This document shows, one piece after another, positions 1-64,000 of a stretch of DNA of 64,000 bases (positions within the stretch are counted from its first letter, which is position 1; each line of letters begins with the position of its first letter). Under the pieces are notes generated by a model. That model saw nothing but the letters and a program-made list of their open reading frames with translations. It made no database searches and was not told where the DNA came from. The position numbers and the translations under genes were made by a program. Origin of the DNA: Cytophagales bacterium (GTDB lineage: Bacteria; Bacteroidota; Bacteroidia; Cytophagales; Flammeovirgaceae); the NCBI GenBank assembly GCA_025056215.1, contig JANWWC010000001.1, forward strand, positions 930,001 to 994,000. Reading direction: 5' to 3'.

Positions 1-1017
1 GGCGACGGCACCATACAAACTTATAACGACACTACCCCAGGCTTACGCCGTACGCTTATCAACCAAACGCAAGTTCCCAAAAATCAATCAATAAAACAAT
101 ACATGAATTGGGAACCTCGCTTAGGCATTAAGTATCAGCTAAATGAACAGACATCGTTGAAACTAGGATACAATCGGACGGCTCAATACATTCATTTACT
201 CTCTAATACAGTAGCTGCTAGTCCGTTGGATATTTACACATCGAGCAACAATAACGTTAAGCCTCAAATTGCTGATCAGTTAGCAGTAGGGTATTTTAGA
301 AATTTAAAAAACAACCTATATGAGTTTTCTATTGAAACTTATTACAAATACATGCAAAATCAACTGGATTTTATCAATGGAGCTAATTTATTTTTGAATA
401 GTCAAATCGATGGAGAAGTATTGCAGGGCATCGGACGCGCTTACGGTCTAGAACTCTACTTAAAGAAAAATGCAGGGAAATTCACAGGGTGGACGAGTAT
501 TACTCTGGCACGCACAGAGCGAAAAATTAATGGTATCAACCGAAATGAATGGTATCCTACCCGATTCGACAAAGTATTTACTCAAAACCTCACTATGAGT
601 TATGAAATTAGTAAGCAAGTAAGTATTTCTGGAAATTTTGTTTTCTTTACAGGAGTTCCTGGAACTTACTTCACTAATCGCTATATTATACAAGGAGTAC
701 TTATTGGGCACGACCCAAATGAAAGTCGCAATAATGCTCGTATCACCCCTTATCACCGATTAGATCTTTCTGTCGCTCTCGATGGCAAAAATAATGATAA
801 ACACCGATGGAAATCTCAATGGGTATTTTCGCTTTATAACGTATACGGAAGAAGAAATCCCTTCTCTATTACTACTGCAACCGACACTCGAACAGTAAGC
901 GAATACACCTTCATCGAAAGAAATCAAATTGCGTTAGCAGCACAACAAGCAACTGCTACAAGACTCTCTATTTTTGCCTTCATCATTCCTGGAATCACTT
1001 ATAATTTTAAATTCTAA
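1..1017 (+). CDS. TonB-dependent receptor, C-terminal part (5' end outside window)
   Basis: The reading frame is open from the first base to the stop at 1017, so the gene starts upstream of the window; an internal ATG at 103 is not the true start. The visible 338 residues show alternating aromatic and polar beta strands typical of an outer-membrane barrel, with phrases such as EPRLGIKYQL, LKLGYNRTAQYI and YHRLDLSVAL, and end in an aromatic residue (YNFKF), the usual Bam recognition signal. The family imports substrates across the outer membrane with TonB energy. The substrate cannot be told because plug and N-terminal domains are missing. A DUF4249 lipoprotein follows after 6 bases, a pairing commonly seen in Bacteroidota. 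Confidence 0.88.
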   Translation, partial: GDGTIQTYNDTTPGLRRTLINQTQVPKNQSIKQYMNWEPRLGIKYQLNEQTSLKLGYNRTAQYIHLLSNTVAASPLDIYTSSNNNVKPQIADQLAVGYFRNLKNNLYEFSIETYYKYMQNQLDFINGANLFLNSQIDGEVLQGIGRAYGLELYLKKNAGKFTGWTSITLARTERKINGINRNEWYPTRFDKVFTQNLTMSYEISKQVSISGNFVFFTGVPGTYFTNRYIIQGVLIGHDPNESRNNARITPYHRLDLSVALDGKNNDKHRWKSQWVFSLYNVYGRRNPFSITTATDTRTVSEYTFIERNQIALAAQQATATRLSIFAFIIPGITYNFKF

Positions 1018-1023
1018 CTTTGT

Positions 1024-1953
1024 ATGAAAAGATATTTTTATGTTTTACTTCTATTCTTAATATGGATCACTGCTTGCGAGGATAAAGTCGATTTAAACAT
1101 CAAACCGGGTGAAAGCCAAATTGTAATAGATGCTTGGGTGACTATAGAACCTGGTACTAAACAAGTAATTACTCTTTCACGAACAACTCCTTACTTAGAA
1201 AATAATCCTCTTCCTCTTGTAAGAGGGGCGTTTGTGCAAATTACTAACCAAACATCAGGGCGGACTTTTAATTTTTCAGAATCTTATTCAGGAGCATACG
1301 TTTACCAGTTAAATCCTAATGATTCGCTAGGGTCAATAGGCGATCGCTTTATGTTGAGCGTTCAAGTAGAAGGAGAAACTTATCAGGCGTTTTCACAGGC
1401 TAACCGAGTACCTTCTTTTAACGACGATTCTATTTTTGTCGAATCCAGACCACAAGAGTTCGGAAATCCTCCAGGGTTATTTGTTGATTTTAATGTCAGA
1501 GATTTACCAGGTATAGGAGATTTTTATTTCATGAGAACTTATTACAACGGAAAACTGAGAGCACTTCCACAAGACTTAATCGTCATTTCGGATATTACTA
1601 TCTTTGGAAGAAATTTCGATCCTCGACAAGATGGACTTCCTTTCATATTTCCTATTCGCTCAACAGTGAACCGACCTCTTTGCACAGATGGTTGTAATGA
1701 CAGACCTTATAAAGTAGGTGATACCATTACTTTAGAAATTCTTTCTATTACATCTGAAGCCTTTGATTTCTGGACACAAGTACAAACGCAAGCTACTAAC
1801 GTAGGGCTTTTAGCTTCTCCCCCCTCTAATGTACCCACTAATATTCAAAACGTCAATCCTAATGGAAAAAAAGCGGTAGGATTTTTCACTGTCTCAGCAG
1901 TAGTGCGTGCAGGCGTACGTATAAAAGAAGAAAATTTAATTATCATTCGATAA
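1024..1953 (+). CDS. DUF4249 domain-containing lipoprotein
   Basis: This 309-residue protein begins with a lipoprotein signal peptide: KR, a hydrophobic stretch, then the lipobox ITAC with Cys at about residue 18. The lipid-anchored mature part (EDKVDLNIKPGESQIVIDAW) matches the start of DUF4249 proteins, which sit beside TonB-dependent receptors in Bacteroidota and have no known biochemical function. The rest is beta-rich with a CTDGCN pair of cysteines near residue 220. It starts 6 bases after the receptor stop, so the two are almost certainly co-transcribed, and it probably lies at the outer membrane as an accessory of that receptor. The role is inferred from context only. Confidence 0.85.
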   Translation: MKRYFYVLLLFLIWITACEDKVDLNIKPGESQIVIDAWVTIEPGTKQVITLSRTTPYLENNPLPLVRGAFVQITNQTSGRTFNFSESYSGAYVYQLNPNDSLGSIGDRFMLSVQVEGETYQAFSQANRVPSFNDDSIFVESRPQEFGNPPGLFVDFNVRDLPGIGDFYFMRTYYNGKLRALPQDLIVISDITIFGRNFDPRQDGLPFIFPIRSTVNRPLCTDGCNDRPYKVGDTITLEILSITSEAFDFWTQVQTQATNVGLLASPPSNVPTNIQNVNPNGKKAVGFFTVSAVVRAGVRIKEENLIIIR

Positions 1954-2000
1954 AATGATAAATTGAGCCGTATTTTAACTACTGCATTATTTTCAACAAT

Positions 2001-3335
2001 ATGTTCGAGCAATTATACCGCCCCGTACGCATAGAACCTTTAGCTACTTTTAGAATTATTTTCGGAGCACTTATGGTGTTTAGCACCATCCGATTCATGG
2101 CACTGGGATGGATTGAAGACCACTTTGTACAACCAATTTTACATTTCAAGTACTACGGCTTTGAATGGGTAGAGCCTCTTCCACTTTGGGGAATGTATAT
2201 TGTTCACATTGTTATGCTATTAGCAGCCATCGGTGTCATGATAGGATATCGATACAAAATCGCTGCTTTTTTGTTGTTCGTCACTTTCACTTATTGCGAG
2301 CTTATCGATGTTACATATTACCTCAATCACTATTATTTTGTTAGTTTGATGTGTGGAATTATGATAGTAGTGCCTGCCCATCGTTGTTGTTCTTTCGATG
2401 TATGGCTCAAAAGAGTAACTGCAACAAACAATGTCCCATTTTGGACCATTTTTCTTGTCAAATTTCAAATTGCGATTGTTTATATTTACGCGGGAATTGC
2501 TAAAATAAATTCTTCTTGGTTATTAGATGCGATGCCTTTGCGCATCTGGCTACCCGCTAATAGCCACCTACCCATAATCGGCTGGTTATTTAATTATGCT
2601 CAAACAGCATATGTATTTAGCTGGGCGGGAATGTTATACGATTTGACTATTCCTTTTTGGTTGATGTATCAACCAACAAGAATTTTCGCTTACGTTATAG
2701 TGCTCGTATTTCATACTCTTACAGGATTAATGTTTCAAATTGGCATATTTCCAATTGTAATGTCCTGCGCGGTCTTGATTTTTTTCAGCAATGCATTTCA
2801 TCAAAAAATAATTGATTTTATTAATCAATGGGCGAATCGATTTTTTTCAAAACACAACTTCGAATTTTCTAATTATCCCATCCAAAATAGAACTTGGATA
2901 ACCATCAGCCTACTTACTTATGTTGCATTCCAACTCGTTTTTCCCTTAAGGTGCTACTTGTATCCGGGGAATATGTATTGGACAGAACAAGGATACCGTT
3001 TTGGTTGGCGTGTAATGCTAGTAGAAAAATTAGGAGATGCTGTTTTTTTTATAAAAGATAAAAAAACGGGAAAAGAATTTGAAGTCATTAACAGCGAATT
3101 TTTAAATGAACACCAACTTAAGCAAGTTTCTTTCCAACCCGATTTGATTTTGCAATTCGCCCATTTCTTAAAAAAACACTACGAACAACAGGGAATGAAG
3201 GATGTCGCTGTACGAGCGCAAGTATACATTACGATGAACGGAGAAAAAGCGAAACTATACTTTGACCCTCAGCTTGATCTTACACAAATTCAAGACTCTT
3301 GGAAACCTTATACTTGGCTTTATCCTTTCCCTTAA
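2001..3335 (+). CDS. HTTM domain membrane protein (vitamin K gamma-carboxylase-like)
   Basis: The 444-residue protein opens with MFEQLYRPVRIEPLATFRII, the usual beginning of HTTM (horizontally transferred transmembrane) proteins, the bacterial relatives of vitamin K-dependent gamma-glutamyl carboxylase. Several hydrophobic segments span roughly residues 15-270, followed by a soluble C-terminal third. Bacterial members are integral inner-membrane proteins of mostly unknown function; carboxylase activity should not be assumed. It lies 47 bases after the DUF4249 gene on the same strand and its last codons come within 5 bases of thpR, so it may belong to the same transcript. Confidence 0.78.
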   Translation: MFEQLYRPVRIEPLATFRIIFGALMVFSTIRFMALGWIEDHFVQPILHFKYYGFEWVEPLPLWGMYIVHIVMLLAAIGVMIGYRYKIAAFLLFVTFTYCELIDVTYYLNHYYFVSLMCGIMIVVPAHRCCSFDVWLKRVTATNNVPFWTIFLVKFQIAIVYIYAGIAKINSSWLLDAMPLRIWLPANSHLPIIGWLFNYAQTAYVFSWAGMLYDLTIPFWLMYQPTRIFAYVIVLVFHTLTGLMFQIGIFPIVMSCAVLIFFSNAFHQKIIDFINQWANRFFSKHNFEFSNYPIQNRTWITISLLTYVAFQLVFPLRCYLYPGNMYWTEQGYRFGWRVMLVEKLGDAVFFIKDKKTGKEFEVINSEFLNEHQLKQVSFQPDLILQFAHFLKKHYEQQGMKDVAVRAQVYITMNGEKAKLYFDPQLDLTQIQDSWKPYTWLYPFP

Positions 3336-3340
3336 TTAAA

Positions 3341-3877
3341 ATGAAAAGGTTATTTATTGGCTTTCTAGTAGAGCCATCTTTTATCGAATCTCGATATATT
3401 GCTCTTCGAAATGAATTTGAAAATTGTCTTTCAGGAAAATGGATAGATTTAAATGCACTGCACGTCACTCTAAAATTTATAGGAAACTTTGATGAAGAAC
3501 GAATTAGTTTACTTCAAAATGCTCTTTGCGAGCATCTTCAAGAATACCGAGAATCGTTCCAGCTTAGAGGACTTTCTGTTTTTTCTTCTTTAGGACAGCC
3601 TAACGTTTTATACATCAAGGTATCAGATTCCAAAAGTTTTTTAAAGCAAAAAGCTACTGCTATAGAAAAAGTCTGCTCTGATTTTGGAGTTCCTGCAGCA
3701 AAAAGAGAATTTGTACCTCACCTTACCCTTGCAAGAATTAAATCTGTAAATTCTTCCTTCTACGAGCTTCTGCACAAACACAAAAACACTTTATTTAGCG
3801 TAGTATCTTTTTATACAATTGCGATTTTTGAAAGCTTACTTACACCTGAAGGAGCAATTTACTTAAAAATCAACTAA
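3341..3877 (+). CDS. thpR: RNA 2',3'-cyclic phosphodiesterase ThpR (2H family)
   Basis: A 178-residue 2H phosphoesterase. Both signature motifs are present: HVTL at residues 41-44 and HLTL at 127-130. The family opens 2',3'-cyclic phosphate RNA ends to 2'-phosphates in the cytoplasm and is also known as LigT. The start was placed at 3341 because the protein then begins MKRLFIGFLV, the normal first beta strand; an in-frame ATG at 3299 would add 14 residues encoded inside the preceding HTTM gene. Length is normal for the family. Confidence 0.9.
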   Translation: MKRLFIGFLVEPSFIESRYIALRNEFENCLSGKWIDLNALHVTLKFIGNFDEERISLLQNALCEHLQEYRESFQLRGLSVFSSLGQPNVLYIKVSDSKSFLKQKATAIEKVCSDFGVPAAKREFVPHLTLARIKSVNSSFYELLHKHKNTLFSVVSFYTIAIFESLLTPEGAIYLKIN

Positions 3878-3921
3878 ATTCAACACACTTATTCAACAAG
3901 AAAAACGCTTCTATTTATTAT

Positions 3922-6057
3922 TTATTTTATTTTTTTTGCAGACATCATATCCGCTAAAATATTCATCGCTTCATAAATACTAACATCCTCCTGAATCGAT
4001 TTATGCCATTCTTTCTGCATTGCTAGCTTAGTAGAATCTATGACAGCATTTTCCACAATAGGCGCTACTGGCAAAATTTGTAAATCCGAATGATTTCTTT
4101 TTAAGTTGCTATATTTTTCTGATTCTGCTTTCAACTTTCTTTGAAGTTCCTGATACTTAGTAATCTCTAAGGGTTGCAAAGAGTTTTGGCGTTGTCTTTT
4201 TAAACGCTCTGCATTTTCTTCTATAAGAGTAAAGATTTCATCTTTTTTAACTCGCTTCTGACTTCTTTTTTGAAGCGATTCTATATCAAAAGAATTTGTT
4301 CGCACATAAGAAACAGGTTCAATTTCTTCGTACGTTAAAGCGTAATCCAAGTCTTTTTCTCCAGTAGTAAGTGCATCATAGGCGTCGGGCAAAACAATAT
4401 CTGAAGAAACCCCTACCTCTTGAGTAGATTTTCCTGTAATTCGATAGAACTTTTGAATTGTCATTTTAAGAGCACCAACAGGTCTTAAGTGGGTGTATCC
4501 TGCATTAATGTAATAGTCTAGTTCTACAAACCGCTGAACAGTTCCTTTTCCAAAAGATGACTTACTTCCCACTATCACGGCTCTTCCATAATCTTGCAAC
4601 GCTGCAGCTACAATCTCAGAAGCAGAAGCGCTTGAGCGATTAATCATTACTACCAAAGGTCCTTCATATGCTACATTAGGATTGCGATCTTCATAAATTT
4701 GAGGAGAGCCAGAATTTCCTTTTACTTGAACTATAGGTCCTCTGCGAATAAAATGCCCAGCCATATCAACAGCATCATTCAGAGAACCTCCTCCGTTGTT
4801 TCGTAAGTCTACAATAATACCACTTACCTTCTCTTTTTTAAGCTTTTCAAGCTCAATTCGAATATCTTCTCCCGAATTTCTGCCTCCGCTTCTCGAAAAA
4901 TCAGTATAAAAACTTGGTAAATAAATGTATCCGATTCGCTTTTTGAGTGAATTATGGACGATTACTGCCGACTTTACATAAGATTCTTCTAAAATAACAA
5001 TATCTCGAATAATAGAAATCACTTTGATAACACCGTCGGGTTTTCTTACAGTAAGTCTTACTTCTGTACCACGTTTGCCACGAATCAGACTTACAGCGTC
5101 CTTAAGAGGCATATCTGTAACACTAACGGGCTCTGCATCGCCTTGCCCTACTTTTAGAATTACGTCACCTGCTTTAAGTTCTTTTTGCTTCCATGAAGCA
5201 CTTCCAGGTACAATTCTATCTACAATAATTTCACCGTCTATTTGTCGCAATTGTGCACCAATCCCTTCCAATTTACCCGATATGTCAATATCAAAATTTT
5301 CCTTTTCTTGAGGAGGATAATATTCAGTATGAGGACAGTACACGCTAATAATGGCATTAAGATACTCTGTTAATCGATCGTCTTCATCCATTTTGCTCAA
5401 GCGGTCAAAGAAGCTATTGTACGACTTCAGAAGCTCTTTTCTCACTTTTTCTTCTATTTGAGATTCAGTCTCAAGCACTACTGATGAATCAGGATTTTCG
5501 GCTAATTTTTTTCGCTGCTTTTCGAGTTCATCTAATTTGTTGGTATACCTTACTAGAGCCTGATACTTAAGATTTTTGCGCCATTCTTCTTTAATTTCCT
5601 CTTCATTTTTAGGGAATTCTCGCTTTTCTGGGTCACTTTCAAAAGTTTCATCAATAGAAAAATCAAAAGGCTTAGATAAAATTTCTTGATAGTAGGACTT
5701 AGCTTGCAACAAACGCCTATTGAAAATACTGCATGCACTATCAAAAAGCAGATTCTTTTTATTTTCTAAAATTTCATCATCTATCAAATACTGATATTGG
5801 CTAAGTAGTTTAATATCTTGTTGGGTAAAAAACCTCTTGCTAGGATCTAGCCTCTTAATATACTGATTATAAGCTTTCAAAGAATAATCATCATCAATTA
5901 TAATCTTGTTGTAATGGTACAATCTCAAACACTTGAACAAAGCCTCTGTCAAGGCTTTTCGTTTTTCATCGATATCAGAATGCTGTTTTTCTTTGAAAGA
6001 CAATCCAGCAATCAAAAGAATTACTGGAATACCCACGTACCAAAACGCTTTTTTCAT
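3922..6057 (-). CDS. prc: Tail-specific (carboxy-terminal processing) protease, S41 family
   Basis: This 711-residue protein has an N-terminal membrane anchor or signal (residues 4-20), a Tsp-type N-terminal helical domain (about 35-250), a PDZ domain (about 260-345), the S41 peptidase core and a charged C-terminal DUF3340-like tail. By alignment with E. coli Tsp the catalytic Ser is S478 in SSASASE and the base is K504 in SFGKGTVQ, with the surrounding LQDYGRAVIVG conserved. The family degrades or trims periplasmic proteins with exposed non-polar C termini. It stands alone on the minus strand, convergent with thpR across 44 bases. Confidence 0.93.
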   Translation of the reverse strand: MKKAFWYVGIPVILLIAGLSFKEKQHSDIDEKRKALTEALFKCLRLYHYNKIIIDDDYSLKAYNQYIKRLDPSKRFFTQQDIKLLSQYQYLIDDEILENKKNLLFDSACSIFNRRLLQAKSYYQEILSKPFDFSIDETFESDPEKREFPKNEEEIKEEWRKNLKYQALVRYTNKLDELEKQRKKLAENPDSSVVLETESQIEEKVRKELLKSYNSFFDRLSKMDEDDRLTEYLNAIISVYCPHTEYYPPQEKENFDIDISGKLEGIGAQLRQIDGEIIVDRIVPGSASWKQKELKAGDVILKVGQGDAEPVSVTDMPLKDAVSLIRGKRGTEVRLTVRKPDGVIKVISIIRDIVILEESYVKSAVIVHNSLKKRIGYIYLPSFYTDFSRSGGRNSGEDIRIELEKLKKEKVSGIIVDLRNNGGGSLNDAVDMAGHFIRRGPIVQVKGNSGSPQIYEDRNPNVAYEGPLVVMINRSSASASEIVAAALQDYGRAVIVGSKSSFGKGTVQRFVELDYYINAGYTHLRPVGALKMTIQKFYRITGKSTQEVGVSSDIVLPDAYDALTTGEKDLDYALTYEEIEPVSYVRTNSFDIESLQKRSQKRVKKDEIFTLIEENAERLKRQRQNSLQPLEITKYQELQRKLKAESEKYSNLKRNHSDLQILPVAPIVENAVIDSTKLAMQKEWHKSIQEDVSIYEAMNILADMMSAKKIK

Positions 6058-6129
6058 GGCTCAAGTGCTCACTAAAATTATCGTAAATTTAGCAATCATT
6101 TTTTATATTTATCAGAGATATATTAAAAA

Positions 6130-6171
6130 TTTGATAGAAAACCTATAAGGAAAAATATTTCCTTATAGGTT
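6130..6171 (-). terminator. Rho-independent terminator of odhB
   Basis: A perfect 14-base stem (AACCTATAAGGAAA at 6140-6153 with TTTCCTTATAGGTT at 6158-6171) with a 4-base loop. Read on the minus strand it is followed by TTTTCTATC. The hairpin begins inside the odhB stop codon. Confidence 0.75.
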
Positions 6172-7660
6172 AAATTTCTAGCATCATCCGTATAGGATCT
6201 TCAAGAAGTTGTTTTACTCTTACCAAAAAACTTACAGATTCTCTTCCGTCAATAATTCGGTGGTCATAAGAAAGCGCCACGTACATAATCGGTCGAATTT
6301 CTACTTGTCCATTAATCGCTACAGGTCGCTCTACGATGTTATGCATTCCTAAAATAGCAGACTGCGGAGCATTGATAATCGGAGTAGAAAGCATAGAACC
6401 AAACACTCCGCCGTTGGTAATAGTAAAGGTTCCTCCTGTCATTTCGGGAATAGTAAGTTTTCCATCGCGCGCCTTAGCTGCTAACCGTGCAATTTCTTTT
6501 TCGATTTGGTCGAGCGTCATAGTTTCAGTGTTGCGCAAAACAGGCACTACTAATCCTTTAGGAGTAGATACTGCTACTGAAATATCTACGTAATCCGCAA
6601 ATACAATTTCATCGCCTTGAATTTGAGCGTTCACCGCTGGAAACTCTCGCAAAGCAATTGTACATGCCTTAGTAAAAAAAGACATAAATCCTAAATTTAC
6701 GCCATATTTTTCTTTGAATTTATCCTTGTATTTAGTGCGAATCTCCACAATTGCCTTCATATCCACTTCGTTAAAAGTGGTTAGCATGGCGGTTTCATTT
6801 TTTACGGCTACTAAACGCTTAGCAATGGTTTTGCGCATCGATGACATTTTTTGTCGATGCTCAGTGCGCGTTCCTGCTGTTGTCTTTGAAGTTTCTGCTG
6901 AAGAATCAGTACTACTTTGTTCAAATGAAATTGTTTTCTCTACTTTTTCAGCTTTGAGAGCGTCTTCCTTTGTAATTCTTCCTCCTACTCCAGTTCCACT
7001 TATCGCACTGGCTTCAATACCTTTTTCTGCTAAAATTTTAGCAGCCGCTGGAGAAGCATGTCCTGTCGCATAATTTTTTTCTTGTGCTGCAGAAGCAGCA
7101 GGTTGCGACACAGAAGCAGACTCACTTGTAGGAGTTCCATTTACTAAAATTCTACACAATATTGATCCAATCTTAAGAGTAGTTCCACTTTTAGCTACTA
7201 TTTGTAAAACTCCATTTTGCTCAGCCTGTAAGTCGAATGTGGCTTTATCAGATTCTATTTCACAAAGAACATCTCCTTTTTGAACAAACTCACCATCTTT
7301 TTTATTCCATGCTCCTACTGTTACCTCTGTAATAGATTCACCTACTGCAGGCACTGTCATTTCGATGATTTCAGGCTTTGTAGGAGTTAGGGGTGATGCA
7401 GATTTTTGAGGAGCGTTCGTTGTTTTTGCTTCTTCTATTGTGCAAATAATAGCACCGATAGGAACCGTATCACCTGCCTTAGCTACAATTCTAAGAATGC
7501 CAGAAGTTTCGGCACGCAATTCAAAAGTTGCTTTGTCTGATTCCAAATCGCATAATACATCGTCTTTTTGCACAAAATCGCCATCTTTCTTGTTCCATGT
7601 GGCTACTGTAACTTCTGTAATCGACTCGCCCACTGCTGGGACTCTTACCGTAAAGCTCAT
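6170..7660 (-). CDS. odhB: Dihydrolipoamide succinyltransferase, E2 of 2-oxoglutarate dehydrogenase, with two lipoyl domains
   Basis: The 496-residue E2 carries two tandem lipoyl domains, each with ESDKATF around the lipoylated lysine (K43 and K139), an E1/E3-binding domain at about 202-238 ([14 protein letters not shown]) and the catalytic acyltransferase domain with SYDHRIIDG near the C terminus (H467, D471). It transfers succinyl groups from lipoamide to CoA in the TCA cycle. The GES-type lipoyl start and overall architecture suit 2-oxoglutarate rather than pyruvate E2, though the branched-chain enzyme cannot be strictly excluded. Most OdhB proteins have one lipoyl domain. The E1 gene (odhA) is not adjacent. 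Confidence 0.9.
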
Positions 7661-7744
7661 TGTATTTTCTTTTTAAACTACAACCCAGATTTAATTGGCA
7701 AATTTGTAGGATTATCCGTGAAAACGAATAAGTTTTTTAAAAAT

Positions 7745-8494
7745 TCATGCAGATTTTTTTGCTACCTTTCCTACAAGAATCAATCGCTCAGATGAACAAG
7801 CGTTGTAAGGTTCTAAACGATAGTTTCCAAACACTTGTTGGATTTCGATATGAACGAGATTCAATAAATTCTGAAAGTCTTCCAACGCGTAAGCCCGAAC
7901 TTTTTCTTGAAAATGATGCACAGTATCTTGGTCTTCCAATACAATTTCTTTAACAATAAAACCATTTTGAATATACCGACGAATGTGAAAAAGTACATTG
8001 CCGCGCCGCAAATATTCTTCCGTAACAAGGGTTCGTATTACTTTGTGAACGTTCATAAAATCAATAATCACACTTCCTTCTGAGCGCAATGCCTGACTGA
8101 ATGCTTGCAAAGTTTGGATATGTTCTTCTTCAGTCTCAAAATAACCGAAGCTAGTAAACAAATTGAGAACTACATCAAATCGATTTTTTGCATATGGCTT
8201 TCGCATGTCCCATACTTCGAAGTGGAGTCTTTCATTTTCAAATGTTTTGTTGTAGGCAATGCTTTCAGGAGATAGATCTATCCCTGTAACATCAAAACCT
8301 TGAGCATTCAAAAAGCGCGCGTGCCTGCCTTTTCCGCATCCTACATCTAATATTTTATAAGTAGGTAGCCATCTTAGTTTGTAAATCAAATTTCTAAGGA
8401 AGAACTCTGCTTCTCCATCGTTTCGATGCTCATATAAAAGATGATAGTAAGGAGAATCGAACCAGTTATGATACCAAGAAGAGGTGGTTGTCAT
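7745..8494 (-). CDS. Class I SAM-dependent methyltransferase
   Basis: This 249-residue Rossmann-fold methyltransferase shows motif I ILDVGCGKGRHARFL (about 47-61), an acidic ribose-binding strand GFDVTGIDLS, and motif IV-like FDVVLNLFTSFGYF. The last is typical of a small group of uncharacterised methyltransferases beginning YHNWFDSPYYHLLY. The substrate is unknown. It precedes odhB on the same strand by 84 bases, but a functional link is not obvious. Confidence 0.85.
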   Translation of the reverse strand: MTTTSSWYHNWFDSPYYHLLYEHRNDGEAEFFLRNLIYKLRWLPTYKILDVGCGKGRHARFLNAQGFDVTGIDLSPESIAYNKTFENERLHFEVWDMRKPYAKNRFDVVLNLFTSFGYFETEEEHIQTLQAFSQALRSEGSVIIDFMNVHKVIRTLVTEEYLRRGNVLFHIRRYIQNGFIVKEIVLEDQDTVHHFQEKVRAYALEDFQNLLNLVHIEIQQVFGNYRLEPYNACSSERLILVGKVAKKSA

Positions 8495-8683
8495 ATTTTG
8501 AAGATTGCTTATTAATGAACTACGAAAATAACCGTTTTGGTTTTTAAGATCTCGTATTTCTTAACATAAGAAAATCTTATTGAAGTCAAACAAAACCCAA
8601 TTTTCACTTTGAAACGAAAAAGGCTGTTGTTGTTTTGCAGCATAATAGTGCGTTATCTTATTTTGTTCTCAAAATTTTACCGA

Positions 8684-9970
8684 ATGCAAAAAAATCATCG
8701 AATTATTCAAAACGCTTGGTGTTGGTACGATTGGGCAAATTCAGTGTATGCACTCACTATTACTACTGCCATATTTCCGCTATATTACTCTCAAGTAACT
8801 CCTGAAATCGTTTCTTTTTTTGGATGGCAAGTAAAAAGCAGCGCTTTGTATTCTTACGCTATTTCATTTTCCTTTTTAATAGCAGCTATTCTTTCTCCTG
8901 CTCTTTCAGGAATTGCAGACTACAGCGGAAGAAAAAAATTTTTTATGCAGTTGTTTACTACAATAGGAGCTACTTCTTGCATGGCGCTGTTTTTCTTTCA
9001 AGGTAACGTAGAGTATGGAATCTTTTTTATTACATTAGCAAGCGTAGGTTTTACAGGAGCAATTGTATTTTACAATGCATTCCTTCCTGAAATTGCTACC
9101 CCTGACTTATATGACCGGCTCAGCGCCAAAGGTTATGCAATGGGTTACGCTGGAAGTGTTATTTTACTTATTCTCAATATTCTTTCTATTCTTAAACACG
9201 AATGGTTTGGATTTGAAAATCAGGATGTTGCTACAAGAGCCTCTTTCGTAATGGTAGGCATTTGGTGGATTGGATTTGCACAAATTCCATTTTTCTATCT
9301 TAAAGATAACCCTACTAACAATGTTCTTAAAGGAAAAATCATTCGCAAAGGTTTTTCTGAACTCAAAAAAGTAGCCAGACAATTGCGCTTCTTGCCAAAT
9401 ACTCAACGATATTTATGGGCATTCTTTTTCTACAGCATGGGAGTCCAAACAGTAATGTATTTAGCTTCTTTATTTGGAGAACGCGTAATCGGCATGGAAA
9501 GCGCACAACTCATTGTTACTATTTTAGTAGTGCAAATATTAGGAATCATAGGAGCTATTTTCTTTGCACACATTTCCGAAAAAAGTTCTAACAAAACAGC
9601 TCTACTCATCATGCTCGCAATTTGGATAGCAGTCTGTATAAGCGCGTTTTTTACAAAAAATTCTTATCAGTTTATGGGTTTAGCAGGATTGGTGGGATTG
9701 GTTATGGGTGGCATTCAATCGCTATCGCGCTCTACTTATTCTAAGCTTATTCCCAAAAACACAAAAGACCATGCATCATTTTTTAGTTTCTACGATGTAA
9801 CTGAAAAAATTGCTGTAGTATTAGGCACTGCTTCTTATGGATTAATCGACCATCTTACAGGCAATATGCGGAACAGCGCTTTAGCACTTAGTACATTCTT
9901 TATCATTGGAATGATCATATTATGGAAAACCCCTCTTCGAGTTTCTTCTTACAAAATCAGAAAATACTAA
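8684..9970 (+). CDS. MFS transporter, UMF1/Atg22-like family
   Basis: A 428-residue integral membrane protein with about 12 hydrophobic helices. The opening IIQNAWCWYDWANSVYALTI is the hallmark of the UMF1 (Atg22-like) branch of the major facilitator superfamily, and YSGRKK follows in the loop after the second helix region. The substrate is unknown; yeast Atg22 exports amino acids from vacuoles. The start at 8684 was chosen because the motif then lies at the normal distance from the N terminus; an ATG-less upstream extension from 8609 adds 25 hydrophobic residues not usual for the family. The stop overlaps the stop of the convergent VWA gene by 4 bases. Confidence 0.82.
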   Translation: MQKNHRIIQNAWCWYDWANSVYALTITTAIFPLYYSQVTPEIVSFFGWQVKSSALYSYAISFSFLIAAILSPALSGIADYSGRKKFFMQLFTTIGATSCMALFFFQGNVEYGIFFITLASVGFTGAIVFYNAFLPEIATPDLYDRLSAKGYAMGYAGSVILLILNILSILKHEWFGFENQDVATRASFVMVGIWWIGFAQIPFFYLKDNPTNNVLKGKIIRKGFSELKKVARQLRFLPNTQRYLWAFFFYSMGVQTVMYLASLFGERVIGMESAQLIVTILVVQILGIIGAIFFAHISEKSSNKTALLIMLAIWIAVCISAFFTKNSYQFMGLAGLVGLVMGGIQSLSRSTYSKLIPKNTKDHASFFSFYDVTEKIAVVLGTASYGLIDHLTGNMRNSALALSTFFIIGMIILWKTPLRVSSYKIRKY

Positions 9971-11610
9971 TTACCGATGGTTTGTAAATCCGAAATAAGT
10001 TGCTTTACGACTTGTTTGTTCGTAGCATCATAAAACCAACAGTTATCGAAAGCAGCAAGTACTTCTGAATTAGCTTTTCTTCCGATAATAAGGCTATAAA
10101 AGCGCGTTCCTTTATGTTGTTCTCGCCGAATGCGTTCTAAGATGTCGGCGCGAATTTCAAACATCACAAAATCGGAAACCATCAACACATCCGCATCGCG
10201 ATAATCGTTTGTTTGTAGCATCTCAAGTGCTGCCGAGAGCGCTGGTGTTACATCTGTTCCTCCATCGAATTGCATGCGTAAAAACTCTACTATTTTATCC
10301 ATGGACTGAGCAATATCGTGCAAATGAATAGTCTTAATTCCAATCGAAAAATTGATAAGAAAGCATTTTCGCTGTTCCCTAGCAGCCATTTTCATGATAG
10401 CAAAACATAATACTTTAGCAATCTGAGCAGGTGTTCCAAACATAGACCCACTTGTATCGACACATAAAATAAAAGGACCTTTTTCTTTTAGTTTTTGGCG
10501 TTGATGCGTGTAAAAAGTTATTTTATTGCTGTCAATCAGGCGTTTACTTTCATATCGGAAGGTAAGCAAACGGCTATCTGCATATTTTTGCCAAAAGAGT
10601 GGCTCTGTATAATTATCTGCTAAAAGCGCTACCTCTGAAGGAAGCACGCGTGTAATTTCATTGCTATTGTGCACTCCATTCACTTCTTCTGATCGATGCA
10701 TCTCTGTTATCCATTCTTTTCGAATTACCACTTCTTGCAAAGTTTCTTCTTCAAGTTCTATCTCTGCTTGTCGCATACGCCCAAGCATCTCTACTAACTC
10801 GGCGATAGCTGTTTCATTAGCGAGTAACTCTTGGTATTTATCTAAAATATCGAAACCTGCATCTTTCCACAGCCCGCGAGACATATCCCAAAAACGGCCT
10901 GCATGAATAGCTAAAGGAGAAATCAAAGAAACAAGTTTATTATATTCATCAATTTTGGCATGCAATAATTGTAGCATGCTTTCGGTTTCAACAGAAAGTT
11001 GTTCGATTTGGTGGCGCAAAATTCTTTCAGAAAGTAGCGCATCCCATTGCGCTAGTAGGTCGTGAATTACGACATCTGTAACATGAATTTCTGGCTGCGC
11101 ATCTATAATTGCTTGCTCTTTAGCATCTTTAGGAGCAAATCGCATCACATCTTTCAATTTCTCGCGATAAAAATCGGTATCGAGTTCGTTGCGCTCATAT
11201 TCTCCTTGTAAAAAATGAAGGAGATTTTGCCAAGTTTCACGCCATAAAAAAGTAGGCTTATCGCGCCATGCCTGAAAAGTAATCCACTCTCTATAGTACG
11301 GATTTGATTCTTCAATTTTTCGGTTAATTTTTTCAATCCATTTTAAAATATCTGCTAAAATATCCTGAGCGAGCGCCTGGCTATTTCGACATGCTTTTAA
11401 AAGAGGTTCATAATCAAGTAGTTTTGTGATAGAGCGTTTTAAGTATTCAAAATACTGACTCTCGAACTCTCCTTCAGGGAGCGGAAGTTGTAAAAGTTGA
11501 GAAGCAATAAAATGAACTAAAAATTTGCGTGTCGATTTATCAAATATTTTCCCAAATTCAATAAAGCGAATGACGGTGTCTTGTTTGTCCAATAAATCGG
11601 CTATGCTCAT
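9967..11610 (-). CDS. VWA domain protein, ViaA-like
   Basis: The 547-residue protein has a long helical N-terminal part and a C-terminal von Willebrand A domain with an intact MIDAS: DTSGSM (about 373-378), a threonine in GGTDVTPAL and an aspartate in VLMVSDFVMF. This layout matches ViaA/CoxE-type proteins, which work with a MoxR-family AAA+ ATPase (RavA) as chaperones for metalloenzymes or respiratory complexes. No RavA gene is adjacent in this window. nuoN lies upstream on the same strand, which is suggestive because E. coli RavA-ViaA has been linked to respiratory complex I; this is inference. Confidence 0.82.
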   Translation of the reverse strand: MSIADLLDKQDTVIRFIEFGKIFDKSTRKFLVHFIASQLLQLPLPEGEFESQYFEYLKRSITKLLDYEPLLKACRNSQALAQDILADILKWIEKINRKIEESNPYYREWITFQAWRDKPTFLWRETWQNLLHFLQGEYERNELDTDFYREKLKDVMRFAPKDAKEQAIIDAQPEIHVTDVVIHDLLAQWDALLSERILRHQIEQLSVETESMLQLLHAKIDEYNKLVSLISPLAIHAGRFWDMSRGLWKDAGFDILDKYQELLANETAIAELVEMLGRMRQAEIELEEETLQEVVIRKEWITEMHRSEEVNGVHNSNEITRVLPSEVALLADNYTEPLFWQKYADSRLLTFRYESKRLIDSNKITFYTHQRQKLKEKGPFILCVDTSGSMFGTPAQIAKVLCFAIMKMAAREQRKCFLINFSIGIKTIHLHDIAQSMDKIVEFLRMQFDGGTDVTPALSAALEMLQTNDYRDADVLMVSDFVMFEIRADILERIRREQHKGTRFYSLIIGRKANSEVLAAFDNCWFYDATNKQVVKQLISDLQTIGN

Positions 11611-11690
11611 TTTTTTATAGATGTTCGCTTCTGATAACTAATTGTAAGCTAGAAAGTTATTTACCAGAAACAATAATCTTGATTTTATAA

Positions 11691-12107
11691 TTACTTCTTA
11701 CCACATTCGTCGACGTTCTTATACTTCCGAGCATCTTCCAATGAGACAAAAATCCGCTCGTTATTGTTGAAAGTAAAATAAACAAGATTTTCTGATTTGT
11801 CGTAATAAAACTCTGCTACTCTTATTCTCCCTAGTGCATCAGGATATTTAAACTTGTAAGTATCGCCACCTCCCGAAATTATTGAAACGTTATAAGTTTC
11901 TTTATCGATAGTAAACTGACAGGAACTAGGCGTAACAGCAAGTTTCAAAGCACCTTTAGCTTCACCGCATTTAGTGAAATAAACAAGTTCAGTAGGAGAA
12001 ACATGTTCGAGTTCGACATATTCAGTTTTGTACTTTGTAAGAACTGAAAAATTTTGTTGGGCAAATACTACATTGCATAAAAAGCAAAATAATAAGCAAC
12101 TTTTCAT
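11691..12107 (-). CDS. Small secreted protein of unknown function
   Basis: A 138-residue protein not recognised. It has a clear signal peptide (MKSCLLFCFLCNVVFAQQ, cleavage probably after VFA), so the mature part is exported. The mature region is beta-rich, with two cysteines (in FTKCGEAKG and SSCQFT) and another close to the C terminus that could form disulphides. It lies between nuoN (61 bases upstream) and the VWA gene (80 bases downstream) on the same strand, but nothing in its sequence connects it to either. Confidence 0.65.
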   Translation of the reverse strand: MKSCLLFCFLCNVVFAQQNFSVLTKYKTEYVELEHVSPTELVYFTKCGEAKGALKLAVTPSSCQFTIDKETYNVSIISGGGDTYKFKYPDALGRIRVAEFYYDKSENLVYFTFNNNERIFVSLEDARKYKNVDECGKK

Positions 12108-12168
12108 ACTTGTTTCTAAATCTTTTAATCCTACTTTATCACAAAAATTCCAAAAAGAAAACCAAATT

Positions 12169-13587
12169 CTATTTAATCAACACAAATAAAAAGTTTAGAA
12201 TAACATTAGGAAAGAAAAATAAAACCAAAAGTGGAAATATTAAAACTGTTAAAACGATGCTTCGCGCAAAAGATAAATAATTAGCTGTTGTATGTTTTTG
12301 AAAATACATCAAATAAGGAATTTTTAGATAATAAAAAAGCGAAATCAATGCGTTTAACAATCCGACTATCAGCACGACAATCAAAAACACATGCTTCTCT
12401 AATTCATAATATTCCCACAAAGCCGAAAAAGCTAAAAGTTTTGTAGTAAAACCTGCTGTAATAGGCAACCCTACTAACGAAATCATCAATGTTGTAACCT
12501 CAATTCCTACGAAAGGTTGTATGTTTCCAATACCTCTCCAAAAAGTAAGCGAATCATCTTCTGTGAGACTTTCTTGCCAATCTAATATCCACACAAAGGC
12601 ATAGTTCATAAGCGCATATACGATTCCATAAAAAAGAAAAGCATGCACACCGCTTATAGTTCTTGGAATGATAGCCACAATCAGAAAACCAGCATGAGCA
12701 ATCGATGAAAAAGCAAACAATTTTCGCATACCTTTTTGAGATAAAGCTCCCAAATTGCCGACTAGCATGCTTAACAATGCTACAGAGCCTAACAAAAAAA
12801 TGGAAATCGCAGGTGGTATATGTTTTGAGAACTGATACAAAGCGACACCTGCTGCAATTTTAGGAACGACTGAAAGAAAAGCTAATACTTGTAAAGGCAA
12901 CTGTTGATATACATCGCTTACCCAAACATGAAAAGGAAACAAAGAAATCTTAAAAAAAAGAGACGCAAGTGCTAAAAAGCAAATGGCTATCGCTGCATTC
13001 TTAGGAACAACGCTTACATCAATTTGGTGCCAAAAAAAAGTTCCATTTATTCCATATATCAAAGAAATTCCATACAAGCTGATTGCAGATGAAGCGCCCC
13101 CAAATATTAAATACCGAATGGCACTTGCAGTAGCCTCCGCACGAAAACGAAAAAATACTAATCCATAAGAGCTCAATGAAATAAGCTCTACAGCTATAAA
13201 CATAATCAAAAAATGTCTTGCCATTGTTAGAAGTTGCGCACCTAACAAAATTGCTATCAACAAACTGTAATATTCTTCTGCTAAAGAAGAGTTTTTTCTA
13301 AAAAGAATTATCGCTAAAAGGAGCGCAACCGACATAAAAACTTTCGCAAATTGAGAAATTGCATCTACTTGCCATAAACCACCTTCAGCGGAAGGAACAA
13401 AGAAAAAAAATAGCACGAGTATATGAATAACAACACCTATAACCGTCAGCTCAACAATATATGCCGAACTACGCCGAAAAAAACCTGCTATCAAAACAAC
13501 CAAGTAGAGCCCACACAAATAAATTTCTGGTATTAATTCAGTTGTTCGTAAAAAAATTTGCTCTATCTGCTGAATATCGATTTGCAT
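12169..13587 (-). CDS. nuoN: NADH-quinone oxidoreductase subunit N
   Basis: The 472-residue polytopic protein matches NuoN (ND2-like) of respiratory complex I, an antiporter-like proton-translocating subunit. Family features include about 14 hydrophobic helices, FFKISLFPFHVWVSDVYQ with the lysine and proline of the broken helix, and IAHAGFLIVAI. Length is normal. Unusually, it is not preceded by nuoM: the region upstream is a 180-base divergent intergenic stretch followed by thrC on the other strand, so this subunit has its own promoter and lies apart from any other nuo gene in the window. Confidence 0.92.
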   Translation of the reverse strand: MQIDIQQIEQIFLRTTELIPEIYLCGLYLVVLIAGFFRRSSAYIVELTVIGVVIHILVLFFFFVPSAEGGLWQVDAISQFAKVFMSVALLLAIILFRKNSSLAEEYYSLLIAILLGAQLLTMARHFLIMFIAVELISLSSYGLVFFRFRAEATASAIRYLIFGGASSAISLYGISLIYGINGTFFWHQIDVSVVPKNAAIAICFLALASLFFKISLFPFHVWVSDVYQQLPLQVLAFLSVVPKIAAGVALYQFSKHIPPAISIFLLGSVALLSMLVGNLGALSQKGMRKLFAFSSIAHAGFLIVAIIPRTISGVHAFLFYGIVYALMNYAFVWILDWQESLTEDDSLTFWRGIGNIQPFVGIEVTTLMISLVGLPITAGFTTKLLAFSALWEYYELEKHVFLIVVLIVGLLNALISLFYYLKIPYLMYFQKHTTANYLSFARSIVLTVLIFPLLVLFFFPNVILNFLFVLIK

Positions 13588-13713
13588 GAAGTTTTTTTTC
13601 CTTTATAGAGGCAATTTTAGTGAGATTCTGCTGAAAAAACTAAAGGGCACTTAATATCATCTAAAAATTAAAAAATTCGGTAATAAGCTCGAAAAATATA
13701 AAGTACAACTATT

Positions 13714-13721
13714 TAGCTTTG
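13714..13721 (+). promoter_or_regulatory. Probable -7 element of the thrC promoter
   Basis: TAGCTTTG fits the Bacteroidota -7 consensus TAnnTTTG exactly and lies 46 bases before the thrC start codon. No good TTG is seen at the -33 position, so confidence is limited. Confidence 0.4.
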
Positions 13722-13767
13722 CAAAAAATTGAAAGAAAAACTTTTTTAGATAAAAAATTGAATTTCA

Positions 13768-15063
13768 ATGAAATATTATAGTACTAATCATCAAGTAGCG
13801 CCTGCTACCTTAAAAGAAGCAGTTTTAAAAGGGTTAGCAGCTGATAATGGGTTGTACATGCCAGAGCGGATTAATCCACTGCCTTCTTCTTTTTTTAAGA
13901 AGTTGCCCTCTATGAGCATGGCAGAAATTGGTTTTGAGGTAGCATCGTTTTTGTTTGAGCAGGAAATTCCTTCTGATATATTAAAAAAAATTTGCGAAGA
14001 ATCGTTCAATTTTGAGATTCCATTAGTTCGAATCAGCGAACAAATTTATAGCTTAGAGCTTTTTCACGGTCCTACTTTGGCATTTAAAGATGTGGGCGCT
14101 CGTTTTATGTCGCGCTTGATGTCGTATTTTAACGAAGGAAATTCCCGAGAGCTCTTTGTGTTGGCGGCAACTTCTGGCGATACAGGGAGTGCTGTGGCTG
14201 CTGGCTTTTATAATGTAAAAGGCATTCGCGTCATTTTACTCTATCCTAAGGGAAAAGTAAGTAAAATTCAAGAGCAACAACTCACAACCTTTGGGGGCAA
14301 TATCACAGCATTGGAAGTAGAAGGAGTTTTTGACGACTGTCAAAGACTTGTAAAACAAGCTTTTCTCGATGAGGAACTCAACAAAAAGATGACACTTACC
14401 TCTGCCAATTCTATCAATTTAGCGCGTTTTATTCCACAGTCTTTTTATTATTTTTATGCTTTTGGGCAGCTCAACCAACCCAACAAAGAAATAATTTTTT
14501 CTGTTCCTAGTGGTAATTTTGGAAATCTTACCGCTGGCGTGATGGCATGGAAACTAGGTTTACCTGTTAAAAAATTTATTGCTGCTACTAATATTAACGA
14601 TATAGTACCTGAATATATTCGTACAGGCGAATATCACCCACGACCTTCCATCAAAACAATTGCAAACGCCATGGACGTAGGAAATCCTAACAATTTTCCG
14701 CGACTGCAAGAACTTTTTGATAAGTCCTATTCGGCATTCTGTGAAAAAATTCTTGGCTTTCGACAAACAGACGATGAAATTCGCAAGACCATGCGCCAAC
14801 TTTATCAAGAACATCGTTATATTGTAGATCCTCATGGCGCTATTGGATACGCTGCACTCAAAAAATATCTTCAGAGCCCCTATGAGATAGGTATCTTTTT
14901 AGAAACGGCTCACCCGGCTAAATTTTACGACGAAGTGGAAAAAACACTCGGCTTTCATTTTGATTTGCCCGAAAATCTCAAAGTTTATTTGCAAAAAGAA
15001 AAGAAAGCAATCCCAATGAGCGCCTCGTTCGATGACTTTAAGTCATATCTACAATCTTTATAG
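13768..15063 (+). CDS. thrC: Threonine synthase
   Basis: This 431-residue PLP enzyme converts O-phosphohomoserine to threonine. The start MKYYSTNHQVAPATLKEAVL and the PLP-binding HGPTLAFKDVGARF (K107) are diagnostic, as are ATSGDTGSAVAAGF and the phosphate-binding VPSGNFGN. Length fits the bacterial long form. It is not next to thrA or thrB. It is transcribed divergently from nuoN. Confidence 0.95.
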   Translation: MKYYSTNHQVAPATLKEAVLKGLAADNGLYMPERINPLPSSFFKKLPSMSMAEIGFEVASFLFEQEIPSDILKKICEESFNFEIPLVRISEQIYSLELFHGPTLAFKDVGARFMSRLMSYFNEGNSRELFVLAATSGDTGSAVAAGFYNVKGIRVILLYPKGKVSKIQEQQLTTFGGNITALEVEGVFDDCQRLVKQAFLDEELNKKMTLTSANSINLARFIPQSFYYFYAFGQLNQPNKEIIFSVPSGNFGNLTAGVMAWKLGLPVKKFIAATNINDIVPEYIRTGEYHPRPSIKTIANAMDVGNPNNFPRLQELFDKSYSAFCEKILGFRQTDDEIRKTMRQLYQEHRYIVDPHGAIGYAALKKYLQSPYEIGIFLETAHPAKFYDEVEKTLGFHFDLPENLKVYLQKEKKAIPMSASFDDFKSYLQSL

Positions 15064-15180
15064 GAAAGGGAGTGCAAAACTTCTATGCTCCTCAAAGGCT
15101 AAAAAATGCATAGCGTACATTTCGCATTTCTCTTATTTTGTTTAAAAAAAGCTTTTACAAAAAGTTAAATAAAATTTATT

Positions 15181-16557
15181 TCAAGGCTCTAGAACTAATC
15201 GAAATCCTAGATTGTGATTAGTATAATTAGGAGGATTACTTCCTCGATTGGCTACGCGGCAAACCATCGCTGCGTTATGAAAACTAGCCCCTCGTTTGAC
15301 TCGGCTCGTTCCAGAAGCGGCTCCTTTCGGATTATCGTAGGGAGATATTTTGTAATAGTCCCACTGGTACCAATCAGAGCACCATTCCCATACGTTGCCT
15401 GTCATATCATACAAGCCAAATTCATTAGGATGATATCTTCCTACAGGAGCTGCAAAAACATAACCATCGTCGTATCCTATAAAAACAGACCAATTAAATT
15501 TTTTTTTAGCAGATTCGTCCGCCACATTTCCACCGTTTTTGCCTTGAGGCTTGGTATCCCCCCAACTAAATCGAGTGTGTTTTGATCCATTTCCAGCTGC
15601 ATATTCCCACTCTGCCTCAGTCGGCAACCGATAGTTCTTACCTGTTTTTTTGCTTAACCAATTCGCATAAGCAACAGCACCATACCAACTCACAAACGCT
15701 ACAGGATAGTTTTCGTACCCTCGTTGCACTACGTACTCATTATTTTTGTATTCAATTCGGCAACGATCTCCGTGGTCTTCTCCATTTAGGTCAATCCACA
15801 AAAAACCTAAAGTAGTTTGATTGCCCATCTCATTTAGAAAAAAAGCATACTCCTTGTTAGTGACTTCATACTTTCCCATATAAAAGCTATTAACTTTCAC
15901 CAAATGCTGAGGCCATTCGTCATCTTCTCCTTCTGGTTGCTGAGAACCCATCATAAACTCTCCTCCTGGAATGTAGACAAGCTCTGGCTCGAAAGGCTGT
16001 AATTCTCCCAAAGAAAAACCTACATTTAACAATTTAAAATTAGTGATACTATCGTTTGAGGCTTGTTGGAATCGAAAATAAAATGTGAGATGATGTTGTC
16101 TATCATGCAATATCTTTTTTTGAAAGTATCCTTCAATTTCTTTGGTAAGTTGAATTTGTATTTGAAACACTCCTCCTTCCCATACAGGTTCTGTAATTTG
16201 ATTAGTAGCAATCCAAATTACTTTTGCTCCTTCAGGATAAGACTGAATCATTTTTTTAGCGTAATCAAAAGCAGAATATGAAACTCCTAATGCTCTCTGA
16301 GGTTCGAAATCACTTACATGGCAATTAGGATTTTCTGGCTTATCAAACAAAGCAGCAAAAGCATTCGCGTATTTTTGTTGCCTATCTTCCACACTTTGTT
16401 TGATATCCAACATGTTTTGGAGATTATAAAAATAGCTTTCGACCGCATAAGAGAGTAATTTTTTAGCTTGTTCCACCTGAGCCGGAGTAAGTTGCTGAGC
16501 GTTAAGAGATTGATTTATGAAAATAGTTAGCAAAAACCACAGTTTTCTAATTTTCAT
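15181..16557 (-). CDS. Exported SUMF1/formylglycine-generating-enzyme-like protein, probably not a sulfatase activator
   Basis: The 458-residue protein has a signal peptide (MKIRKLWFLLTIFINQSLNA), an unassigned N-terminal domain of about 190 residues, then a SUMF1/FGE fold beginning PGGEFMMGSQ and including YRLPTEAEWEYAAG and GNVWEWCSDWY. True formylglycine-generating enzymes need two cysteines in RGGSxxCxxxxC. Here the segment reads RGASFHNAAMVC: the second Cys (C433) is kept but the first position is Asn (N428). It therefore resembles the many non-catalytic family members, such as GldK-like or PvdO-like proteins. The role is unknown; it is probably periplasmic. Confidence 0.8.
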   Translation of the reverse strand: MKIRKLWFLLTIFINQSLNAQQLTPAQVEQAKKLLSYAVESYFYNLQNMLDIKQSVEDRQQKYANAFAALFDKPENPNCHVSDFEPQRALGVSYSAFDYAKKMIQSYPEGAKVIWIATNQITEPVWEGGVFQIQIQLTKEIEGYFQKKILHDRQHHLTFYFRFQQASNDSITNFKLLNVGFSLGELQPFEPELVYIPGGEFMMGSQQPEGEDDEWPQHLVKVNSFYMGKYEVTNKEYAFFLNEMGNQTTLGFLWIDLNGEDHGDRCRIEYKNNEYVVQRGYENYPVAFVSWYGAVAYANWLSKKTGKNYRLPTEAEWEYAAGNGSKHTRFSWGDTKPQGKNGGNVADESAKKKFNWSVFIGYDDGYVFAAPVGRYHPNEFGLYDMTGNVWEWCSDWYQWDYYKISPYDNPKGAASGTSRVKRGASFHNAAMVCRVANRGSNPPNYTNHNLGFRLVLEP

Positions 16558-16709
16558 AATTTAAAAGCCGATTGTATATATACTTTGCAAAATAGCCGAA
16601 ATAATTTTTAATTTTTTTTAAAAACTTAAAAAACTATTTTTATTTTAAATAGAGTAGCTTCCATTCCTTAAATTCGCAAGATGAGAAAACGAAACGACTC
16701 AAAAAGAAA

Positions 16710-16737
16710 GGAACACATCTACATTATAGGAACACAT
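16710..16737 (+). repeat. Direct repeat GGAACACAT, possible operator
   Basis: GGAACACAT occurs at 16710-16718 and again at 16729-16737, 19 bases apart and about 40-65 bases upstream of the -33 element of the regulator promoter. Roughly two helical turns of spacing would place both copies on one face of the DNA. Function is a guess. Confidence 0.35.
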
Positions 16738-16775
16738 TATAAATGCAAAAAATTCAAAAAATATTCACATTTCGT

Positions 16776-16806
16776 TTGCATCGAAAACCTTTGCATATTA
16801 TATTTG
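16776..16806 (+). promoter_or_regulatory. Promoter of the ArsR-type regulator and folC
   Basis: TTG at 16776-16778 is followed after 20 bases by TATATTTG at 16799-16806, an exact match to the Bacteroidota sigma-factor pattern. It predicts a leader of about 55 bases before the start codon at 16870. Confidence 0.65.
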
Positions 16807-16869
16807 TATGAAGTATTTGCTAATACGGTTAAGCGTAATTCAGTTTAAAAAAACAAAAATTAAACTGTC

Positions 16870-17262
16870 ATGAAACTCAAACACTTCAATCTGGCATTAG
16901 GTACACAAATCTTAAAATCATTCAGCGACGAATCTCGCGTAAGGATCTTGCATTTGCTTTATAAGAAAAAGGAGATGTGTACTTCAGACTTAGAATTGGT
17001 GTTAGAGTTTACTCAAACAAAAACTTCTCGCCACCTCACTTATTTGCGAAATGCTGGTTTGGTAACGTCTCGCAAGGTAGATCAATGGACTTATTACGCG
17101 CTTAAAGATGAAGTAGTAGATTTTGTAGGTATGATTTACAAGTATATGGACAAAGACGCTATCTTAGAAAAAGACCTTCAGACTTATCAAACTCTTTATA
17201 ACAATCGAGAACTAGCAGTTTGTAAGCTTAACAATCGCAAATGGGCTTATTCGGCTAACTAA
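16870..17262 (+). CDS. ArsR-family winged-helix transcriptional regulator
   Basis: A 130-residue HTH_5/ArsR-type regulator: FSDESRVRILHLL begins the fold and QTKTSRHLTYLRNAGLVTSR is the recognition helix and wing entry. The alpha-3 metal site that reads ELCVCDL in ArsR is EMCTSDL here (residues 35-41), keeping only one of the two cysteines, so arsenic-type sensing by the usual CVC site is unlikely. No arsenic or metal-resistance genes are nearby; folC follows after 17 bases and is probably co-transcribed. The regulated genes and signal are unknown. Confidence 0.85.
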   Translation: MKLKHFNLALGTQILKSFSDESRVRILHLLYKKKEMCTSDLELVLEFTQTKTSRHLTYLRNAGLVTSRKVDQWTYYALKDEVVDFVGMIYKYMDKDAILEKDLQTYQTLYNNRELAVCKLNNRKWAYSAN

Positions 17263-17279
17263 ATACATGCTGAAAAAAC

Positions 17280-18560
17280 ATGACTTATCAAGAAGCAGAG
17301 GCTTTTTTGTATCGTTCTTTGCCGATGTATCACAGAATCGGAGCGCCAGCTTACAATGCATCGTTGGATAAAATCTTAGCTTTCTCTCAATACCTTGGGA
17401 ATCCGCATAAGCAATTTTCTTCTATTCATATAGCAGGAACTAATGGAAAAGGAAGTACATCTCATACACTTGCAGCTATCTTACAATGTGCAGAATACAA
17501 AACAGGGCTTTATACTTCGCCTCATCTGGTTAATTTTACAGAACGCATTCGCATTAACGGTTCTGAAATAGAGCAAGACTACATTGCAGCATTCATTACC
17601 CAACATCAATCCTTTCTTGAAAAACACAAACTTTCTTTTTTTGAACTCACCGTTGGCATGGCATTTCAATACTTTGCGGAGAAGAAAGTAGACATAGCTG
17701 TTATTGAAGTAGGAATGGGAGGACGGCTCGATGCTACCAACATCGTTGAACCCTTAATAAGCCTTATTACTAACATTGGCTACGACCATATGGAATTTTT
17801 AGGAGATACGCTCCCCAAAATTGCTTATGAAAAAGCAGGTATCATCAAAAAGAAAACACCTGTAGTAATTAGCCAAACACAACAACAAGAAATTACTAAC
17901 GTATTTCTACAAAGAGCTCAAGAATGTCAATCTCCTATTGTATTCGCAGATACTTTTATAAGATGTAGCCAGAATAATAAAAAATTAGTAGATATCTACA
18001 AAAATAATTGCTTGTGGCTTAAAAATGTGAAAATGGATTTACTCGGCAAACATCAGTTAGCCAACTTACAAGGAGTGTTAGCTGTCGTCCATGAACTTAT
18101 TAACTTAGGATATATTATTAATGATAAAGCCATTCAAAAAGGCATTGAAAATGTAACTACCCTTACCAACCTGCGAGGGCGTTGGCAAAAAATTGGAGAA
18201 CATCCACTCACTTTCTGTGATGTAGGGCATAACAAAGACGGAATAGAAGTTATACTTAACACTTTATCTGATTATTCGTTTAAGCAACTCAGAGTTGTAT
18301 TCGGTATGGTGAAAGACAAAGACCACGACAGTATTTTAGCCATGCTGCCCCAAGATGCTTGTTATTATTTTTGTCAGCCTTCTGTAGAAAGAAGGCTTGA
18401 TGCGGCAGATTTATTTCAGAAAGCCCAGCGCTATGGCTTGAACGGAAAAGTAATTCCTCACCCCAAAGATGCACTCAATTTAGCACGCCAAGAAGCTCAT
18501 ACCGAGGATTTGATATGGGTGGGGGGAAGCACATTTGTAGTGGCTGATGTTCTTAAATAA
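17280..18560 (+). CDS. folC: Bifunctional folylpolyglutamate synthase/dihydrofolate synthase
   Basis: The 426-residue Mur-ligase-family protein shows the P-loop HIAGTNGKGSTSHTLAAIL, the second motif IEVGMGGRLDATNI and the C-terminal domain start VFGMVKDKDH. It adds glutamate to dihydropteroate and extends folate glutamate tails in the cytoplasm. It starts 17 bases after the ArsR-type gene. Its 3' end overlaps the convergent glycosyltransferase gene by 8 bases. Dihydrofolate reductase (folA), of the same pathway, is about 4.4 kb further on. Confidence 0.93.
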   Translation: MTYQEAEAFLYRSLPMYHRIGAPAYNASLDKILAFSQYLGNPHKQFSSIHIAGTNGKGSTSHTLAAILQCAEYKTGLYTSPHLVNFTERIRINGSEIEQDYIAAFITQHQSFLEKHKLSFFELTVGMAFQYFAEKKVDIAVIEVGMGGRLDATNIVEPLISLITNIGYDHMEFLGDTLPKIAYEKAGIIKKKTPVVISQTQQQEITNVFLQRAQECQSPIVFADTFIRCSQNNKKLVDIYKNNCLWLKNVKMDLLGKHQLANLQGVLAVVHELINLGYIINDKAIQKGIENVTTLTNLRGRWQKIGEHPLTFCDVGHNKDGIEVILNTLSDYSFKQLRVVFGMVKDKDHDSILAMLPQDACYYFCQPSVERRLDAADLFQKAQRYGLNGKVIPHPKDALNLARQEAHTEDLIWVGGSTFVVADVLK

Positions 18561-19959
18561 ACCAGGGAGCATCGTGCTCCTCTACAACATAACGAATATG
18601 TTCAAAAATTTGCTTTACAGTATTTTCCCAAGTAGCTTTAGTGATGTCTTGTTTAATGTTTTTTAAGTACTCCCACCGCTTCGATGAATTATGAAGAAGC
18701 TCTGTTAAAAATTCGACAAAAGCAGATGTATTCCAGTAATCTACTGCAAAAGCGGAAGGTAATACTTCTGCGATCCCACTTTGTTTAGAAAGTACAACAG
18801 GAACATTTGCAGAAAGCGCCTCTGCTACTGATAACCCAAAAGGCTCAGAAATGAAAGGCATTAATACTACATCTGTCCGCTTGAGAAGTTCGAATAACTT
18901 TTCCTGATTGAGAAATCCTACAAACTCAAATTTTGTGATAATTCCAAGTTCTTTGGTGCGATACATCATATCCCAAAGAGCCTCTCCTTCTCCTGCTACT
19001 GCAAAACGCAGAGAAGGGAAAACCTCCAAAAGTTTTGAAGCTATCTCTACAAACTGAATAACTCCTTTGCTATGAACTACTCTTCCTATAAAGCTAATTC
19101 GGTAATGAGTAGGATAGCCTTCTATTGAGAAAAAGTTGTCAAAATCTTGTCGAAAATTCAAAAACTCTTGCCAATGATTAACACCATTATGCACAACAAA
19201 AATCTTAGAAGTTTCTGCTTGATAATACTTTTCTATACTTTGTTTAATATGCTGACTTACTGCTATTATTAAGTCTGCTTTGTCGAAAGCTTCTTTCTCT
19301 ATTTCAAAAGCTTGATTTCTATTATTATGAGGTGCGCTCCTATCTGTTTCTAAAGAGTGCACATGCAACACAACGGGTTTTCGGGTTCTATTCTGGATCT
19401 GCATAGCAGCGTAAAAAGTTATCCAGTCATGCGCATAAACAACATCAAATTTGATGTCATCCGATAACTTTGTAGCTAACTCTGCATAAGCATTAAGCTT
19501 CGTTATGATATCATTTCCGTACAATTCAGTTGCTTCTCGAAAAACTTTTTCAGGAATATATTTGCGCTGCCGTACAATGGTTAGAACTTCTGTTTTGGGC
19601 GGCAATTGCCTCCAAATCAATTTTTCTTCATAAGTAGGATAAGGCTCAAGTTCTACAGGCACTGTAATTATTTCCACTACAGGTTCAGGCAAGTAAGTTT
19701 TAGTAACCTGTACGTACTCATGCTCCTGATAAGGCAATTCATTTAGTGCAATAATGCGCAAATTTTCGTCTGTTCTCTCTTTTTTAGGAATAATGATAGT
19801 AAGTTCTACCATTTTTCCTAGTCTTTTAGCAATTTCATAGCAAGCAACTCCTATTCCGCTTGTCCTGCGGTTGTTCCAGTCCCAACCAAGCATTAAAACG
19901 CTTAATCTTTTATTTCTCAATTTCTTGTACTTACTTAACTTTTTCGATTTCTTTAACAA
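18553..19959 (-). CDS. Glycosyltransferase family 4 protein (glycogen synthase-like)
   Basis: This 468-residue GT-B enzyme has the N-terminal motif LSVLMLGWDWNNRRTSGIGV, where the donor-site glycine loop lies, then VVYAHDWITFYAA in the middle. The C-terminal nucleotide-sugar domain holds ISFIGRVVHSKGV, VLMPFISEPFGLSVAEALSA and the E-x7-E-like motif. It resembles GT4 enzymes close to archaeal and bacterial glycogen or glucan synthases; acceptor and product are unknown. A lysine-rich N-terminal stretch of about 18 residues may mean the true start is slightly downstream. It overlaps folC by 8 bases tail to tail. Confidence 0.82.
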   Translation of the reverse strand: MLKKSKKLSKYKKLRNKRLSVLMLGWDWNNRRTSGIGVACYEIAKRLGKMVELTIIIPKKERTDENLRIIALNELPYQEHEYVQVTKTYLPEPVVEIITVPVELEPYPTYEEKLIWRQLPPKTEVLTIVRQRKYIPEKVFREATELYGNDIITKLNAYAELATKLSDDIKFDVVYAHDWITFYAAMQIQNRTRKPVVLHVHSLETDRSAPHNNRNQAFEIEKEAFDKADLIIAVSQHIKQSIEKYYQAETSKIFVVHNGVNHWQEFLNFRQDFDNFFSIEGYPTHYRISFIGRVVHSKGVIQFVEIASKLLEVFPSLRFAVAGEGEALWDMMYRTKELGIITKFEFVGFLNQEKLFELLKRTDVVLMPFISEPFGLSVAEALSANVPVVLSKQSGIAEVLPSAFAVDYWNTSAFVEFLTELLHNSSKRWEYLKNIKQDITKATWENTVKQIFEHIRYVVEEHDAPWFI

Positions 19960-20050
19960 ACAAATAAAACAAATACACTTTACAAAACAAAAAGCCTACT
20001 AAATATTAACTTGAATTCGGCAGGAAAATAATGCAATGGGTTCTTAAGAA

Positions 20051-21496
20051 TTATCCTACGCTTCCCTCCAGACTAATTGCTAAAAGCTTTTGCGCTTCTA
20101 CAGCGAATTCCATAGGTAATTGATTTAATACTTCTTTGCAATACCCGTTTACAATCAGCGCAATAGCTTGCTCTGTATCAATTCCGCGTTGGTTGCAATA
20201 AAAAATCTGATCTTCACCAATTTTAGAGGTCGTAGCTTCGTGTTCTACCTTAGCAGTAGGATTTTCAACTTCAATATAAGGAAAAGTATGTGCGCCGCAC
20301 TTATCGCCCAATAAAAGAGAATCGCACTGGGAAAAGTTACGAGCGTTTTCAGCGCGTTTCATGATTTTAACCTGTCCGCGGTAGCTGTTCTGACTCTTTC
20401 CTGCTGAGATTCCTTTCGATACAATGCGGCTTTTGGTATTCTTGCCAATATGAATCATTTTGGTGCCTGTATCTGCTTGTTGAAAATTGTTAGTAACAGC
20501 TACAGAATAAAATTCTCCAACAGAATGATCTCCTTTTAGCACACAACTCGGATATTTCCAAGTAATAGCTGAACCTGTTTCAACTTGAGTCCAAGAAATT
20601 TTAGAATAATCTCCGAAACAAAGTCCGCGCTTGGTTACAAAATTATAAATACCGCCCTTTCCGTCTTTATCTCCAGGATACCAATTTTGAACAGTAGAAT
20701 ATTTCACTTCAGCATTTTTATGCGCAAAAATCTCGACAACAGCAGCGTGCAACTGATTCTCGTCGCGCTGAGGCGCTGTACAGCCTTCCAAATAACTCAC
20801 ATATGAACCTTCTTCAGCTATGATAAGAGTTCGCTCAAACTGTCCTGTTTTTGCAGCATTAATTCGAAAATAGGTAGAAAGTTCCATAGGACAGCGCACG
20901 CCTGCGGGGATATAACAAAAAGAACCATCGCTAAACACTGCAGAGTTGAGTGCAGCAAAATAATTATCGTTTACGGGCACTACCGAACCCAAGTACTTTC
21001 TGACAAGCTCAGGGTGTTCTCTTACTGCTTCACTAAATGAACAAAAAATAATTCCCATGCTAGCAAGTGTTTCTTTAAAAGTAGTAGCAACTGAAACACT
21101 GTCGAATACGGCATCTACTGCTACTCCTGTCAATCTTTTTTGTTCACTAAGAGAAATGCCCAATCGCTCAAAGGTCCGACGAAGTTCTGGGTCGATCTCA
21201 TCAAGGGATTTAGGCTTTGCTTTCTGTTTAGGGGCAGAATAATAAATGATATCTTGAAAATCGATAGGAGGAAATTTTACATTTGCCCAATTAGGTAAAG
21301 TCATTTTTTGCCAAGTTCTAAACGCATTAAGCCTCCACTCTGTAAGCCATTCGGGCTCTTCTTTTTTGCGCGAAATAAAGCGAATAATCTCTTCGTTAAG
21401 CCCTTTAGGTGCTTCATCGGTTTCTATTTGGATAGCCCAACCATGCTCATATTCTCTAGACGTAATTTCGTGGAGAAGGTCTTTTGCATCCGCCAT
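20051..21496 (-). CDS. sufB: Fe-S cluster assembly scaffold subunit SufB
   Basis: The 481-residue protein is a standard Suf[50 protein letters not shown] and the C-terminal [20 protein letters not shown] are all family hallmarks, with the conserved Cys near [13 protein letters not shown]. In the SufBCD complex it builds Fe-S clusters in the cytoplasm. SufC, SufD and SufS, which usually follow it, are absent here; the next gene on the strand is a glycosyltransferase. Confidence 0.95.
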
Positions 21497-21519
21497 TGTA
21501 AATTTTATTTAGACTTTTG

Positions 21520-21550
21520 CTAAATTACTATTTCAATAACTTATTCACAA
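21520..21550 (-). promoter_or_regulatory. Probable sufB promoter
   Basis: On the minus strand TTG (21550-21548) is followed after 20 bases by TAATTTAG (21527-21520), one base off the TAnnTTTG consensus. It lies 24 bases before the sufB start codon. Confidence 0.45.
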
Positions 21551-21708
21551 ACTTAGTGTTTACTTTTTCTTATAATTTTTTGCAATATGTCATTACAATT
21601 AGCTTATTGTTTGACCCAAGCAGATTTCAACGAAAAATTTTATAAGATTATAAAATTATTCCTTATAAATTGTTTAATTACGCGCAAATTATTCATTTTA
21701 AATTTTAA

Positions 21709-23001
<1,293 letters not shown>

Positions 23002-23003
23002 TA

Positions 23004-23525
23004 TCATACCTGCATAAAACATGCAGGTTTCTTCTTAATGTTTACATATTCTACAAAGTCGAAGCTATAAAGATGCCTTTCATCAGCGAAATGAGAGACT
23101 CTCTTAATTTCTTTCCACTCTTCTCCCAAAAAAGGAAAAAATGTGTCTCCTTCTACAGTTGTATAAACTTCTGTAAGATACAAGTGAGTGGCAATAGGTA
23201 GCATTTTTCTATAAATTTCTCCTCCTCCTATTACAAAAAGTTCTGTTTCATTCCACTCTTGAACTAACTCCAAGACTTGCGAAACACTTGCAACTACCCA
23301 ACAACCATGTGCTATAAAATTAGCCTGACGACTCATTACGATATTTCTTCTTTGTGGAAGTGCTTTCCCAATAGACTCAAATGTCTTGCGCCCCATCACT
23401 ACAGTATGCCCTAAAGTAAGTTGTTTAAATCGTTTCAAGTCGTCAGGAAGATGCCACGGAAGATGATTATTCTTACCAAGCACACGATTTTGACTTATTG
23501 CCGCAATTAATGATATCTTAAGCAT
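23004..23525 (-). CDS. folA: Dihydrofolate reductase
   Basis: A 173-residue DHFR: LIAAISQNRVLGKNNHLPWH, DDLKRFKQLTLGHTVVMGRKTFESIG and the catalytic acidic Asp after LPWHLP are all present, with FVIGGGEIYRKMLP near the C terminus. It makes tetrahydrofolate with NADPH. The ATG at 23525 is preferred because it starts directly at the first beta strand; an in-frame TTG at 23537 is less likely. Its last codons form part of the enolase terminator hairpin. Confidence 0.94.
   Translation of the reverse strand: MLKISLIAAISQNRVLGKNNHLPWHLPDDLKRFKQLTLGHTVVMGRKTFESIGKALPQRRNIVMSRQANFIAHGCWVVASVSQVLELVQEWNETELFVIGGGEIYRKMLPIATHLYLTEVYTTVEGDTFFPFLGEEWKEIKRVSHFADERHLYSFDFVEYVNIKKKPACFMQV
23008..23036 (+). 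terminator. Terminator of eno, inside the 3' end of folA
   Basis: ACCTGCAT (23008-23015) pairs with ATGCAGGT (23021-23028) around a 5-base loop, followed by TTCTTCTT. It is 6 bases after the eno stop and encodes residues near the C terminus of FolA on the other strand. Confidence 0.6.
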
Positions 23526-23559
23526 TGTAGATAACAAAGATTACGTAAAAATCTGCGCA

Positions 23560-24195
23560 TTACTTGCGCAAACTTATAACGTACTCTGATACTACTTTTA
23601 TTTCTTTATCAGATAAAATTTTTGCATATGAAGGCATTGTTCCTCGTCCATCTTGAAGAAGGGAAATAATTTCTTCTTGAGATAACCGACTTACCTTAAG
23701 ATTCTTTGCTCCAGACATTCCGGCATCGCCATACTCTCCATGACAGATAGTACAATATTGTTTGTAGATAGCCTTCCCATGAACATTTACTTCCAAAGGT
23801 GCATTAGCGGGAAGATTTACCAATTCAGGTATTTCTTTTTTTTCTACTTTCTTGGACATTTCTGCTAATCCATAAGAAAGAATTAACATCGCAAGCATCA
23901 AGGTGGCTAGTATTTTATTTTCTTTTTTAAAAGCAACCACCCCAATGGGAATCGAAATAAGCACTAAAACAATTTTTACAATGAGCAATGCTTTAATTTC
24001 AGCAATTAAAAATAGCAATCCTATTCCAGTAAGAAAAAAAATAGAACTAATTATGATTTCTGGGATTTTTGTCTTTTGCCGCAAAAGATGAAGCGCTTCT
24101 TTTTTTTCTGCGAGAAGTAACCCTGTTTTGACAGTATAGAGCACTAAAAAAAGTATTACAAAAGTAATATGAGTGTGAAGCAGCCCCTTGTACAT
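23560..24195 (-). CDS. Membrane protein with SirB-like N-terminal part fused to a cytochrome c domain
   Basis: The first 115 or so of 211 residues form about four hydrophobic helices with a start (LLHTHITFVILFLVLYTVKT) resembling SirB-family membrane proteins. A single cytochrome c domain follows, with the haem motif CTICH and a distal GTMPSY supplying the probable axial Met. The haem domain would face the periplasm. The role is probably electron transfer or redox sensing, but no partner is evident. The gene follows the ABC transporter by 18 bases on the same strand, so the two may be co-transcribed. Confidence 0.78.
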   Translation of the reverse strand: MYKGLLHTHITFVILFLVLYTVKTGLLLAEKKEALHLLRQKTKIPEIIISSIFFLTGIGLLFLIAEIKALLIVKIVLVLISIPIGVVAFKKENKILATLMLAMLILSYGLAEMSKKVEKKEIPELVNLPANAPLEVNVHGKAIYKQYCTICHGEYGDAGMSGAKNLKVSRLSQEEIISLLQDGRGTMPSYAKILSDKEIKVVSEYVISLRK

Positions 24196-24213
24196 ATAAA
24201 GTTTATTTTATGG

Positions 24214-26382
24214 TTAAACAATAGTTCCAAACTCTGGATGGTTATGCAATTGGTCGTAAGTACCTTGTGCAACCACTTGACCATCTTTAAAAAGAATAAT
24301 TCTGTCGCATCTTTTGAATAAGTAAGAGTCATTCGATAAACAAATAAGCGTCCAAGGATTTTTTTTATCTAACAAAAAGTCTAAGAGTTTGTTTTTTTCT
24401 TCTCTTTCTAAATCATGTAAAATATCATTTAGAATGAGCATCTGAGGGCGCTCTACAATGCAGCGCGCCAAAATGAGCCGTGCTGCAATACTACTCGAAA
24501 AGTTTTTGCCACCTGCAGTCATTTCGGTAAGTAATCCATCTGGAAGTTTGCTAATGTAGTCCATCAATCCTACACTTTCGAGCGCCCAAGAAACATCCTG
24601 AAAAGTAACGCGTGTTTTTCCCATTGTAACATTTTCTAAAAGTGTTCCATCGATGACATCGTCAATCGAGACATTTTTGGCAACATTATCGCGAAGGCTA
24701 TTAACATTAATATCGCGCATAGAAATTCCATTGAGCATAATAGAACCTTGATACTCGTCAAGCAAGCCAGCGAGTATTCTTGCAAAAGTATTTTTACCAG
24801 AACCTCCATATCCTGCAATGCAAATTCTTTCCCCTGATTTAATATCCAAATTGATGCCTTTCAATACATATTTATCTGAATTAGGATATTTATAGTATAA
24901 ATCTCGTATAACTACATTCATGCCAGTGTGTTTAATATGAGGAAGGCTAATTCCTCCACTTTTTTCGAGTGGAATATCTGTAACTGTACCAATTTTTTCT
25001 GCTGCAGTCAGCATATCATAAACCGTACTAACACTCAGAATAAGTTTTTCTACAGCAGTAATAGTTAAAATGATGATAATTTCAGAGGCTACAAATTGCC
25101 CTAATGTAATTTGTCTATCAATAACCAAAATAGAACCTATAATAAGCAATCCACCCGTTACAACTGTTTTAAATCCGATAACGCTAATAAACTGCGTCAT
25201 AAGAATCTTAAATGTACGTTTTCTGTAATACAAATAATTAGTAAGGAAATAATGCATTTTTTGAGCAGGCAGAGAGGTATGTCCCGCAAGTTTGAAAGAA
25301 TACAAAGCGCGTGCTAATTCTTCGAGCCAATGTGCTACTTTATATTTATATTTAGACTCTACAAGATTAGTTCTCAATCCTTGGGGACCTGTAAGCCAAA
25401 AAATGGTAGTAAGTGTAGCCAATAACATAAAACTAAACACGATAAACAAAGGATGATAGAAACTAAGAAGCGCCAAACCAAACAAAATTTGGATGATAGA
25501 ACCTGTTAAATCAATAAGAAGCTTGGGCATTCCTTTCTGAAGGGTTAATACATCAAAAAAGCGATTCATGAGTTCGGGAGCGTATTCTTTTAAGATAGCC
25601 TCCGATTTTACACGTGGAATTCGATTGCAAAATTCAAATGCTGCTTTAACAAACACGCGACGTTCAATAATTTCCACAATCGTGTACTGCAATACCGACA
25701 TCATTCCGCCCAAAATAACCCCTACAATCACTACTGAGATTAACAATACAATGGAATTAAAAATCACGCCACCTGAAATAAGTTCTACAATGGATTGAAT
25801 ACCTAAAGGCAAACTCAAGCTAATAGCAGCATTAATAATGGCATAAAAATATATTAGTAAAATATCTTTTTTTTCAGCCGAAAGGAGACCAAGCAATCGA
25901 GAAACTGGCGTATTGTTAATTCTCTTAAAAATTGTATCGTAAGCGCTCACCATCGGTTTAAGAGAGATTGGTGCAGCGTATATCATATTTCCATCCGAAG
26001 TGATATAAATTTTATCAACATAATTAGTTGCATCAGAAATATGTTCTTCATCAGTACCTCGATATAAGTAAGCCTCTATTTCCTTTCCTTCTACGTATCG
26101 AAAAAGAATAGGAAAAAGCATGCTTCCTTCTTCTATAAACGTAAGAATAGGGTATTCTGCTCCGTCGATGATATCAAAAAAATTTTCTTTTTGAGTTTTA
26201 TTACGAATGAATCCGATTTCTACTCGCTGTCCTTTATCACTAATCCCATCGAAAAACTGTTCAGCATTTTTGCCATAATTAATATTATTTTTGTAATCGT
26301 CTTTAAGATTGATAATTTGATAATCGTGATTGATAATTTCAGCAATTCGTTTGATGATAGGAATGAATTGTAATGAATTCAT
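24214..26382 (-). CDS. ABC exporter-like protein (membrane domain plus degenerate ATPase domain)
   Basis: This 722-residue protein has an N-terminal soluble domain of about 150 residues (possibly a C39-like remnant), a six-helix ABC exporter membrane domain (about 170-460) and a C-terminal nucleotide-binding fold. Almost every catalytic motif of the ATPase is altered. Walker A reads GYGGSGKNT (524-532), with Asn after Lys. The Q-loop position is Ser572. LSGGQ is FSSSI (628-632). The Walker B Asp-Glu pair is Asn652-Asp653. The H-loop His is Asn684. It probably binds ATP poorly and may hydrolyse none, so it could act as the non-catalytic half of a heterodimer. No HlyD or TolC partner is adjacent. 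Confidence 0.83.
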   Translation of the reverse strand: MNSLQFIPIIKRIAEIINHDYQIINLKDDYKNNINYGKNAEQFFDGISDKGQRVEIGFIRNKTQKENFFDIIDGAEYPILTFIEEGSMLFPILFRYVEGKEIEAYLYRGTDEEHISDATNYVDKIYITSDGNMIYAAPISLKPMVSAYDTIFKRINNTPVSRLLGLLSAEKKDILLIYFYAIINAAISLSLPLGIQSIVELISGGVIFNSIVLLISVVIVGVILGGMMSVLQYTIVEIIERRVFVKAAFEFCNRIPRVKSEAILKEYAPELMNRFFDVLTLQKGMPKLLIDLTGSIIQILFGLALLSFYHPLFIVFSFMLLATLTTIFWLTGPQGLRTNLVESKYKYKVAHWLEELARALYSFKLAGHTSLPAQKMHYFLTNYLYYRKRTFKILMTQFISVIGFKTVVTGGLLIIGSILVIDRQITLGQFVASEIIIILTITAVEKLILSVSTVYDMLTAAEKIGTVTDIPLEKSGGISLPHIKHTGMNVVIRDLYYKYPNSDKYVLKGINLDIKSGERICIAGYGGSGKNTFARILAGLLDEYQGSIMLNGISMRDINVNSLRDNVAKNVSIDDVIDGTLLENVTMGKTRVTFQDVSWALESVGLMDYISKLPDGLLTEMTAGGKNFSSSIAARLILARCIVERPQMLILNDILHDLEREEKNKLLDFLLDKKNPWTLICLSNDSYLFKRCDRIILFKDGQVVAQGTYDQLHNHPEFGTIV

Positions 26383-26515
26383 ATTGATAGGTCTCGAAAG
26401 TTTTTGGCAATATACTACTCAAATCTCTTCAAAAAAGAGAAATTGCCAAAATTTACCTTCCGCTCACAAACTACACAATCCCCAAAATTTTCTTTGATAG
26501 AACCATATTTCAGAG

Positions 26516-27883
26516 TTACTCTACAATTGTTCTATTATCGTCTCCTATAATTTGAGGAATCTGTTCTCGATTGTTCAAACGACGAGCCATGTAGGAAACG
26601 TTTTCTATAAGATATTCTCGCATTTCTTGCAGCGTAATTTTAGAGTCAAGATTTTTATTAGCTGCTCCTTTTAATCCTTTTAAAAAGAAATAAGTAAACA
26701 AAGAATGTTTTTTTTCAGGATACCAAGAAGATACCTGTTCAGAGGATGCAGAAGTAAATATCATAGCAAACTCATCGGTAAGTATTTTATCTCGGGTACT
26801 AATAAAAACAGGCGAAATATTTTTTATCAACATTCCTTTTTCGGATGAGCCACTAAAACAAGCATCTATCACCACAGTACAAGTTCTATAATCAAGTTTA
26901 GAAAGATTAGTGTACAAAGTACTGAGCGAATAGCCGTTAAATTTTACTAAACTTGGATCGCAATCTACGGGGACAAAGTAACCCTCCTTGCTTTCAGGAT
27001 CAGGAGCACCATGACCACTATAATAAATAAAAATATCAGACTGCCGATTAGGTTTCATGTAGTTAAATAATTTGGCTTTATGGTTGTTCTCTGTCCCAAA
27101 AATTGCATTAAAGTTGGCTTGAGTAGCATTTTCGATATAGATAATATTTTCTTCTTTAAAACCCAACATTTTAATTAAATATTCTTTGATAGCGCGCGCG
27201 TCGTGAATTGCGAAATCTACTGAGGGAATATCTTTCGCTATATAATCGCGATTTCCAATCACTACTGCTACTCCATAGGGATTGGTTTTATTTGTTTTAG
27301 GAATGTTGATATCTACATCAGATTCTAATTTGATTTCGCGAAGCGATGTTCTGAGCGGCTGAAACTGATTGCTTTGCACTAAAGTAATACTCGATATATT
27401 TTCTTTTAACTTAGGTAACATCTGATTGATAGCTCTTTTAGCGAGAGCTCCCACATCGTCAGTAACGAATTTATTTGTTTTTTCGTAAAGCTCAAACAAC
27501 ATTTCTTCATTGCCTAGTTGATAAGCTGACATAGTAAGGGTAACAAACATTCCTGTAGGAGAAGAAACTGCTGCTATGTCTGAAAGAAAATAGACATCTG
27601 CTTGCGCTAACTCTGCAATTGATTTCTGAATTTCTGGTAAAGGTTTATCACAAACTCCGTTGGGCTTGGCGCGTTTCAAAGTTTGCATAAAATCTACCAC
27701 CTGATAGCCTGTTGCACTTAGCACTTTTGCAATCTGCTTATTAGCATCTACCACATGCGGATTGTTCTCTAATGCGATGCATAAATTTTGACCATCCTGA
27801 ATCTTAGGAATTACAATAAGCTTTTGTGCCCACAAAGGAGCTTGCATTCCCAAGAATGCAATTAAAATCTTACTTACATTCAT
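26516..27883 (-). CDS. Exported caspase-family (C14) protein
   Basis: The 455-residue protein has a signal peptide (MNVSKILIAFLGMQAPLWAQ), an unassigned N-terminal domain (about 25-185) and a caspase-like peptidase domain starting at YGVAVVIGNRDYI. The catalytic dyad is visible: H291 in YYSGHGAPDP and C342 in VVIDACFSGSS. Bacterial members are metacaspase/orthocaspase-like cysteine proteases that usually cleave after basic residues. The signal peptide places it in the periplasm or outside. The ABC gene begins 133 bases downstream on the same strand; any link is inference. Confidence 0.86.
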   Translation of the reverse strand: MNVSKILIAFLGMQAPLWAQKLIVIPKIQDGQNLCIALENNPHVVDANKQIAKVLSATGYQVVDFMQTLKRAKPNGVCDKPLPEIQKSIAELAQADVYFLSDIAAVSSPTGMFVTLTMSAYQLGNEEMLFELYEKTNKFVTDDVGALAKRAINQMLPKLKENISSITLVQSNQFQPLRTSLREIKLESDVDINIPKTNKTNPYGVAVVIGNRDYIAKDIPSVDFAIHDARAIKEYLIKMLGFKEENIIYIENATQANFNAIFGTENNHKAKLFNYMKPNRQSDIFIYYSGHGAPDPESKEGYFVPVDCDPSLVKFNGYSLSTLYTNLSKLDYRTCTVVIDACFSGSSEKGMLIKNISPVFISTRDKILTDEFAMIFTSASSEQVSSWYPEKKHSLFTYFFLKGLKGAANKNLDSKITLQEMREYLIENVSYMARRLNNREQIPQIIGDDNRTIVE

Positions 27884-28035
27884 TGATTAAAACTTTGTTG
27901 TTTTTGGTAAGGACAATTTTCTGAAATATATTGCCATCATGACATTTAGGAAATTTTATGATGAAAAAAATTTTTTAAAAATAAAATTTTACCCAACTTA
28001 GATAGCAGGAAATTAATTGTTTTAAATTCTCAAAT

Positions 28036-28443
28036 ATGGCAACCGACAAAGACTCTACGATGTTTGCTACATTTATTCGAAACATCGAACAAAAAATTAG
28101 TGAATTAACTGTTTTGGATATCAAAACGGTGGTAGGAGATTTTAATTACACTCCCGATGGGAAAGTGGAAATCTTAAAAACAGGAGATTTTAAACTAATT
28201 CAAAGTCGCTTTAATCTTATCGGAGGAGATGTAACTACTTTCATCAGCAACGAACTTATTACCGACAAATATGCATGGCTTCGCGATTTTCATGCACGCA
28301 AAGAAGAACGTGGCCATGAAATCGTACAAGGAAATATTCGCGCTATTATTGCTCTATACGACTTATATCGTCAAACAAAAGGACTGAAATTCAATGAAGA
28401 AAACATCGATGAAACTCTCTTAGAACCTCAACCTTTGGGTTAA
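28036..28443 (+). CDS. Conserved-looking small protein of unknown function
   Basis: A 135-residue soluble protein not recognised. It has no signal peptide or membrane helix; it looks mixed alpha/beta and acidic, with a strand-rich middle (EILKTGDFKLIQSRFNLIGG) and a helical second half (IRAIIALYDLYRQTKG). Codon use resembles the neighbours. It lies just upstream of the tRNA-Met gene, about 150 bases from the divergent caspase gene. Confidence 0.6.
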   Translation: MATDKDSTMFATFIRNIEQKISELTVLDIKTVVGDFNYTPDGKVEILKTGDFKLIQSRFNLIGGDVTTFISNELITDKYAWLRDFHARKEERGHEIVQGNIRAIIALYDLYRQTKGLKFNEENIDETLLEPQPLG

Positions 28444-28470
28444 AATAAAAAGGATATTTCTAAAGAAATT

Positions 28471-28500
28471 TTGTCGTTCTTCAAAAGTTCAATAAATTTA
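28471..28500 (+). promoter_or_regulatory. Promoter of tRNA-Met
   Basis: TTG at 28471-28473, a 19-base spacer, then TAAATTTA at 28493-28500 (one mismatch to TAnnTTTG), ending 16 bases before the tRNA. Confidence 0.5.
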
Positions 28501-28516
28501 CACCGCTTTTTAAAAA

Positions 28517-28593
28517 GGGCTCATAGCTCAGACGGTTAGAGCATCTGACTCATAATCAGAGGGTCCAAGGTTCGATTCCTTGTGAGCCCACCA
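28517..28593 (+). tRNA. tRNA-Met (CAT); tRNA-Ile2 possible
   Basis: Full cloverleaf: acceptor GGGCTCA pairs with TGAGCCC, the anticodon stem TCTGA/TCAGA encloses CTCATAA with anticodon CAT, and the T arm contains GGTTCGATTCC. CCA is encoded (28591-28593). It is not an initiator type. An Ile tRNA whose C34 is modified to lysidine would look the same in the anticodon, so the identity needs a specialised model. Confidence 0.9.
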
Positions 28594-28602
28594 GTGCCAG
28601 GC

Positions 28603-28630
28603 CACGTTTACTTGAACGTGACTTTTATTT
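28603..28630 (+). terminator. Possible terminator after tRNA-Met
   Basis: CACGTT (28603-28608) pairs with AACGTG (28615-28620) around a 6-base loop, followed by ACTTTTATTT. Confidence 0.5.
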
Positions 28631-28708
28631 AAAAACACGCATAGTTTTTTAGGAATGTTTTTTTCGTAAATTGCGCCCGTAAAATCAAAAAATCAGAACA
28701 AGTTCATT

Positions 28709-30502
28709 ATGGATAAAGACCAACTTACGGGCTTAGTGTTATTGCTTCTTTTGGTATTTGTTTATTTTTTCTTTTTAGCTCCAGAACCGCAACCTCCTGC
28801 TGTTTCTACTACTCAACAAGATAGTGTACAAGCCATCTCCTCAACAAACCCCCAAAAAGAAAATGTCGTTGCAGATTCTTTACTTGAAGTTCGATATGAT
28901 ATTTTCGCCACAGGTCTCAAAGGCGAATCCCAAACCTATACCCTCGAAAACGAAGATATAATTGTTACATTTAATACACAAGGAGGTAAAATTCAAAGTG
29001 TTGTTCTTAAGAACTATGTTACATACGAAAAAAAGAAACTCCTTCTTTTCGATACTGATTTTTCCCGCATTAACGAAACAATCAAATACAACGGAACAGA
29101 AATCAACCTGAATCAACTTTATTACCAAGCTCAAATTAATTCTAATCAAATTGAATTTTTCATTACAAAAAATGAAAAAACCTTCCGCAAAATCTACATT
29201 CTTCCTCCAAAAGGATTTGTATTAAAATACCGATATGAGCTAAATGATATCAAATTCGAACAACCTTTGCAATTTAATTGGTCTACCGAAGTAAAAAAAT
29301 TAGAAAAAGATTTAGAACAAGAACGCATTCGCACTACTCTCAACTACTATCTCGCTGATGGTACCTTCGACTATCTGAACGAAACTACTACTGATGCTGA
29401 AACTGAAACTCCTTCACAACCAGTTCGTTGGGCTACTTTTAAGCAAAAGTTTTTTAATACCTCTATTTTAAGCGAAAAATCTTTTGAACAAGCACGTTTT
29501 CAAATCAATCATTTCATACCTCGCCCCCTCCATGTAAAATCAATGGAAATGAGTTTTCAAATTCCGATTTCAGTGCTCACAGACACTTCCGCCCAGTTGC
29601 GTTATTATTTCGGACCTAATGACTATGATATTTGTCAAACTGTTGCAGAAGGATTTGAAAGAAACGTATATTTAGGATGGGCATTTTTCTCGACGATTAA
29701 CTTATACGTTATCATTCCTATTTTCAAGATATTAGAAAAAATCACTTCTAACTATGGCTTAGTTATTTTCTTGTTGGTTTTAATCGTCAAAATATTGCTC
29801 TTTCCGCTTACTTACAAGTCGCTCAAATCAATGGCAAAAATGCGCGTACTGCAACCAGAAATTAACGCGCTCAAAGAAAAATACGGCGAAGATACCATGA
29901 AAATTCAACAAGAAATGATGAAAATCTACCAACAAGTAGGCGTAAACCCCTTGAGTGGATGTATTCCTGTATTAGCTCAAATGCCAGTATTTTTAGCACT
30001 CTTTAACTTCTTTCCAAACGCTATTCAACTACGACAGCGAGAATTTTTATGGGCTGACGATTTATCCTCCTACGACTCTATTCTGAATTTACCTTTCACA
30101 ATCCCCATGTACGGCGACCATGTCAGCTTATTTACTATTTTAATGACTCTCACAACAATTCTTTATACTTACACCAACAACCAAATGAGTGCTGCATCCA
30201 TGCAACCTCAAATGGTAGTAGTGAGCTATGTGATGCCTGTTGTGTTTATGTTATTTCTCAATTCGTTTTCTGCTGGATTGACTTATTACTATTTCATTTC
30301 AAATATCATTACCATCGTCCAACAATGGATCATTCGGAAATTTTTTATCGATGAAGAAAAAATTAAAGCTGTTTTAGAAGAAAATCGCAAAAAAAATCAG
30401 GCGAAAGCAGCAAGTGGCAAAAAAGGAAGGTTCGCTTCTATGCTCGAAGAAGCCATGAAAAAAGCGCAACAGCAAGAAGAGCAAAAAAGAAAAAAATCGT
30501 AA
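28709..30502 (+). CDS. yidC: Membrane protein insertase YidC
   Basis: The 597-residue YidC/Oxa1-family protein has an N-terminal membrane helix (about 5-25), a large periplasmic domain (about 75-330) and the conserved insertase core. The core includes NYGLVIFLLVLIVKILLFPL, a positively charged MAKMRVLQPEINALKEKYG coiled segment, NPLSGCIPVLAQMPVFLALF and a lysine/glutamine-rich C-terminal tail. It inserts and folds inner-membrane proteins, with or without SecYEG. It sits between two tRNA genes. Confidence 0.96.
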   Translation: MDKDQLTGLVLLLLLVFVYFFFLAPEPQPPAVSTTQQDSVQAISSTNPQKENVVADSLLEVRYDIFATGLKGESQTYTLENEDIIVTFNTQGGKIQSVVLKNYVTYEKKKLLLFDTDFSRINETIKYNGTEINLNQLYYQAQINSNQIEFFITKNEKTFRKIYILPPKGFVLKYRYELNDIKFEQPLQFNWSTEVKKLEKDLEQERIRTTLNYYLADGTFDYLNETTTDAETETPSQPVRWATFKQKFFNTSILSEKSFEQARFQINHFIPRPLHVKSMEMSFQIPISVLTDTSAQLRYYFGPNDYDICQTVAEGFERNVYLGWAFFSTINLYVIIPIFKILEKITSNYGLVIFLLVLIVKILLFPLTYKSLKSMAKMRVLQPEINALKEKYGEDTMKIQQEMMKIYQQVGVNPLSGCIPVLAQMPVFLALFNFFPNAIQLRQREFLWADDLSSYDSILNLPFTIPMYGDHVSLFTILMTLTTILYTYTNNQMSAASMQPQMVVVSYVMPVVFMLFLNSFSAGLTYYYFISNIITIVQQWIIRKFFIDEEKIKAVLEENRKKNQAKAASGKKGRFASMLEEAMKKAQQQEEQKRKKS

Positions 30503-30519
30503 AAAAATTATTCTTGTAC

Positions 30520-30550
30520 TTGACTTATATCAAAAAGCATTGCATTTTTG
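30520..30550 (+). promoter_or_regulatory. Promoter of tRNA-Gln
   Basis: TTG at 30520-30522, a 20-base spacer, then CATTTTTG at 30543-30550 (one mismatch to TAnnTTTG), 11 bases before the tRNA. Confidence 0.5.
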
Positions 30551-30560
30551 CAACAGTAAT

Positions 30561-30633
30561 TGGCTGATGGTGTAACTGGCAACACGTCTGATTTTGGTTC
30601 AGAAGAGTCTAGGTTCGATTCCTAGTCGGCCAA
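30561..30633 (+). tRNA. tRNA-Gln (TTG)
   Basis: Acceptor TGGCTGA pairs with TCGGCCA, the anticodon stem TCTGA/TCAGA encloses TTTTGGT with anticodon TTG, and the T arm holds GGTTCGATTCC. The U1-A72 start is typical of tRNA-Gln. CCA is not encoded. Confidence 0.93.
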
Positions 30634-30635
30634 CA

Positions 30636-30668
30636 AAAAACTCCTCAAAAAGGAGTTTTTATTTTTTT
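30636..30668 (+). terminator. Rho-independent terminator after tRNA-Gln
   Basis: AAAAACTCCT and AGGAGTTTTT form a hairpin around CAAAA, running into ATTTTTTT. Confidence 0.8.
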
Positions 30669-30700
30669 AATTTTGTTAGATGTTTTGCCTAAAATATTTT

Positions 30701-31933
30701 ATGCGTATTCTTCATACCGCCGATTGGCATTTAGGCAAAAAGCTTTATGAGCTTGATCGCTTAGAAGAACAAAGAAATGTTTTACAAGAAATTGTCGCTA
30801 TAACAGATTTTTATCGCATCGATGTTGTTTTGATTGCAGGCGATATATTTGATAGTTTCTCTCCTCCAGTAGAAGCCATTCAATTATTCTATCAAACTTT
30901 AGAAGCTTTAACTGGTCATGGCAAGCGATTAGTAATCGCTATTGCTGGAAATCATGATTTGCCTCAGCGCATTGAAGCGCCAGCTCCTTTAGCAAATAAA
31001 CATGGTATTATTTTAGTGGGTTTTCCTAACAAATCTCCTAAAGTTAGCATGTTACCCCATCATTTTCAGGTATTAAACTGCGCAGAAGGTTTTTTAGAAA
31101 TTTACTCCCCTCAATGGAATGCTCCTTTAAGAATCATTCTTACTCCTTATGCAAATGAAATTCGCTTTCAAAAATATTTAAAAAAACCATTAGAAGCCCA
31201 GCAACTCCGCCAATTGGTCTCTCAACAATGGCAACAACTTGCCAATACGTATTGCAATCCAGATGGCGTAAACATTTTATTAACCCATTTATTCATGATA
31301 GAAACCGATAAAGAACCTACCGTATTAGAAGCAGATTATGAGCAATCAGTATTGTACGTAGGAGGGGCGCAAAACTTCTGGACAAGCGATATTCCTTCTT
31401 CTATTCAATACACCGCACTCGGACATTTACACCAACAACACTTTGTAGCAGGACATTGCTACCCAGTAGCATACAGCGGAAGCATTTTGCAATATAGTTT
31501 TTCAGAATCCTTACAAAATAAATTCGTACTTGTAGTAGAAATCTCACCTCGTCAATCGCCTCATATTACTCAAATTCCTATTACTACTGGCAGAAACTTA
31601 AGGCGCATATCAGCTACCAATGTAGCAGAAGCTATTCAAAAGCTACTACAATTCCCAGAAGACTTTATAGAACTTCAAATTGCAGTAGACTCTTACTTAG
31701 AATTATCAGACAAAAAAAGCCTCTACAGTGCCCATTCTCGAATTGCAAGTTTGATTCCTATCTCAAACGTAGAGCTAGCCAAACAACCTATACCCTTCAT
31801 TTCTCAGACTCACCAAGATATTCTTTCGCTATTTTCACAATACTATTCAGAAAAAAAAGGCAAACCACTTCCCTACGCGCTTAGAGAACTTCTCAAAGAA
31901 ATTATTTCAGAAAAAGCGTCTAATGAAGAATAG
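30701..31933 (+). CDS. sbcD: Exonuclease SbcCD subunit D (Mre11-like nuclease)
   Basis: The 410-residue metallophosphoesterase begins MRILHTADWHLGK and contains VVLIAGDIFDS, IAGNHD and ALGHLH, the metal-binding motifs of SbcD/Mre11. With SbcC it cleaves hairpins and DNA ends during repair. The ATG at 30701 was chosen since the first strand starts there; an in-frame ATG at 30680 would add seven residues. SbcC, normally next to sbcD, is not found here: the next gene on the strand is siaB, about 160 bases away. Confidence 0.92.
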   Translation: MRILHTADWHLGKKLYELDRLEEQRNVLQEIVAITDFYRIDVVLIAGDIFDSFSPPVEAIQLFYQTLEALTGHGKRLVIAIAGNHDLPQRIEAPAPLANKHGIILVGFPNKSPKVSMLPHHFQVLNCAEGFLEIYSPQWNAPLRIILTPYANEIRFQKYLKKPLEAQQLRQLVSQQWQQLANTYCNPDGVNILLTHLFMIETDKEPTVLEADYEQSVLYVGGAQNFWTSDIPSSIQYTALGHLHQQHFVAGHCYPVAYSGSILQYSFSESLQNKFVLVVEISPRQSPHITQIPITTGRNLRRISATNVAEAIQKLLQFPEDFIELQIAVDSYLELSDKKSLYSAHSRIASLIPISNVELAKQPIPFISQTHQDILSLFSQYYSEKKGKPLPYALRELLKEIISEKASNEE

Positions 31934-32042
31934 AATTTTGAAAAAGCAATTAACATTTATTAAAAAAATGCGTATTAGATAATAAACTTAAAAAAAAAAA
32001 AGACGAAAAATTTAAAAAAATTTCTTTTTCAATGAAAAATGC

Positions 32043-32050
32043 TATTTTTG
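32043..32050 (+). promoter_or_regulatory. Probable -7 element of the siaBC promoter
   Basis: TATTTTTG matches TAnnTTTG 41 bases before the siaB start. No clear TTG is present at -33; the upstream region is a run of A and T. Confidence 0.45.
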
Positions 32051-32090
32051 AACAGGATTAAGTGGACTCGGATATTAAAGCATAATTACG

Positions 32091-32657
32091 ATGCCCGAAG
32101 AAAAAGAAAACTATTTTAGTGTAAAAGACTTCAAAAATGGATTAGTAGACCATAATATTCATATGGTCTTTACTGGCATGTTTTCACAAGATGTGCTATC
32201 GCTAATAGGTTTGAATTTGCGCAAAAATCCAAATAGCGAGGTGATAAGCAAGCGTTTATTTGCCCTCGTAGTAGAGATGTCCCAGAACATCTTACACTAC
32301 TCCGCTGAACGAGAATATTCAGCAAAAGATAAAGCATACGTAGGCGTAGGCGTTATTTCTATTGGTGAAGATGACGAATTTTATTTAGTGCGCTCTGGCA
32401 ATCTGGTCGATAACAAATCTGCAAAAGAAATGAAAGAACGCGCTGAATTTATCAATAGTCTCTCTGAGGAAGAACTCAAGGAATATTACAAAGCCCAACG
32501 CAAAATGCCTCAACGAGAAGGAAAACCAGGTGCAAACTTAGGATTTATCGACATGCGCCGCAAATCTGGATACCCCCTAGAAGTCTATTTTGAACCAGTT
32601 GACGATCAACACTCTTTTTATGTTTTATCTGTAAAAGTGAAAAAAAATAGTGTATAA
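32091..32657 (+). CDS. siaB: SiaB-family protein kinase
   Basis: The 188-residue protein matches the SiaB family (DUF6272), a GHKL-type ATP-binding fold used as a serine/threonine kinase. The N-box-like helix reads VEMSQNILHYSAER, with E62 and N66 in the expected metal- and ATP-binding places, and a glycine-containing GANLGFIDMRRKSG forms the later ATP-lid region. In Pseudomonas aeruginosa SiaB phosphorylates SiaC, and the SiaABCD system controls a diguanylate cyclase. siaC follows after 19 bases. No siaA or siaD gene is adjacent. Confidence 0.88.
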   Translation: MPEEKENYFSVKDFKNGLVDHNIHMVFTGMFSQDVLSLIGLNLRKNPNSEVISKRLFALVVEMSQNILHYSAEREYSAKDKAYVGVGVISIGEDDEFYLVRSGNLVDNKSAKEMKERAEFINSLSEEELKEYYKAQRKMPQREGKPGANLGFIDMRRKSGYPLEVYFEPVDDQHSFYVLSVKVKKNSV

Positions 32658-32676
32658 ATAAAACCTGCATAGCAAA

Positions 32677-33060
32677 ATGGAAGATTTTCATATCAAAGGC
32701 TCTACATACATTCCAACCATCAATTTTAACGCCGAAACAGGTGTTTTAGAAATCGAGGGAGAGTCTTACCATGAATATACCATCGAGTTTTTCCAACCTG
32801 TATTCGAGTGGTTGCGCAAATACTTAGAAACTCCCGGACGTACGATTACCTTCAATTTTCGTATGTCTTACTTTAATACAAGTTCTTCGCGACGCTTTTT
32901 GGAGATTCTTACTATGCTAGAAGAGTATCAACGCGAAAAAAATGGAAAAGTAACTGTAAACTGGTATTACGAAGAAAATGATGTAGATATGCTCGAAAGT
33001 GGAGAAGAATACGCCGATGACGTAGATTTGCCATTTAATCTTATTGCTTACTCATCTTAA
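32677..33060 (+). CDS. siaC: SiaC-family regulatory phosphoprotein (DUF1987)
   Basis: The 127-residue DUF1987 protein is the probable substrate of the upstream kinase. Residues MSYFNTSSSRRFLEIL place a threonine at position 68, the same number as the phosphorylated Thr68 of P. aeruginosa SiaC. The fold resembles STAS-like anti-anti-sigma proteins. When unphosphorylated, Pseudomonas SiaC binds and activates the cyclase SiaD; the target here is unknown. A terminator follows immediately, so siaB-siaC form a two-gene unit. Confidence 0.9.
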   Translation: MEDFHIKGSTYIPTINFNAETGVLEIEGESYHEYTIEFFQPVFEWLRKYLETPGRTITFNFRMSYFNTSSSRRFLEILTMLEEYQREKNGKVTVNWYYEENDVDMLESGEEYADDVDLPFNLIAYSS

Positions 33061-33066
33061 GTTTTG

Positions 33067-33098
33067 AAGCCGAACAAAAAAATTTAAGTTCGGCTTTT
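33067..33098. terminator. Terminator between siaC and the convergent symporter gene
   Basis: AAGCCGAAC (33067-33075) pairs with GTTCGGCTT (33088-33096) with a 12-base A/T loop; T residues follow on the plus strand and TTCAAAAC on the minus strand. It starts 7 bases after siaC and overlaps the end of the symporter gene, so it mainly serves siaBC. Confidence 0.7.
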
Positions 33099-34529
33099 AA
33101 TTATCCACAGCCCTAAAAAGGTTAACAATCCATTAATAATAAGCAGTTCTACTCCCAACGTATAGCCCGCAAGCCATGCGGGTGCTTTTTGTTCAAGCAC
33201 AAAACAAAGTATAGGAGCTATAAAAGCTACTAACGGAACAAATGGTTCTCGTAAAGAGTATGATGTAAAAATGCCAAAAGAGAAAATTCCTAAGAGAGGT
33301 CCATAAGTGTAACTTGCAGCCTTAAAAATAGCTTCAATTACGGTTTTATTGCCAAATTTCTCAAATCCTATAATTATCATCATCATTGCCAGAGAAAAGC
33401 CTACATGAATCACTTTTCTAAAAATCAGTTTTTGATTTGTAGATAGATACTTTTTTTCTATTTTCAAAATATCTATATAAAAAGAGGTCGTGAGTGCAGT
33501 CAAAGCTGAATCAGCACTCGAGTAAGCAGCAGCAATTACTCCAATTAAAAAAACAATAGCTGCAAAAGTTCCTAAATGATGTTTAGCAAGAAAAGGAAAT
33601 AGTTCATCTCCTTGTAAAGAGAGTCCCAAAGAATCGTGATAATGCCATAAAACCACTCCCAAACTCAAAAACAAAATGTTTACAGGTAACAAACTCACAC
33701 TGAAAGTTATCATGTTTCGCTGAGCATCTTGAAGAGTTTTACAAGTGAGATTTTTTTGCATCATATCTTGATCCAATCCAGTCATAGCGATAGCGATGAA
33801 CATGCCTCCCAAAAATTGCTTTACAAAAAATTGCTTACTAGTCCAATCCCAAACTAGCATAAATGAGTATTTACTTTGAGCAATCCAACTCGGAATTTCA
33901 TTCCAATCGATAGATAATTGTTTAGTTACCAAATAGATAGTTATTATAACCGATAAAAGCATAAAAATTGTTTGAAACACATCTGTCCATAGTACTGTTT
34001 GAATCCCTCCGCGAAACGTATAAAGCCAAATAAGTATTACAGTTCCTATCACGTTCCAAACGAAAGGAATTTGAAGCTCTTCAAAAAGGAACATTTGTAG
34101 TACTTTTGCTACCAAAAATAGCCTAAAAGAAGCGCCAATAAGTCTAGAAAGAATAAAAAAAGAAGCGCCTGTTAAATAAGTAATGTTTCCAAACCTTTTT
34201 TCGAGGTACGTATAAATAGAAATCAAATTTAGTTTGTAATAAATAGGTAATAATACAAAAGCAATGACTCCATACCCTGCCAAATAGCCCATTACCATTT
34301 GCATGTAAGTCCAACCTGTAGTTTTCACCCATCCAGGTACAGAAATAAACGTAACCCCTGATAAAGAAGCCCCAATCATTCCGAAAGCTACAGCAGTCCA
34401 AGGTGCTTTTCGATTAGCACGAAAGAATGTAAAATTGCTATCTGCTTGTCCTCGAGTAGTAAGATAGGCAATCAAAACAATAAGCAAGAAATAAACTGAT
34501 ATTAACAACAATACTCCGAGAGGACTCAT
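33084..34529 (-). CDS. Sodium:solute symporter (SSS/SLC5 family)
   Basis: The 481-residue protein has about 13 hydrophobic helices and family motifs: GASLSGVTFISVPGWV in the second helix region, YLEKRFGNITYLTGASFFIL, and IGVIAAAYSSADSALTALTTSFYIDIL, which carries the conserved serine/aspartate Na+ site. It imports an organic solute with sodium; the substrate cannot be read from sequence. Its start codon lies 5 bases after the stop of the large sensor kinase, so translation is probably coupled and the two may form a sensing and uptake unit. Confidence 0.9.
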   Translation of the reverse strand: MSPLGVLLLISVYFLLIVLIAYLTTRGQADSNFTFFRANRKAPWTAVAFGMIGASLSGVTFISVPGWVKTTGWTYMQMVMGYLAGYGVIAFVLLPIYYKLNLISIYTYLEKRFGNITYLTGASFFILSRLIGASFRLFLVAKVLQMFLFEELQIPFVWNVIGTVILIWLYTFRGGIQTVLWTDVFQTIFMLLSVIITIYLVTKQLSIDWNEIPSWIAQSKYSFMLVWDWTSKQFFVKQFLGGMFIAIAMTGLDQDMMQKNLTCKTLQDAQRNMITFSVSLLPVNILFLSLGVVLWHYHDSLGLSLQGDELFPFLAKHHLGTFAAIVFLIGVIAAAYSSADSALTALTTSFYIDILKIEKKYLSTNQKLIFRKVIHVGFSLAMMMIIIGFEKFGNKTVIEAIFKAASYTYGPLLGIFSFGIFTSYSLREPFVPLVAFIAPILCFVLEQKAPAWLAGYTLGVELLIINGLLTFLGLWIIKSRT

Positions 34530-34534
34530 AAGAT

Positions 34535-37500
34535 TTAAGTTTCAACAATAGGGATTTCGATAAAAAAAGAAGTTCCTACATTGAGCTCTGTTTCAAACCA
34601 TAAGTTTCCGCCAATATGGTCGATAGTAAATTTGGCAACTGATAATCCGATTCCAGAACCTGTAGATTTTGTAGTAAAATGACGCAAGAAGATTTTTCCT
34701 TGAATTTCTTCTGGAATACCACTTCCATTGTCTTTAATCTGGATTCGAACTCGTTTTTGAGAAGTCTTAAAAGCTCTTAATAAAATTTCAGGTCTTCTTC
34801 CCTCTGGAACCGCTTGAATAGCATTTAATAACAAATTTGTAATAATTCTGTTGATTTGTTGGTAGTCTGCCAAAATAAAATAAGGCTCGTCAGGAATATC
34901 GGAAATAAAATCAATCATCGGATTAGAAGAAAAAATAATTGCTTGATTTCTAAGGATTTCATTGATATCAAATTTTTCTTCTTGTGGAAGTGGAAGAGCC
35001 GCAAAAGTAGAAAACGACGAAATGACTTCGCTCACTATATCCAACTGAGCAATTACGGAGGCTAACGATTTTTTAATATACTCTGGTTCATGTTCTAACA
35101 GTCGCTGTAGTTGTTGAAGATGCAATTTCATGGGCGTAAGAGGATTCTTAATTTCATGGGCAGCCTGCTTGGCAAATTCACGCCATGCCATTTCTTTTTC
35201 GTTGCGCGCCAACTTGACGCGACTTTCTTCGAGTTGTATTAACATTCGATTATAAGCATTTACCAACAATCCGATTTCATCGTTAGAAGAATACTCTATT
35301 GGCTGATTGTGTTGCGCAAAATCAGTTTGTCTCAATTTATGAGCAATAATAGTAAGAGGTTGTGTCAGTTTTTTAGCTACCAAGTAAGAAACAGAAAGTA
35401 AAATAATAAAAGTCATTGCAAAAAGTTGGATAATCGTCGTAATTACATCAATAATTTGTTTGTCAGTTTTAAACTTGTGCCCAAAAAACGGAATGCCAAT
35501 ATATCCTAAAATGCTTCCATCTCGATGAGACTTAATGCTCACATACACAGAACTGTATTGAAAATCTCCAATACTTTCTTCCATGATAACGTTATCCATT
35601 TTGCGATAATTGAGCTGTGCATAAGCTACAGGATTAATAAGAGTAGCTAACAAATTATTTTCGTACATATAAAGTTGACTAGCAGTAAGCAAAGTGCCTT
35701 CACTGTTAAAAACATTTATATCAGATTGTGTAAGTTTGGCAATCTCAGAAACTGTTTCGCTAAACTTGGCAGTATCCAACTGCTTTTGTAGCAAAGCATC
35801 TGTTTCGTCAATAATTTCTGCGCTAGCGATATAAGCTTTTTCAATATAGTAGCGCTTAGTTTCTTCAGTGTGTGCTTTGTTAATAATGCTGACCGTAAGA
35901 ATGCTCACTACTACTAAAGGAAGAAAAAAAGCCAGATTCAAATACAACTGAATTTTTACTGTAAAGTTTGTACTGTACTGGCTTCTACCAGTATACGGAT
36001 ATAACACGATACCTACCAGATACACAAAAATAAGAATCAAGAAAAAAGTAGAAGCGTTTGCTAAAATATTGGAAAGCGGATAAAGTTTTGAGGTAATGAT
36101 AATTGTTTTTCCTTTATCGTCAGTAATTTTAAGATGATGATGTTGAGAAGTTGCGTATTCAGATACATTCATATTTGTTGGAAAAACCTTTAAAAGTTGG
36201 GTATCGTACACGTAATCGCCATAGCTGTACAAAAATTGTTGGTTGTAAAATACTGCATAACTGTATATGTCTGAATCTATGTTACCAGCAGCTAATTTTT
36301 TATCAAGAAAAAAAAGAGAAGATGGAGTGTAAGTAATGATTTTTTTTTGCTTGAGTTCTAAGACAATAAATCCTACAGCATCGCTCGGTTGTTTTTGAAA
36401 CAACTTAATGAAACACCAATATTTTTTAGTATCGTTTTGTAAGTTACCATCAATAAAAACATTCTGAAACTCAGTGGCAAATTGCATTTGTTGATACTGC
36501 TGAAAAAGATTTTCGTAAGTTTCTGTTGTATTAAGCCCAATTCCATTTTCATCAAAAAGCCATACAATAACATCGTATTTATCGAAATATCTGTTTAAAT
36601 ATAGTCGTTTGATTCTTTTAGGAATATCTTGCCATCTCATGCCCGCTAAATCTCTATCTTCTTGAATCCGTAGACTCATTCTATTTAAAAAATATTCTGC
36701 CAATACATCTTTTTCGACCATAACTTTATTGGCAAATGCTTTTTTTTCAATAACTTCTTTTTGTTGATGAAAATAATACACAGCAACTGCAGCAATCAAA
36801 GCACAAAAAACAGCGTGTAATACTATCCCCAAAAAATACTCATATCCTAATACTTTGAACGCACCTGCTTTCATGCGGAATAGAAAAAAAGCTGCATAGG
36901 AGATAATCAAAAATAATATTGTTAAAGGATTTTGAAACATGTGCCATAACAACCCAAATATTAAGGTACAAATTGACCAAACTCCCCAAGTACCCTGTAA
37001 AAAATGGAGACTCCTCCCCTTCCAGTGATTCCAGCTAAAAGTCAGAACTCCCAAAAAAGGACGTCCACTCAACTTGAGGCATATCTTGAGAGCCACAAAC
37101 ATGGCTATAAAAAAAAGAAAAGAAGATGCCGAAAATATAAGCATCGCCAACCAACGACCTGCCGCTGGACTGACTGTTTCAGTGATATCTAACGAAACCT
37201 TTGAATTGAAAAAAAGACTCTTGAGGATATAATACATCATAAATCCGCTGGCATATGCTGCCGACAGCAACAGACATGCAATCAAAAAACGATGATACTG
37301 AGGTAGTTTTAAAAAACGCTTGTAAGGCAACAACTTAGGATAATGTTGCCAGAAAACAAGACTTAAAGCTAACAAAACAAAAAAATTCAAAAACGAGTCT
37401 CCTAAAGAAGGAAACAGCTTTGAAGAGGCGTATAATTCAGGGTGAAACAGTTTCCATTCTGTACTATGAAAAGGAAACTCGAACCACATCATGAATAGCC

Positions 37501-38251
37501 GTCCGATTATCAAACTTCCTGCTAAAAAAGCAAAAGAACGGCGTGGGTATTTTTTGTAATATCTTCTGTATACAACGATAATTTCTGCCAAAAATCCTAA
37601 TATTACTGCTATTGCAAACCATTGCTCAAATTCTTTAGTAGAGCGAATAACAAGCGGAGAATCTAGGAAAACTAATGAAAATAAATAGGTTTTGTAAAGT
37701 CCGTACACTGATAATTCATCAGGAATTCCGAAAGTAATTTGAGGAGTTTGGTCGGGAAAAATAATAGGATTGTATTGCGAACGCAAAAACTCGTGTTGGA
37801 TTCTGTATTTCCTATAAATGGGAATAACAGTCGCTAGCTCATATTCAATTCGATGAATATTAAAAAAAGTTTTATGTACTAAAAAAATACCGTCTTGCGT
37901 ACGAATGCAATTTTCAATTAAATAGCCCTGCAAATCTCTGTACCCTAGGTGAAAATTATAATCTGTCCAAAATACTAATTTACGATTGTGGAAAATATAA
38001 ACAGGATATGGATAAATATCTTCTGACAGTTCATAAAACGAACTTCCATTTCTAAGCTTTTGCTTTATTCGAAACACTATATCGAGTGCTTTGCGAGATT
38101 CTGCATGAATACGCTTTTCTACTTCTTCTACATATTCTTTTTCTGTTAAATACTGATGAGAAAAAAAACGAATTCCTATCAACAAGCCCAACACTACCAG
38201 AGAAACGGATGCAAAAGGATAGGTTCGAAAAAAATCTTGAAAGTATTTCAC
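34535..38251 (-). CDS. Large NtrY-like sensor histidine kinase with many membrane helices
   Basis: At 1238 residues this is unusually long. It has an N-terminal helix (about 13-32), an extracytoplasmic region (about 33-205), a block of roughly eight to ten helices (about 205-495), a second extracytoplasmic region (about 500-735), two more helices, a third sensory region (about 795-940), a final helix and HAMP. The transmitter follows: the H box AAHEIKNPLTPMKLHLQQL (H1032) is NtrY-type, then LLLNAIQAVPEG, IKDNGSGIPEE and STGSGIGLSVAKF. It would autophosphorylate and pass phosphate to a response regulator, but none is nearby. The symporter follows after 5 bases. It is transcribed divergently from clpS. 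Confidence 0.9.
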   Translation of the reverse strand: MKYFQDFFRTYPFASVSLVVLGLLIGIRFFSHQYLTEKEYVEEVEKRIHAESRKALDIVFRIKQKLRNGSSFYELSEDIYPYPVYIFHNRKLVFWTDYNFHLGYRDLQGYLIENCIRTQDGIFLVHKTFFNIHRIEYELATVIPIYRKYRIQHEFLRSQYNPIIFPDQTPQITFGIPDELSVYGLYKTYLFSLVFLDSPLVIRSTKEFEQWFAIAVILGFLAEIIVVYRRYYKKYPRRSFAFLAGSLIIGRLFMMWFEFPFHSTEWKLFHPELYASSKLFPSLGDSFLNFFVLLALSLVFWQHYPKLLPYKRFLKLPQYHRFLIACLLLSAAYASGFMMYYILKSLFFNSKVSLDITETVSPAAGRWLAMLIFSASSFLFFIAMFVALKICLKLSGRPFLGVLTFSWNHWKGRSLHFLQGTWGVWSICTLIFGLLWHMFQNPLTILFLIISYAAFFLFRMKAGAFKVLGYEYFLGIVLHAVFCALIAAVAVYYFHQQKEVIEKKAFANKVMVEKDVLAEYFLNRMSLRIQEDRDLAGMRWQDIPKRIKRLYLNRYFDKYDVIVWLFDENGIGLNTTETYENLFQQYQQMQFATEFQNVFIDGNLQNDTKKYWCFIKLFQKQPSDAVGFIVLELKQKKIITYTPSSLFFLDKKLAAGNIDSDIYSYAVFYNQQFLYSYGDYVYDTQLLKVFPTNMNVSEYATSQHHHLKITDDKGKTIIITSKLYPLSNILANASTFFLILIFVYLVGIVLYPYTGRSQYSTNFTVKIQLYLNLAFFLPLVVVSILTVSIINKAHTEETKRYYIEKAYIASAEIIDETDALLQKQLDTAKFSETVSEIAKLTQSDINVFNSEGTLLTASQLYMYENNLLATLINPVAYAQLNYRKMDNVIMEESIGDFQYSSVYVSIKSHRDGSILGYIGIPFFGHKFKTDKQIIDVITTIIQLFAMTFIILLSVSYLVAKKLTQPLTIIAHKLRQTDFAQHNQPIEYSSNDEIGLLVNAYNRMLIQLEESRVKLARNEKEMAWREFAKQAAHEIKNPLTPMKLHLQQLQRLLEHEPEYIKKSLASVIAQLDIVSEVISSFSTFAALPLPQEEKFDINEILRNQAIIFSSNPMIDFISDIPDEPYFILADYQQINRIITNLLLNAIQAVPEGRRPEILLRAFKTSQKRVRIQIKDNGSGIPEEIQGKIFLRHFTTKSTGSGIGLSVAKFTIDHIGGNLWFETELNVGTSFFIEIPIVET

Positions 38252-38284
38252 AGAATTTTCTTTTTACGAAATTAAAAATTTTCT

Positions 38285-38292
38285 TATATTTG
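38285..38292 (+). promoter_or_regulatory. Probable -7 element of the clpS promoter
   Basis: TATATTTG is an exact match to TAnnTTTG, 43 bases before the clpS start codon. The -33 region is T-rich without a clear TTG. Confidence 0.45.
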
Positions 38293-38334
38293 GATTGAAA
38301 TTTAGGCGTTTTACAGTAATAAAACAAAAACTGT

Positions 38335-38640
38335 ATGAACATGGCAACTCTTTGGGAATTCGACACAGATACTGATATTCTAAAAGATGAAACCACAGAT
38401 ACGGAACAAACAAGAATGTATGGATTGGTTTTGTATAACGACGATGTAAACACATTTGACTATGTTATTGAAGTACTAATGGAAATCTGCGGGCATACTT
38501 TTGAACAAGCAGACCAATGTGCTCATATTGTTCACTACTGCGGAAAATGCACCGTAAAAACAGGAAGCTACCGAAAATTAGTACCTATGCGCCAAGCTTT
38601 ATGCGACAGGCATCTTTCAGCAGAGGTAGAACCTTTATAA
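38335..38640 (+). CDS. clpS: ATP-dependent Clp protease adaptor ClpS
   Basis: The 101-residue protein carries the ClpS core: YGLVLYNDDVNTFDYVIEVL, where N and D bind the alpha-amino group of N-degrons, and GHTFEQADQCAHIVHYCGKC. ClpS delivers N-end-rule substrates to the AAA+ unfoldase of the Clp protease. The clpP gene is about 10 kb away in the same window. A second ATG two codons downstream (38341) is an alternative start. The 3' end overlaps the convergent gene by 6 bases. Confidence 0.9.
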   Translation: MNMATLWEFDTDTDILKDETTDTEQTRMYGLVLYNDDVNTFDYVIEVLMEICGHTFEQADQCAHIVHYCGKCTVKTGSYRKLVPMRQALCDRHLSAEVEPL

Positions 38641-39750
38641 TTTGTCTAAAGCGCGCAGCCAGCGCTCTGGAATGTTGCCTCGGCAAGCTTCTTCATAATC
38701 TTGATAGCTGCAAGGAATGACTTTTTTGCGGTTATAAGGAACTACAGAAGGAATGGAAGTCTCTATCCACCATTTATGGGTAATTTTGCTTTTGTAAAAA
38801 GTAATCTCTAACGAAGTATTCGGAATAGGGACAATATAGCGAATGTAAAAGTTGCTCTTAAAGGGATGAATTTCTCTTCGATATGTAAAGCCTTCCAAAA
38901 AATACCATATCATCGATGCTACAACATGCGCGCCACGGCGAAGGGCATTATCGTGCTCAGCAGAATAGCCGTAAATCCCTATAGAAGTAAGCATTTCGCT
39001 CATACCTGCATACCAGCAAATTTGGCAAGCTTCGTCGCCTGTCAAACCAAAAGGAGAAGCATTAGGGCTTGCGAATGTATCTGCTCGCAAAGCTGCTACA
39101 TCAAAGCTGAGCATATCAGTTGCTCGAATGATAGGCTCTATATCATGCTGGCGGTCGCGCATTTGTCCTACACTCATGAGTTCAAAATTCAACTGTTGCA
39201 TAATTTCTAAAATAGTAGGAGATGTCAGATGACGCTGATAAGCTAAATGCGTGTATTCCAACAAATAATTGGGACGATGAGAAAGGATTCGATGACTATG
39301 CGTAGAGTCAGAAGTATTCTCTTGTAAATCGATAGTTTTATCTACAGAAACTACTGTAATAATTTTGCCAGTCGTTTCATAACTCCAGAATTGTCCGTAA
39401 TCGAGCGATTGGTCTTCCGCCAAAATAACAGTGAGAACATCATTTGTAAGACACATCTCACAAACCTCTCGAAGGCGTGCACATGTATCTTCGTAAGTGC
39501 TTCCTAAGCGCAAATTCCCCCAGTCTACTATGCGCAAAGTACGATTTAATGCTGAAAATTGATATAATTTTTGTCGTACCAAATCAGCGCTTTTGCCTAT
39601 CCCTATAATAGCAATTTCTGTTTCAGAAAGTGACAGCTTTGTTTTTTGATCATAAAATACAACTGTACTGCCTAGTGCATGAGAAATGTTTTGAAAAAAA
39701 TTTTTATCCTCAATAGGTTGAAAAAATAATCCGAAACTATCTTCTATCAT
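38635..39750 (-). CDS. Formimidoylglutamase-like ureohydrolase-fold protein with lost metal ligands
   Basis: The C-terminal half (SPFGLTGDEACQICWYAGMS and SIGIYGYSAEHDN) matches the Bacteroidota proteins annotated as formimidoylglutamase in the arginase/agmatinase superfamily. Metal sites are altered: GGDHS is AEDQS, DAHxD is DKTID, and SFDVD is SFDVA (about residues 125, 151 and 229 counted from 39792), so three of the six usual ligands are missing. Hydrolase activity is doubtful; it may have a structural or regulatory role. The start at 39750 (MIEDSFGLFF) is preferred over an in-frame ATG at 39792 that adds a hydrophobic stretch. No histidine-degradation genes are nearby. Confidence 0.72.
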   Translation of the reverse strand: MIEDSFGLFFQPIEDKNFFQNISHALGSTVVFYDQKTKLSLSETEIAIIGIGKSADLVRQKLYQFSALNRTLRIVDWGNLRLGSTYEDTCARLREVCEMCLTNDVLTVILAEDQSLDYGQFWSYETTGKIITVVSVDKTIDLQENTSDSTHSHRILSHRPNYLLEYTHLAYQRHLTSPTILEIMQQLNFELMSVGQMRDRQHDIEPIIRATDMLSFDVAALRADTFASPNASPFGLTGDEACQICWYAGMSEMLTSIGIYGYSAEHDNALRRGAHVVASMIWYFLEGFTYRREIHPFKSNFYIRYIVPIPNTSLEITFYKSKITHKWWIETSIPSVVPYNRKKVIPCSYQDYEEACRGNIPERWLRALDKL

Positions 39751-39864
39751 AGAACAAGTCACAGTTTTTACGTAAAAGTAAAAAATTATCATTCGTTTCC
39801 ATACTTGCTAAAAGTTTAATGTACTTTTAATTGGATTTTTTTACATCAATCAACGTGCATCGAT

Positions 39865-39872
39865 TAGTTTTG
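39865..39872 (+). promoter_or_regulatory. Possible -7 element before an orphan terminator
   Basis: TAGTTTTG matches TAnnTTTG exactly. No protein-coding gene follows; a strong terminator lies 53 bases downstream. No well-spaced TTG was found. Confidence 0.3.
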
Positions 39873-39878
39873 CTTTGA

Positions 39879-39955
39879 TCATTAGGTAACGGTTTATTTG
39901 ATAACGTTCTAAATGTTCTGACTAAGAAGTAATTCAAATGAATTACTTCTTTTTT
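39879..39955 (+). ncRNA. Candidate small RNA of unknown function (orphan terminator)
   Basis: An 11-base perfect stem, AGAAGTAATTC (39925-39935) with GAATTACTTCT (39940-39950), loop AAAT, followed by six T, is a textbook rho-independent terminator. No plus-strand gene precedes it: the nearest upstream gene is on the other strand. A possible -7 element at 39865 would give a transcript of about 75 bases that also holds a short AACG/CGTT stem. Ends are approximate, and the family is not recognised. Confidence 0.35.
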
Positions 39956-40530
39956 ATTTCCCCAAAAACATTAAGCCCCCTTTTTTTACTATCAAAGCGA
40001 CTTCTTTACATAAATAATCTTTCGATTTCAAGACCTAGACTTTTTAGCTATGAAATATTTTTAAAAATAGCAGGAATAAAACCAGGTGCAGGCATATGCG
40101 AATATCATAAAAAGGCACGCATTTAGTATTACAGTTCAATTAGCAGAAAACAGATATAACTTACATACTAAGTGACACAAAGAAAGCTCCACCAGTACAA
40201 ACCAATATGTTTGCTTTTCTATGGAAAGGATACGAATACTTACATTCACGCTGTTTGCAACGAGAATTGTGGAGATATCAACTTAATATTTCTATGACGA
40301 TAATAAGAACAAACTGGAATGCGGCTAAAAAGCAAACAACATACCTGTTGTAAAAGCTCGTCCCTTATGGTTCGCTGAATTTGGAATTTTGGTTTAAAAC
40401 AGACAGTTGCTAAATCAACCTTTGTCATTTTGCGTTAATCATTTTTTTCTAAAAATAAATCTATCATTTTACAAAAACTTTAAAAAATTTATTTTGCACA
40501 ATGGAAAAAAATTAATCAAACTTTCGAACA
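39956..40530. other. Gene-poor stretch upstream of the helicase gene
   Basis: About 575 bases with no convincing gene. Short frames at 39938-40126 (plus) and 40246-40428 (minus) read as low-complexity or basic peptides without recognisable domains and are probably chance or decayed sequence. No terminal inverted repeats or transposase motifs were seen. Confidence 0.5.
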
Positions 40531-41919
40531 ATGAAAAAAGTAATCAAACTGGATAATTCTAATTCGGAAGATATAGAAAAGTTCTTACCTTTTATACCAA
40601 ACGAAGAACAAAAAGAAGCTCTTTGCTTATTAAAAAACTTTTTACAACCAGAAAATAGCGATGATTTTTTCATTTTAAGCGGCTCAGCAGGCACAGGAAA
40701 AACCTCCTTAGCAAAAGCTATTTGCGATTATCTGCATGACCAACAAATAAATGTATTCTTGTGCGCTCCTACGGGAAGAGCTTCTTTCGTGATTAGTAAC
40801 AAAACTAACCGAGAGGCGCGCACTATTCATAGTCTTATTTATTCTCCTACTGTTAATAAAAAAAGAAGAAGAATCATATTACACATTAAAAAAAACGCAT
40901 CAAAAGGAATTTATATCGTCGACGAATCTTCCATGATCAGCAACGTCGTTCGATCAGAAGAAGGGTTATTTTTAACACCTAGTAGTCTTTTAAAAGATTT
41001 AATTACTTTCATCAAACAAGGAGATTCTCGAAATAAAATCATATTTATCGGAGACCGTTTTCAGCTTCCTCCCGTCGGACAAAAAGATGGTCTAGTGCCC
41101 GCTCTCGATCGAAAGTATTTAGAAAGTCAGTTTAACTTAAAAGGTAACGAGTTTACCTTAACAAATCCTATGCGCCAAAAAGAAAATTCCATCATTCTGC
41201 AAGTTGCTACCCAAATCCGAAACCGCATGATGAGAGGAGAAAAAGGCGAATTCCTGAAAGGAACGTGGTTTTCTTATTCAGACGGTATTCAAAAATTAGC
41301 AGAAATCTATCACCAAGACTGTGAAAAAATAGATAGCGCTGTGCTAATTGCTCTGAAAAACGAAGATGTGCATAATTTTAACAAAGAGATTCGCAAAGCC
41401 ATTTGGGGAGAAAAACAAGCCCTTAAATTACATCCTGGTGATTGGGTAATATTGCAACAAAATTGTTACCTTGGAAACAAAACCTTTTATAATGGCGAAT
41501 CGGCTATTGTCGAAAGCATAGATTGGGGAAACATTAACCGAGTAGCAGATCTTCATTTTGCAAAAGTACGCCTTCGCTTTAAAAGACACTCCTATGAGGA
41601 AATTATAGAACGTCTTATGCTCTTAGAAGTATTAGATTCTCCTACTGGAGAACTATCGCAAGAACAAGAGGATGCTTTATGGGTCTCAGAATATAAACAC
41701 AATAAAATTTTCAGCACAACAAACGATCCTCGGGATAGCAACTACATTAATGCATTCCGCTTGCGATATGGCTACGCACTTACTTGCCACAAAGCACAAG
41801 GCGGTGAATGGGATAATGTCTTTATCTATTCAAGTTATCATCCTGATAATCAAGCATGGCAATACACAGCAGTAACTCGCGCTAGGAATAATTATTTTAT
41901 TGTTAAGAAAAAAGACTAA
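40531..41919 (+). CDS. Superfamily 1 DNA helicase, RecD/Dda-like
   Basis: The 462-residue ATPase has Walker A GSAGTGKT (51-58), motif Ia with CAPTGRAS, Walker B IYIVDESSM, motif III FIGDRFQLPPVG, and C-terminal motifs YALTCHKAQGGEWDNVFI and YTAVTRAR, the UvrD_C_2-type end of RecD, RecD2 and phage Dda helicases. These unwind DNA 5' to 3'. At this length it lacks the long N-terminal part of RecD2 and resembles Dda in size. Flanking stretches on both sides hold no clear genes, so it stands alone; transfer is possible but not shown. Confidence 0.88.
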   Translation: MKKVIKLDNSNSEDIEKFLPFIPNEEQKEALCLLKNFLQPENSDDFFILSGSAGTGKTSLAKAICDYLHDQQINVFLCAPTGRASFVISNKTNREARTIHSLIYSPTVNKKRRRIILHIKKNASKGIYIVDESSMISNVVRSEEGLFLTPSSLLKDLITFIKQGDSRNKIIFIGDRFQLPPVGQKDGLVPALDRKYLESQFNLKGNEFTLTNPMRQKENSIILQVATQIRNRMMRGEKGEFLKGTWFSYSDGIQKLAEIYHQDCEKIDSAVLIALKNEDVHNFNKEIRKAIWGEKQALKLHPGDWVILQQNCYLGNKTFYNGESAIVESIDWGNINRVADLHFAKVRLRFKRHSYEEIIERLMLLEVLDSPTGELSQEQEDALWVSEYKHNKIFSTTNDPRDSNYINAFRLRYGYALTCHKAQGGEWDNVFIYSSYHPDNQAWQYTAVTRARNNYFIVKKKD

Positions 41920-42852
41920 TTTCTTTTTCATTAAAAAATTACCAATTCAACTTAGTTAAACCTGCTGTTGAACATGTACTAAAAAACATCAAATTTCCAT
42001 AAAATCATTTTTTGTAACCACAGACTAACAAGAAGTAAATGAACAAATTATGTTTCTGAGTCAGATTCTTGAAAAACTCATCATAAAAGACTTTCAGATT
42101 CCAAAAAAGTTTTGAGCATTCGTAATGCGAGAAAATTTCTACTGATCTATACGCATCAATTTTCTTCACATAGAGATTTTTAAGAGAAAAACCTGATCAA
42201 TTTCGTGGATTTATTTCCACAAGGAGAAGTCACACAAATTAGTACAGCGCTTCTGCAAGAGCAAAATTTATCATTCTTTTGTTACTAAGATTCAAAAAAA
42301 CGATTCTCTTCCCTACAAAACATCGGAATTTTGTTCCATGTTAATTCGAACCAAGCAGTTTGTCATATTTTTCAACTTGCGAATACAATTTTCGACCTAC
42401 AATAGGGCAAAATACCCAAATATCAAAATGGACTTCGCAAAGTTAATCCAGAAATATCAAGAGTATTTTCTGAGCTTATGAAAGAACGTTCTGACTATTA
42501 ACGTCTTAGCTAAAATAAAGTATGAATAAAATTTGCGTTCCGAAGATGTCTTGTTAATGTCAGCATTCAACAAAAATATAATTCGCTACATCAATCAGAA
42601 TATAAACATCCAAAGTAGTGAGAAAGTGATGAACAATACTTTTTTCTAATGCTTTAGTCTATGAAATAGAAGAAATATTCTCTCCTACGATAAAGAGATT
42701 CCCTCTATTGCAAGACAATTATTCCGTTTAAGACAAGTGATTTTAACAATTTTTTTACAAACATGTTTTTAACATTGTACCTTTATTCAAAAACGCATCT
42801 CTTTTTTGTTATAAAATTGCATTTTACTATCTTTATAAAAAAGCTAAAAAAG
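41920..42852 (+). pseudogene. Probable decayed coding sequence, unidentified
   Basis: Over 900 bases lie without an intact gene. On the plus strand several protein-like fragments are visible in shifting frames separated by stops: LINFVDLFPQGEVTQIS with ALLQEQNLSFF (about 42195-42285), NIGILFHVNSNQAVCHIFQL (about 42322-42381), KVNPEISRVFSELMKERSDY (about 42440-42499) and SEDVLLMSAFNKNIIRYI (about 42540-42600). This looks like a gene broken by frameshifts and stops, but the family was not recognised and chance is not excluded. The first ATG in frame with the next gene at 42763 is probably not its start. Confidence 0.4.
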
Positions 42853-45800
42853 ATGAACCTTCAACAAAATCTCCAGAGATTTAAGAGAAAGTATTACCTT
42901 AATTTGTGCATAAAAGGAAGCTTGCTCGCTTTAAGTTTGCTTATTAGCGCGTTTATGCTTGTCAACGCGATTGAATACTTTGGCCAATTATCAAGTACCT
43001 ATCGCACGATTTTGTTCTTTGGGTATTTATCTATTGCAGGAGTTGCAATCTACTTTTGGACAATTCATCCAGCCATCAAACTTATTAACAAAAAAACGCA
43101 GCTTTCTGATGAAGAAGCGGCGCGATTTATTGGCAATCACTTTCCAAACGTAGGCGATAAACTTTTGAATACACTCCAACTTTTTAAACTAGCAGCACAA
43201 TCGGAGTTAGCCCGTGCTGGTATCATGCAAAAACAATCTCAAATGGAAAATATTGATTTTGCTTCTGCCATCGACTTGCGAGAAAATCGAAAATATTTGC
43301 GTTTTATTGTGGCTCCTTTTTTAATAGGAATAGGAATTTGGGTTTTTGTTCCACAGTTTTTTACAGAATCTACTCCCCGTCTGATTCAATACCATAAAGA
43401 ATTTATTCCGCGAGCACCTTTTCAGTTTGTCATTTTGAACGATACATTGCAAACTTTTCAAAACGAAGATTTCTTACTCAATGTAAAAGTTACAGGAACA
43501 GCAATTCCTCAAGCAGTTTACCTTATAACTGATGACGGGCGCAGACTAAGACTTTCTCAACAAAAAACAGACTCTTTTACTTATCATTTTACTCAACTAA
43601 GGCAATCTTTTCAATTTTATTTGGAGGGTTCAGGATTTCGCTCTCAAGAAACTTACTTTTTAGAAGTACTCGAACGCCCTCTTTTGAAAAATTTTCAGGT
43701 TCATTTAACCTACCCCGCTTACATTAATAAGAGTTCTCAAACGATGGAAAATATAGGCACGCTTACCATCCCTCAAGGTACAAAAGTGGAGTGGTTTTTC
43801 TCTACATCCGAAACCGACTCAATGAGCATTTTCTTTCTAAAGGATCGCCAAACAGCTACACTTACTAAAAACAAAGATAAGTTTAGCTTTCAACGAAAAT
43901 TTTATCAATCCGAAAATTATCAGATACAACTATTCAATCGTTACTCTCGAAACAAAGAACCAATAGAGTATACTATTAATGTTATTCCTGACCTTTCACC
44001 TACTATCACAGTGCAACAATTTCAAGATACTGTTTTGTTTGAGAAATTATTTTTGGGAGGAAATATTACAGACGATTACGGTATTTCAGCGCTATATTTT
44101 AAATACAAAGTATTTAATCCTTACGGAGCAGATACAAGCAAACATTATGCAAGCATTCCCATCTCATTTAATAAAAATGTGATCAATCAGAGTTATTTTC
44201 ACCAAGTTTCTTTATCAGAACTAAATTTAGAAAAAGGCGCTACCATAGAATATTTTGTAGAAGTATGGGATAACGATGGCGTAAACGGCAGAAAATCAGC
44301 GCGCACACCTGTCATGCGGTTCAGAACTCCTACGAAAGCAGAAATAAAAGAAAGCATTGCGCGCACCGCTACTAATACCGAACAACAACTCGATAATGCT
44401 CTCGACAAAGCCAAAGAAGCGAAAAAAGAAACACGTGAGTTACAAGAGCGTCTCAAAAGCAAAAGAAGGCTCGATTGGCAAGATAAACGTTTAGTAGAAC
44501 AAATGACAGAACAGCGCAAAGAACTTGAAAAAACAATCGAGCAACTTCAAGAACAAAGCCGGCAACTCAACGAAAAACAAGAAAAAAATAACGCTTTCCA
44601 AAATGAAAGAATCGCTGAAAAAGCAAAAGAGCTCCAAAAACTTATGGATGAACTCTTAGACAAAGATACTAAAAAACTTTATGAAGAACTTAACCGCCTG
44701 ATGGAACAAAATGTTGTTACAGACGATTTACAACGCTTGCTAGAAAAAATTGAGCAAAAACAACTCAACTTAGAACGCGAACTCGACAGAGCTTTAGAGA
44801 TGTTCAAAAAACTTAAGTTTGAAATGAAAGTAGAACAACTCAAAAACGACCTGAAAGAACTCTCTCAGGCTCAAGAAAATCTTGCAAAAGAAACGGAAGA
44901 AACTAAGAAATCAGAATTAGAAGAGATTCAACGCAAACAAGAACAACTCAACTTCGAATTTGACCAACTCCAAAAAGAATTCGATGAGCTTAAAAAAATG
45001 AACCAAGAACTTCAACAACACAAAGAATACGAGCTCGAACAACTGGAAAATCTTCAAAAAGAAACAGACCAAAAGCAAGAAAACGCTTTGAAAGAACTCC
45101 AGAAAAATAACAAAAAGTCATCTATTCAACAACAAAAGGAGGCAGCTGAAAAAATGAAGCAAATGGCCCAAAAAATGGAGCAAATGCAGCAAGAAAGCGA
45201 AATGCAACAACTCGGCGAAAACTATGATGATTTGCGGCAAATCCTAGACAATCTCATCAAGCTCTCTTTTGACCAAGAAGCTTTAATGAAAGAATTTCGC
45301 TCTGTAAAACGAATCGACCCTAAGTTTGTCAAACTTAGCCAACAACAACTTAAACTGAAAGAAGATGCTAAAATCATAGAAGATAGTCTTTTAGCTCTTT
45401 CTAAAAGAGTATTTCAACTTCAATCTTTTGTAACGCGAGAAGTCGCCGAAATGAACCGCTACATGGATGAATCTATGGAAGAAATTCGAAAAAGAGTTCC
45501 TGAAACTGTTTCTGCTAAACAACAGTTTGCCATGACTTCCATGAACAATCTCGCTTTGATGCTCAACGATCTTCTCCAACAAATGCAAAATCAGATGCAA
45601 AGCATGGCAGGAAAAGGGCAACAAAAAAATTCTCAAAAGAAAAATCAAGGAAGCACTCCTAAATTATCCGACTTACAAAAACAACTCAACCAAAAAATTG
45701 AAGAACTCAAAAAATCAGGCAAAACAGGCCGCGAACTCTCGGAAGAACTCGCCAAACTGGCTGCCGAGCAAGAAGCCATTCGTCGAGCACTCCAACAGCA

Positions 45801-46239
45801 GCAAAAAGCTAGCCAAAAAGGTGAACAAGGCGAAGGAAACCCTGATGGAAAGCAAGGAAAATCTCAGAACGGAAATACTTCTGAAGACGATAAAAACAAA
45901 GAAGGAGAAAATGGACAAAAAGATGGCGGAAAGACAGGACAACTTATGGAAGAAACCGAAAAAGATTTAGTAAACAAAAAATTGGACGATGAACTCTTGC
46001 GTAGACAACAAGAAATCTTAACACGACTTCTCGAATCTGAAAAAGCTCAACGTGAACGAGACTTTGACGACAAACGCGAAGCACAACAAGCTCAAGAAAA
46101 ACAATCGCAAACTTCTAAACAGTTCGAAGAATATTTTAAATTAAAAGAAAAACAAACGGAACTCCTCAAAACAGTTCCTCCATCGCTGAGCCCGTATTAT
46201 AAACAACAAGTAGATGAATACTTTAAAAAACTAAAATAA
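42853..46239 (+). CDS. DUF4175 family protein: membrane-anchored giant coiled coil
   Basis: A 1128-residue protein of the Bacteroidota DUF4175 family, function unknown. Two N-terminal membrane helices (about 20-40 and 50-70) and another near residue 150 precede a beta-rich region (about 190-520). From about residue 545 to the end it is nearly pure Glu/Lys/Gln-rich coiled coil, with a low-complexity Gly/Gln/Asn/Lys section around 920-1055. The start at 42853 (MNLQQNLQRFKRKYY) was preferred to an upstream ATG at 42763 that adds 30 hydrophobic residues. maf follows after one base, so the two are translationally coupled. Confidence 0.8.
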   Translation: MNLQQNLQRFKRKYYLNLCIKGSLLALSLLISAFMLVNAIEYFGQLSSTYRTILFFGYLSIAGVAIYFWTIHPAIKLINKKTQLSDEEAARFIGNHFPNVGDKLLNTLQLFKLAAQSELARAGIMQKQSQMENIDFASAIDLRENRKYLRFIVAPFLIGIGIWVFVPQFFTESTPRLIQYHKEFIPRAPFQFVILNDTLQTFQNEDFLLNVKVTGTAIPQAVYLITDDGRRLRLSQQKTDSFTYHFTQLRQSFQFYLEGSGFRSQETYFLEVLERPLLKNFQVHLTYPAYINKSSQTMENIGTLTIPQGTKVEWFFSTSETDSMSIFFLKDRQTATLTKNKDKFSFQRKFYQSENYQIQLFNRYSRNKEPIEYTINVIPDLSPTITVQQFQDTVLFEKLFLGGNITDDYGISALYFKYKVFNPYGADTSKHYASIPISFNKNVINQSYFHQVSLSELNLEKGATIEYFVEVWDNDGVNGRKSARTPVMRFRTPTKAEIKESIARTATNTEQQLDNALDKAKEAKKETRELQERLKSKRRLDWQDKRLVEQMTEQRKELEKTIEQLQEQSRQLNEKQEKNNAFQNERIAEKAKELQKLMDELLDKDTKKLYEELNRLMEQNVVTDDLQRLLEKIEQKQLNLERELDRALEMFKKLKFEMKVEQLKNDLKELSQAQENLAKETEETKKSELEEIQRKQEQLNFEFDQLQKEFDELKKMNQELQQHKEYELEQLENLQKETDQKQENALKELQKNNKKSSIQQQKEAAEKMKQMAQKMEQMQQESEMQQLGENYDDLRQILDNLIKLSFDQEALMKEFRSVKRIDPKFVKLSQQQLKLKEDAKIIEDSLLALSKRVFQLQSFVTREVAEMNRYMDESMEEIRKRVPETVSAKQQFAMTSMNNLALMLNDLLQQMQNQMQSMAGKGQQKNSQKKNQGSTPKLSDLQKQLNQKIEELKKSGKTGRELSEELAKLAAEQEAIRRALQQQQKASQKGEQGEGNPDGKQGKSQNGNTSEDDKNKEGENGQKDGGKTGQLMEETEKDLVNKKLDDELLRRQQEILTRLLESEKAQRERDFDDKREAQQAQEKQSQTSKQFEEYFKLKEKQTELLKTVPPSLSPYYKQQVDEYFKKLK

Positions 46240-46240
46240 G

Positions 46241-46831
46241 ATGTTCGAAATCATTCGAGACTTCCACTTAATTTTAGCATCTGCTTCACCACGTAGAAAA
46301 GAAATTCTTCAACAAGCTGGCTTTTCATTTTCTATCAGAAAAAAAAACATAGAAGAAAGTTACTCTCCTTCCCTACATCCGTTGGAGGTGCCTACTTTTT
46401 TAGCCAAAAAAAAAGCAGAATCGTACGCACACGAACTCTCTCCCAACGAAATTCTTATTACAGCAGATACAGTAGTAATATTAGAAAACCAAATTTTAGG
46501 TAAACCGCAAAACAAACAAGAAGCATTTCAGATGCTTACACGATTATCAGGAAAAAAACATGCAGTTGTTACAGGGATTTGTTTGAGTTCTTATTTGCAT
46601 CAACACACTTTCGACCAAATTACTTACGTGTACTTCAAACCACTTTCTCAAGCACAAATCGAATACTACATCGAACACTACTCTCCCTTTGACAAAGCAG
46701 GCGCTTACGGAATTCAAGAATGGATTGGACTCATTGGTGTTTCTCGCATAGAAGGTTGCTTTTATAACGTAGTAGGATTTCCTATACAAAAATTTTGTGA
46801 TGAATTACAAAATTTTGTGAAAAACTTCTAA
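46241..46831 (+). CDS. maf: Maf family nucleotide pyrophosphatase
   Basis: The 196-residue protein starts FHLILASASPRRKEIL, the Maf signature, and continues with ITADTVVIL (catalytic Asp), KKHAVVTGI and DKAGAYGIQEW. Maf proteins hydrolyse non-canonical or methylated nucleoside triphosphates to monophosphates as house-cleaning enzymes and have been linked to septum control. It begins one base after the DUF4175 stop codon. Confidence 0.94.
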   Translation: MFEIIRDFHLILASASPRRKEILQQAGFSFSIRKKNIEESYSPSLHPLEVPTFLAKKKAESYAHELSPNEILITADTVVILENQILGKPQNKQEAFQMLTRLSGKKHAVVTGICLSSYLHQHTFDQITYVYFKPLSQAQIEYYIEHYSPFDKAGAYGIQEWIGLIGVSRIEGCFYNVVGFPIQKFCDELQNFVKNF

Positions 46832-46877
46832 TTTTTGTATAAATTGATTGCAAATTTTACAATTTTTATAGCAAACC

Positions 46878-48707
46878 ATGCAGTTTAAAACTTTTAAAAA
46901 CAAATTATTAGCCACTTACCTAATTTTTACAGGAATTATAGGAGTGGTAGCATGGTTTGGATACTATTTCTTTAAAAAATCTAACGATGTAACAGAGCTA
47001 GCTGATAAAATTTTTCGCTTGATGATAGACACCCAAAAAGCTATCCGAGCAGGCCAAGACTTTTTTCAATATGAAGCTGCTAAAGAAGAATTTCTTCAAA
47101 ATGGTGAAAGCAATTATTTACAACTTCATGAAAACACACTTTATTACATTTTTGAAAGTCTTAAAGAAATAGAAAATACACCAGAAATCGAAAAGTTCGG
47201 ATTTATGGAAGAATTGGGCATTGCAAGCAGTGCTTTCATTGAATATCACGGACTTTTTGATAAAATCGTCAATAAAATTAAAGAAAGAGGAGCCAAGAAT
47301 ACAGGTTTGGAAGGAGAACTCCGAAAGATCGCTTCAAAGCTCGAGAGTTTTCCCTTTATGAAAAGAGAGTCTTTTTTACTTGTGCAACGATGGGAAAAAG
47401 AATATCTCACTCATCAAGATTCTTTGTGTTTAAAAAATTTTTACGCTGCTTTTCAAAAACTAAATTCTGATGTAAAAAAACTATCTTCAGAGACTAAAAA
47501 AAATATTTTACCCATTCTTGTAGAGTATAAAACTACCTTCGATAAAATCGTAGTGATAGACGATGAATTAGGTTTAAAAAGCGGAAAAGGTCTTAGCAAT
47601 CAACTTCGCAATACTATTATTCAGATTGAAGAAGCAGTAGGAATTGTAATGGACAAAGCCAGTTTGAGCCGCCAAAGCAACAATAAACGTCTCCAGCTTA
47701 CTTTTAGCCGTTTGCTAGTTGTAACAATAGTGATTAGCATTATTCTTAGCTATACGGTCGCTTCTGACATCACCAGACCAATTACTCAACTAGCTACTAT
47801 GATCGATGTGATTATTTTAAGAAAATTTGACGAAAGAACTCCTTTGATAGAGGTAAAATCAAAAGATGAGATCGGTCAACTGACAGCTAACTTGAATTTG
47901 ATGATTCAAAAACTACGAGAATATATCAAACAACTTTCTGAAAAGTCAGAAGAACTAAGCTTACAAAACGAACAACTCAAAATCGTAAATAAAAAGTTAT
48001 CGGAATCAGAGGCTAATTTGAGAGAGCTAAATCATATCAAAAACAGATTTTTTTCAATCATCTCTCACGACCTGCGAGGACCTTTCAATACGTTGCGAGG
48101 CTTCTTGAATATTTTATCTTCTCATGCCGAAGGATTTTCTCCTTCTGAAATCAAAGCGCTTACTGCTGAAATGCTGATTGCTGTAAACAACGTTTATAAT
48201 CTTACCAATAATTTGCTCCAGTGGTCTCTCACGCAAACTGATGGCATCAAAGTCAATCCTACCGAAGTTGATTTACACAAAGCAGTGTCAGAAACGTTCA
48301 CCATTCTAAGCCGTCAGGCCCAAGAAAAAGAAATTACACTTTACAATTACGTTCCAGAAGGAGAAAAACTCTATACCGATCCTAATATTTTAGATTTTGT
48401 TATCAGAAATTTAGTAGCGAATGCGATTAAATTCACAGAAATAGGCGGTTGGATCCGTGTTTCTTCCCACCGTTTAGAAAATGGACGACTCGAAATACAA
48501 GTAGCCGACAACGGCGTAGGCATCGAACCTGAACGCCTTCAAAAATTGTTTAAAATAGAGGAGCGCACCAGCACAAAGGGCACGCTCAACGAAAAAGGAA
48601 CGGGATTAGGACTCATTCTCTGTAAAGAATTTCTCCAAAAATGCAATGCTTCTATGTCAGTAGAAAGCACGGTTGGAAAAGGTACCACTTTCAAAATACT
48701 TTTTTAA
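46878..48707 (+). CDS. Membrane sensor histidine kinase with HAMP
   Basis: The 609-residue kinase has a first helix at about 10-33, a helical extracytoplasmic sensor domain (about 35-275), a second helix (about 278-298), HAMP (DITRPITQL), a short coiled coil (about 345-385) and a transmitter with H397 in SIISHDLRGPFNTLRGF, then VIRNLVANAIKFT, VADNGVGIEPE and KGTGLGLILCKEF. Its partner regulator is not nearby. It follows maf by 46 bases and may share its transcript. Confidence 0.9.
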   Translation: MQFKTFKNKLLATYLIFTGIIGVVAWFGYYFFKKSNDVTELADKIFRLMIDTQKAIRAGQDFFQYEAAKEEFLQNGESNYLQLHENTLYYIFESLKEIENTPEIEKFGFMEELGIASSAFIEYHGLFDKIVNKIKERGAKNTGLEGELRKIASKLESFPFMKRESFLLVQRWEKEYLTHQDSLCLKNFYAAFQKLNSDVKKLSSETKKNILPILVEYKTTFDKIVVIDDELGLKSGKGLSNQLRNTIIQIEEAVGIVMDKASLSRQSNNKRLQLTFSRLLVVTIVISIILSYTVASDITRPITQLATMIDVIILRKFDERTPLIEVKSKDEIGQLTANLNLMIQKLREYIKQLSEKSEELSLQNEQLKIVNKKLSESEANLRELNHIKNRFFSIISHDLRGPFNTLRGFLNILSSHAEGFSPSEIKALTAEMLIAVNNVYNLTNNLLQWSLTQTDGIKVNPTEVDLHKAVSETFTILSRQAQEKEITLYNYVPEGEKLYTDPNILDFVIRNLVANAIKFTEIGGWIRVSSHRLENGRLEIQVADNGVGIEPERLQKLFKIEERTSTKGTLNEKGTGLGLILCKEFLQKCNASMSVESTVGKGTTFKILF

Positions 48708-48755
48708 GACTCGATGCTTCCCATTTGCGTAAAACGTCGAATGGAAGATACAACA

Positions 48756-49424
48756 TTAGTCTTTAGTCAGAACCTCGTCTATTAATCCGTACTCTTTTGC
48801 TTCTTCAGCTCTCATCCAGTAGTCTCTATCGGCATCTTGCCATATCTTTTCATAGCTTTGTTTGCTATGCTTAGAGATAATTTCATAGAGTTCTTTTTTC
48901 AATTTCATAACTTCGCGCGCTGTAATTTCAATATCTGACGCTTGTCCTTGAGCACCGCCAAGAGGCTGGTGAATCATCACGCGAGAGTGCGGAAGAGCAG
49001 TTCTTTTTCCTGGTGTGCCTGCACATAAAAGAACAGCACCCATAGAGGCTGCTAATCCTGTACAAATGGTAGCCACATCCGGAGAAATGTATTGCATGGT
49101 ATCATAAATTCCTAAGCCAGCATATACCGACCCGCCAGGGCTATTGATGTACATTTTTACGTCTTTTTTAGGGTCGAGCGATTGCAAAAATAACATCTGA
49201 GCAATTACAATGTTAGAAACGTAATCATCTACGGGTGTTCCTAAAAAAATAATACGATCAGCAATTAAGCGAGAAAATACATCAATCTCCGCAAAGCGGC
49301 GGTCGCGTTCTTCAATTACTGTTCGCGTCATGGCAGAAACATCACCGATGTAGCGATCAACTACCATACTACTAATGCCTTGCCCTTTGATAGCATAGCT
49401 TCTAAATTCGTGTCCGAAATGCAT
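48756..49424 (-). CDS. clpP: ATP-dependent Clp protease proteolytic subunit
   Basis: The 222-residue ClpP has its catalytic triad in view: S127 in [13 protein letters not shown]152 in [11 protein letters not shown] and D201 in ADRDYWM. The protein begins with a propeptide-like extension before [11 protein letters not shown]. It forms the proteolytic barrel for ClpX or ClpA/C unfoldases. clpX, which often follows clpP, is not adjacent; the gene stands alone, convergent with the sensor kinase gene. Confidence 0.95.
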
Positions 49425-49513
49425 AAGAATTAAAATTAAAATGAGTGAAACATTTTAGTATTTGCAAAATTATTGTTAAAACTTGTAAATCTGATGCAAC
49501 ACAGCGAAAGAAG

Positions 49514-50266
49514 ATGAAGAAATATTTAGAACATTTTTATGCTTTCTTAGGTGTGTTCAATTTCCTTTTTTGGTATTTGTGTTTGTTTCCGATTTATGTA
49601 ATACTTATAAGCCGCAAAGAATGGCATATTTACACAAAACGTATCAACCAAATTTTTGGGAACTTAATTTTTTGGTGTATTGGCATTCCGATTATTAAAT
49701 ATTCCAAAGGTTTTTATCATATCAGCGGCAACCAATATATTTTTGTAGCTAATCATACCTCCTATTTGGATGTACCGTTGATTTCTGCCACTTCTCCTGT
49801 TACTACGATTTTTATGGGCAAAAAGTCTCTCGCTAAAATTCCTCTTTTTGGATATATGTATAAACGTCTGCACATTCCATTTGACAGAAAAAGCCCTCAC
49901 GATATTCATACTTCTTTACAAAAAGCGCGCGATGTACTATCTCGCAAAATGAGCTTAGGAATTTTTGCAGAGGGTGGCATTCGCACTTCGAATCCTCCTC
50001 ATTTAGCTCCTTTTAAGGAAGGAGCCTTTATTTTAGCTATCGAACAAAAAATACCCATTGTGCCCGTAGTGCTTTTGGACAATTGGTATATTTTTTGGAA
50101 CCTCTCTTTTAGACTCAAATGGAAACCGGCTCGCATTATCTACTGCACACCTATTCAAACCCAACACCTTACTTTACAAGATGCGGAAGCGCTTAAACAA
50201 CAAACTTGGGATATCATTCAAACAGAAATTGAAAAAGAATATGGAACACTAAAAAAGGATAACTAA
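49514..50266 (+). CDS. plsC: 1-acyl-sn-glycerol-3-phosphate acyltransferase
   Basis: The 250-residue membrane-associated acyltransferase has an N-terminal hydrophobic segment (about 8-30), the catalytic block VANHTSYLDVPL (H-x4-D), and the phosphate-binding FAEGGIRTSN where EGTR is usual. It makes phosphatidic acid. The ATG at 49514 is preferred because the hydrophobic anchor then follows directly; an in-frame ATG at 49445 adds 23 residues. It diverges from clpP. Confidence 0.88.
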   Translation: MKKYLEHFYAFLGVFNFLFWYLCLFPIYVILISRKEWHIYTKRINQIFGNLIFWCIGIPIIKYSKGFYHISGNQYIFVANHTSYLDVPLISATSPVTTIFMGKKSLAKIPLFGYMYKRLHIPFDRKSPHDIHTSLQKARDVLSRKMSLGIFAEGGIRTSNPPHLAPFKEGAFILAIEQKIPIVPVVLLDNWYIFWNLSFRLKWKPARIIYCTPIQTQHLTLQDAEALKQQTWDIIQTEIEKEYGTLKKDN

Positions 50267-50272
50267 ATTTTT

Positions 50273-52285
50273 TTATACTTTTATTCCCATCAATGTAATA
50301 TCATCGCGTTGTTCTGCATATTGTTGATGTAATTTGAGTTCTTGTAAAAGAATTTCTTTTTGTTCTGAAAAAGAACGGGCATGAATTTCTTCTAATAACT
50401 TTGTAAACCGATGGCTACCAAAACTTTTACGAGAAGGATTAGCTTGATCTGCAAATCCATCACTCGCTAAATAAAATACATCATCTGGAAACACCTCTAA
50501 AGTATGACAAGTATAACTTCGAGTGGAGTTAGGATCTCCTCCGATATTTTTGCGATCTCCATTAATTTTAATAAGCTGATGTTTTGAAAACAAAATCAAA
50601 TTGTTTTTCGCACCTGCAAAATGTAATTTTATTTTATTATCGCTGTAATCTAAAACTGCTATTCCCAAGTCCATGCCGTCTTTATTTTTTCCTGCAGCTT
50701 GGTTTAATTTTTGAATAACTTGGCTGTGTAGTTGATTTAAAATCTCCGCAGGGTTGTAAACTTTATTTTGAACAATAATTTCATTTAAAATGGAGTGACC
50801 TATTAAAGACATAAACGCTCCTGGAACTCCATGTCCTGTACAATCTATTACTCCTACTATTTTTAAATTATCATGTTGGGATATCCAAAAGAAATCACCC
50901 GATACGATATCTTTAGGAAGGTAAATTAAAAAACTTTCTTTAAGGATCCTGCACCTTTCTTCTTTAGTAGGCAAAACAGCCTTCTGTATTGTTTGCGCGT
51001 ATCGAATACTATAAAGAATTTGCTGATTCTTTTGAGAAAGCAATACATTTTGCTCTGCAAGCCTTTCTTGAATAGCTTGCAATTCCTCTAAATTTTGACG
51101 GAGCTCTTCTTCGCTGGCTAGGAGTTCTTCATTTTTTTGCTTTAACTCATTTTGTTGTTCACTGATAATTTGAAGTTGCTCTTCAATTTGTTGATTTTTT
51201 TGTTCTAAAATCTTAGCAGACTTTTTCTTATTGCGGTAGTTGCGATAGATGAAAAATATCATTCCTGCAAATAGAAAGATAATTACCGAACTGAGGTAAA
51301 TCAGATTCCTTTGGTAATTAAGCTGGATGTCCTGCTGTTTTAATATGTTTCTTTGTTCTTGAATTTTTTCCTCTTGCTTTTTAATTTCAGCCAACAGATT
51401 TGATAAGTGAGATTTTCTCTTCTCTAGCTCGTCTTTTTGTTGATTCAGAATTTTTTCTTGCTCTTCTACTAAGCTCGTTTGCTTCTGGAGAAGCGATGCT
51501 TTTTCTGCTAATAATTTAGATTGAGTTTCAATATCATTAGAAAGTTGGTGAAGTTTAAGTTTTTGTTTGGCAATTTCTTCTCTTTGTTGTGCAATTTCTA
51601 ATTTTTGCTTTTCTATTTCAGCAGCTTGTTTGGCTATTTCAGCTTGTTGTCGTTCTATTTCCTTATTTTGACGCTCAATCTCGGCACGCTGGCGACTGAT
51701 TTCAGAAGCTTGCAACTTTACTTTCTCACGCTCACTCTCAAGAGAAGACTGAGTTTCTTTATATAATTTCGCAACATCTATTTCACTTCCTCCTAATAAA
51801 ATTAGTGAACTGCTAGGAGCAATCCCAGCATTAATGAGATTGGCTTTATGAATTTCAAAAGAAATTTTATTTTCTTTTCGAAGCAGATTTATCATCACAT
51901 ATCGCTGATCTGGAGCCATATCAGAAACCAACAATATATCTTTTTGAAGCGTTTTAAGGACTTCATCTGTTTGAAAGGAATGTTTGTCATCCAAATACAA
52001 AACTTGTATTTCTGCAGGGACTTTATTCAAGTTTTTAAGCCCTATAACTGAAATAGGCTTTTCTTTCAGTTTGCGATCCTCTAATTTTTTAAAGTTTTCT
52101 AACAAGGAGTTGCTTTCTGTTAGAACAGCAATATTATACTTTCGGATGTTTTGTTCTTTATCCCACTCCAAGTTTTGGAGAATTTTATAGACCAAAGCTA
52201 CTTTTATTGTCTCATCACTAATTTGCTGAGAATAAAGACAAAAAAAGCTACATAAAAACACTATCGTTGCGATGAGTTTTTTCAT
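50273..52285 (-). CDS. SpoIIE/PP2C-type phosphatase with YfiR-like periplasmic domain and coiled coils
   Basis: This 670-residue protein has a signal peptide (1-19), a YfiR/DUF4154-like periplasmic domain (about 22-165), a long periplasmic coiled coil (about 175-325) with at least six near-identical seven-residue repeats (AEIERQN, KEIERQQ, AEIAKQA and so on), one membrane helix (about 328-348), a cytoplasmic coiled coil (355-425) and a SpoIIE phosphatase domain (about 430-670). Catalytic metal residues are present in VSGDFFW, DCTGHGVPGAFMS, KDGMDLGIAVL and ASDGFADQ. It would dephosphorylate a serine or threonine in a partner protein in response to a periplasmic signal. A TonB-dependent receptor lies just upstream. 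Confidence 0.88.
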   Translation of the reverse strand: MKKLIATIVFLCSFFCLYSQQISDETIKVALVYKILQNLEWDKEQNIRKYNIAVLTESNSLLENFKKLEDRKLKEKPISVIGLKNLNKVPAEIQVLYLDDKHSFQTDEVLKTLQKDILLVSDMAPDQRYVMINLLRKENKISFEIHKANLINAGIAPSSSLILLGGSEIDVAKLYKETQSSLESEREKVKLQASEISRQRAEIERQNKEIERQQAEIAKQAAEIEKQKLEIAQQREEIAKQKLKLHQLSNDIETQSKLLAEKASLLQKQTSLVEEQEKILNQQKDELEKRKSHLSNLLAEIKKQEEKIQEQRNILKQQDIQLNYQRNLIYLSSVIIFLFAGMIFFIYRNYRNKKKSAKILEQKNQQIEEQLQIISEQQNELKQKNEELLASEEELRQNLEELQAIQERLAEQNVLLSQKNQQILYSIRYAQTIQKAVLPTKEERCRILKESFLIYLPKDIVSGDFFWISQHDNLKIVGVIDCTGHGVPGAFMSLIGHSILNEIIVQNKVYNPAEILNQLHSQVIQKLNQAAGKNKDGMDLGIAVLDYSDNKIKLHFAGAKNNLILFSKHQLIKINGDRKNIGGDPNSTRSYTCHTLEVFPDDVFYLASDGFADQANPSRKSFGSHRFTKLLEEIHARSFSEQKEILLQELKLHQQYAEQRDDITLMGIKV

Positions 52286-52324
52286 TTCATTTTCCTATTT
52301 ACTAGAAAATTCAGAATACAGTTT

Positions 52325-54472
52325 TTAAAACCTAACATTTAATCCTACGAATATAGCTCGCCCACTTCTATTCAAAATCCTTTCAACTCTTCGGAAACTA
52401 TATTCAGGAGCATAAAACTTAGAATCAAAAAGATTGTATACATAAATGTTCAACAAAGCAGCCTTTATACTTTCCATCTTTAACAGCTTATTGAAATCAT
52501 AAGCAACGTTTAAAGTAGCAAAATGAGTATTCTTGGGCCGCTCAAACAAAGGTCCTCGATAGCCAACATTGAATAATTGCGTATGTCCTGCGTAAAAATT
52601 ATTAAATATGCCCACAATAAGACCAAAAGGAGAATTATAAGATATTCCCATCTTTGCAAGATGCTCAGGCAGACCATCAGCACCAACCACAGTGGTATCT
52701 CTTCTAGTAGCAGAGCTTTTAGTTTTCAGCATTGAGCGATTAAAGGCATACGAAAATTGAAACTCCACTCTTTTATGAACCTGAACTTTTCCTTCCATTT
52801 CGATTCCTCTAAAGGTCTTTCTATCAGCATTAATAAATATCGGGCGACTTTCATTTCTTCCATCGATATTGACAATTAAAAGGCTATCTGCAGGTACTGA
52901 GCGAGCAACTATGTCTTTTACCGTAGAATAATAGCCCGTAACAAAGAAAGTAAATCTTTCCTTTGAATAGCCGACTGATGCTTCGTAAGTGGTAATAATT
53001 TCAGGTTTTAAAGATAAATTTCCTGCAATAGAAGGAGCGTAAATATCTCGAAAACGTTCTGTTGCTGAACCAGCTCTAAAAGCTTGAGAAGTTAACAATT
53101 TTGCTGTGAAACCGCCTTGGTTATAAATAAGAGAAATCCGTGGAACAACGTTTAAATCAATTTTTTCAATCTTATTAGCCTGTAAACCTCCTACCACTTT
53201 GAAAGACTTGAACTTAAAATTGAACTGGGAGTAGGCTGCATACCAAATTTGATTATAAGGTTTTACGAACACATAAGGAGTAGGATTAGCGATAGTATCT
53301 TTTCTTACGTCCCAAACTCTTACACGATTACTTCCTGGAACCATAAAGTTTTCGTTGGTCTGACCTTGTCCATTGATTAATTGCGCGTAAGCTCCTGATA
53401 CCAAGCCAAATTTCTCAGAAGGGTTCCAATAATGAGAAAGCTCTATAATGTAGTCGTTAGAATGATGCTTTTCTCTCCATATAGAGTTTGTTTTGTAATT
53501 ATAAAGCTGAAGAGCGCCATAGTAATTATAAGTTACGTTTATTCCTACTTTTTGTTTTTCACTTAGCTGATAAGAGTACCCTAAATCGCCAAAAATTCTA
53601 TCTAGAATTAAATCATAAGAGTTTCGATTAAGATTAGGCTGATTAGTTTTACCATAAAACGTGTTAAGCGTAAAGTTTTTGTATGAAGCTCTCACAGTAC
53701 CTGATAAAGTAACATCTCTCCAAAGGCTATCTCCTTCAAAGGGCAGAATTGTCGTTGTACCTCTTGTTGTAGAAACAGTGCTAGATTCCATTCCGAATCC
53801 TTTATTTTCAAAGTACTGAATTCCTGCTTGAACATCTAAATCGCCTTTTTTTACACCTCCTGCTGCGCTTATCTGTCTCCCTTGAAAGGAGCCATATCTA
53901 ACATTGCTATTAAAAGTTTGATTCTCGCCTTTTTTTGTGATAATATTAATCACCCCCACAAAAGCAGAACTTCCATAAAGCACAGAACCTGGTCCTCGAA
54001 TAATTTCAATGCGTTCTATCATTTCAAGAGGGTAACTCATATAAATAGGAACATTTGTTCCCATATTAAAATTATCTCTAAAAGGACGGCCATCTATCAA
54101 AACTAAAACACGAGTATTGAAATTAGCCACTACGTCCCCTCGAATCGAAACCATGTTATTAGCCATATATGAAGGACTTGAAAAATACACATTACACACT
54201 CTTTCCACTACTTCTTTTAAGCCTATTCCTCCATATTTAGCAATATCCTGAGAAGTAATCACGGAAACTATAGAGGGCGCTTCTGCCACTGTTTCTTCTT
54301 GTTTAGAAGCTACTGTAATTTTTGTATTTAATAATTCTTCTAAAGACATACTAAAAACATCCACACTTTCACCACTTTTCGCCGATTGAGCGATAGAATC
54401 AATCTCCTGACCCTCCACAACGGTAGAGACAACAAAAACAAACGAAAACAAAAGCAATTTTTTCATTTTCAA
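52325..54472 (-). CDS. TonB-dependent receptor adjacent to YfiR-SpoIIE phosphatase
   Basis: A complete 715-residue outer-membrane receptor: signal peptide (1-21), the motif MSLEELLNTKITVASK, a plug domain (VVERVCNVYFSSPS, VLVLIDGRPFRDN, IEIIRGPGSVLYGSSAF) and a beta barrel ending AIFVGLNVRF with terminal Phe. The SLEELLNxxIT start marks a group of receptors often found with YfiR-like (DUF4154) proteins. Here a YfiR-domain phosphatase starts 39 bases after its stop, consistent with one transcript. The ligand is unknown; it may transport or signal. Confidence 0.9.
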   Translation of the reverse strand: MKMKKLLLFSFVFVVSTVVEGQEIDSIAQSAKSGESVDVFSMSLEELLNTKITVASKQEETVAEAPSIVSVITSQDIAKYGGIGLKEVVERVCNVYFSSPSYMANNMVSIRGDVVANFNTRVLVLIDGRPFRDNFNMGTNVPIYMSYPLEMIERIEIIRGPGSVLYGSSAFVGVINIITKKGENQTFNSNVRYGSFQGRQISAAGGVKKGDLDVQAGIQYFENKGFGMESSTVSTTRGTTTILPFEGDSLWRDVTLSGTVRASYKNFTLNTFYGKTNQPNLNRNSYDLILDRIFGDLGYSYQLSEKQKVGINVTYNYYGALQLYNYKTNSIWREKHHSNDYIIELSHYWNPSEKFGLVSGAYAQLINGQGQTNENFMVPGSNRVRVWDVRKDTIANPTPYVFVKPYNQIWYAAYSQFNFKFKSFKVVGGLQANKIEKIDLNVVPRISLIYNQGGFTAKLLTSQAFRAGSATERFRDIYAPSIAGNLSLKPEIITTYEASVGYSKERFTFFVTGYYSTVKDIVARSVPADSLLIVNIDGRNESRPIFINADRKTFRGIEMEGKVQVHKRVEFQFSYAFNRSMLKTKSSATRRDTTVVGADGLPEHLAKMGISYNSPFGLIVGIFNNFYAGHTQLFNVGYRGPLFERPKNTHFATLNVAYDFNKLLKMESIKAALLNIYVYNLFDSKFYAPEYSFRRVERILNRSGRAIFVGLNVRF

Positions 54473-55145
54473 AAAATTTTAATTCTTAAAAAAAATCAAT
54501 TTTTTATTCAAAATAAGAAAAAATAATATAATTTTCCAAATTATATTTAGATTTAGTTCACAATTTATTTACTATAACGTCGGTTTTATGGAAAAAATCA
54601 TAAATTATCATAAAAATTTTCTTTCAATGGATTAAAAAATGAGTACGATTAGGAAACAAGTCATTAACTACCTCTCTCCTGAAAAGGATAAAAAGAGTAA
54701 TAGTAGCTAACAAACATCGAATGCTTTCATTTTTAAGCTCTCAAGCCCAACAAAAAACATCGTGTTGGGGATTTGATAATAAGCCCCTGAGTCTTTGCAC
54801 AATCGTATATATGCTAAAATAAAATCTTACACTAATAATCCTGATAAAAAATAGAAGCCTTATTTTTGTTGTGAAAATTTAATAAAAATCAACTCTGTGT
54901 TGTGCCAAGATATGCCGAAGCTCAAAATCGGACTTGGACTCAGCAACTTGGCTTTCCAGCTCTATTTTGACATACGTTTTATGGTGAAAATGTAAACAGA
55001 TGCTCCTTTTTTTGCATTCAAAACATATTCGGCGAGATCTCTACAAAATTCTTTCGTTATTTGTATAGGCTGCATAACAGCCCCAAAAAATCGTGGCTAA
55101 ATAAAGTACTCAAGAGTCGCATATTTTCAAATATTTTCTTAAAAT
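54473..55145. other. Intergenic region between the TonB receptor and TIGR02757 genes
   Basis: About 670 AT-rich bases with no intact gene. A short stem, CCCAACA (54746-54752) with TGTTGGG (54763-54769), lacks a T tract. Short protein-like stretches near 54900-55110 are broken by stops and were not recognised. Confidence 0.5.
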
Positions 55146-55916
55146 ATGTTAGAAAAAATCAAAATAATTTTAGAAAATGCATATGAAAAGTTTCATCGAT
55201 TTGAGTTTTTAACAGAAGATCCATTACAAATCCCACACCGATTTCATCGCTTGCAAGACCAAGAAATTATGGGATTTTTAGCCGCTACTCTAGCATGGGG
55301 CCAGAGAAAAACTATCATTAAAAAATGCGAGGAAATCATTTCTTTATTTGATGGTGCTCCTTACGAATTTGTACTTCACCATACCAAGCAAGACATAAAG
55401 CGTTTAGAATCATTTCAACATCGCACTTTTAATGGAACAGATTTGATATACTTTGTTACTTGGCTTTCTGGATATTATCGCCAACACAACAGTTTAGAAG
55501 ATACATTTGCTCGTCATCTTCAGATAAATAGTACTGATGTAAGCGCTGCATTAGTAGGTTTTCATCGCGATTTTTTTTCATTGCCTTTTGCGCCAGCGCG
55601 CACACGAAAACACATAGCAACCCCTGAACGCAAATCTACTTGCAAACGACTTAACATGCTACTACGCTGGTTTGTAAGAAACGGAGATGTCGATTTGGGA
55701 ATTTGGAAAAAAATATCCCCATCTCAGTTAATTTGTCCGCTGGACGTACATACAGAAAGAACAGCCCGCTTTCTTGGTTTGCTAACAAGAAAACGCACTG
55801 ATTGGTTGGCAGCTCTTGAGCTGACACAAAATTTACGACTTCTAGATGCTCAAGACCCTGTCAAGTATGATTTTGCTTTGTTTGGGTTAAGTATTGAAAG
55901 ACACTTTATATTCTAA
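55146..55916 (+). CDS. TIGR02757 family protein (DUF2400), function unknown
   Basis: The 256-residue protein matches TIGR02757: DPLQIPHRFHRLQDQEIMGF near the start, AATLAWGQRKTIIKKCEEI, and CPLDVHTERTARFLGLLTRK near the C terminus. It appears cytoplasmic and helical. Some relatives resemble HhH-GPD-type DNA glycosylases in fold, but no function is established. Its 3' end overlaps the convergent propeller-SpoIIE gene by 11 bases. Confidence 0.88.
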   Translation: MLEKIKIILENAYEKFHRFEFLTEDPLQIPHRFHRLQDQEIMGFLAATLAWGQRKTIIKKCEEIISLFDGAPYEFVLHHTKQDIKRLESFQHRTFNGTDLIYFVTWLSGYYRQHNSLEDTFARHLQINSTDVSAALVGFHRDFFSLPFAPARTRKHIATPERKSTCKRLNMLLRWFVRNGDVDLGIWKKISPSQLICPLDVHTERTARFLGLLTRKRTDWLAALELTQNLRLLDAQDPVKYDFALFGLSIERHFIF

Positions 55917-58900
55917 AGCCAATAAAAGTAATATCGTCAATTTGTTTATGAGGCCCTTTCCAACGATTAAAAAGTTGGTCGAGTACAGCCTGTTGATAAG
56001 ACATTGGTGCTTCATAATTTTCTAAAAGCAACGCTTGAATATTGCGAATGCTCAATTTTTTGCCGTCGGGGCCGCCAAATTGATCCTGTAAACCGTCAGA
56101 AAAAATGTAATAGTTTGCAGTAAGAGAGAGTTTGATGACTTGTTTTGTATATTTGCGTTCCAATTTGTCTCGCAATTGTCCTCCAATTGGAAGTTTATCA
56201 CCTTTATAGAGATGAATAGCTTCTCCGTTTCCATTTACCTGATACTTATCAATTACCAGCAAAGGATTTTTAGCACCCGCGAATTCCATAATGCCTAGTG
56301 GCTTATTGATAACACAAATTGCCATGTCCATGCCATCCTGGTTTTGGTTTTTTTCATGTTTAAGATTAACCAAACCATGATTGAGCTCCATTAAAATTGC
56401 TTCTGGGTCAGTAATTTCTCGAATATTTATAATTTGATCTAAGAGTGTATCCGCAATCATCGACATAAAAGCACCTGGCACGCCATGTCCTGTACAATCG
56501 ATGGCTGCAATAATATCCTTTCCTTTCACATGAGTATACCAATAAAGATCTCCACTCACTACGTCTTTAGGTTTGTAATATACAAAGTAGTCAGAGAAAG
56601 CAGCTTGCAAGCTTTCTGGAGTAGGAAGCATTATTTCTTGGATACGTTTAGCATATCGGATACTACTATCAATTTTAGCTTTCTGATTTTCAATTTCTTC
56701 TTTTTGCAGTTTGAGTTGCTCGTTAATCAACTTCATTTCTTCATTTTGTTCGTTGATTCTTCTACTTTTCTCCATTAGCTCATTTTGCTGCTCAATAAGT
56801 TGATTATTAAACTGTTCGATTTGCTGTTTTTGACGAAGAGATTCCTCATAAAGTTTCTGAATTTCAGCAGTACGTTCTTGCACAGTTTTCTCCAGCATAA
56901 TCTGACGGAGCTGAATTCTTCTAATTCTCCATCGATAAATAAGATAAGCCATACTCATCACAAGAATTACCATCAATAATTTAAACCACCAAGTTTGCCA
57001 ATAAGGTGGTTTAATAATGATGCGAACACTTTTGCTTTCTGTGCTCCAAATATCGTCACTATTAGAAGCTTTCACTTTAAAGGTATAAGTGCCAGGATTA
57101 AGATTGGTGTAAGTTGCAAACCGATTCTCTGCATCTGTATAAATCCATTCATCATCAAACCCTTCGAGCATATATGCATATCGATTTCGCTCGGGAAATA
57201 CAAAATGCATTGCAGAAAATTTAAAGGAAAATACATTGTTTTCGTAGTCTAAAACAAGCGTTTTAGTTTCGGAAATGTGTTTTTTCAAAATAGCATCTTG
57301 TGCATCAGGAACTACTAACTTCCCATGGATGTAGAGATCTGTAATTACGACGCGAGGCTCGTAAGCGTTTTCTCTCACATCTCGAGGTCGAAAAGCGTTA
57401 TAGCCATTAATACCTCCAAAGTAAACTTCTCCATCTTCTGTGCGCAAGAAAGCCCCTTGGTTAAATTCATTTCCTTGTAAGCCATCTCGTACATCAAAAT
57501 TTTTTACACGCTCCGTAGTCAAGTTAAACCGAGAAATTCCTCGGTTAGTGCTTATCCAAAGATTGCCTAATTCGTCGCTTACGATAGCATTAATAAGATT
57601 ACTTGCCAATCCTTCGCGCTCACGATAAATATGAAAGCCATCGATTTTTTCGTCATATCGGCAAAGTCCACCGTTTTTAGTACCTACCCACAAATTTTTG
57701 TTGCGGTCTATATGCAATGCTTGAACAATTACATGACTAATACTATGAGGGTTAGAAGGGTCTACGTTGTAATTTTTAAAAGTTTCAGTTCGAGGATTGA
57801 ACATATCTAATCCTTTAGCACGCGTACCGTACCAAATGTTTCCGTGTTTATCTTCAATGATGCATTGAATATTATCATTAGAAGGGGAATTGGGATTATC
57901 TTTATCGGTTTTATAAACTTTAAAATTATTAGTAGCAGACTGATAGCGAGCTAAACCACCCTTAGTACCTACCCAGATTGTTCCATCAGAAGATTGATAC
58001 AAGTAATTGATTTCGTTATGAGGAATCCCGTCGTCTTTTTCTTTTTCGTGCAAAATTTGGGTAACTTTTTCAGTGTGAGGATTCATAATGTTAAGCCCTC
58101 GCTTTGTACCAATCCATAAATTTCCATCATGAGCGTACAGCAAACTCGTAATATAATAAGAGCTTAGTTCATTTTTTCCATTACTGAAACTCGGCACGAA
58201 TGCTTTATGGGTTTTAGTTATTCTGTTATAACGCATTAGTCCACCCTGAGTTCCTATCCACAAAATGGAGTCTTCCATGAGCGCAAAAGATGTCACATTA
58301 TTGTGAACGATAGTAGTAGAATCAGCAGGGTTATGGAAGAAGTGAGCAAAATATTGAAATTTTTTATCATACTTATGAAGTCCTTGTAGTTCAGTACCAA
58401 TCCATAGCAATCCTGAGTGATCTACTGTAATTGTATTGAGTTGCTCTGTAAGTAAGCTGTTAGGCAAATTACTAACATGATAAGAAATAAAAGTTTCGGA
58501 TTGTTCTATGAAACGATTTAAACCGTAATGCGTCGTAATCCAAATGTTACCTTCTCTATCTTCTGCAATGCCTGTTACTGTTGGGCTGCTCAGATGGTGG
58601 GGGTCTGTTCCGCTTCGGTACCTTCTAAAAAAACCGTCTCTATCTAATCGATTTAAACCGTTACCCGTTCCTATCCAAATACGTTTTTTAGAATCTTCAA
58701 AAATAGCATAAATGCGCCCATCCGTTGTGCCATCGGCTAAATATTCTTGGGTTTTGTTGATGGGAAATCGCTGAAAGCTCTTGGTTTTTCGATTATATTT
58801 GTGTAATTGGTGTTCCGTTCCTATCCAGAGCTCTCCATAACTATCTCGAAATAAAGTGCGGACATTTGGTCCGTTTAAAGAATCAGGATTCTCAGGAACA

Positions 58901-59415
58901 CTCTTATAGCGCGTATAACTTCCTGTATGAATATCCATACGGATTGCGCCTGCTCCATTCGTTCCTGCCCATAGATATCCGTCTTTATCTTGGCTAATAG
59001 ACCAAATATAAACGATGCTTGAGTTTGTTTCTCCTTTCTCGTCTTTAAAATAGTAGTTTATAAAGTTTTCTTTCGAACGATTGAACTTGCTTAAGCCATC
59101 GCTTGTACCGATCCATACGTTTCCTTCAAAATCTTCGTAGATAGCTCTAATCCAATTTCCTGCAATAGAGGTAGAATCAAATTGGTCATGTTTAAATCTT
59201 TTGATATTATAGCCATCATAACGGTTTAAGCCATCTTTAGTACCAATCCACAAATAACCATAAGAATCCTGCATAATTGCATATACACTTCCTTGAGAAA
59301 GACCATCTTCTACGCCTACATGCCCAAATCGTAGGCGATTGAATTGCGCCCATCCTAAAGTGCTCAAACAATACCCAATACTAAAAAGCAGTAATACCTT
59401 TTTTTTCATTTCCAT
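55906..59415 (-). CDS. Fourteen-blade propeller sensor with SpoIIE/PP2C phosphatase output
   Basis: The 1169-residue protein has a signal peptide (1-23) and 14 propeller repeats of the LWIGTxxGL type (about 50-670), enough for two seven-bladed propellers. A Y_Y_Y domain (about 685-800), one membrane helix (about 811-828), a coiled coil (about 835-940) and a SpoIIE phosphatase domain (about 945-1169) follow, with VSGDLYW, DCTGHGVPGAFMS, QDGMDMAICV and IFSDGLQDQ. The sensor half is that of hybrid two-component systems that sense glycans in Bacteroides, but histidine kinase and regulator parts are replaced by a serine/threonine phosphatase. The substrate is unknown. Confidence 0.9.
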   Translation of the reverse strand: MEMKKKVLLLFSIGYCLSTLGWAQFNRLRFGHVGVEDGLSQGSVYAIMQDSYGYLWIGTKDGLNRYDGYNIKRFKHDQFDSTSIAGNWIRAIYEDFEGNVWIGTSDGLSKFNRSKENFINYYFKDEKGETNSSIVYIWSISQDKDGYLWAGTNGAGAIRMDIHTGSYTRYKSVPENPDSLNGPNVRTLFRDSYGELWIGTEHQLHKYNRKTKSFQRFPINKTQEYLADGTTDGRIYAIFEDSKKRIWIGTGNGLNRLDRDGFFRRYRSGTDPHHLSSPTVTGIAEDREGNIWITTHYGLNRFIEQSETFISYHVSNLPNSLLTEQLNTITVDHSGLLWIGTELQGLHKYDKKFQYFAHFFHNPADSTTIVHNNVTSFALMEDSILWIGTQGGLMRYNRITKTHKAFVPSFSNGKNELSSYYITSLLYAHDGNLWIGTKRGLNIMNPHTEKVTQILHEKEKDDGIPHNEINYLYQSSDGTIWVGTKGGLARYQSATNNFKVYKTDKDNPNSPSNDNIQCIIEDKHGNIWYGTRAKGLDMFNPRTETFKNYNVDPSNPHSISHVIVQALHIDRNKNLWVGTKNGGLCRYDEKIDGFHIYREREGLASNLINAIVSDELGNLWISTNRGISRFNLTTERVKNFDVRDGLQGNEFNQGAFLRTEDGEVYFGGINGYNAFRPRDVRENAYEPRVVITDLYIHGKLVVPDAQDAILKKHISETKTLVLDYENNVFSFKFSAMHFVFPERNRYAYMLEGFDDEWIYTDAENRFATYTNLNPGTYTFKVKASNSDDIWSTESKSVRIIIKPPYWQTWWFKLLMVILVMSMAYLIYRWRIRRIQLRQIMLEKTVQERTAEIQKLYEESLRQKQQIEQFNNQLIEQQNELMEKSRRINEQNEEMKLINEQLKLQKEEIENQKAKIDSSIRYAKRIQEIMLPTPESLQAAFSDYFVYYKPKDVVSGDLYWYTHVKGKDIIAAIDCTGHGVPGAFMSMIADTLLDQIINIREITDPEAILMELNHGLVNLKHEKNQNQDGMDMAICVINKPLGIMEFAGAKNPLLVIDKYQVNGNGEAIHLYKGDKLPIGGQLRDKLERKYTKQVIKLSLTANYYIFSDGLQDQFGGPDGKKLSIRNIQALLLENYEAPMSYQQAVLDQLFNRWKGPHKQIDDITFIGFRI

Positions 59416-59533
59416 AAAACCACAAGAGAGCTGACTACAACCGCTTATCTATTCAAACGAATTTCAAAGATTACAGTTTGCTGAAAAATCTGCTTAAATT
59501 ACTAAAAAATCTAAAAAAAAATCAAAAAATTCA

Positions 59534-60187
59534 TTAGGTTAAATCTACAACTACATTTTCCACAATGCCAAATACTTTTGCCAAAGGCTTAGGAGTTATA
59601 ATTGTAGAGCCTGTAAACTTTCCAAAGGCAGGCAAAATTCCACGATTTTCTTGAAAAATAAAAGCAGGCAGTTTAATAAATTGCTTGGCTCTTCCTTTTA
59701 AAAGAACAACAGGATGTATATGCCCATGGATGTTATACATACCCTTAGGTATTTCTTGCAGAGGTTCATGTGTGAAAATAAGGTTTTTATACAGAAAACT
59801 CATTGCACTTTTGAATTGTGAGGGGCGCGAATTTTTTACATGCCTATCATGATTGCCTTCTATCAGTAAAAACTCTATATGCTCATACTCTCGAAGCCAA
59901 TCCAGCAATACTTTTATTTCTGCCTGTACTTTATGATGAAAAAAGTCTCCCAAAAAAATAACTTTTTGAGGTTTGTATTGTGCAATCAAAAACGCAAGCT
60001 TTTGCAAATCTTCTTGCTCTCTTAACGGGAAAGGAATCCCGTTTCTTCGAAGATGATATATTTTACCCCAATGGACATCTGCTACTATTAGCATGCTTTC
60101 TTCAGGAAAAAAAATTGCCTTTTCTGGTAAGAGCCACAACACTGCTTCTTCCACCGAAAAAGGGAAAAATTTTTCTTTTTTTAACAC
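59534..60187 (-). CDS. pdeM: Ligase-associated DNA damage response endonuclease PdeM
   Basis: The 217-residue metallophosphoesterase has DVHWGK, VIFLGDFFHH, IEGNHDRH and HGHIHP in order, the metal-binding motifs of PdeM. PdeM genes usually accompany a ligase-associated helicase (Lhr-type), exonuclease and ATP-dependent DNA ligase in a repair cluster; none of these is adjacent here. The gene lies upstream of the propeller-SpoIIE gene on the same strand, 118 bases away. Confidence 0.88.
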   Translation of the reverse strand: MLKKEKFFPFSVEEAVLWLLPEKAIFFPEESMLIVADVHWGKIYHLRRNGIPFPLREQEDLQKLAFLIAQYKPQKVIFLGDFFHHKVQAEIKVLLDWLREYEHIEFLLIEGNHDRHVKNSRPSQFKSAMSFLYKNLIFTHEPLQEIPKGMYNIHGHIHPVVLLKGRAKQFIKLPAFIFQENRGILPAFGKFTGSTIITPKPLAKVFGIVENVVVDLT

Positions 60188-60324
60188 AAGAAAAAAATGA
60201 TTTTATTCGTAATTTTAGCAAATAAACAAAAGCTAAAATAGCTTTGCAAACAAAAGTAAACGAATCTCGTTTAAGAGAAAGAAATTCTAAATCGATTTGT
60301 TTTTTTTCTATGAATTATTATGCC

Positions 60325-61524
60325 ATGAAACTTTTGATAATTGCGTTAGGTATTAGCATTTCGACGTACGCAGGTAATCCTTTTACAAAAACGTACGGAG
60401 GAAAAGGATATGACGAAGCTAATGCAATTATCAAAGTAAAATCAGGAGGTTATTTAATCGCAGGAAAATCAAGTTCGTACAGTAACGGGAATATTGATTT
60501 AAATTTAATTAGAATTGATGATAACGGAAAAGTGATTTGGAATAAAACCTACGGAGGGGATAACGCAGAGCGCGCCTTGGACGTTATCGAAACGCCTAAA
60601 GGAGAATTTATAGCTGTAGGAGGTTCCGATTCGTACGGCGCTGGAGAAGACATAACCGACTTTTGGGTAATTAAGGTAGATGCAAACGGCAATTTGATTT
60701 GGGAAAAAACTTTTGGAACACACCATAGCATTGAAGAAGCATATGGGATTGTAGAAACAGGGGATGGACACTATATCATTGTTGGAACTACTACTACTTT
60801 CGAACCCGAAGAAATACCTAGTGAAATACTCGTCGTAAAAATTGATGAAAACGGAAATAAAATATGGGAAAAGCGCTATGGAGGAGAATCAAGCGAAGAA
60901 GGAGCTTCAATTTGTCGCTCGTTAGATGGAAATTTTACGATCGTAGGAAGCACAGAATCATTTGGAAATGGGAAATGGGACTTTTGGATGTTCCAAATAG
61001 ATAAAGATGGAAAAAAACTTTGGGATAAAACCTTCGGAGGAGGAGATAACGATATGGCAAACCATGTTACATGCACTTCAGACGGAGGGTATATCCTGAC
61101 AGGTTACTCTTATTCGTTTGCTACGGCAGCTAGTTTGGACTTATGGGTAGTACGCACAGATAGCAAAGGAGAACAAATTTGGGCAAAAGCATTTGGTGGT
61201 CTTAGCACAGACGAAGGTCATTCTGTGATTGAAACCAAAAAAGGAGATATTGTAGTTTGCGGATATACAGAAGTTTGGAAGCCTAATAAAGAAAATGTCA
61301 ATACCAGTCCAGACTTAATTAACATGTATGTCATTAAAATGGACAAAAATGGAAACAAAATTTGGGAACAATCGCTAGGAGGTATCGGCAACCAGCATGG
61401 TTTTGACTTAGTAGAAGCAGCAGATGAAGGCATTGTTGTAGTAGGAAATACAGATACAAATGACGAAGGAGGTTCAGAATGCTTACTCATGAAACTTAGT
61501 CCTAATGGAGCTCCTGCCCCATAA
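60325..61524 (+). CDS. Exported protein of seven propeller-like repeats
   Basis: After a signal peptide (MKLLIIALGISISTYAG) the 399-residue protein is made of seven repeats of about 50-60 residues, each like KTYGG, then DEANAIIKVKSGGYLIAGK, then IRIDDNGKVIW, consistent with a single seven-bladed beta-propeller. No C-terminal sorting domain is visible. The start could also be at 60310, five codons upstream. It was not recognised beyond the repeat class. The next gene starts inside its last codons, with a 20-base overlap. Confidence 0.78.
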   Translation: MKLLIIALGISISTYAGNPFTKTYGGKGYDEANAIIKVKSGGYLIAGKSSSYSNGNIDLNLIRIDDNGKVIWNKTYGGDNAERALDVIETPKGEFIAVGGSDSYGAGEDITDFWVIKVDANGNLIWEKTFGTHHSIEEAYGIVETGDGHYIIVGTTTTFEPEEIPSEILVVKIDENGNKIWEKRYGGESSEEGASICRSLDGNFTIVGSTESFGNGKWDFWMFQIDKDGKKLWDKTFGGGDNDMANHVTCTSDGGYILTGYSYSFATAASLDLWVVRTDSKGEQIWAKAFGGLSTDEGHSVIETKKGDIVVCGYTEVWKPNKENVNTSPDLINMYVIKMDKNGNKIWEQSLGGIGNQHGFDLVEAADEGIVVVGNTDTNDEGGSECLLMKLSPNGAPAP

Positions 61525-62533
61525 AAAAGAATTCCCATTCATATCAGTGTTAATTGCAGCGCGCAACGAAGAAAAAAATATCGCCAACTGCTTACATCAC
61601 CTCCTTGCTTGCGAGTATCCACGCGAAAAACTTGAAATTTGGGTAGCTGACGATGCTTCAGAAGATCGCACAGCTCAAATAGTGCAAGAGTTTTCTCGAC
61701 ATAATCCAATCATTCATTTATACAAAGTAAATTCTCAGCTAGGGAACGCACGCGGAAAAGCAAATGCTTTAGCACACTTAGCGAGAGTTGCAAAAGGAAC
61801 TTATTGGTACTTTACCGATGCGGATGTACAAGTAAACCCTCATTGGCTCCAAGGATTACTAAGCATTGCTCAAAAGTCTTCTCAGATCGGCATTGTTACG
61901 GGATTTACTATTCCCAAAGGAGGAAACTCTTGGATAGAATACATGCAAGGATTTGATTGGTTCTATATGCTCTCCCATATTAAATGGCTCTCCGACATAG
62001 GAATACCTGTCACTTCTATGGGAAATAATATGCTCGTACTAGCAGACGCCTATCGAGCTACAGGAGGATATGAAAACCTTCCTTTTTCACTTACAGAAGA
62101 TTACGAGCTATTTAAACATATTGTTCAAAAAGGCTATCAATATTATAATGCCAATCATAAAAGCGTATTAGCCTACACTCTTCCCATCAAAGGTTTCTTT
62201 CCCCTTATCCAACAGCGCTCAAGGTGGTTTTATGGAGCTATCCGATTACCCATTTATATGAAATTAATCATGATTTTATACAGTCTCGTGTTTTTAGGAA
62301 TAGGAGGGCTTTGGCTTTATAGTTTATGGAAAGGCATAATATCTTGGATAATTCTGTTGATGCTCCGACTCATCATCTTTGTACCTCAACTATATAGATT
62401 AAATCAAAAAAGGCTTATTCCTGCTATCTTAATGTACGATGTATATGTCATACTTGTATACTCAAGTATGGTACTTGCTTACATCTTTTCACCCACTATA
62501 GAATGGAAAGGTAGAAAATATAAAGAAAAATAA
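61505..62533 (+). CDS. Glycosyltransferase family 2, membrane-associated
   Basis: The 342-residue enzyme has a GT-A domain with FISVLIAARNEEKNIANCL, WVADDASEDRT, the DxD motif FTDADVQ, LTEDYELF, and QQRSRWFYG (the QxxRW-type motif of processive enzymes), then three or four C-terminal membrane helices. It would transfer sugars at the inner membrane, perhaps for polysaccharide or glycolipid; donor and acceptor are unknown. It overlaps the preceding gene by 20 bases and is probably co-transcribed with it. Confidence 0.88.
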   Translation: MELLPHKKEFPFISVLIAARNEEKNIANCLHHLLACEYPREKLEIWVADDASEDRTAQIVQEFSRHNPIIHLYKVNSQLGNARGKANALAHLARVAKGTYWYFTDADVQVNPHWLQGLLSIAQKSSQIGIVTGFTIPKGGNSWIEYMQGFDWFYMLSHIKWLSDIGIPVTSMGNNMLVLADAYRATGGYENLPFSLTEDYELFKHIVQKGYQYYNANHKSVLAYTLPIKGFFPLIQQRSRWFYGAIRLPIYMKLIMILYSLVFLGIGGLWLYSLWKGIISWIILLMLRLIIFVPQLYRLNQKRLIPAILMYDVYVILVYSSMVLAYIFSPTIEWKGRKYKEK

Positions 62534-62560
62534 CCTTTGCAGAACTTTTTCTACAAAGGT
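62521..62560 (-). terminator. Terminator of sucC
   Basis: ACCTTTG-C-AGAA (62533-62544) pairs with TTCT-A-CAAAGGT (62549-62560) with one mismatch. Read on the minus strand it runs into TATTTTTCTTTAT. It begins 9 bases after the sucC stop. Confidence 0.65.
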
Positions 62561-62568
62561 ATAGGATT

Positions 62569-63759
62569 TCAAGAAACGGCTGCTTTTACTTTTTCGGCAG
62601 CATCTTTTAACAAAATTGCAGATTGGACTTTTAATCCAGAATTGTCGATAATCTTAGCGGCCTCCTCTGCATTTGTTCCTTGCAAGCGCACAATAATAGG
62701 CACTCGTATATCGCCTATTTTCTTATAAGCTTCTACAATACCATTAGCAACTCGGTCACATCGAACAATTCCTCCAAACACATTTACCAAGATAGCTTTT
62801 ACATTAGGATCTTTAAGAATCAATCGAAACCCGGCTTCTACAGTTTGAGCGTTTGCTCCTCCCCCTACATCGAGAAAGTTAGCAGGCTCTCCGCCAGAAA
62901 GTTTAATCATATCCATTGTTGCCATTGCTAAGCCAGCGCCATTCACCATACAGCCAACATTTCCATTGAGCTTGACGTAATTCAATCCATTTTCAGATGC
63001 TTCTACATCCATAGGGTCTTCTTGAGTAATGTCGCGCATGGCAGCAATCTCTTTCTGACGGAAAAGAGCATTGTCATCAATATTAATTTTACAATCTACT
63101 GCTACAATTTGGTTATCAGACGTGCGCAACATAGGGTTCACCTCCAAAAGAGTAGCATCTGTATTCAAGTAAGTTTTGTAAAGCCCAAATAAAAACTTTA
63201 CAAAGTCGTTATGAGCAGTTCCTTCTAAGCCGAGAGCATATCCAATTTTACGCGCCTGAAATGGCTGCAGTCCTACGCGATTGTCTACCCATTCTTTGAT
63301 AATTTTCTCAGGAGTTTTATGAGCTACCTCCTCGATATCTACCCCACCTTCGGCACTTGCCATAATCACATTGCATTGTTTAGAGCGGTCTAAGAGAATA
63401 GCAAGATAATACTCTTTAGGTTTGTGCTCTCCTTCGTAGTATAAATCATTGGCTACCAATACTTTATTTACCTTAATACCTTCTTTTCCTGTTTGAGGAG
63501 TAATGAGAGTCATGCCAATGATTTGTCCTGCTTTCTCCCGCACTTCATCGAGGGTTTTAGCAATCTTTACTCCTCCAGCCTTTCCCCGTCCTCCTGCATG
63601 AACCTGCGCTTTAATGACCCACAATTTTGTTCCTGTTTCTTCTTGAAGTTTCTTGGCTACTTCTACAGCTTGTTCAGGTGTTTCGGCAACATAGCCAGCG
63701 CCGCATTTCACTCCATGCTTTTTAAGCAATTCTTTAGCTTGATATTCATGTATATTCAT
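62569..63759 (-). CDS. sucC: Succinate-CoA ligase (ADP-forming) subunit beta
   Basis: The 396-residue protein starts MNIHEYQAKELLKKHGV and has the ATP-grasp domain (KAQVHAGGRGKAGGVK), LEVNPM, VDCKINIDDNALFR and ANFLDVGGGANAQTV, then NVFGGIVRCDRVA near the C terminus. It forms succinyl-CoA ligase of the TCA cycle with SucD, which is not adjacent in the window. odhB, the preceding TCA step, is at the other end of the window. Confidence 0.96.
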   Translation of the reverse strand: MNIHEYQAKELLKKHGVKCGAGYVAETPEQAVEVAKKLQEETGTKLWVIKAQVHAGGRGKAGGVKIAKTLDEVREKAGQIIGMTLITPQTGKEGIKVNKVLVANDLYYEGEHKPKEYYLAILLDRSKQCNVIMASAEGGVDIEEVAHKTPEKIIKEWVDNRVGLQPFQARKIGYALGLEGTAHNDFVKFLFGLYKTYLNTDATLLEVNPMLRTSDNQIVAVDCKINIDDNALFRQKEIAAMRDITQEDPMDVEASENGLNYVKLNGNVGCMVNGAGLAMATMDMIKLSGGEPANFLDVGGGANAQTVEAGFRLILKDPNVKAILVNVFGGIVRCDRVANGIVEAYKKIGDIRVPIIVRLQGTNAEEAAKIIDNSGLKVQSAILLKDAAEKVKAAVS

Positions 63760-63848
63760 CTTGTGAGTGTGTTTAAATTTTGAATAGTAGCAAGTTGCAG
63801 TTTTTTTGAATCTGTGTCAAATCTATTTAGAGATTATTTACTTAAAAA

Positions 63849-64000
63849 CTAGGAATTCTCTTTTAAGGCTAAAGAAGTAGGCTCTATCCATCTCCCATCT
63901 TGTTTAATGATCTCAATAAGCTCGTCTACAGCTTTTTCAGAGGGAACATTTCTTTTGATGACTTGTTGCCCTTTGTAAAGAGTTATTTTACCAACGCCAG
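63849..64000 (-). CDS. C-terminal end of a protein, probably IspG (HMBPP synthase); 5' part outside window
   Basis: Only the last 49 residues are inside the window: ITLYKGQQVIKRNVPSEK, then AVDELIEIIKQDGRWIEP and a short tail before a TAG stop. I recall this pattern from the C terminus of the long Bacteroidota-type IspG, which makes HMBPP in the MEP isoprenoid pathway, but the piece is too short to be sure. It is upstream of sucC on the same strand, 89 bases away. Confidence 0.5.
   Translation of the reverse strand, partial: GVGKITLYKGQQVIKRNVPSEKAVDELIEIIKQDGRWIEPTSLALKENS

What the first reader, a model, noticed from the sequence alone, without database searches (positions are those of the whole stretch)
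24214..26382. ABC exporter whose ATPase motifs are almost all substituted
Read directly: Walker A has Asn after the Lys, the Q-loop Gln is Ser, LSGGQ is FSSSI, the Walker B Asp-Glu pair is Asn-Asp, and the H-loop His is Asn. The membrane domain and overall fold are intact and the frame is open for 722 residues, so the gene is under selection for something other than normal ATP hydrolysis. It could be the silent half of a heterodimer, or a receptor-like or regulatory membrane protein. The neighbours (exported caspase-like protein, SirB-cytochrome c fusion) give an unusual context.
Basis: partly seen in the sequence, partly recalled or inferred. Interest (0 to 1): 0.62.

Follow-up and report, generated by a model that had tools for sequence, protein, structure and literature searches.

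The report
ATPase-dead ABC exporter of HlyD-TolC system
This gene belongs to a widespread family of bacterial pump proteins that have lost the working parts of their ATP-burning domain, one branch having deleted that domain outright, yet are kept together with their outer-membrane export partners, so they probably run on something other than ATP.

Summary
The 722-aa gene (24214-26382, minus strand) has the substitutions listed. They are a family trait: of 153 NBD-bearing family members (window protein included) 0 keep the Q-loop Gln and 0 keep SGG of LSGGQ; 34 of 34 control exporter rows (33 distinct) keep the Gln, 33 of 34 both glycines. The family goes with one HlyD type: 97 of 395 genomes of the phylum have the ABC protein; 96 of these and none of the other 298 have that HlyD. 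In the window's genome ABC, HlyD and TolC genes lie at three separate places. One clade has deleted the ATPase domain; all 22 such loci that I read (of 27 found) keep HlyD and TolC downstream. Conservation is inverted: membrane domain above NBD in 102 of 102 relatives, against 0 of 29 for a canonical exporter. Best reading: inner-membrane subunit of a type-1-secretion-like exporter that no longer hydrolyses ATP, perhaps proton-coupled through family-specific TM6 glutamates, convergent with SbmA. The 'silent half' idea is not supported. Complex, substrate and energy source are inferred, not shown.

The parts
24214..26382 (-). pseudo-ABC exporter gene, 722 aa
25933..26382 (-). N-terminal domain (residues 1-150), C39-like (papain-like) fold, no cysteine
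   Evidence: model pLDDT 87.6; Z 9.3-10.3 to PCAT1, HlyB and ComA C39 domains; 0 Cys in 1-150
24943..25911 (-). transmembrane domain (residues 158-480), the best conserved part
25531..25578 (-). PELMNRFFDVLTLQKG (269-284), coupling helix 1 region by analogy with canonical exporters; kept in NBD-less relatives
25081..25083 (-). Glu434 in TM6: Glu in 178 of 180 family rows, Ile/Leu in 34 of 34 control rows
25045..25050 (-). Glu445-Lys446 in TM6: position 445 acidic in 177 of 180, Lys/Arg in 32 of 34 controls
24247..24915 (-). degenerate nucleotide-binding domain (490-712)
24784..24813 (-). Walker A GYGGSGKNTF (524-533), Asn531 in place of Ser/Thr
24667..24669 (-). Q-loop position, Ser572
24487..24501 (-). 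signature position FSSSI (628-632)
24424..24429 (-). Walker B Asn652-Asp653 in place of Asp-Glu
24331..24333 (-). H-loop position, Asn684

Best explanation
The gene encodes the inner-membrane subunit of a type-1-secretion-like tripartite exporter (ABC-fold protein, HlyD-type periplasmic adaptor, TolC-type outer-membrane channel) in which the ABC protein has stopped being an ATPase. By its fold it comes from a HlyB-like exporter: C39-like N-terminal domain, type IV membrane domain and NBD fold. Shown here by sequence: the motif losses are family-wide, the family is co-inherited with one HlyD type and usually with TolC in the same operon, the membrane domain is the conserved part, and one clade has dropped the NBD while keeping the operon. 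Inferred: the three proteins form one complex; transport or gating works without ATP hydrolysis; the dimeric membrane domain is driven by an ion gradient, with TM6 glutamates (Glu434, Glu445) as candidate coupling residues, or acts as a passive gate and anchor for the HlyD-TolC duct. In the window's genome the operon has been scattered to three loci, each gene being kept.
For: Of 153 NBD-bearing members: Q-loop Gln 0, SGG 0, Walker B DE 23, H-loop His 26, Walker A GK[ST] 118. HlyD directly downstream in 88 of 101 distinct relatives' loci; TolC second downstream in 68 of the 75 that hold a second gene (recount). This HlyD in 96 of 97 ABC-positive and 0 of 298 ABC-negative genomes; the exception G201 has a diverged HlyD next door. 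TMD-only forms: 19 of 61 genomes in family f11, 6 of 61 in f23, one each in f13 and f18; 22 of these 27 read, 22 of 22 with HlyD and TolC downstream. Identity to the window protein: TMD 0.54, NBD 0.39, TMD higher in 102 of 102; canonical control 0.45 and 0.70, TMD higher in 0 of 29. Close pairs: omega TMD 0-0.05, NBD 0.007-0.094 (12 pairs). Glu434 in 178 of 180 rows, 0 of 34 control rows. Own-genome HlyD 62% and TolC 51% identical to those of L047.
Against: Where present the NBD is itself under purifying selection, so it does something. Walker A is GK[ST] in 118 of 153, so nucleotide binding may persist in many. Deep-branching members keep up to four of five motifs and may still hydrolyse ATP. 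NBD-less forms keep the coupling helix 1 region, which would fit an ATPase supplied in trans. In the window's genome the HlyD lies beside a MacB-like permease and could have changed partner. In close pairs the lower omega of the TMD is not peculiar to this family: in the control it is lower in 2 of 3 close pairs. No complex, substrate or activity is shown.
Confidence: 0.7

Rival explanations
1. Silent half of a heterodimeric ABC exporter: it pairs with an intact half-transporter, which hydrolyses ATP.
For: Degenerate sites are common in heterodimers (PMC7756269, passages); exporters with intact or nearly intact motifs exist in the same genome (L002-L005).
Against: Signature and Walker B/H-loop are lost together, so neither composite site would be canonical. 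No second full-length exporter in 110 neighbourhoods. One clade has no NBD at all. An unlinked partner was not searched for.
Confidence: 0.06
2. The NBD still binds nucleotide and acts as an ATP-binding (not hydrolysing) gate or sensor, as in regulatory ABC proteins.
For: Walker A GK[ST] kept in 118 of 153; NBD under purifying selection in 12 close pairs; NBD fold predicted intact.
Against: The window protein and its nearest relatives have Asn, Asp, Ala or His after the Lys; Aureibacter has lost the P-loop itself; the TMD-only clade lives without the domain.
Confidence: 0.25
3. ATP is hydrolysed by a separate NBD protein in trans that docks on the coupling helices.
For: The coupling helix 1 region is kept even in TMD-only forms.
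Against: Of the six TMD-only stretches annotated with all frames (L130-L135), one has an ABC ATPase gene nearby, L135. The coupling helix 2 region has eroded in that clade. Full-length members carry their own NBD on that site. A genome-wide search for such an ATPase was not made.
Confidence: 0.12
4. Decaying gene or pseudogene.
For: Motifs look degraded; this genome is small (2.83 Mb; 16 of 17 others of its family 5.4-9.5 Mb) and its operon is scattered.
Against: Open frame of 722 codons; same losses fixed across the family; strong purifying selection in close pairs of relatives; co-retention with HlyD in 96 of 97 genomes. Selection could not be measured on the window copy itself: its nearest relative found is 58% identical.
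Confidence: 0.04
5. Pure scaffold: the membrane domain only anchors and opens the HlyD-TolC duct for substrates already in the periplasm.
For: No energy source is visible in sequence; the HlyD is kept in 96 of 97 ABC-positive genomes.
Against: Charged residues inside TM6 (Glu434, Glu445, Lys446) are nearly invariant and not found at those positions in control exporters, more than an anchor should need.
Confidence: 0.25

Closest known systems
HlyB / type 1 secretion ABC transporters (HlyB-HlyD-TolC)
   Same: Type IV exporter fold with C39-like N-terminal domain; HlyD- and TolC-type genes next to it in relatives.
   Different: All five ATPase motifs altered; TMD more conserved than NBD; NBD absent in one clade; no substrate gene recognised.
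SbmA/BacA, SbmA-like peptide transporters (PMC13316013, abstract and passages)
   Same: ABC-exporter-type membrane domain that lost its NBD and works without ATP; conserved membrane glutamates ('glutamate ladder').
   Different: SbmA is an importer, has lost the coupling helices and derives from an ancestor of YddA by that paper. This family keeps the coupling helix 1 region, sits in an HlyD-TolC operon, shows intermediates with a dead NBD, and the three TMD-only members scanned hit ABC_membrane, not a SbmA/BacA family.
Heterodimeric or asymmetric exporters with a degenerate site (TAP, TM287/288, TmrAB, Pdr5; PMC7756269, passages)
   Same: Same motifs altered; in Pdr5 all motifs of one site are changed.
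   Different: Those keep one canonical site; here no partner supplies one as far as neighbourhoods show.

Membership tests
ATP-hydrolysing ABC exporter (type IV) | type IV TMD and NBD fold | tested here: met
   predicted model; PF00005 above cut-off
ATP-hydrolysing ABC exporter (type IV) | Q-loop Gln, LSGGQ, Walker B Asp-Glu, H-loop His | tested here: not met
ATP-hydrolysing ABC exporter (type IV) | ATP hydrolysis | not testable with these tools
   needs purified protein
Type 1 secretion system (HlyB-HlyD-TolC type) | adaptor (HlyD) and outer-membrane channel (TolC) encoded with it | tested here: met
   adjacent in most relatives; present but unlinked in the window genome
Type 1 secretion system (HlyB-HlyD-TolC type) | energised by ATP hydrolysis at its own NBD | tested here: not met
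   inferred from sequence: motifs absent, NBD absent in one clade; no assay
Type 1 secretion system (HlyB-HlyD-TolC type) | C39-like N-terminal domain (HlyB subgroup) | tested here: met
   fold level only: Z about 10 to PCAT1 and HlyB domains, other papain-like folds up to Z 9.0; Foldseek weak, best E 0.0025, to YopQ, then ComA
SbmA-like peptide transporter (SLiPT) | no NBD | tested here: not met
   the window protein has one; only the TMD-only clade lacks it
SbmA-like peptide transporter (SLiPT) | match to the SbmA/BacA sequence family in Pfam | tested here: not met
   window protein at E 0.001 and three TMD-only members at E 1 list no such family
SbmA-like peptide transporter (SLiPT) | conserved membrane glutamates | tested here: inconclusive
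   Glu434 and Glu445 conserved and family-specific; Glu237 conserved too but also Glu in 21 of 34 controls; positions not matched to SbmA's
SbmA-like peptide transporter (SLiPT) | proton-driven transport | not testable with these tools
   needs flux assay
Heterodimeric exporter with one degenerate site | own motifs that could complete one canonical composite site with a partner | tested here: not met
   both sides of the site lost; no partner gene in 110 neighbourhoods; unlinked partners not tested

The most novel reading that the evidence does not exclude
A type 1 secretion ABC transporter has turned into a secondary (ion-driven) exporter while staying in its HlyD-TolC complex: a new way of powering tripartite export, reached independently of SbmA, with the intermediate stages (dead NBD, lost P-loop, NBD deleted) still alive in Bacteroidota.
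Probability: 0.35. Interest if true: 0.88.

Novelty: new variant of a known kind. Interest (0 to 1): 0.76.

Why it matters
Members are annotated 'ABC transporter ATP-binding protein' (5 of 7 plasmid hits; the other two have no annotated feature), so many genomes are credited with an ATP-driven pump that probably cannot burn ATP: the family is in 97 of 395 sampled genomes, 64 of them in the window's own class, though deep-branching members may still hydrolyse. It offers a graded natural series, from four of five motifs kept to no ATPase domain, inside one co-inherited gene set, which makes the question of what an ABC exporter needs its ATPase for, and what can replace it, directly testable. It would be a second case beside SbmA of a step from primary to secondary transport.

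Tried and rejected
Silent half of a heterodimer: rejected on motif logic and neighbourhoods. Decay: rejected for the family, not measurable for the window copy. Caspase and SirB-cytochrome c neighbours as conserved context: rejected for the SirB fusion (its cluster has no other member) and by inspection for the rest. I first expected several independent NBD deletions; the tree gives one clade, so its presence in families f11, f13, f18 and f23 suggests transfer. Scan for other ABC genes near the family: none at E 1e-15; 4 ABC-like ORFs of 237-285 aa at E 1e-3, no full exporter.

Rows dropped and corrections found on re-checking. The identity comparison (107 of 108) counted the window gene against itself and five duplicate loci; without them it is 102 of 102, TMD 0.54 and NBD 0.39. 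The neighbourhood count (93 of 108) held the window locus and six repeats; without them 88 of 101. Of the 15 placed loci without HlyD directly downstream, 8 were tested by genome search and the window genome; the other six were not settled (three of them at contig ends or very short). Motif table: 160 rows, window protein included; left out were exact repeats, two frames that did not read through (L073, L105), two cut by contig ends (L063, L065) and hits under 38% identity; L149 is a fragment. The control set of 34 holds one gene twice (L003 = L190), so 33 distinct. dN/dS: 74 pairs listed, 3 of them repeats through L001; I used the 12 with dN under 0.1 in both domains and dropped the rest as distant or near saturation. 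TMD lower than NBD in 11 of 12 (exception L022/L023); of three equally close control pairs it is lower in 2, so this measure does not separate family from control. Tree: 113 of 184 rows after removing those over 80% identical; the outgroup branch is very long, so the root and the order of motif loss are unsure. The structure second look did not list every family, so absence there proves nothing.

Literature: nine completed searches of the open-licence PMC library; judged from the listed titles and abstract starts, none is on this family. Subscription papers are not held, so this is no proof of absence. Seen: PMC7756269 and PMC8277102 (passages), PMC13316013 (abstract and passages). LmrA without its NBD as a proton-driven pump, and the names coupling helix 1 and 2 for the stretches here, are recalled, not from a call. 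Plasmid search: 7 records, 31-40% identical.

Full report
Observation. The frame 24214-26382 on the minus strand encodes 722 aa. Pfam finds ABC_tran above its cut-off and a weak ABC_membrane; NCBIfam's best matches are peptide and type 1 secretion exporters, far below cut-off. Aligned with four ABC exporters of the same genome, it has Asn531 after the Walker A Lys, Ser572 for the Q-loop Gln, FSSSI for LSGGQ, Asn-Asp for the Walker B Asp-Glu and Asn684 for the H-loop His.

It is a family trait. Relatives were found in the named genome collection (80 loci kept of 120 confirmed), in related genomes and in 97 of 395 genomes drawn across the phylum (E up to 1e-60). Of 160 family sequences compared (window protein included; not every genome was read), 153 have an NBD: Q-loop Gln 0, SGG 0, S and second G together 12, Walker B DE 23, His 26, Walker A GK[ST] 118, all five motifs in none. 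In 34 control rows (30 of one canonical exporter from the window genome and relatives, 4 of the own genome, 33 distinct) each of these positions is kept in 33 or 34. In 58 related genomes the weakest family match listed has 289 bits and the best other ABC protein 118 bits, so the family is discrete.

The partners. In 101 distinct relatives' loci a same-strand HlyD-type gene follows directly in 88, a TolC-type gene comes second in 68 of the 75 that hold a second gene, and a TetR-like gene precedes it in 49 (recount; Pfam names). With a HlyD profile (E up to 1e-40) 96 of 395 genomes match: 96 of the 97 ABC-positive ones and none of the other 298 (brought no new genome handles, so the draw was the same). 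The missing one, G201, has a diverged HlyD next to its ABC gene. Of the 15 placed loci without a HlyD directly downstream, 8 were searched by genome: 8 of 8 have it, in two of them just past the end of the fetched stretch. In the window's genome the HlyD (62% identical to that of L047, only match) lies about 666 kb away on the same contig, and the TolC (51%; one further weak match) on another contig. That is why the window shows no operon. This HlyD lies beside a MacB-like permease and an arginine-decarboxylase-like gene, so a change of partner cannot be excluded.

The ATPase domain has been deleted in one clade. Six of the 97 phylum genomes have matches covering only the membrane part, in open frames of 334-360 codons. 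Family searches gave 19 of 61 genomes in f11 and 6 of 61 in f23, single-contig genomes among them; with one each in f13 and f18 that makes 27. I read 22: open frames of 334-424 codons, in all 22 followed by HlyD, whose frame begins within about 70 bases of the end of the short gene or overlaps it, and then TolC. There is no room between for an NBD; an NBD elsewhere in the genome was not excluded. Genome G527 has both a full-length and a TMD-only operon, each with its own HlyD and TolC. On a tree of the membrane domain (113 rows, quick method) 76 of 80 rows with at most two motifs and all 15 TMD-only rows form one clade (100), and the TMD-only rows one clade within it (99); rows with three or more motifs lie outside, together with four rows that have two or fewer (L138, L139, L149, L155). 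The root is unsure because the outgroup is very distant.

Where the constraint lies. Identity to the window protein averages 0.54 in the membrane domain and 0.39 in the NBD, higher in the membrane domain in 102 of 102 relatives; a canonical orthologue set from relatives of the window genome gives 0.45 and 0.70, 0 of 29. Close pairs (12) have omega 0-0.05 in the membrane domain and 0.007-0.094 in the NBD; TMD-only pairs 0.06-0.15 for the 15 least diverged, with high dS. So both domains are maintained. The NBD result speaks against calling the NBD useless where it is kept.

Candidate mechanism residues. Glu434 in TM6 is Glu in 178 of 180 family rows and Ile or Leu in 34 of 34 control rows; position 445 is acidic in 177 of 180 and Lys or Arg in 32 of 34 controls; Lys446 in 174 of 180. 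In the 22 TMD-only rows Glu434 is kept in all, Glu445 in 77%. By the predicted helix 427-468 both lie in TM6; whether they face the cavity was not computed. Glu237 in TM2 is conserved but is also Glu in 21 of 34 controls, so it is not family-specific. The coupling helix 1 region is kept in TMD-only forms (consensus share 0.80 in full-length degenerate rows, 0.85 in TMD-only) but the coupling helix 2 region has eroded (0.51 against 0.11 at 360-374).

Descent. The model matches type IV exporters. The N-terminal 150 residues, modelled alone at pLDDT 87.6, most resemble C39 domains of PCAT1 and HlyB (Z about 10, 7-8% identity; other papain-like folds reach 9.0; Foldseek only E 0.0025 or worse) and hold no cysteine. 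So the window protein looks like a HlyB-type exporter with both a dead peptidase-like domain and a dead ATPase domain.

Comparison. The nearest precedent is SbmA, an NBD-less, proton-driven transporter of the same fold with a ladder of conserved glutamates, which has lost the coupling helices and is traced to an ancestor of YddA (PMC13316013, abstract and passages). The present family does not match a SbmA/BacA family, goes with HlyD and TolC, and shows intermediates. It resembles type 1 secretion but by its motifs fails the energy criterion. Exporters with a degenerate site keep one canonical site (PMC7756269, passages); this protein could not complete one with any partner.

Verdict. Real, family-wide and likely functional; energy source and substrate unknown. 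Inner-membrane part of an HlyD-TolC exporter without ATP hydrolysis: 0.7. Ion-driven: about 0.35. The corrections made on re-checking do not change these odds.

Noticed in passing
window 26516-27883 (-): Caspase-like protein (Peptidase_C14) with a hydrophobic N-terminus and a DUF6175-like part before the caspase domain; YSGHG and DACFSG stretches present.
   Followed up: no
window 23560-24195 (-): SirB-like membrane domain fused to a cbb3-type cytochrome c domain, 211 aa, 18 bases downstream of the pseudo-ABC gene and 22 bases upstream of a DHFR gene, perhaps one transcript in this genome; not seen in any other fetched neighbourhood.
   Followed up: partly
window 42763-46239 (+): 1158-aa protein with a DUF4175 stretch and a very long Lys/Glu/Gln-rich second half; AT skew 0.37 at 44-46 kb.
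   Followed up: partly
G000:C9:286641-287936, locus L127: The family HlyD of the window's genome lies beside a MacB_PCD/FtsX permease with overlapping frames, perhaps a new partner.
   Followed up: partly
L230 and L231 (genome G527): One genome carries both a full-length and a TMD-only operon, each with its own HlyD and TolC.
   Followed up: partly
L241 (Aureibacter tunicatorum plasmid): A member whose P-loop itself is gone (KYNATEKN) while the TM6 motif is intact; annotated as ATP-binding protein.
   Followed up: partly
window 55906-59415 and 50273-52285 (-): Two SpoIIE-phosphatase proteins with different sensor parts (two-component propeller with Y_Y_Y domain; YfiR/HmsC-like DUF4154) near each other.
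   Followed up: no
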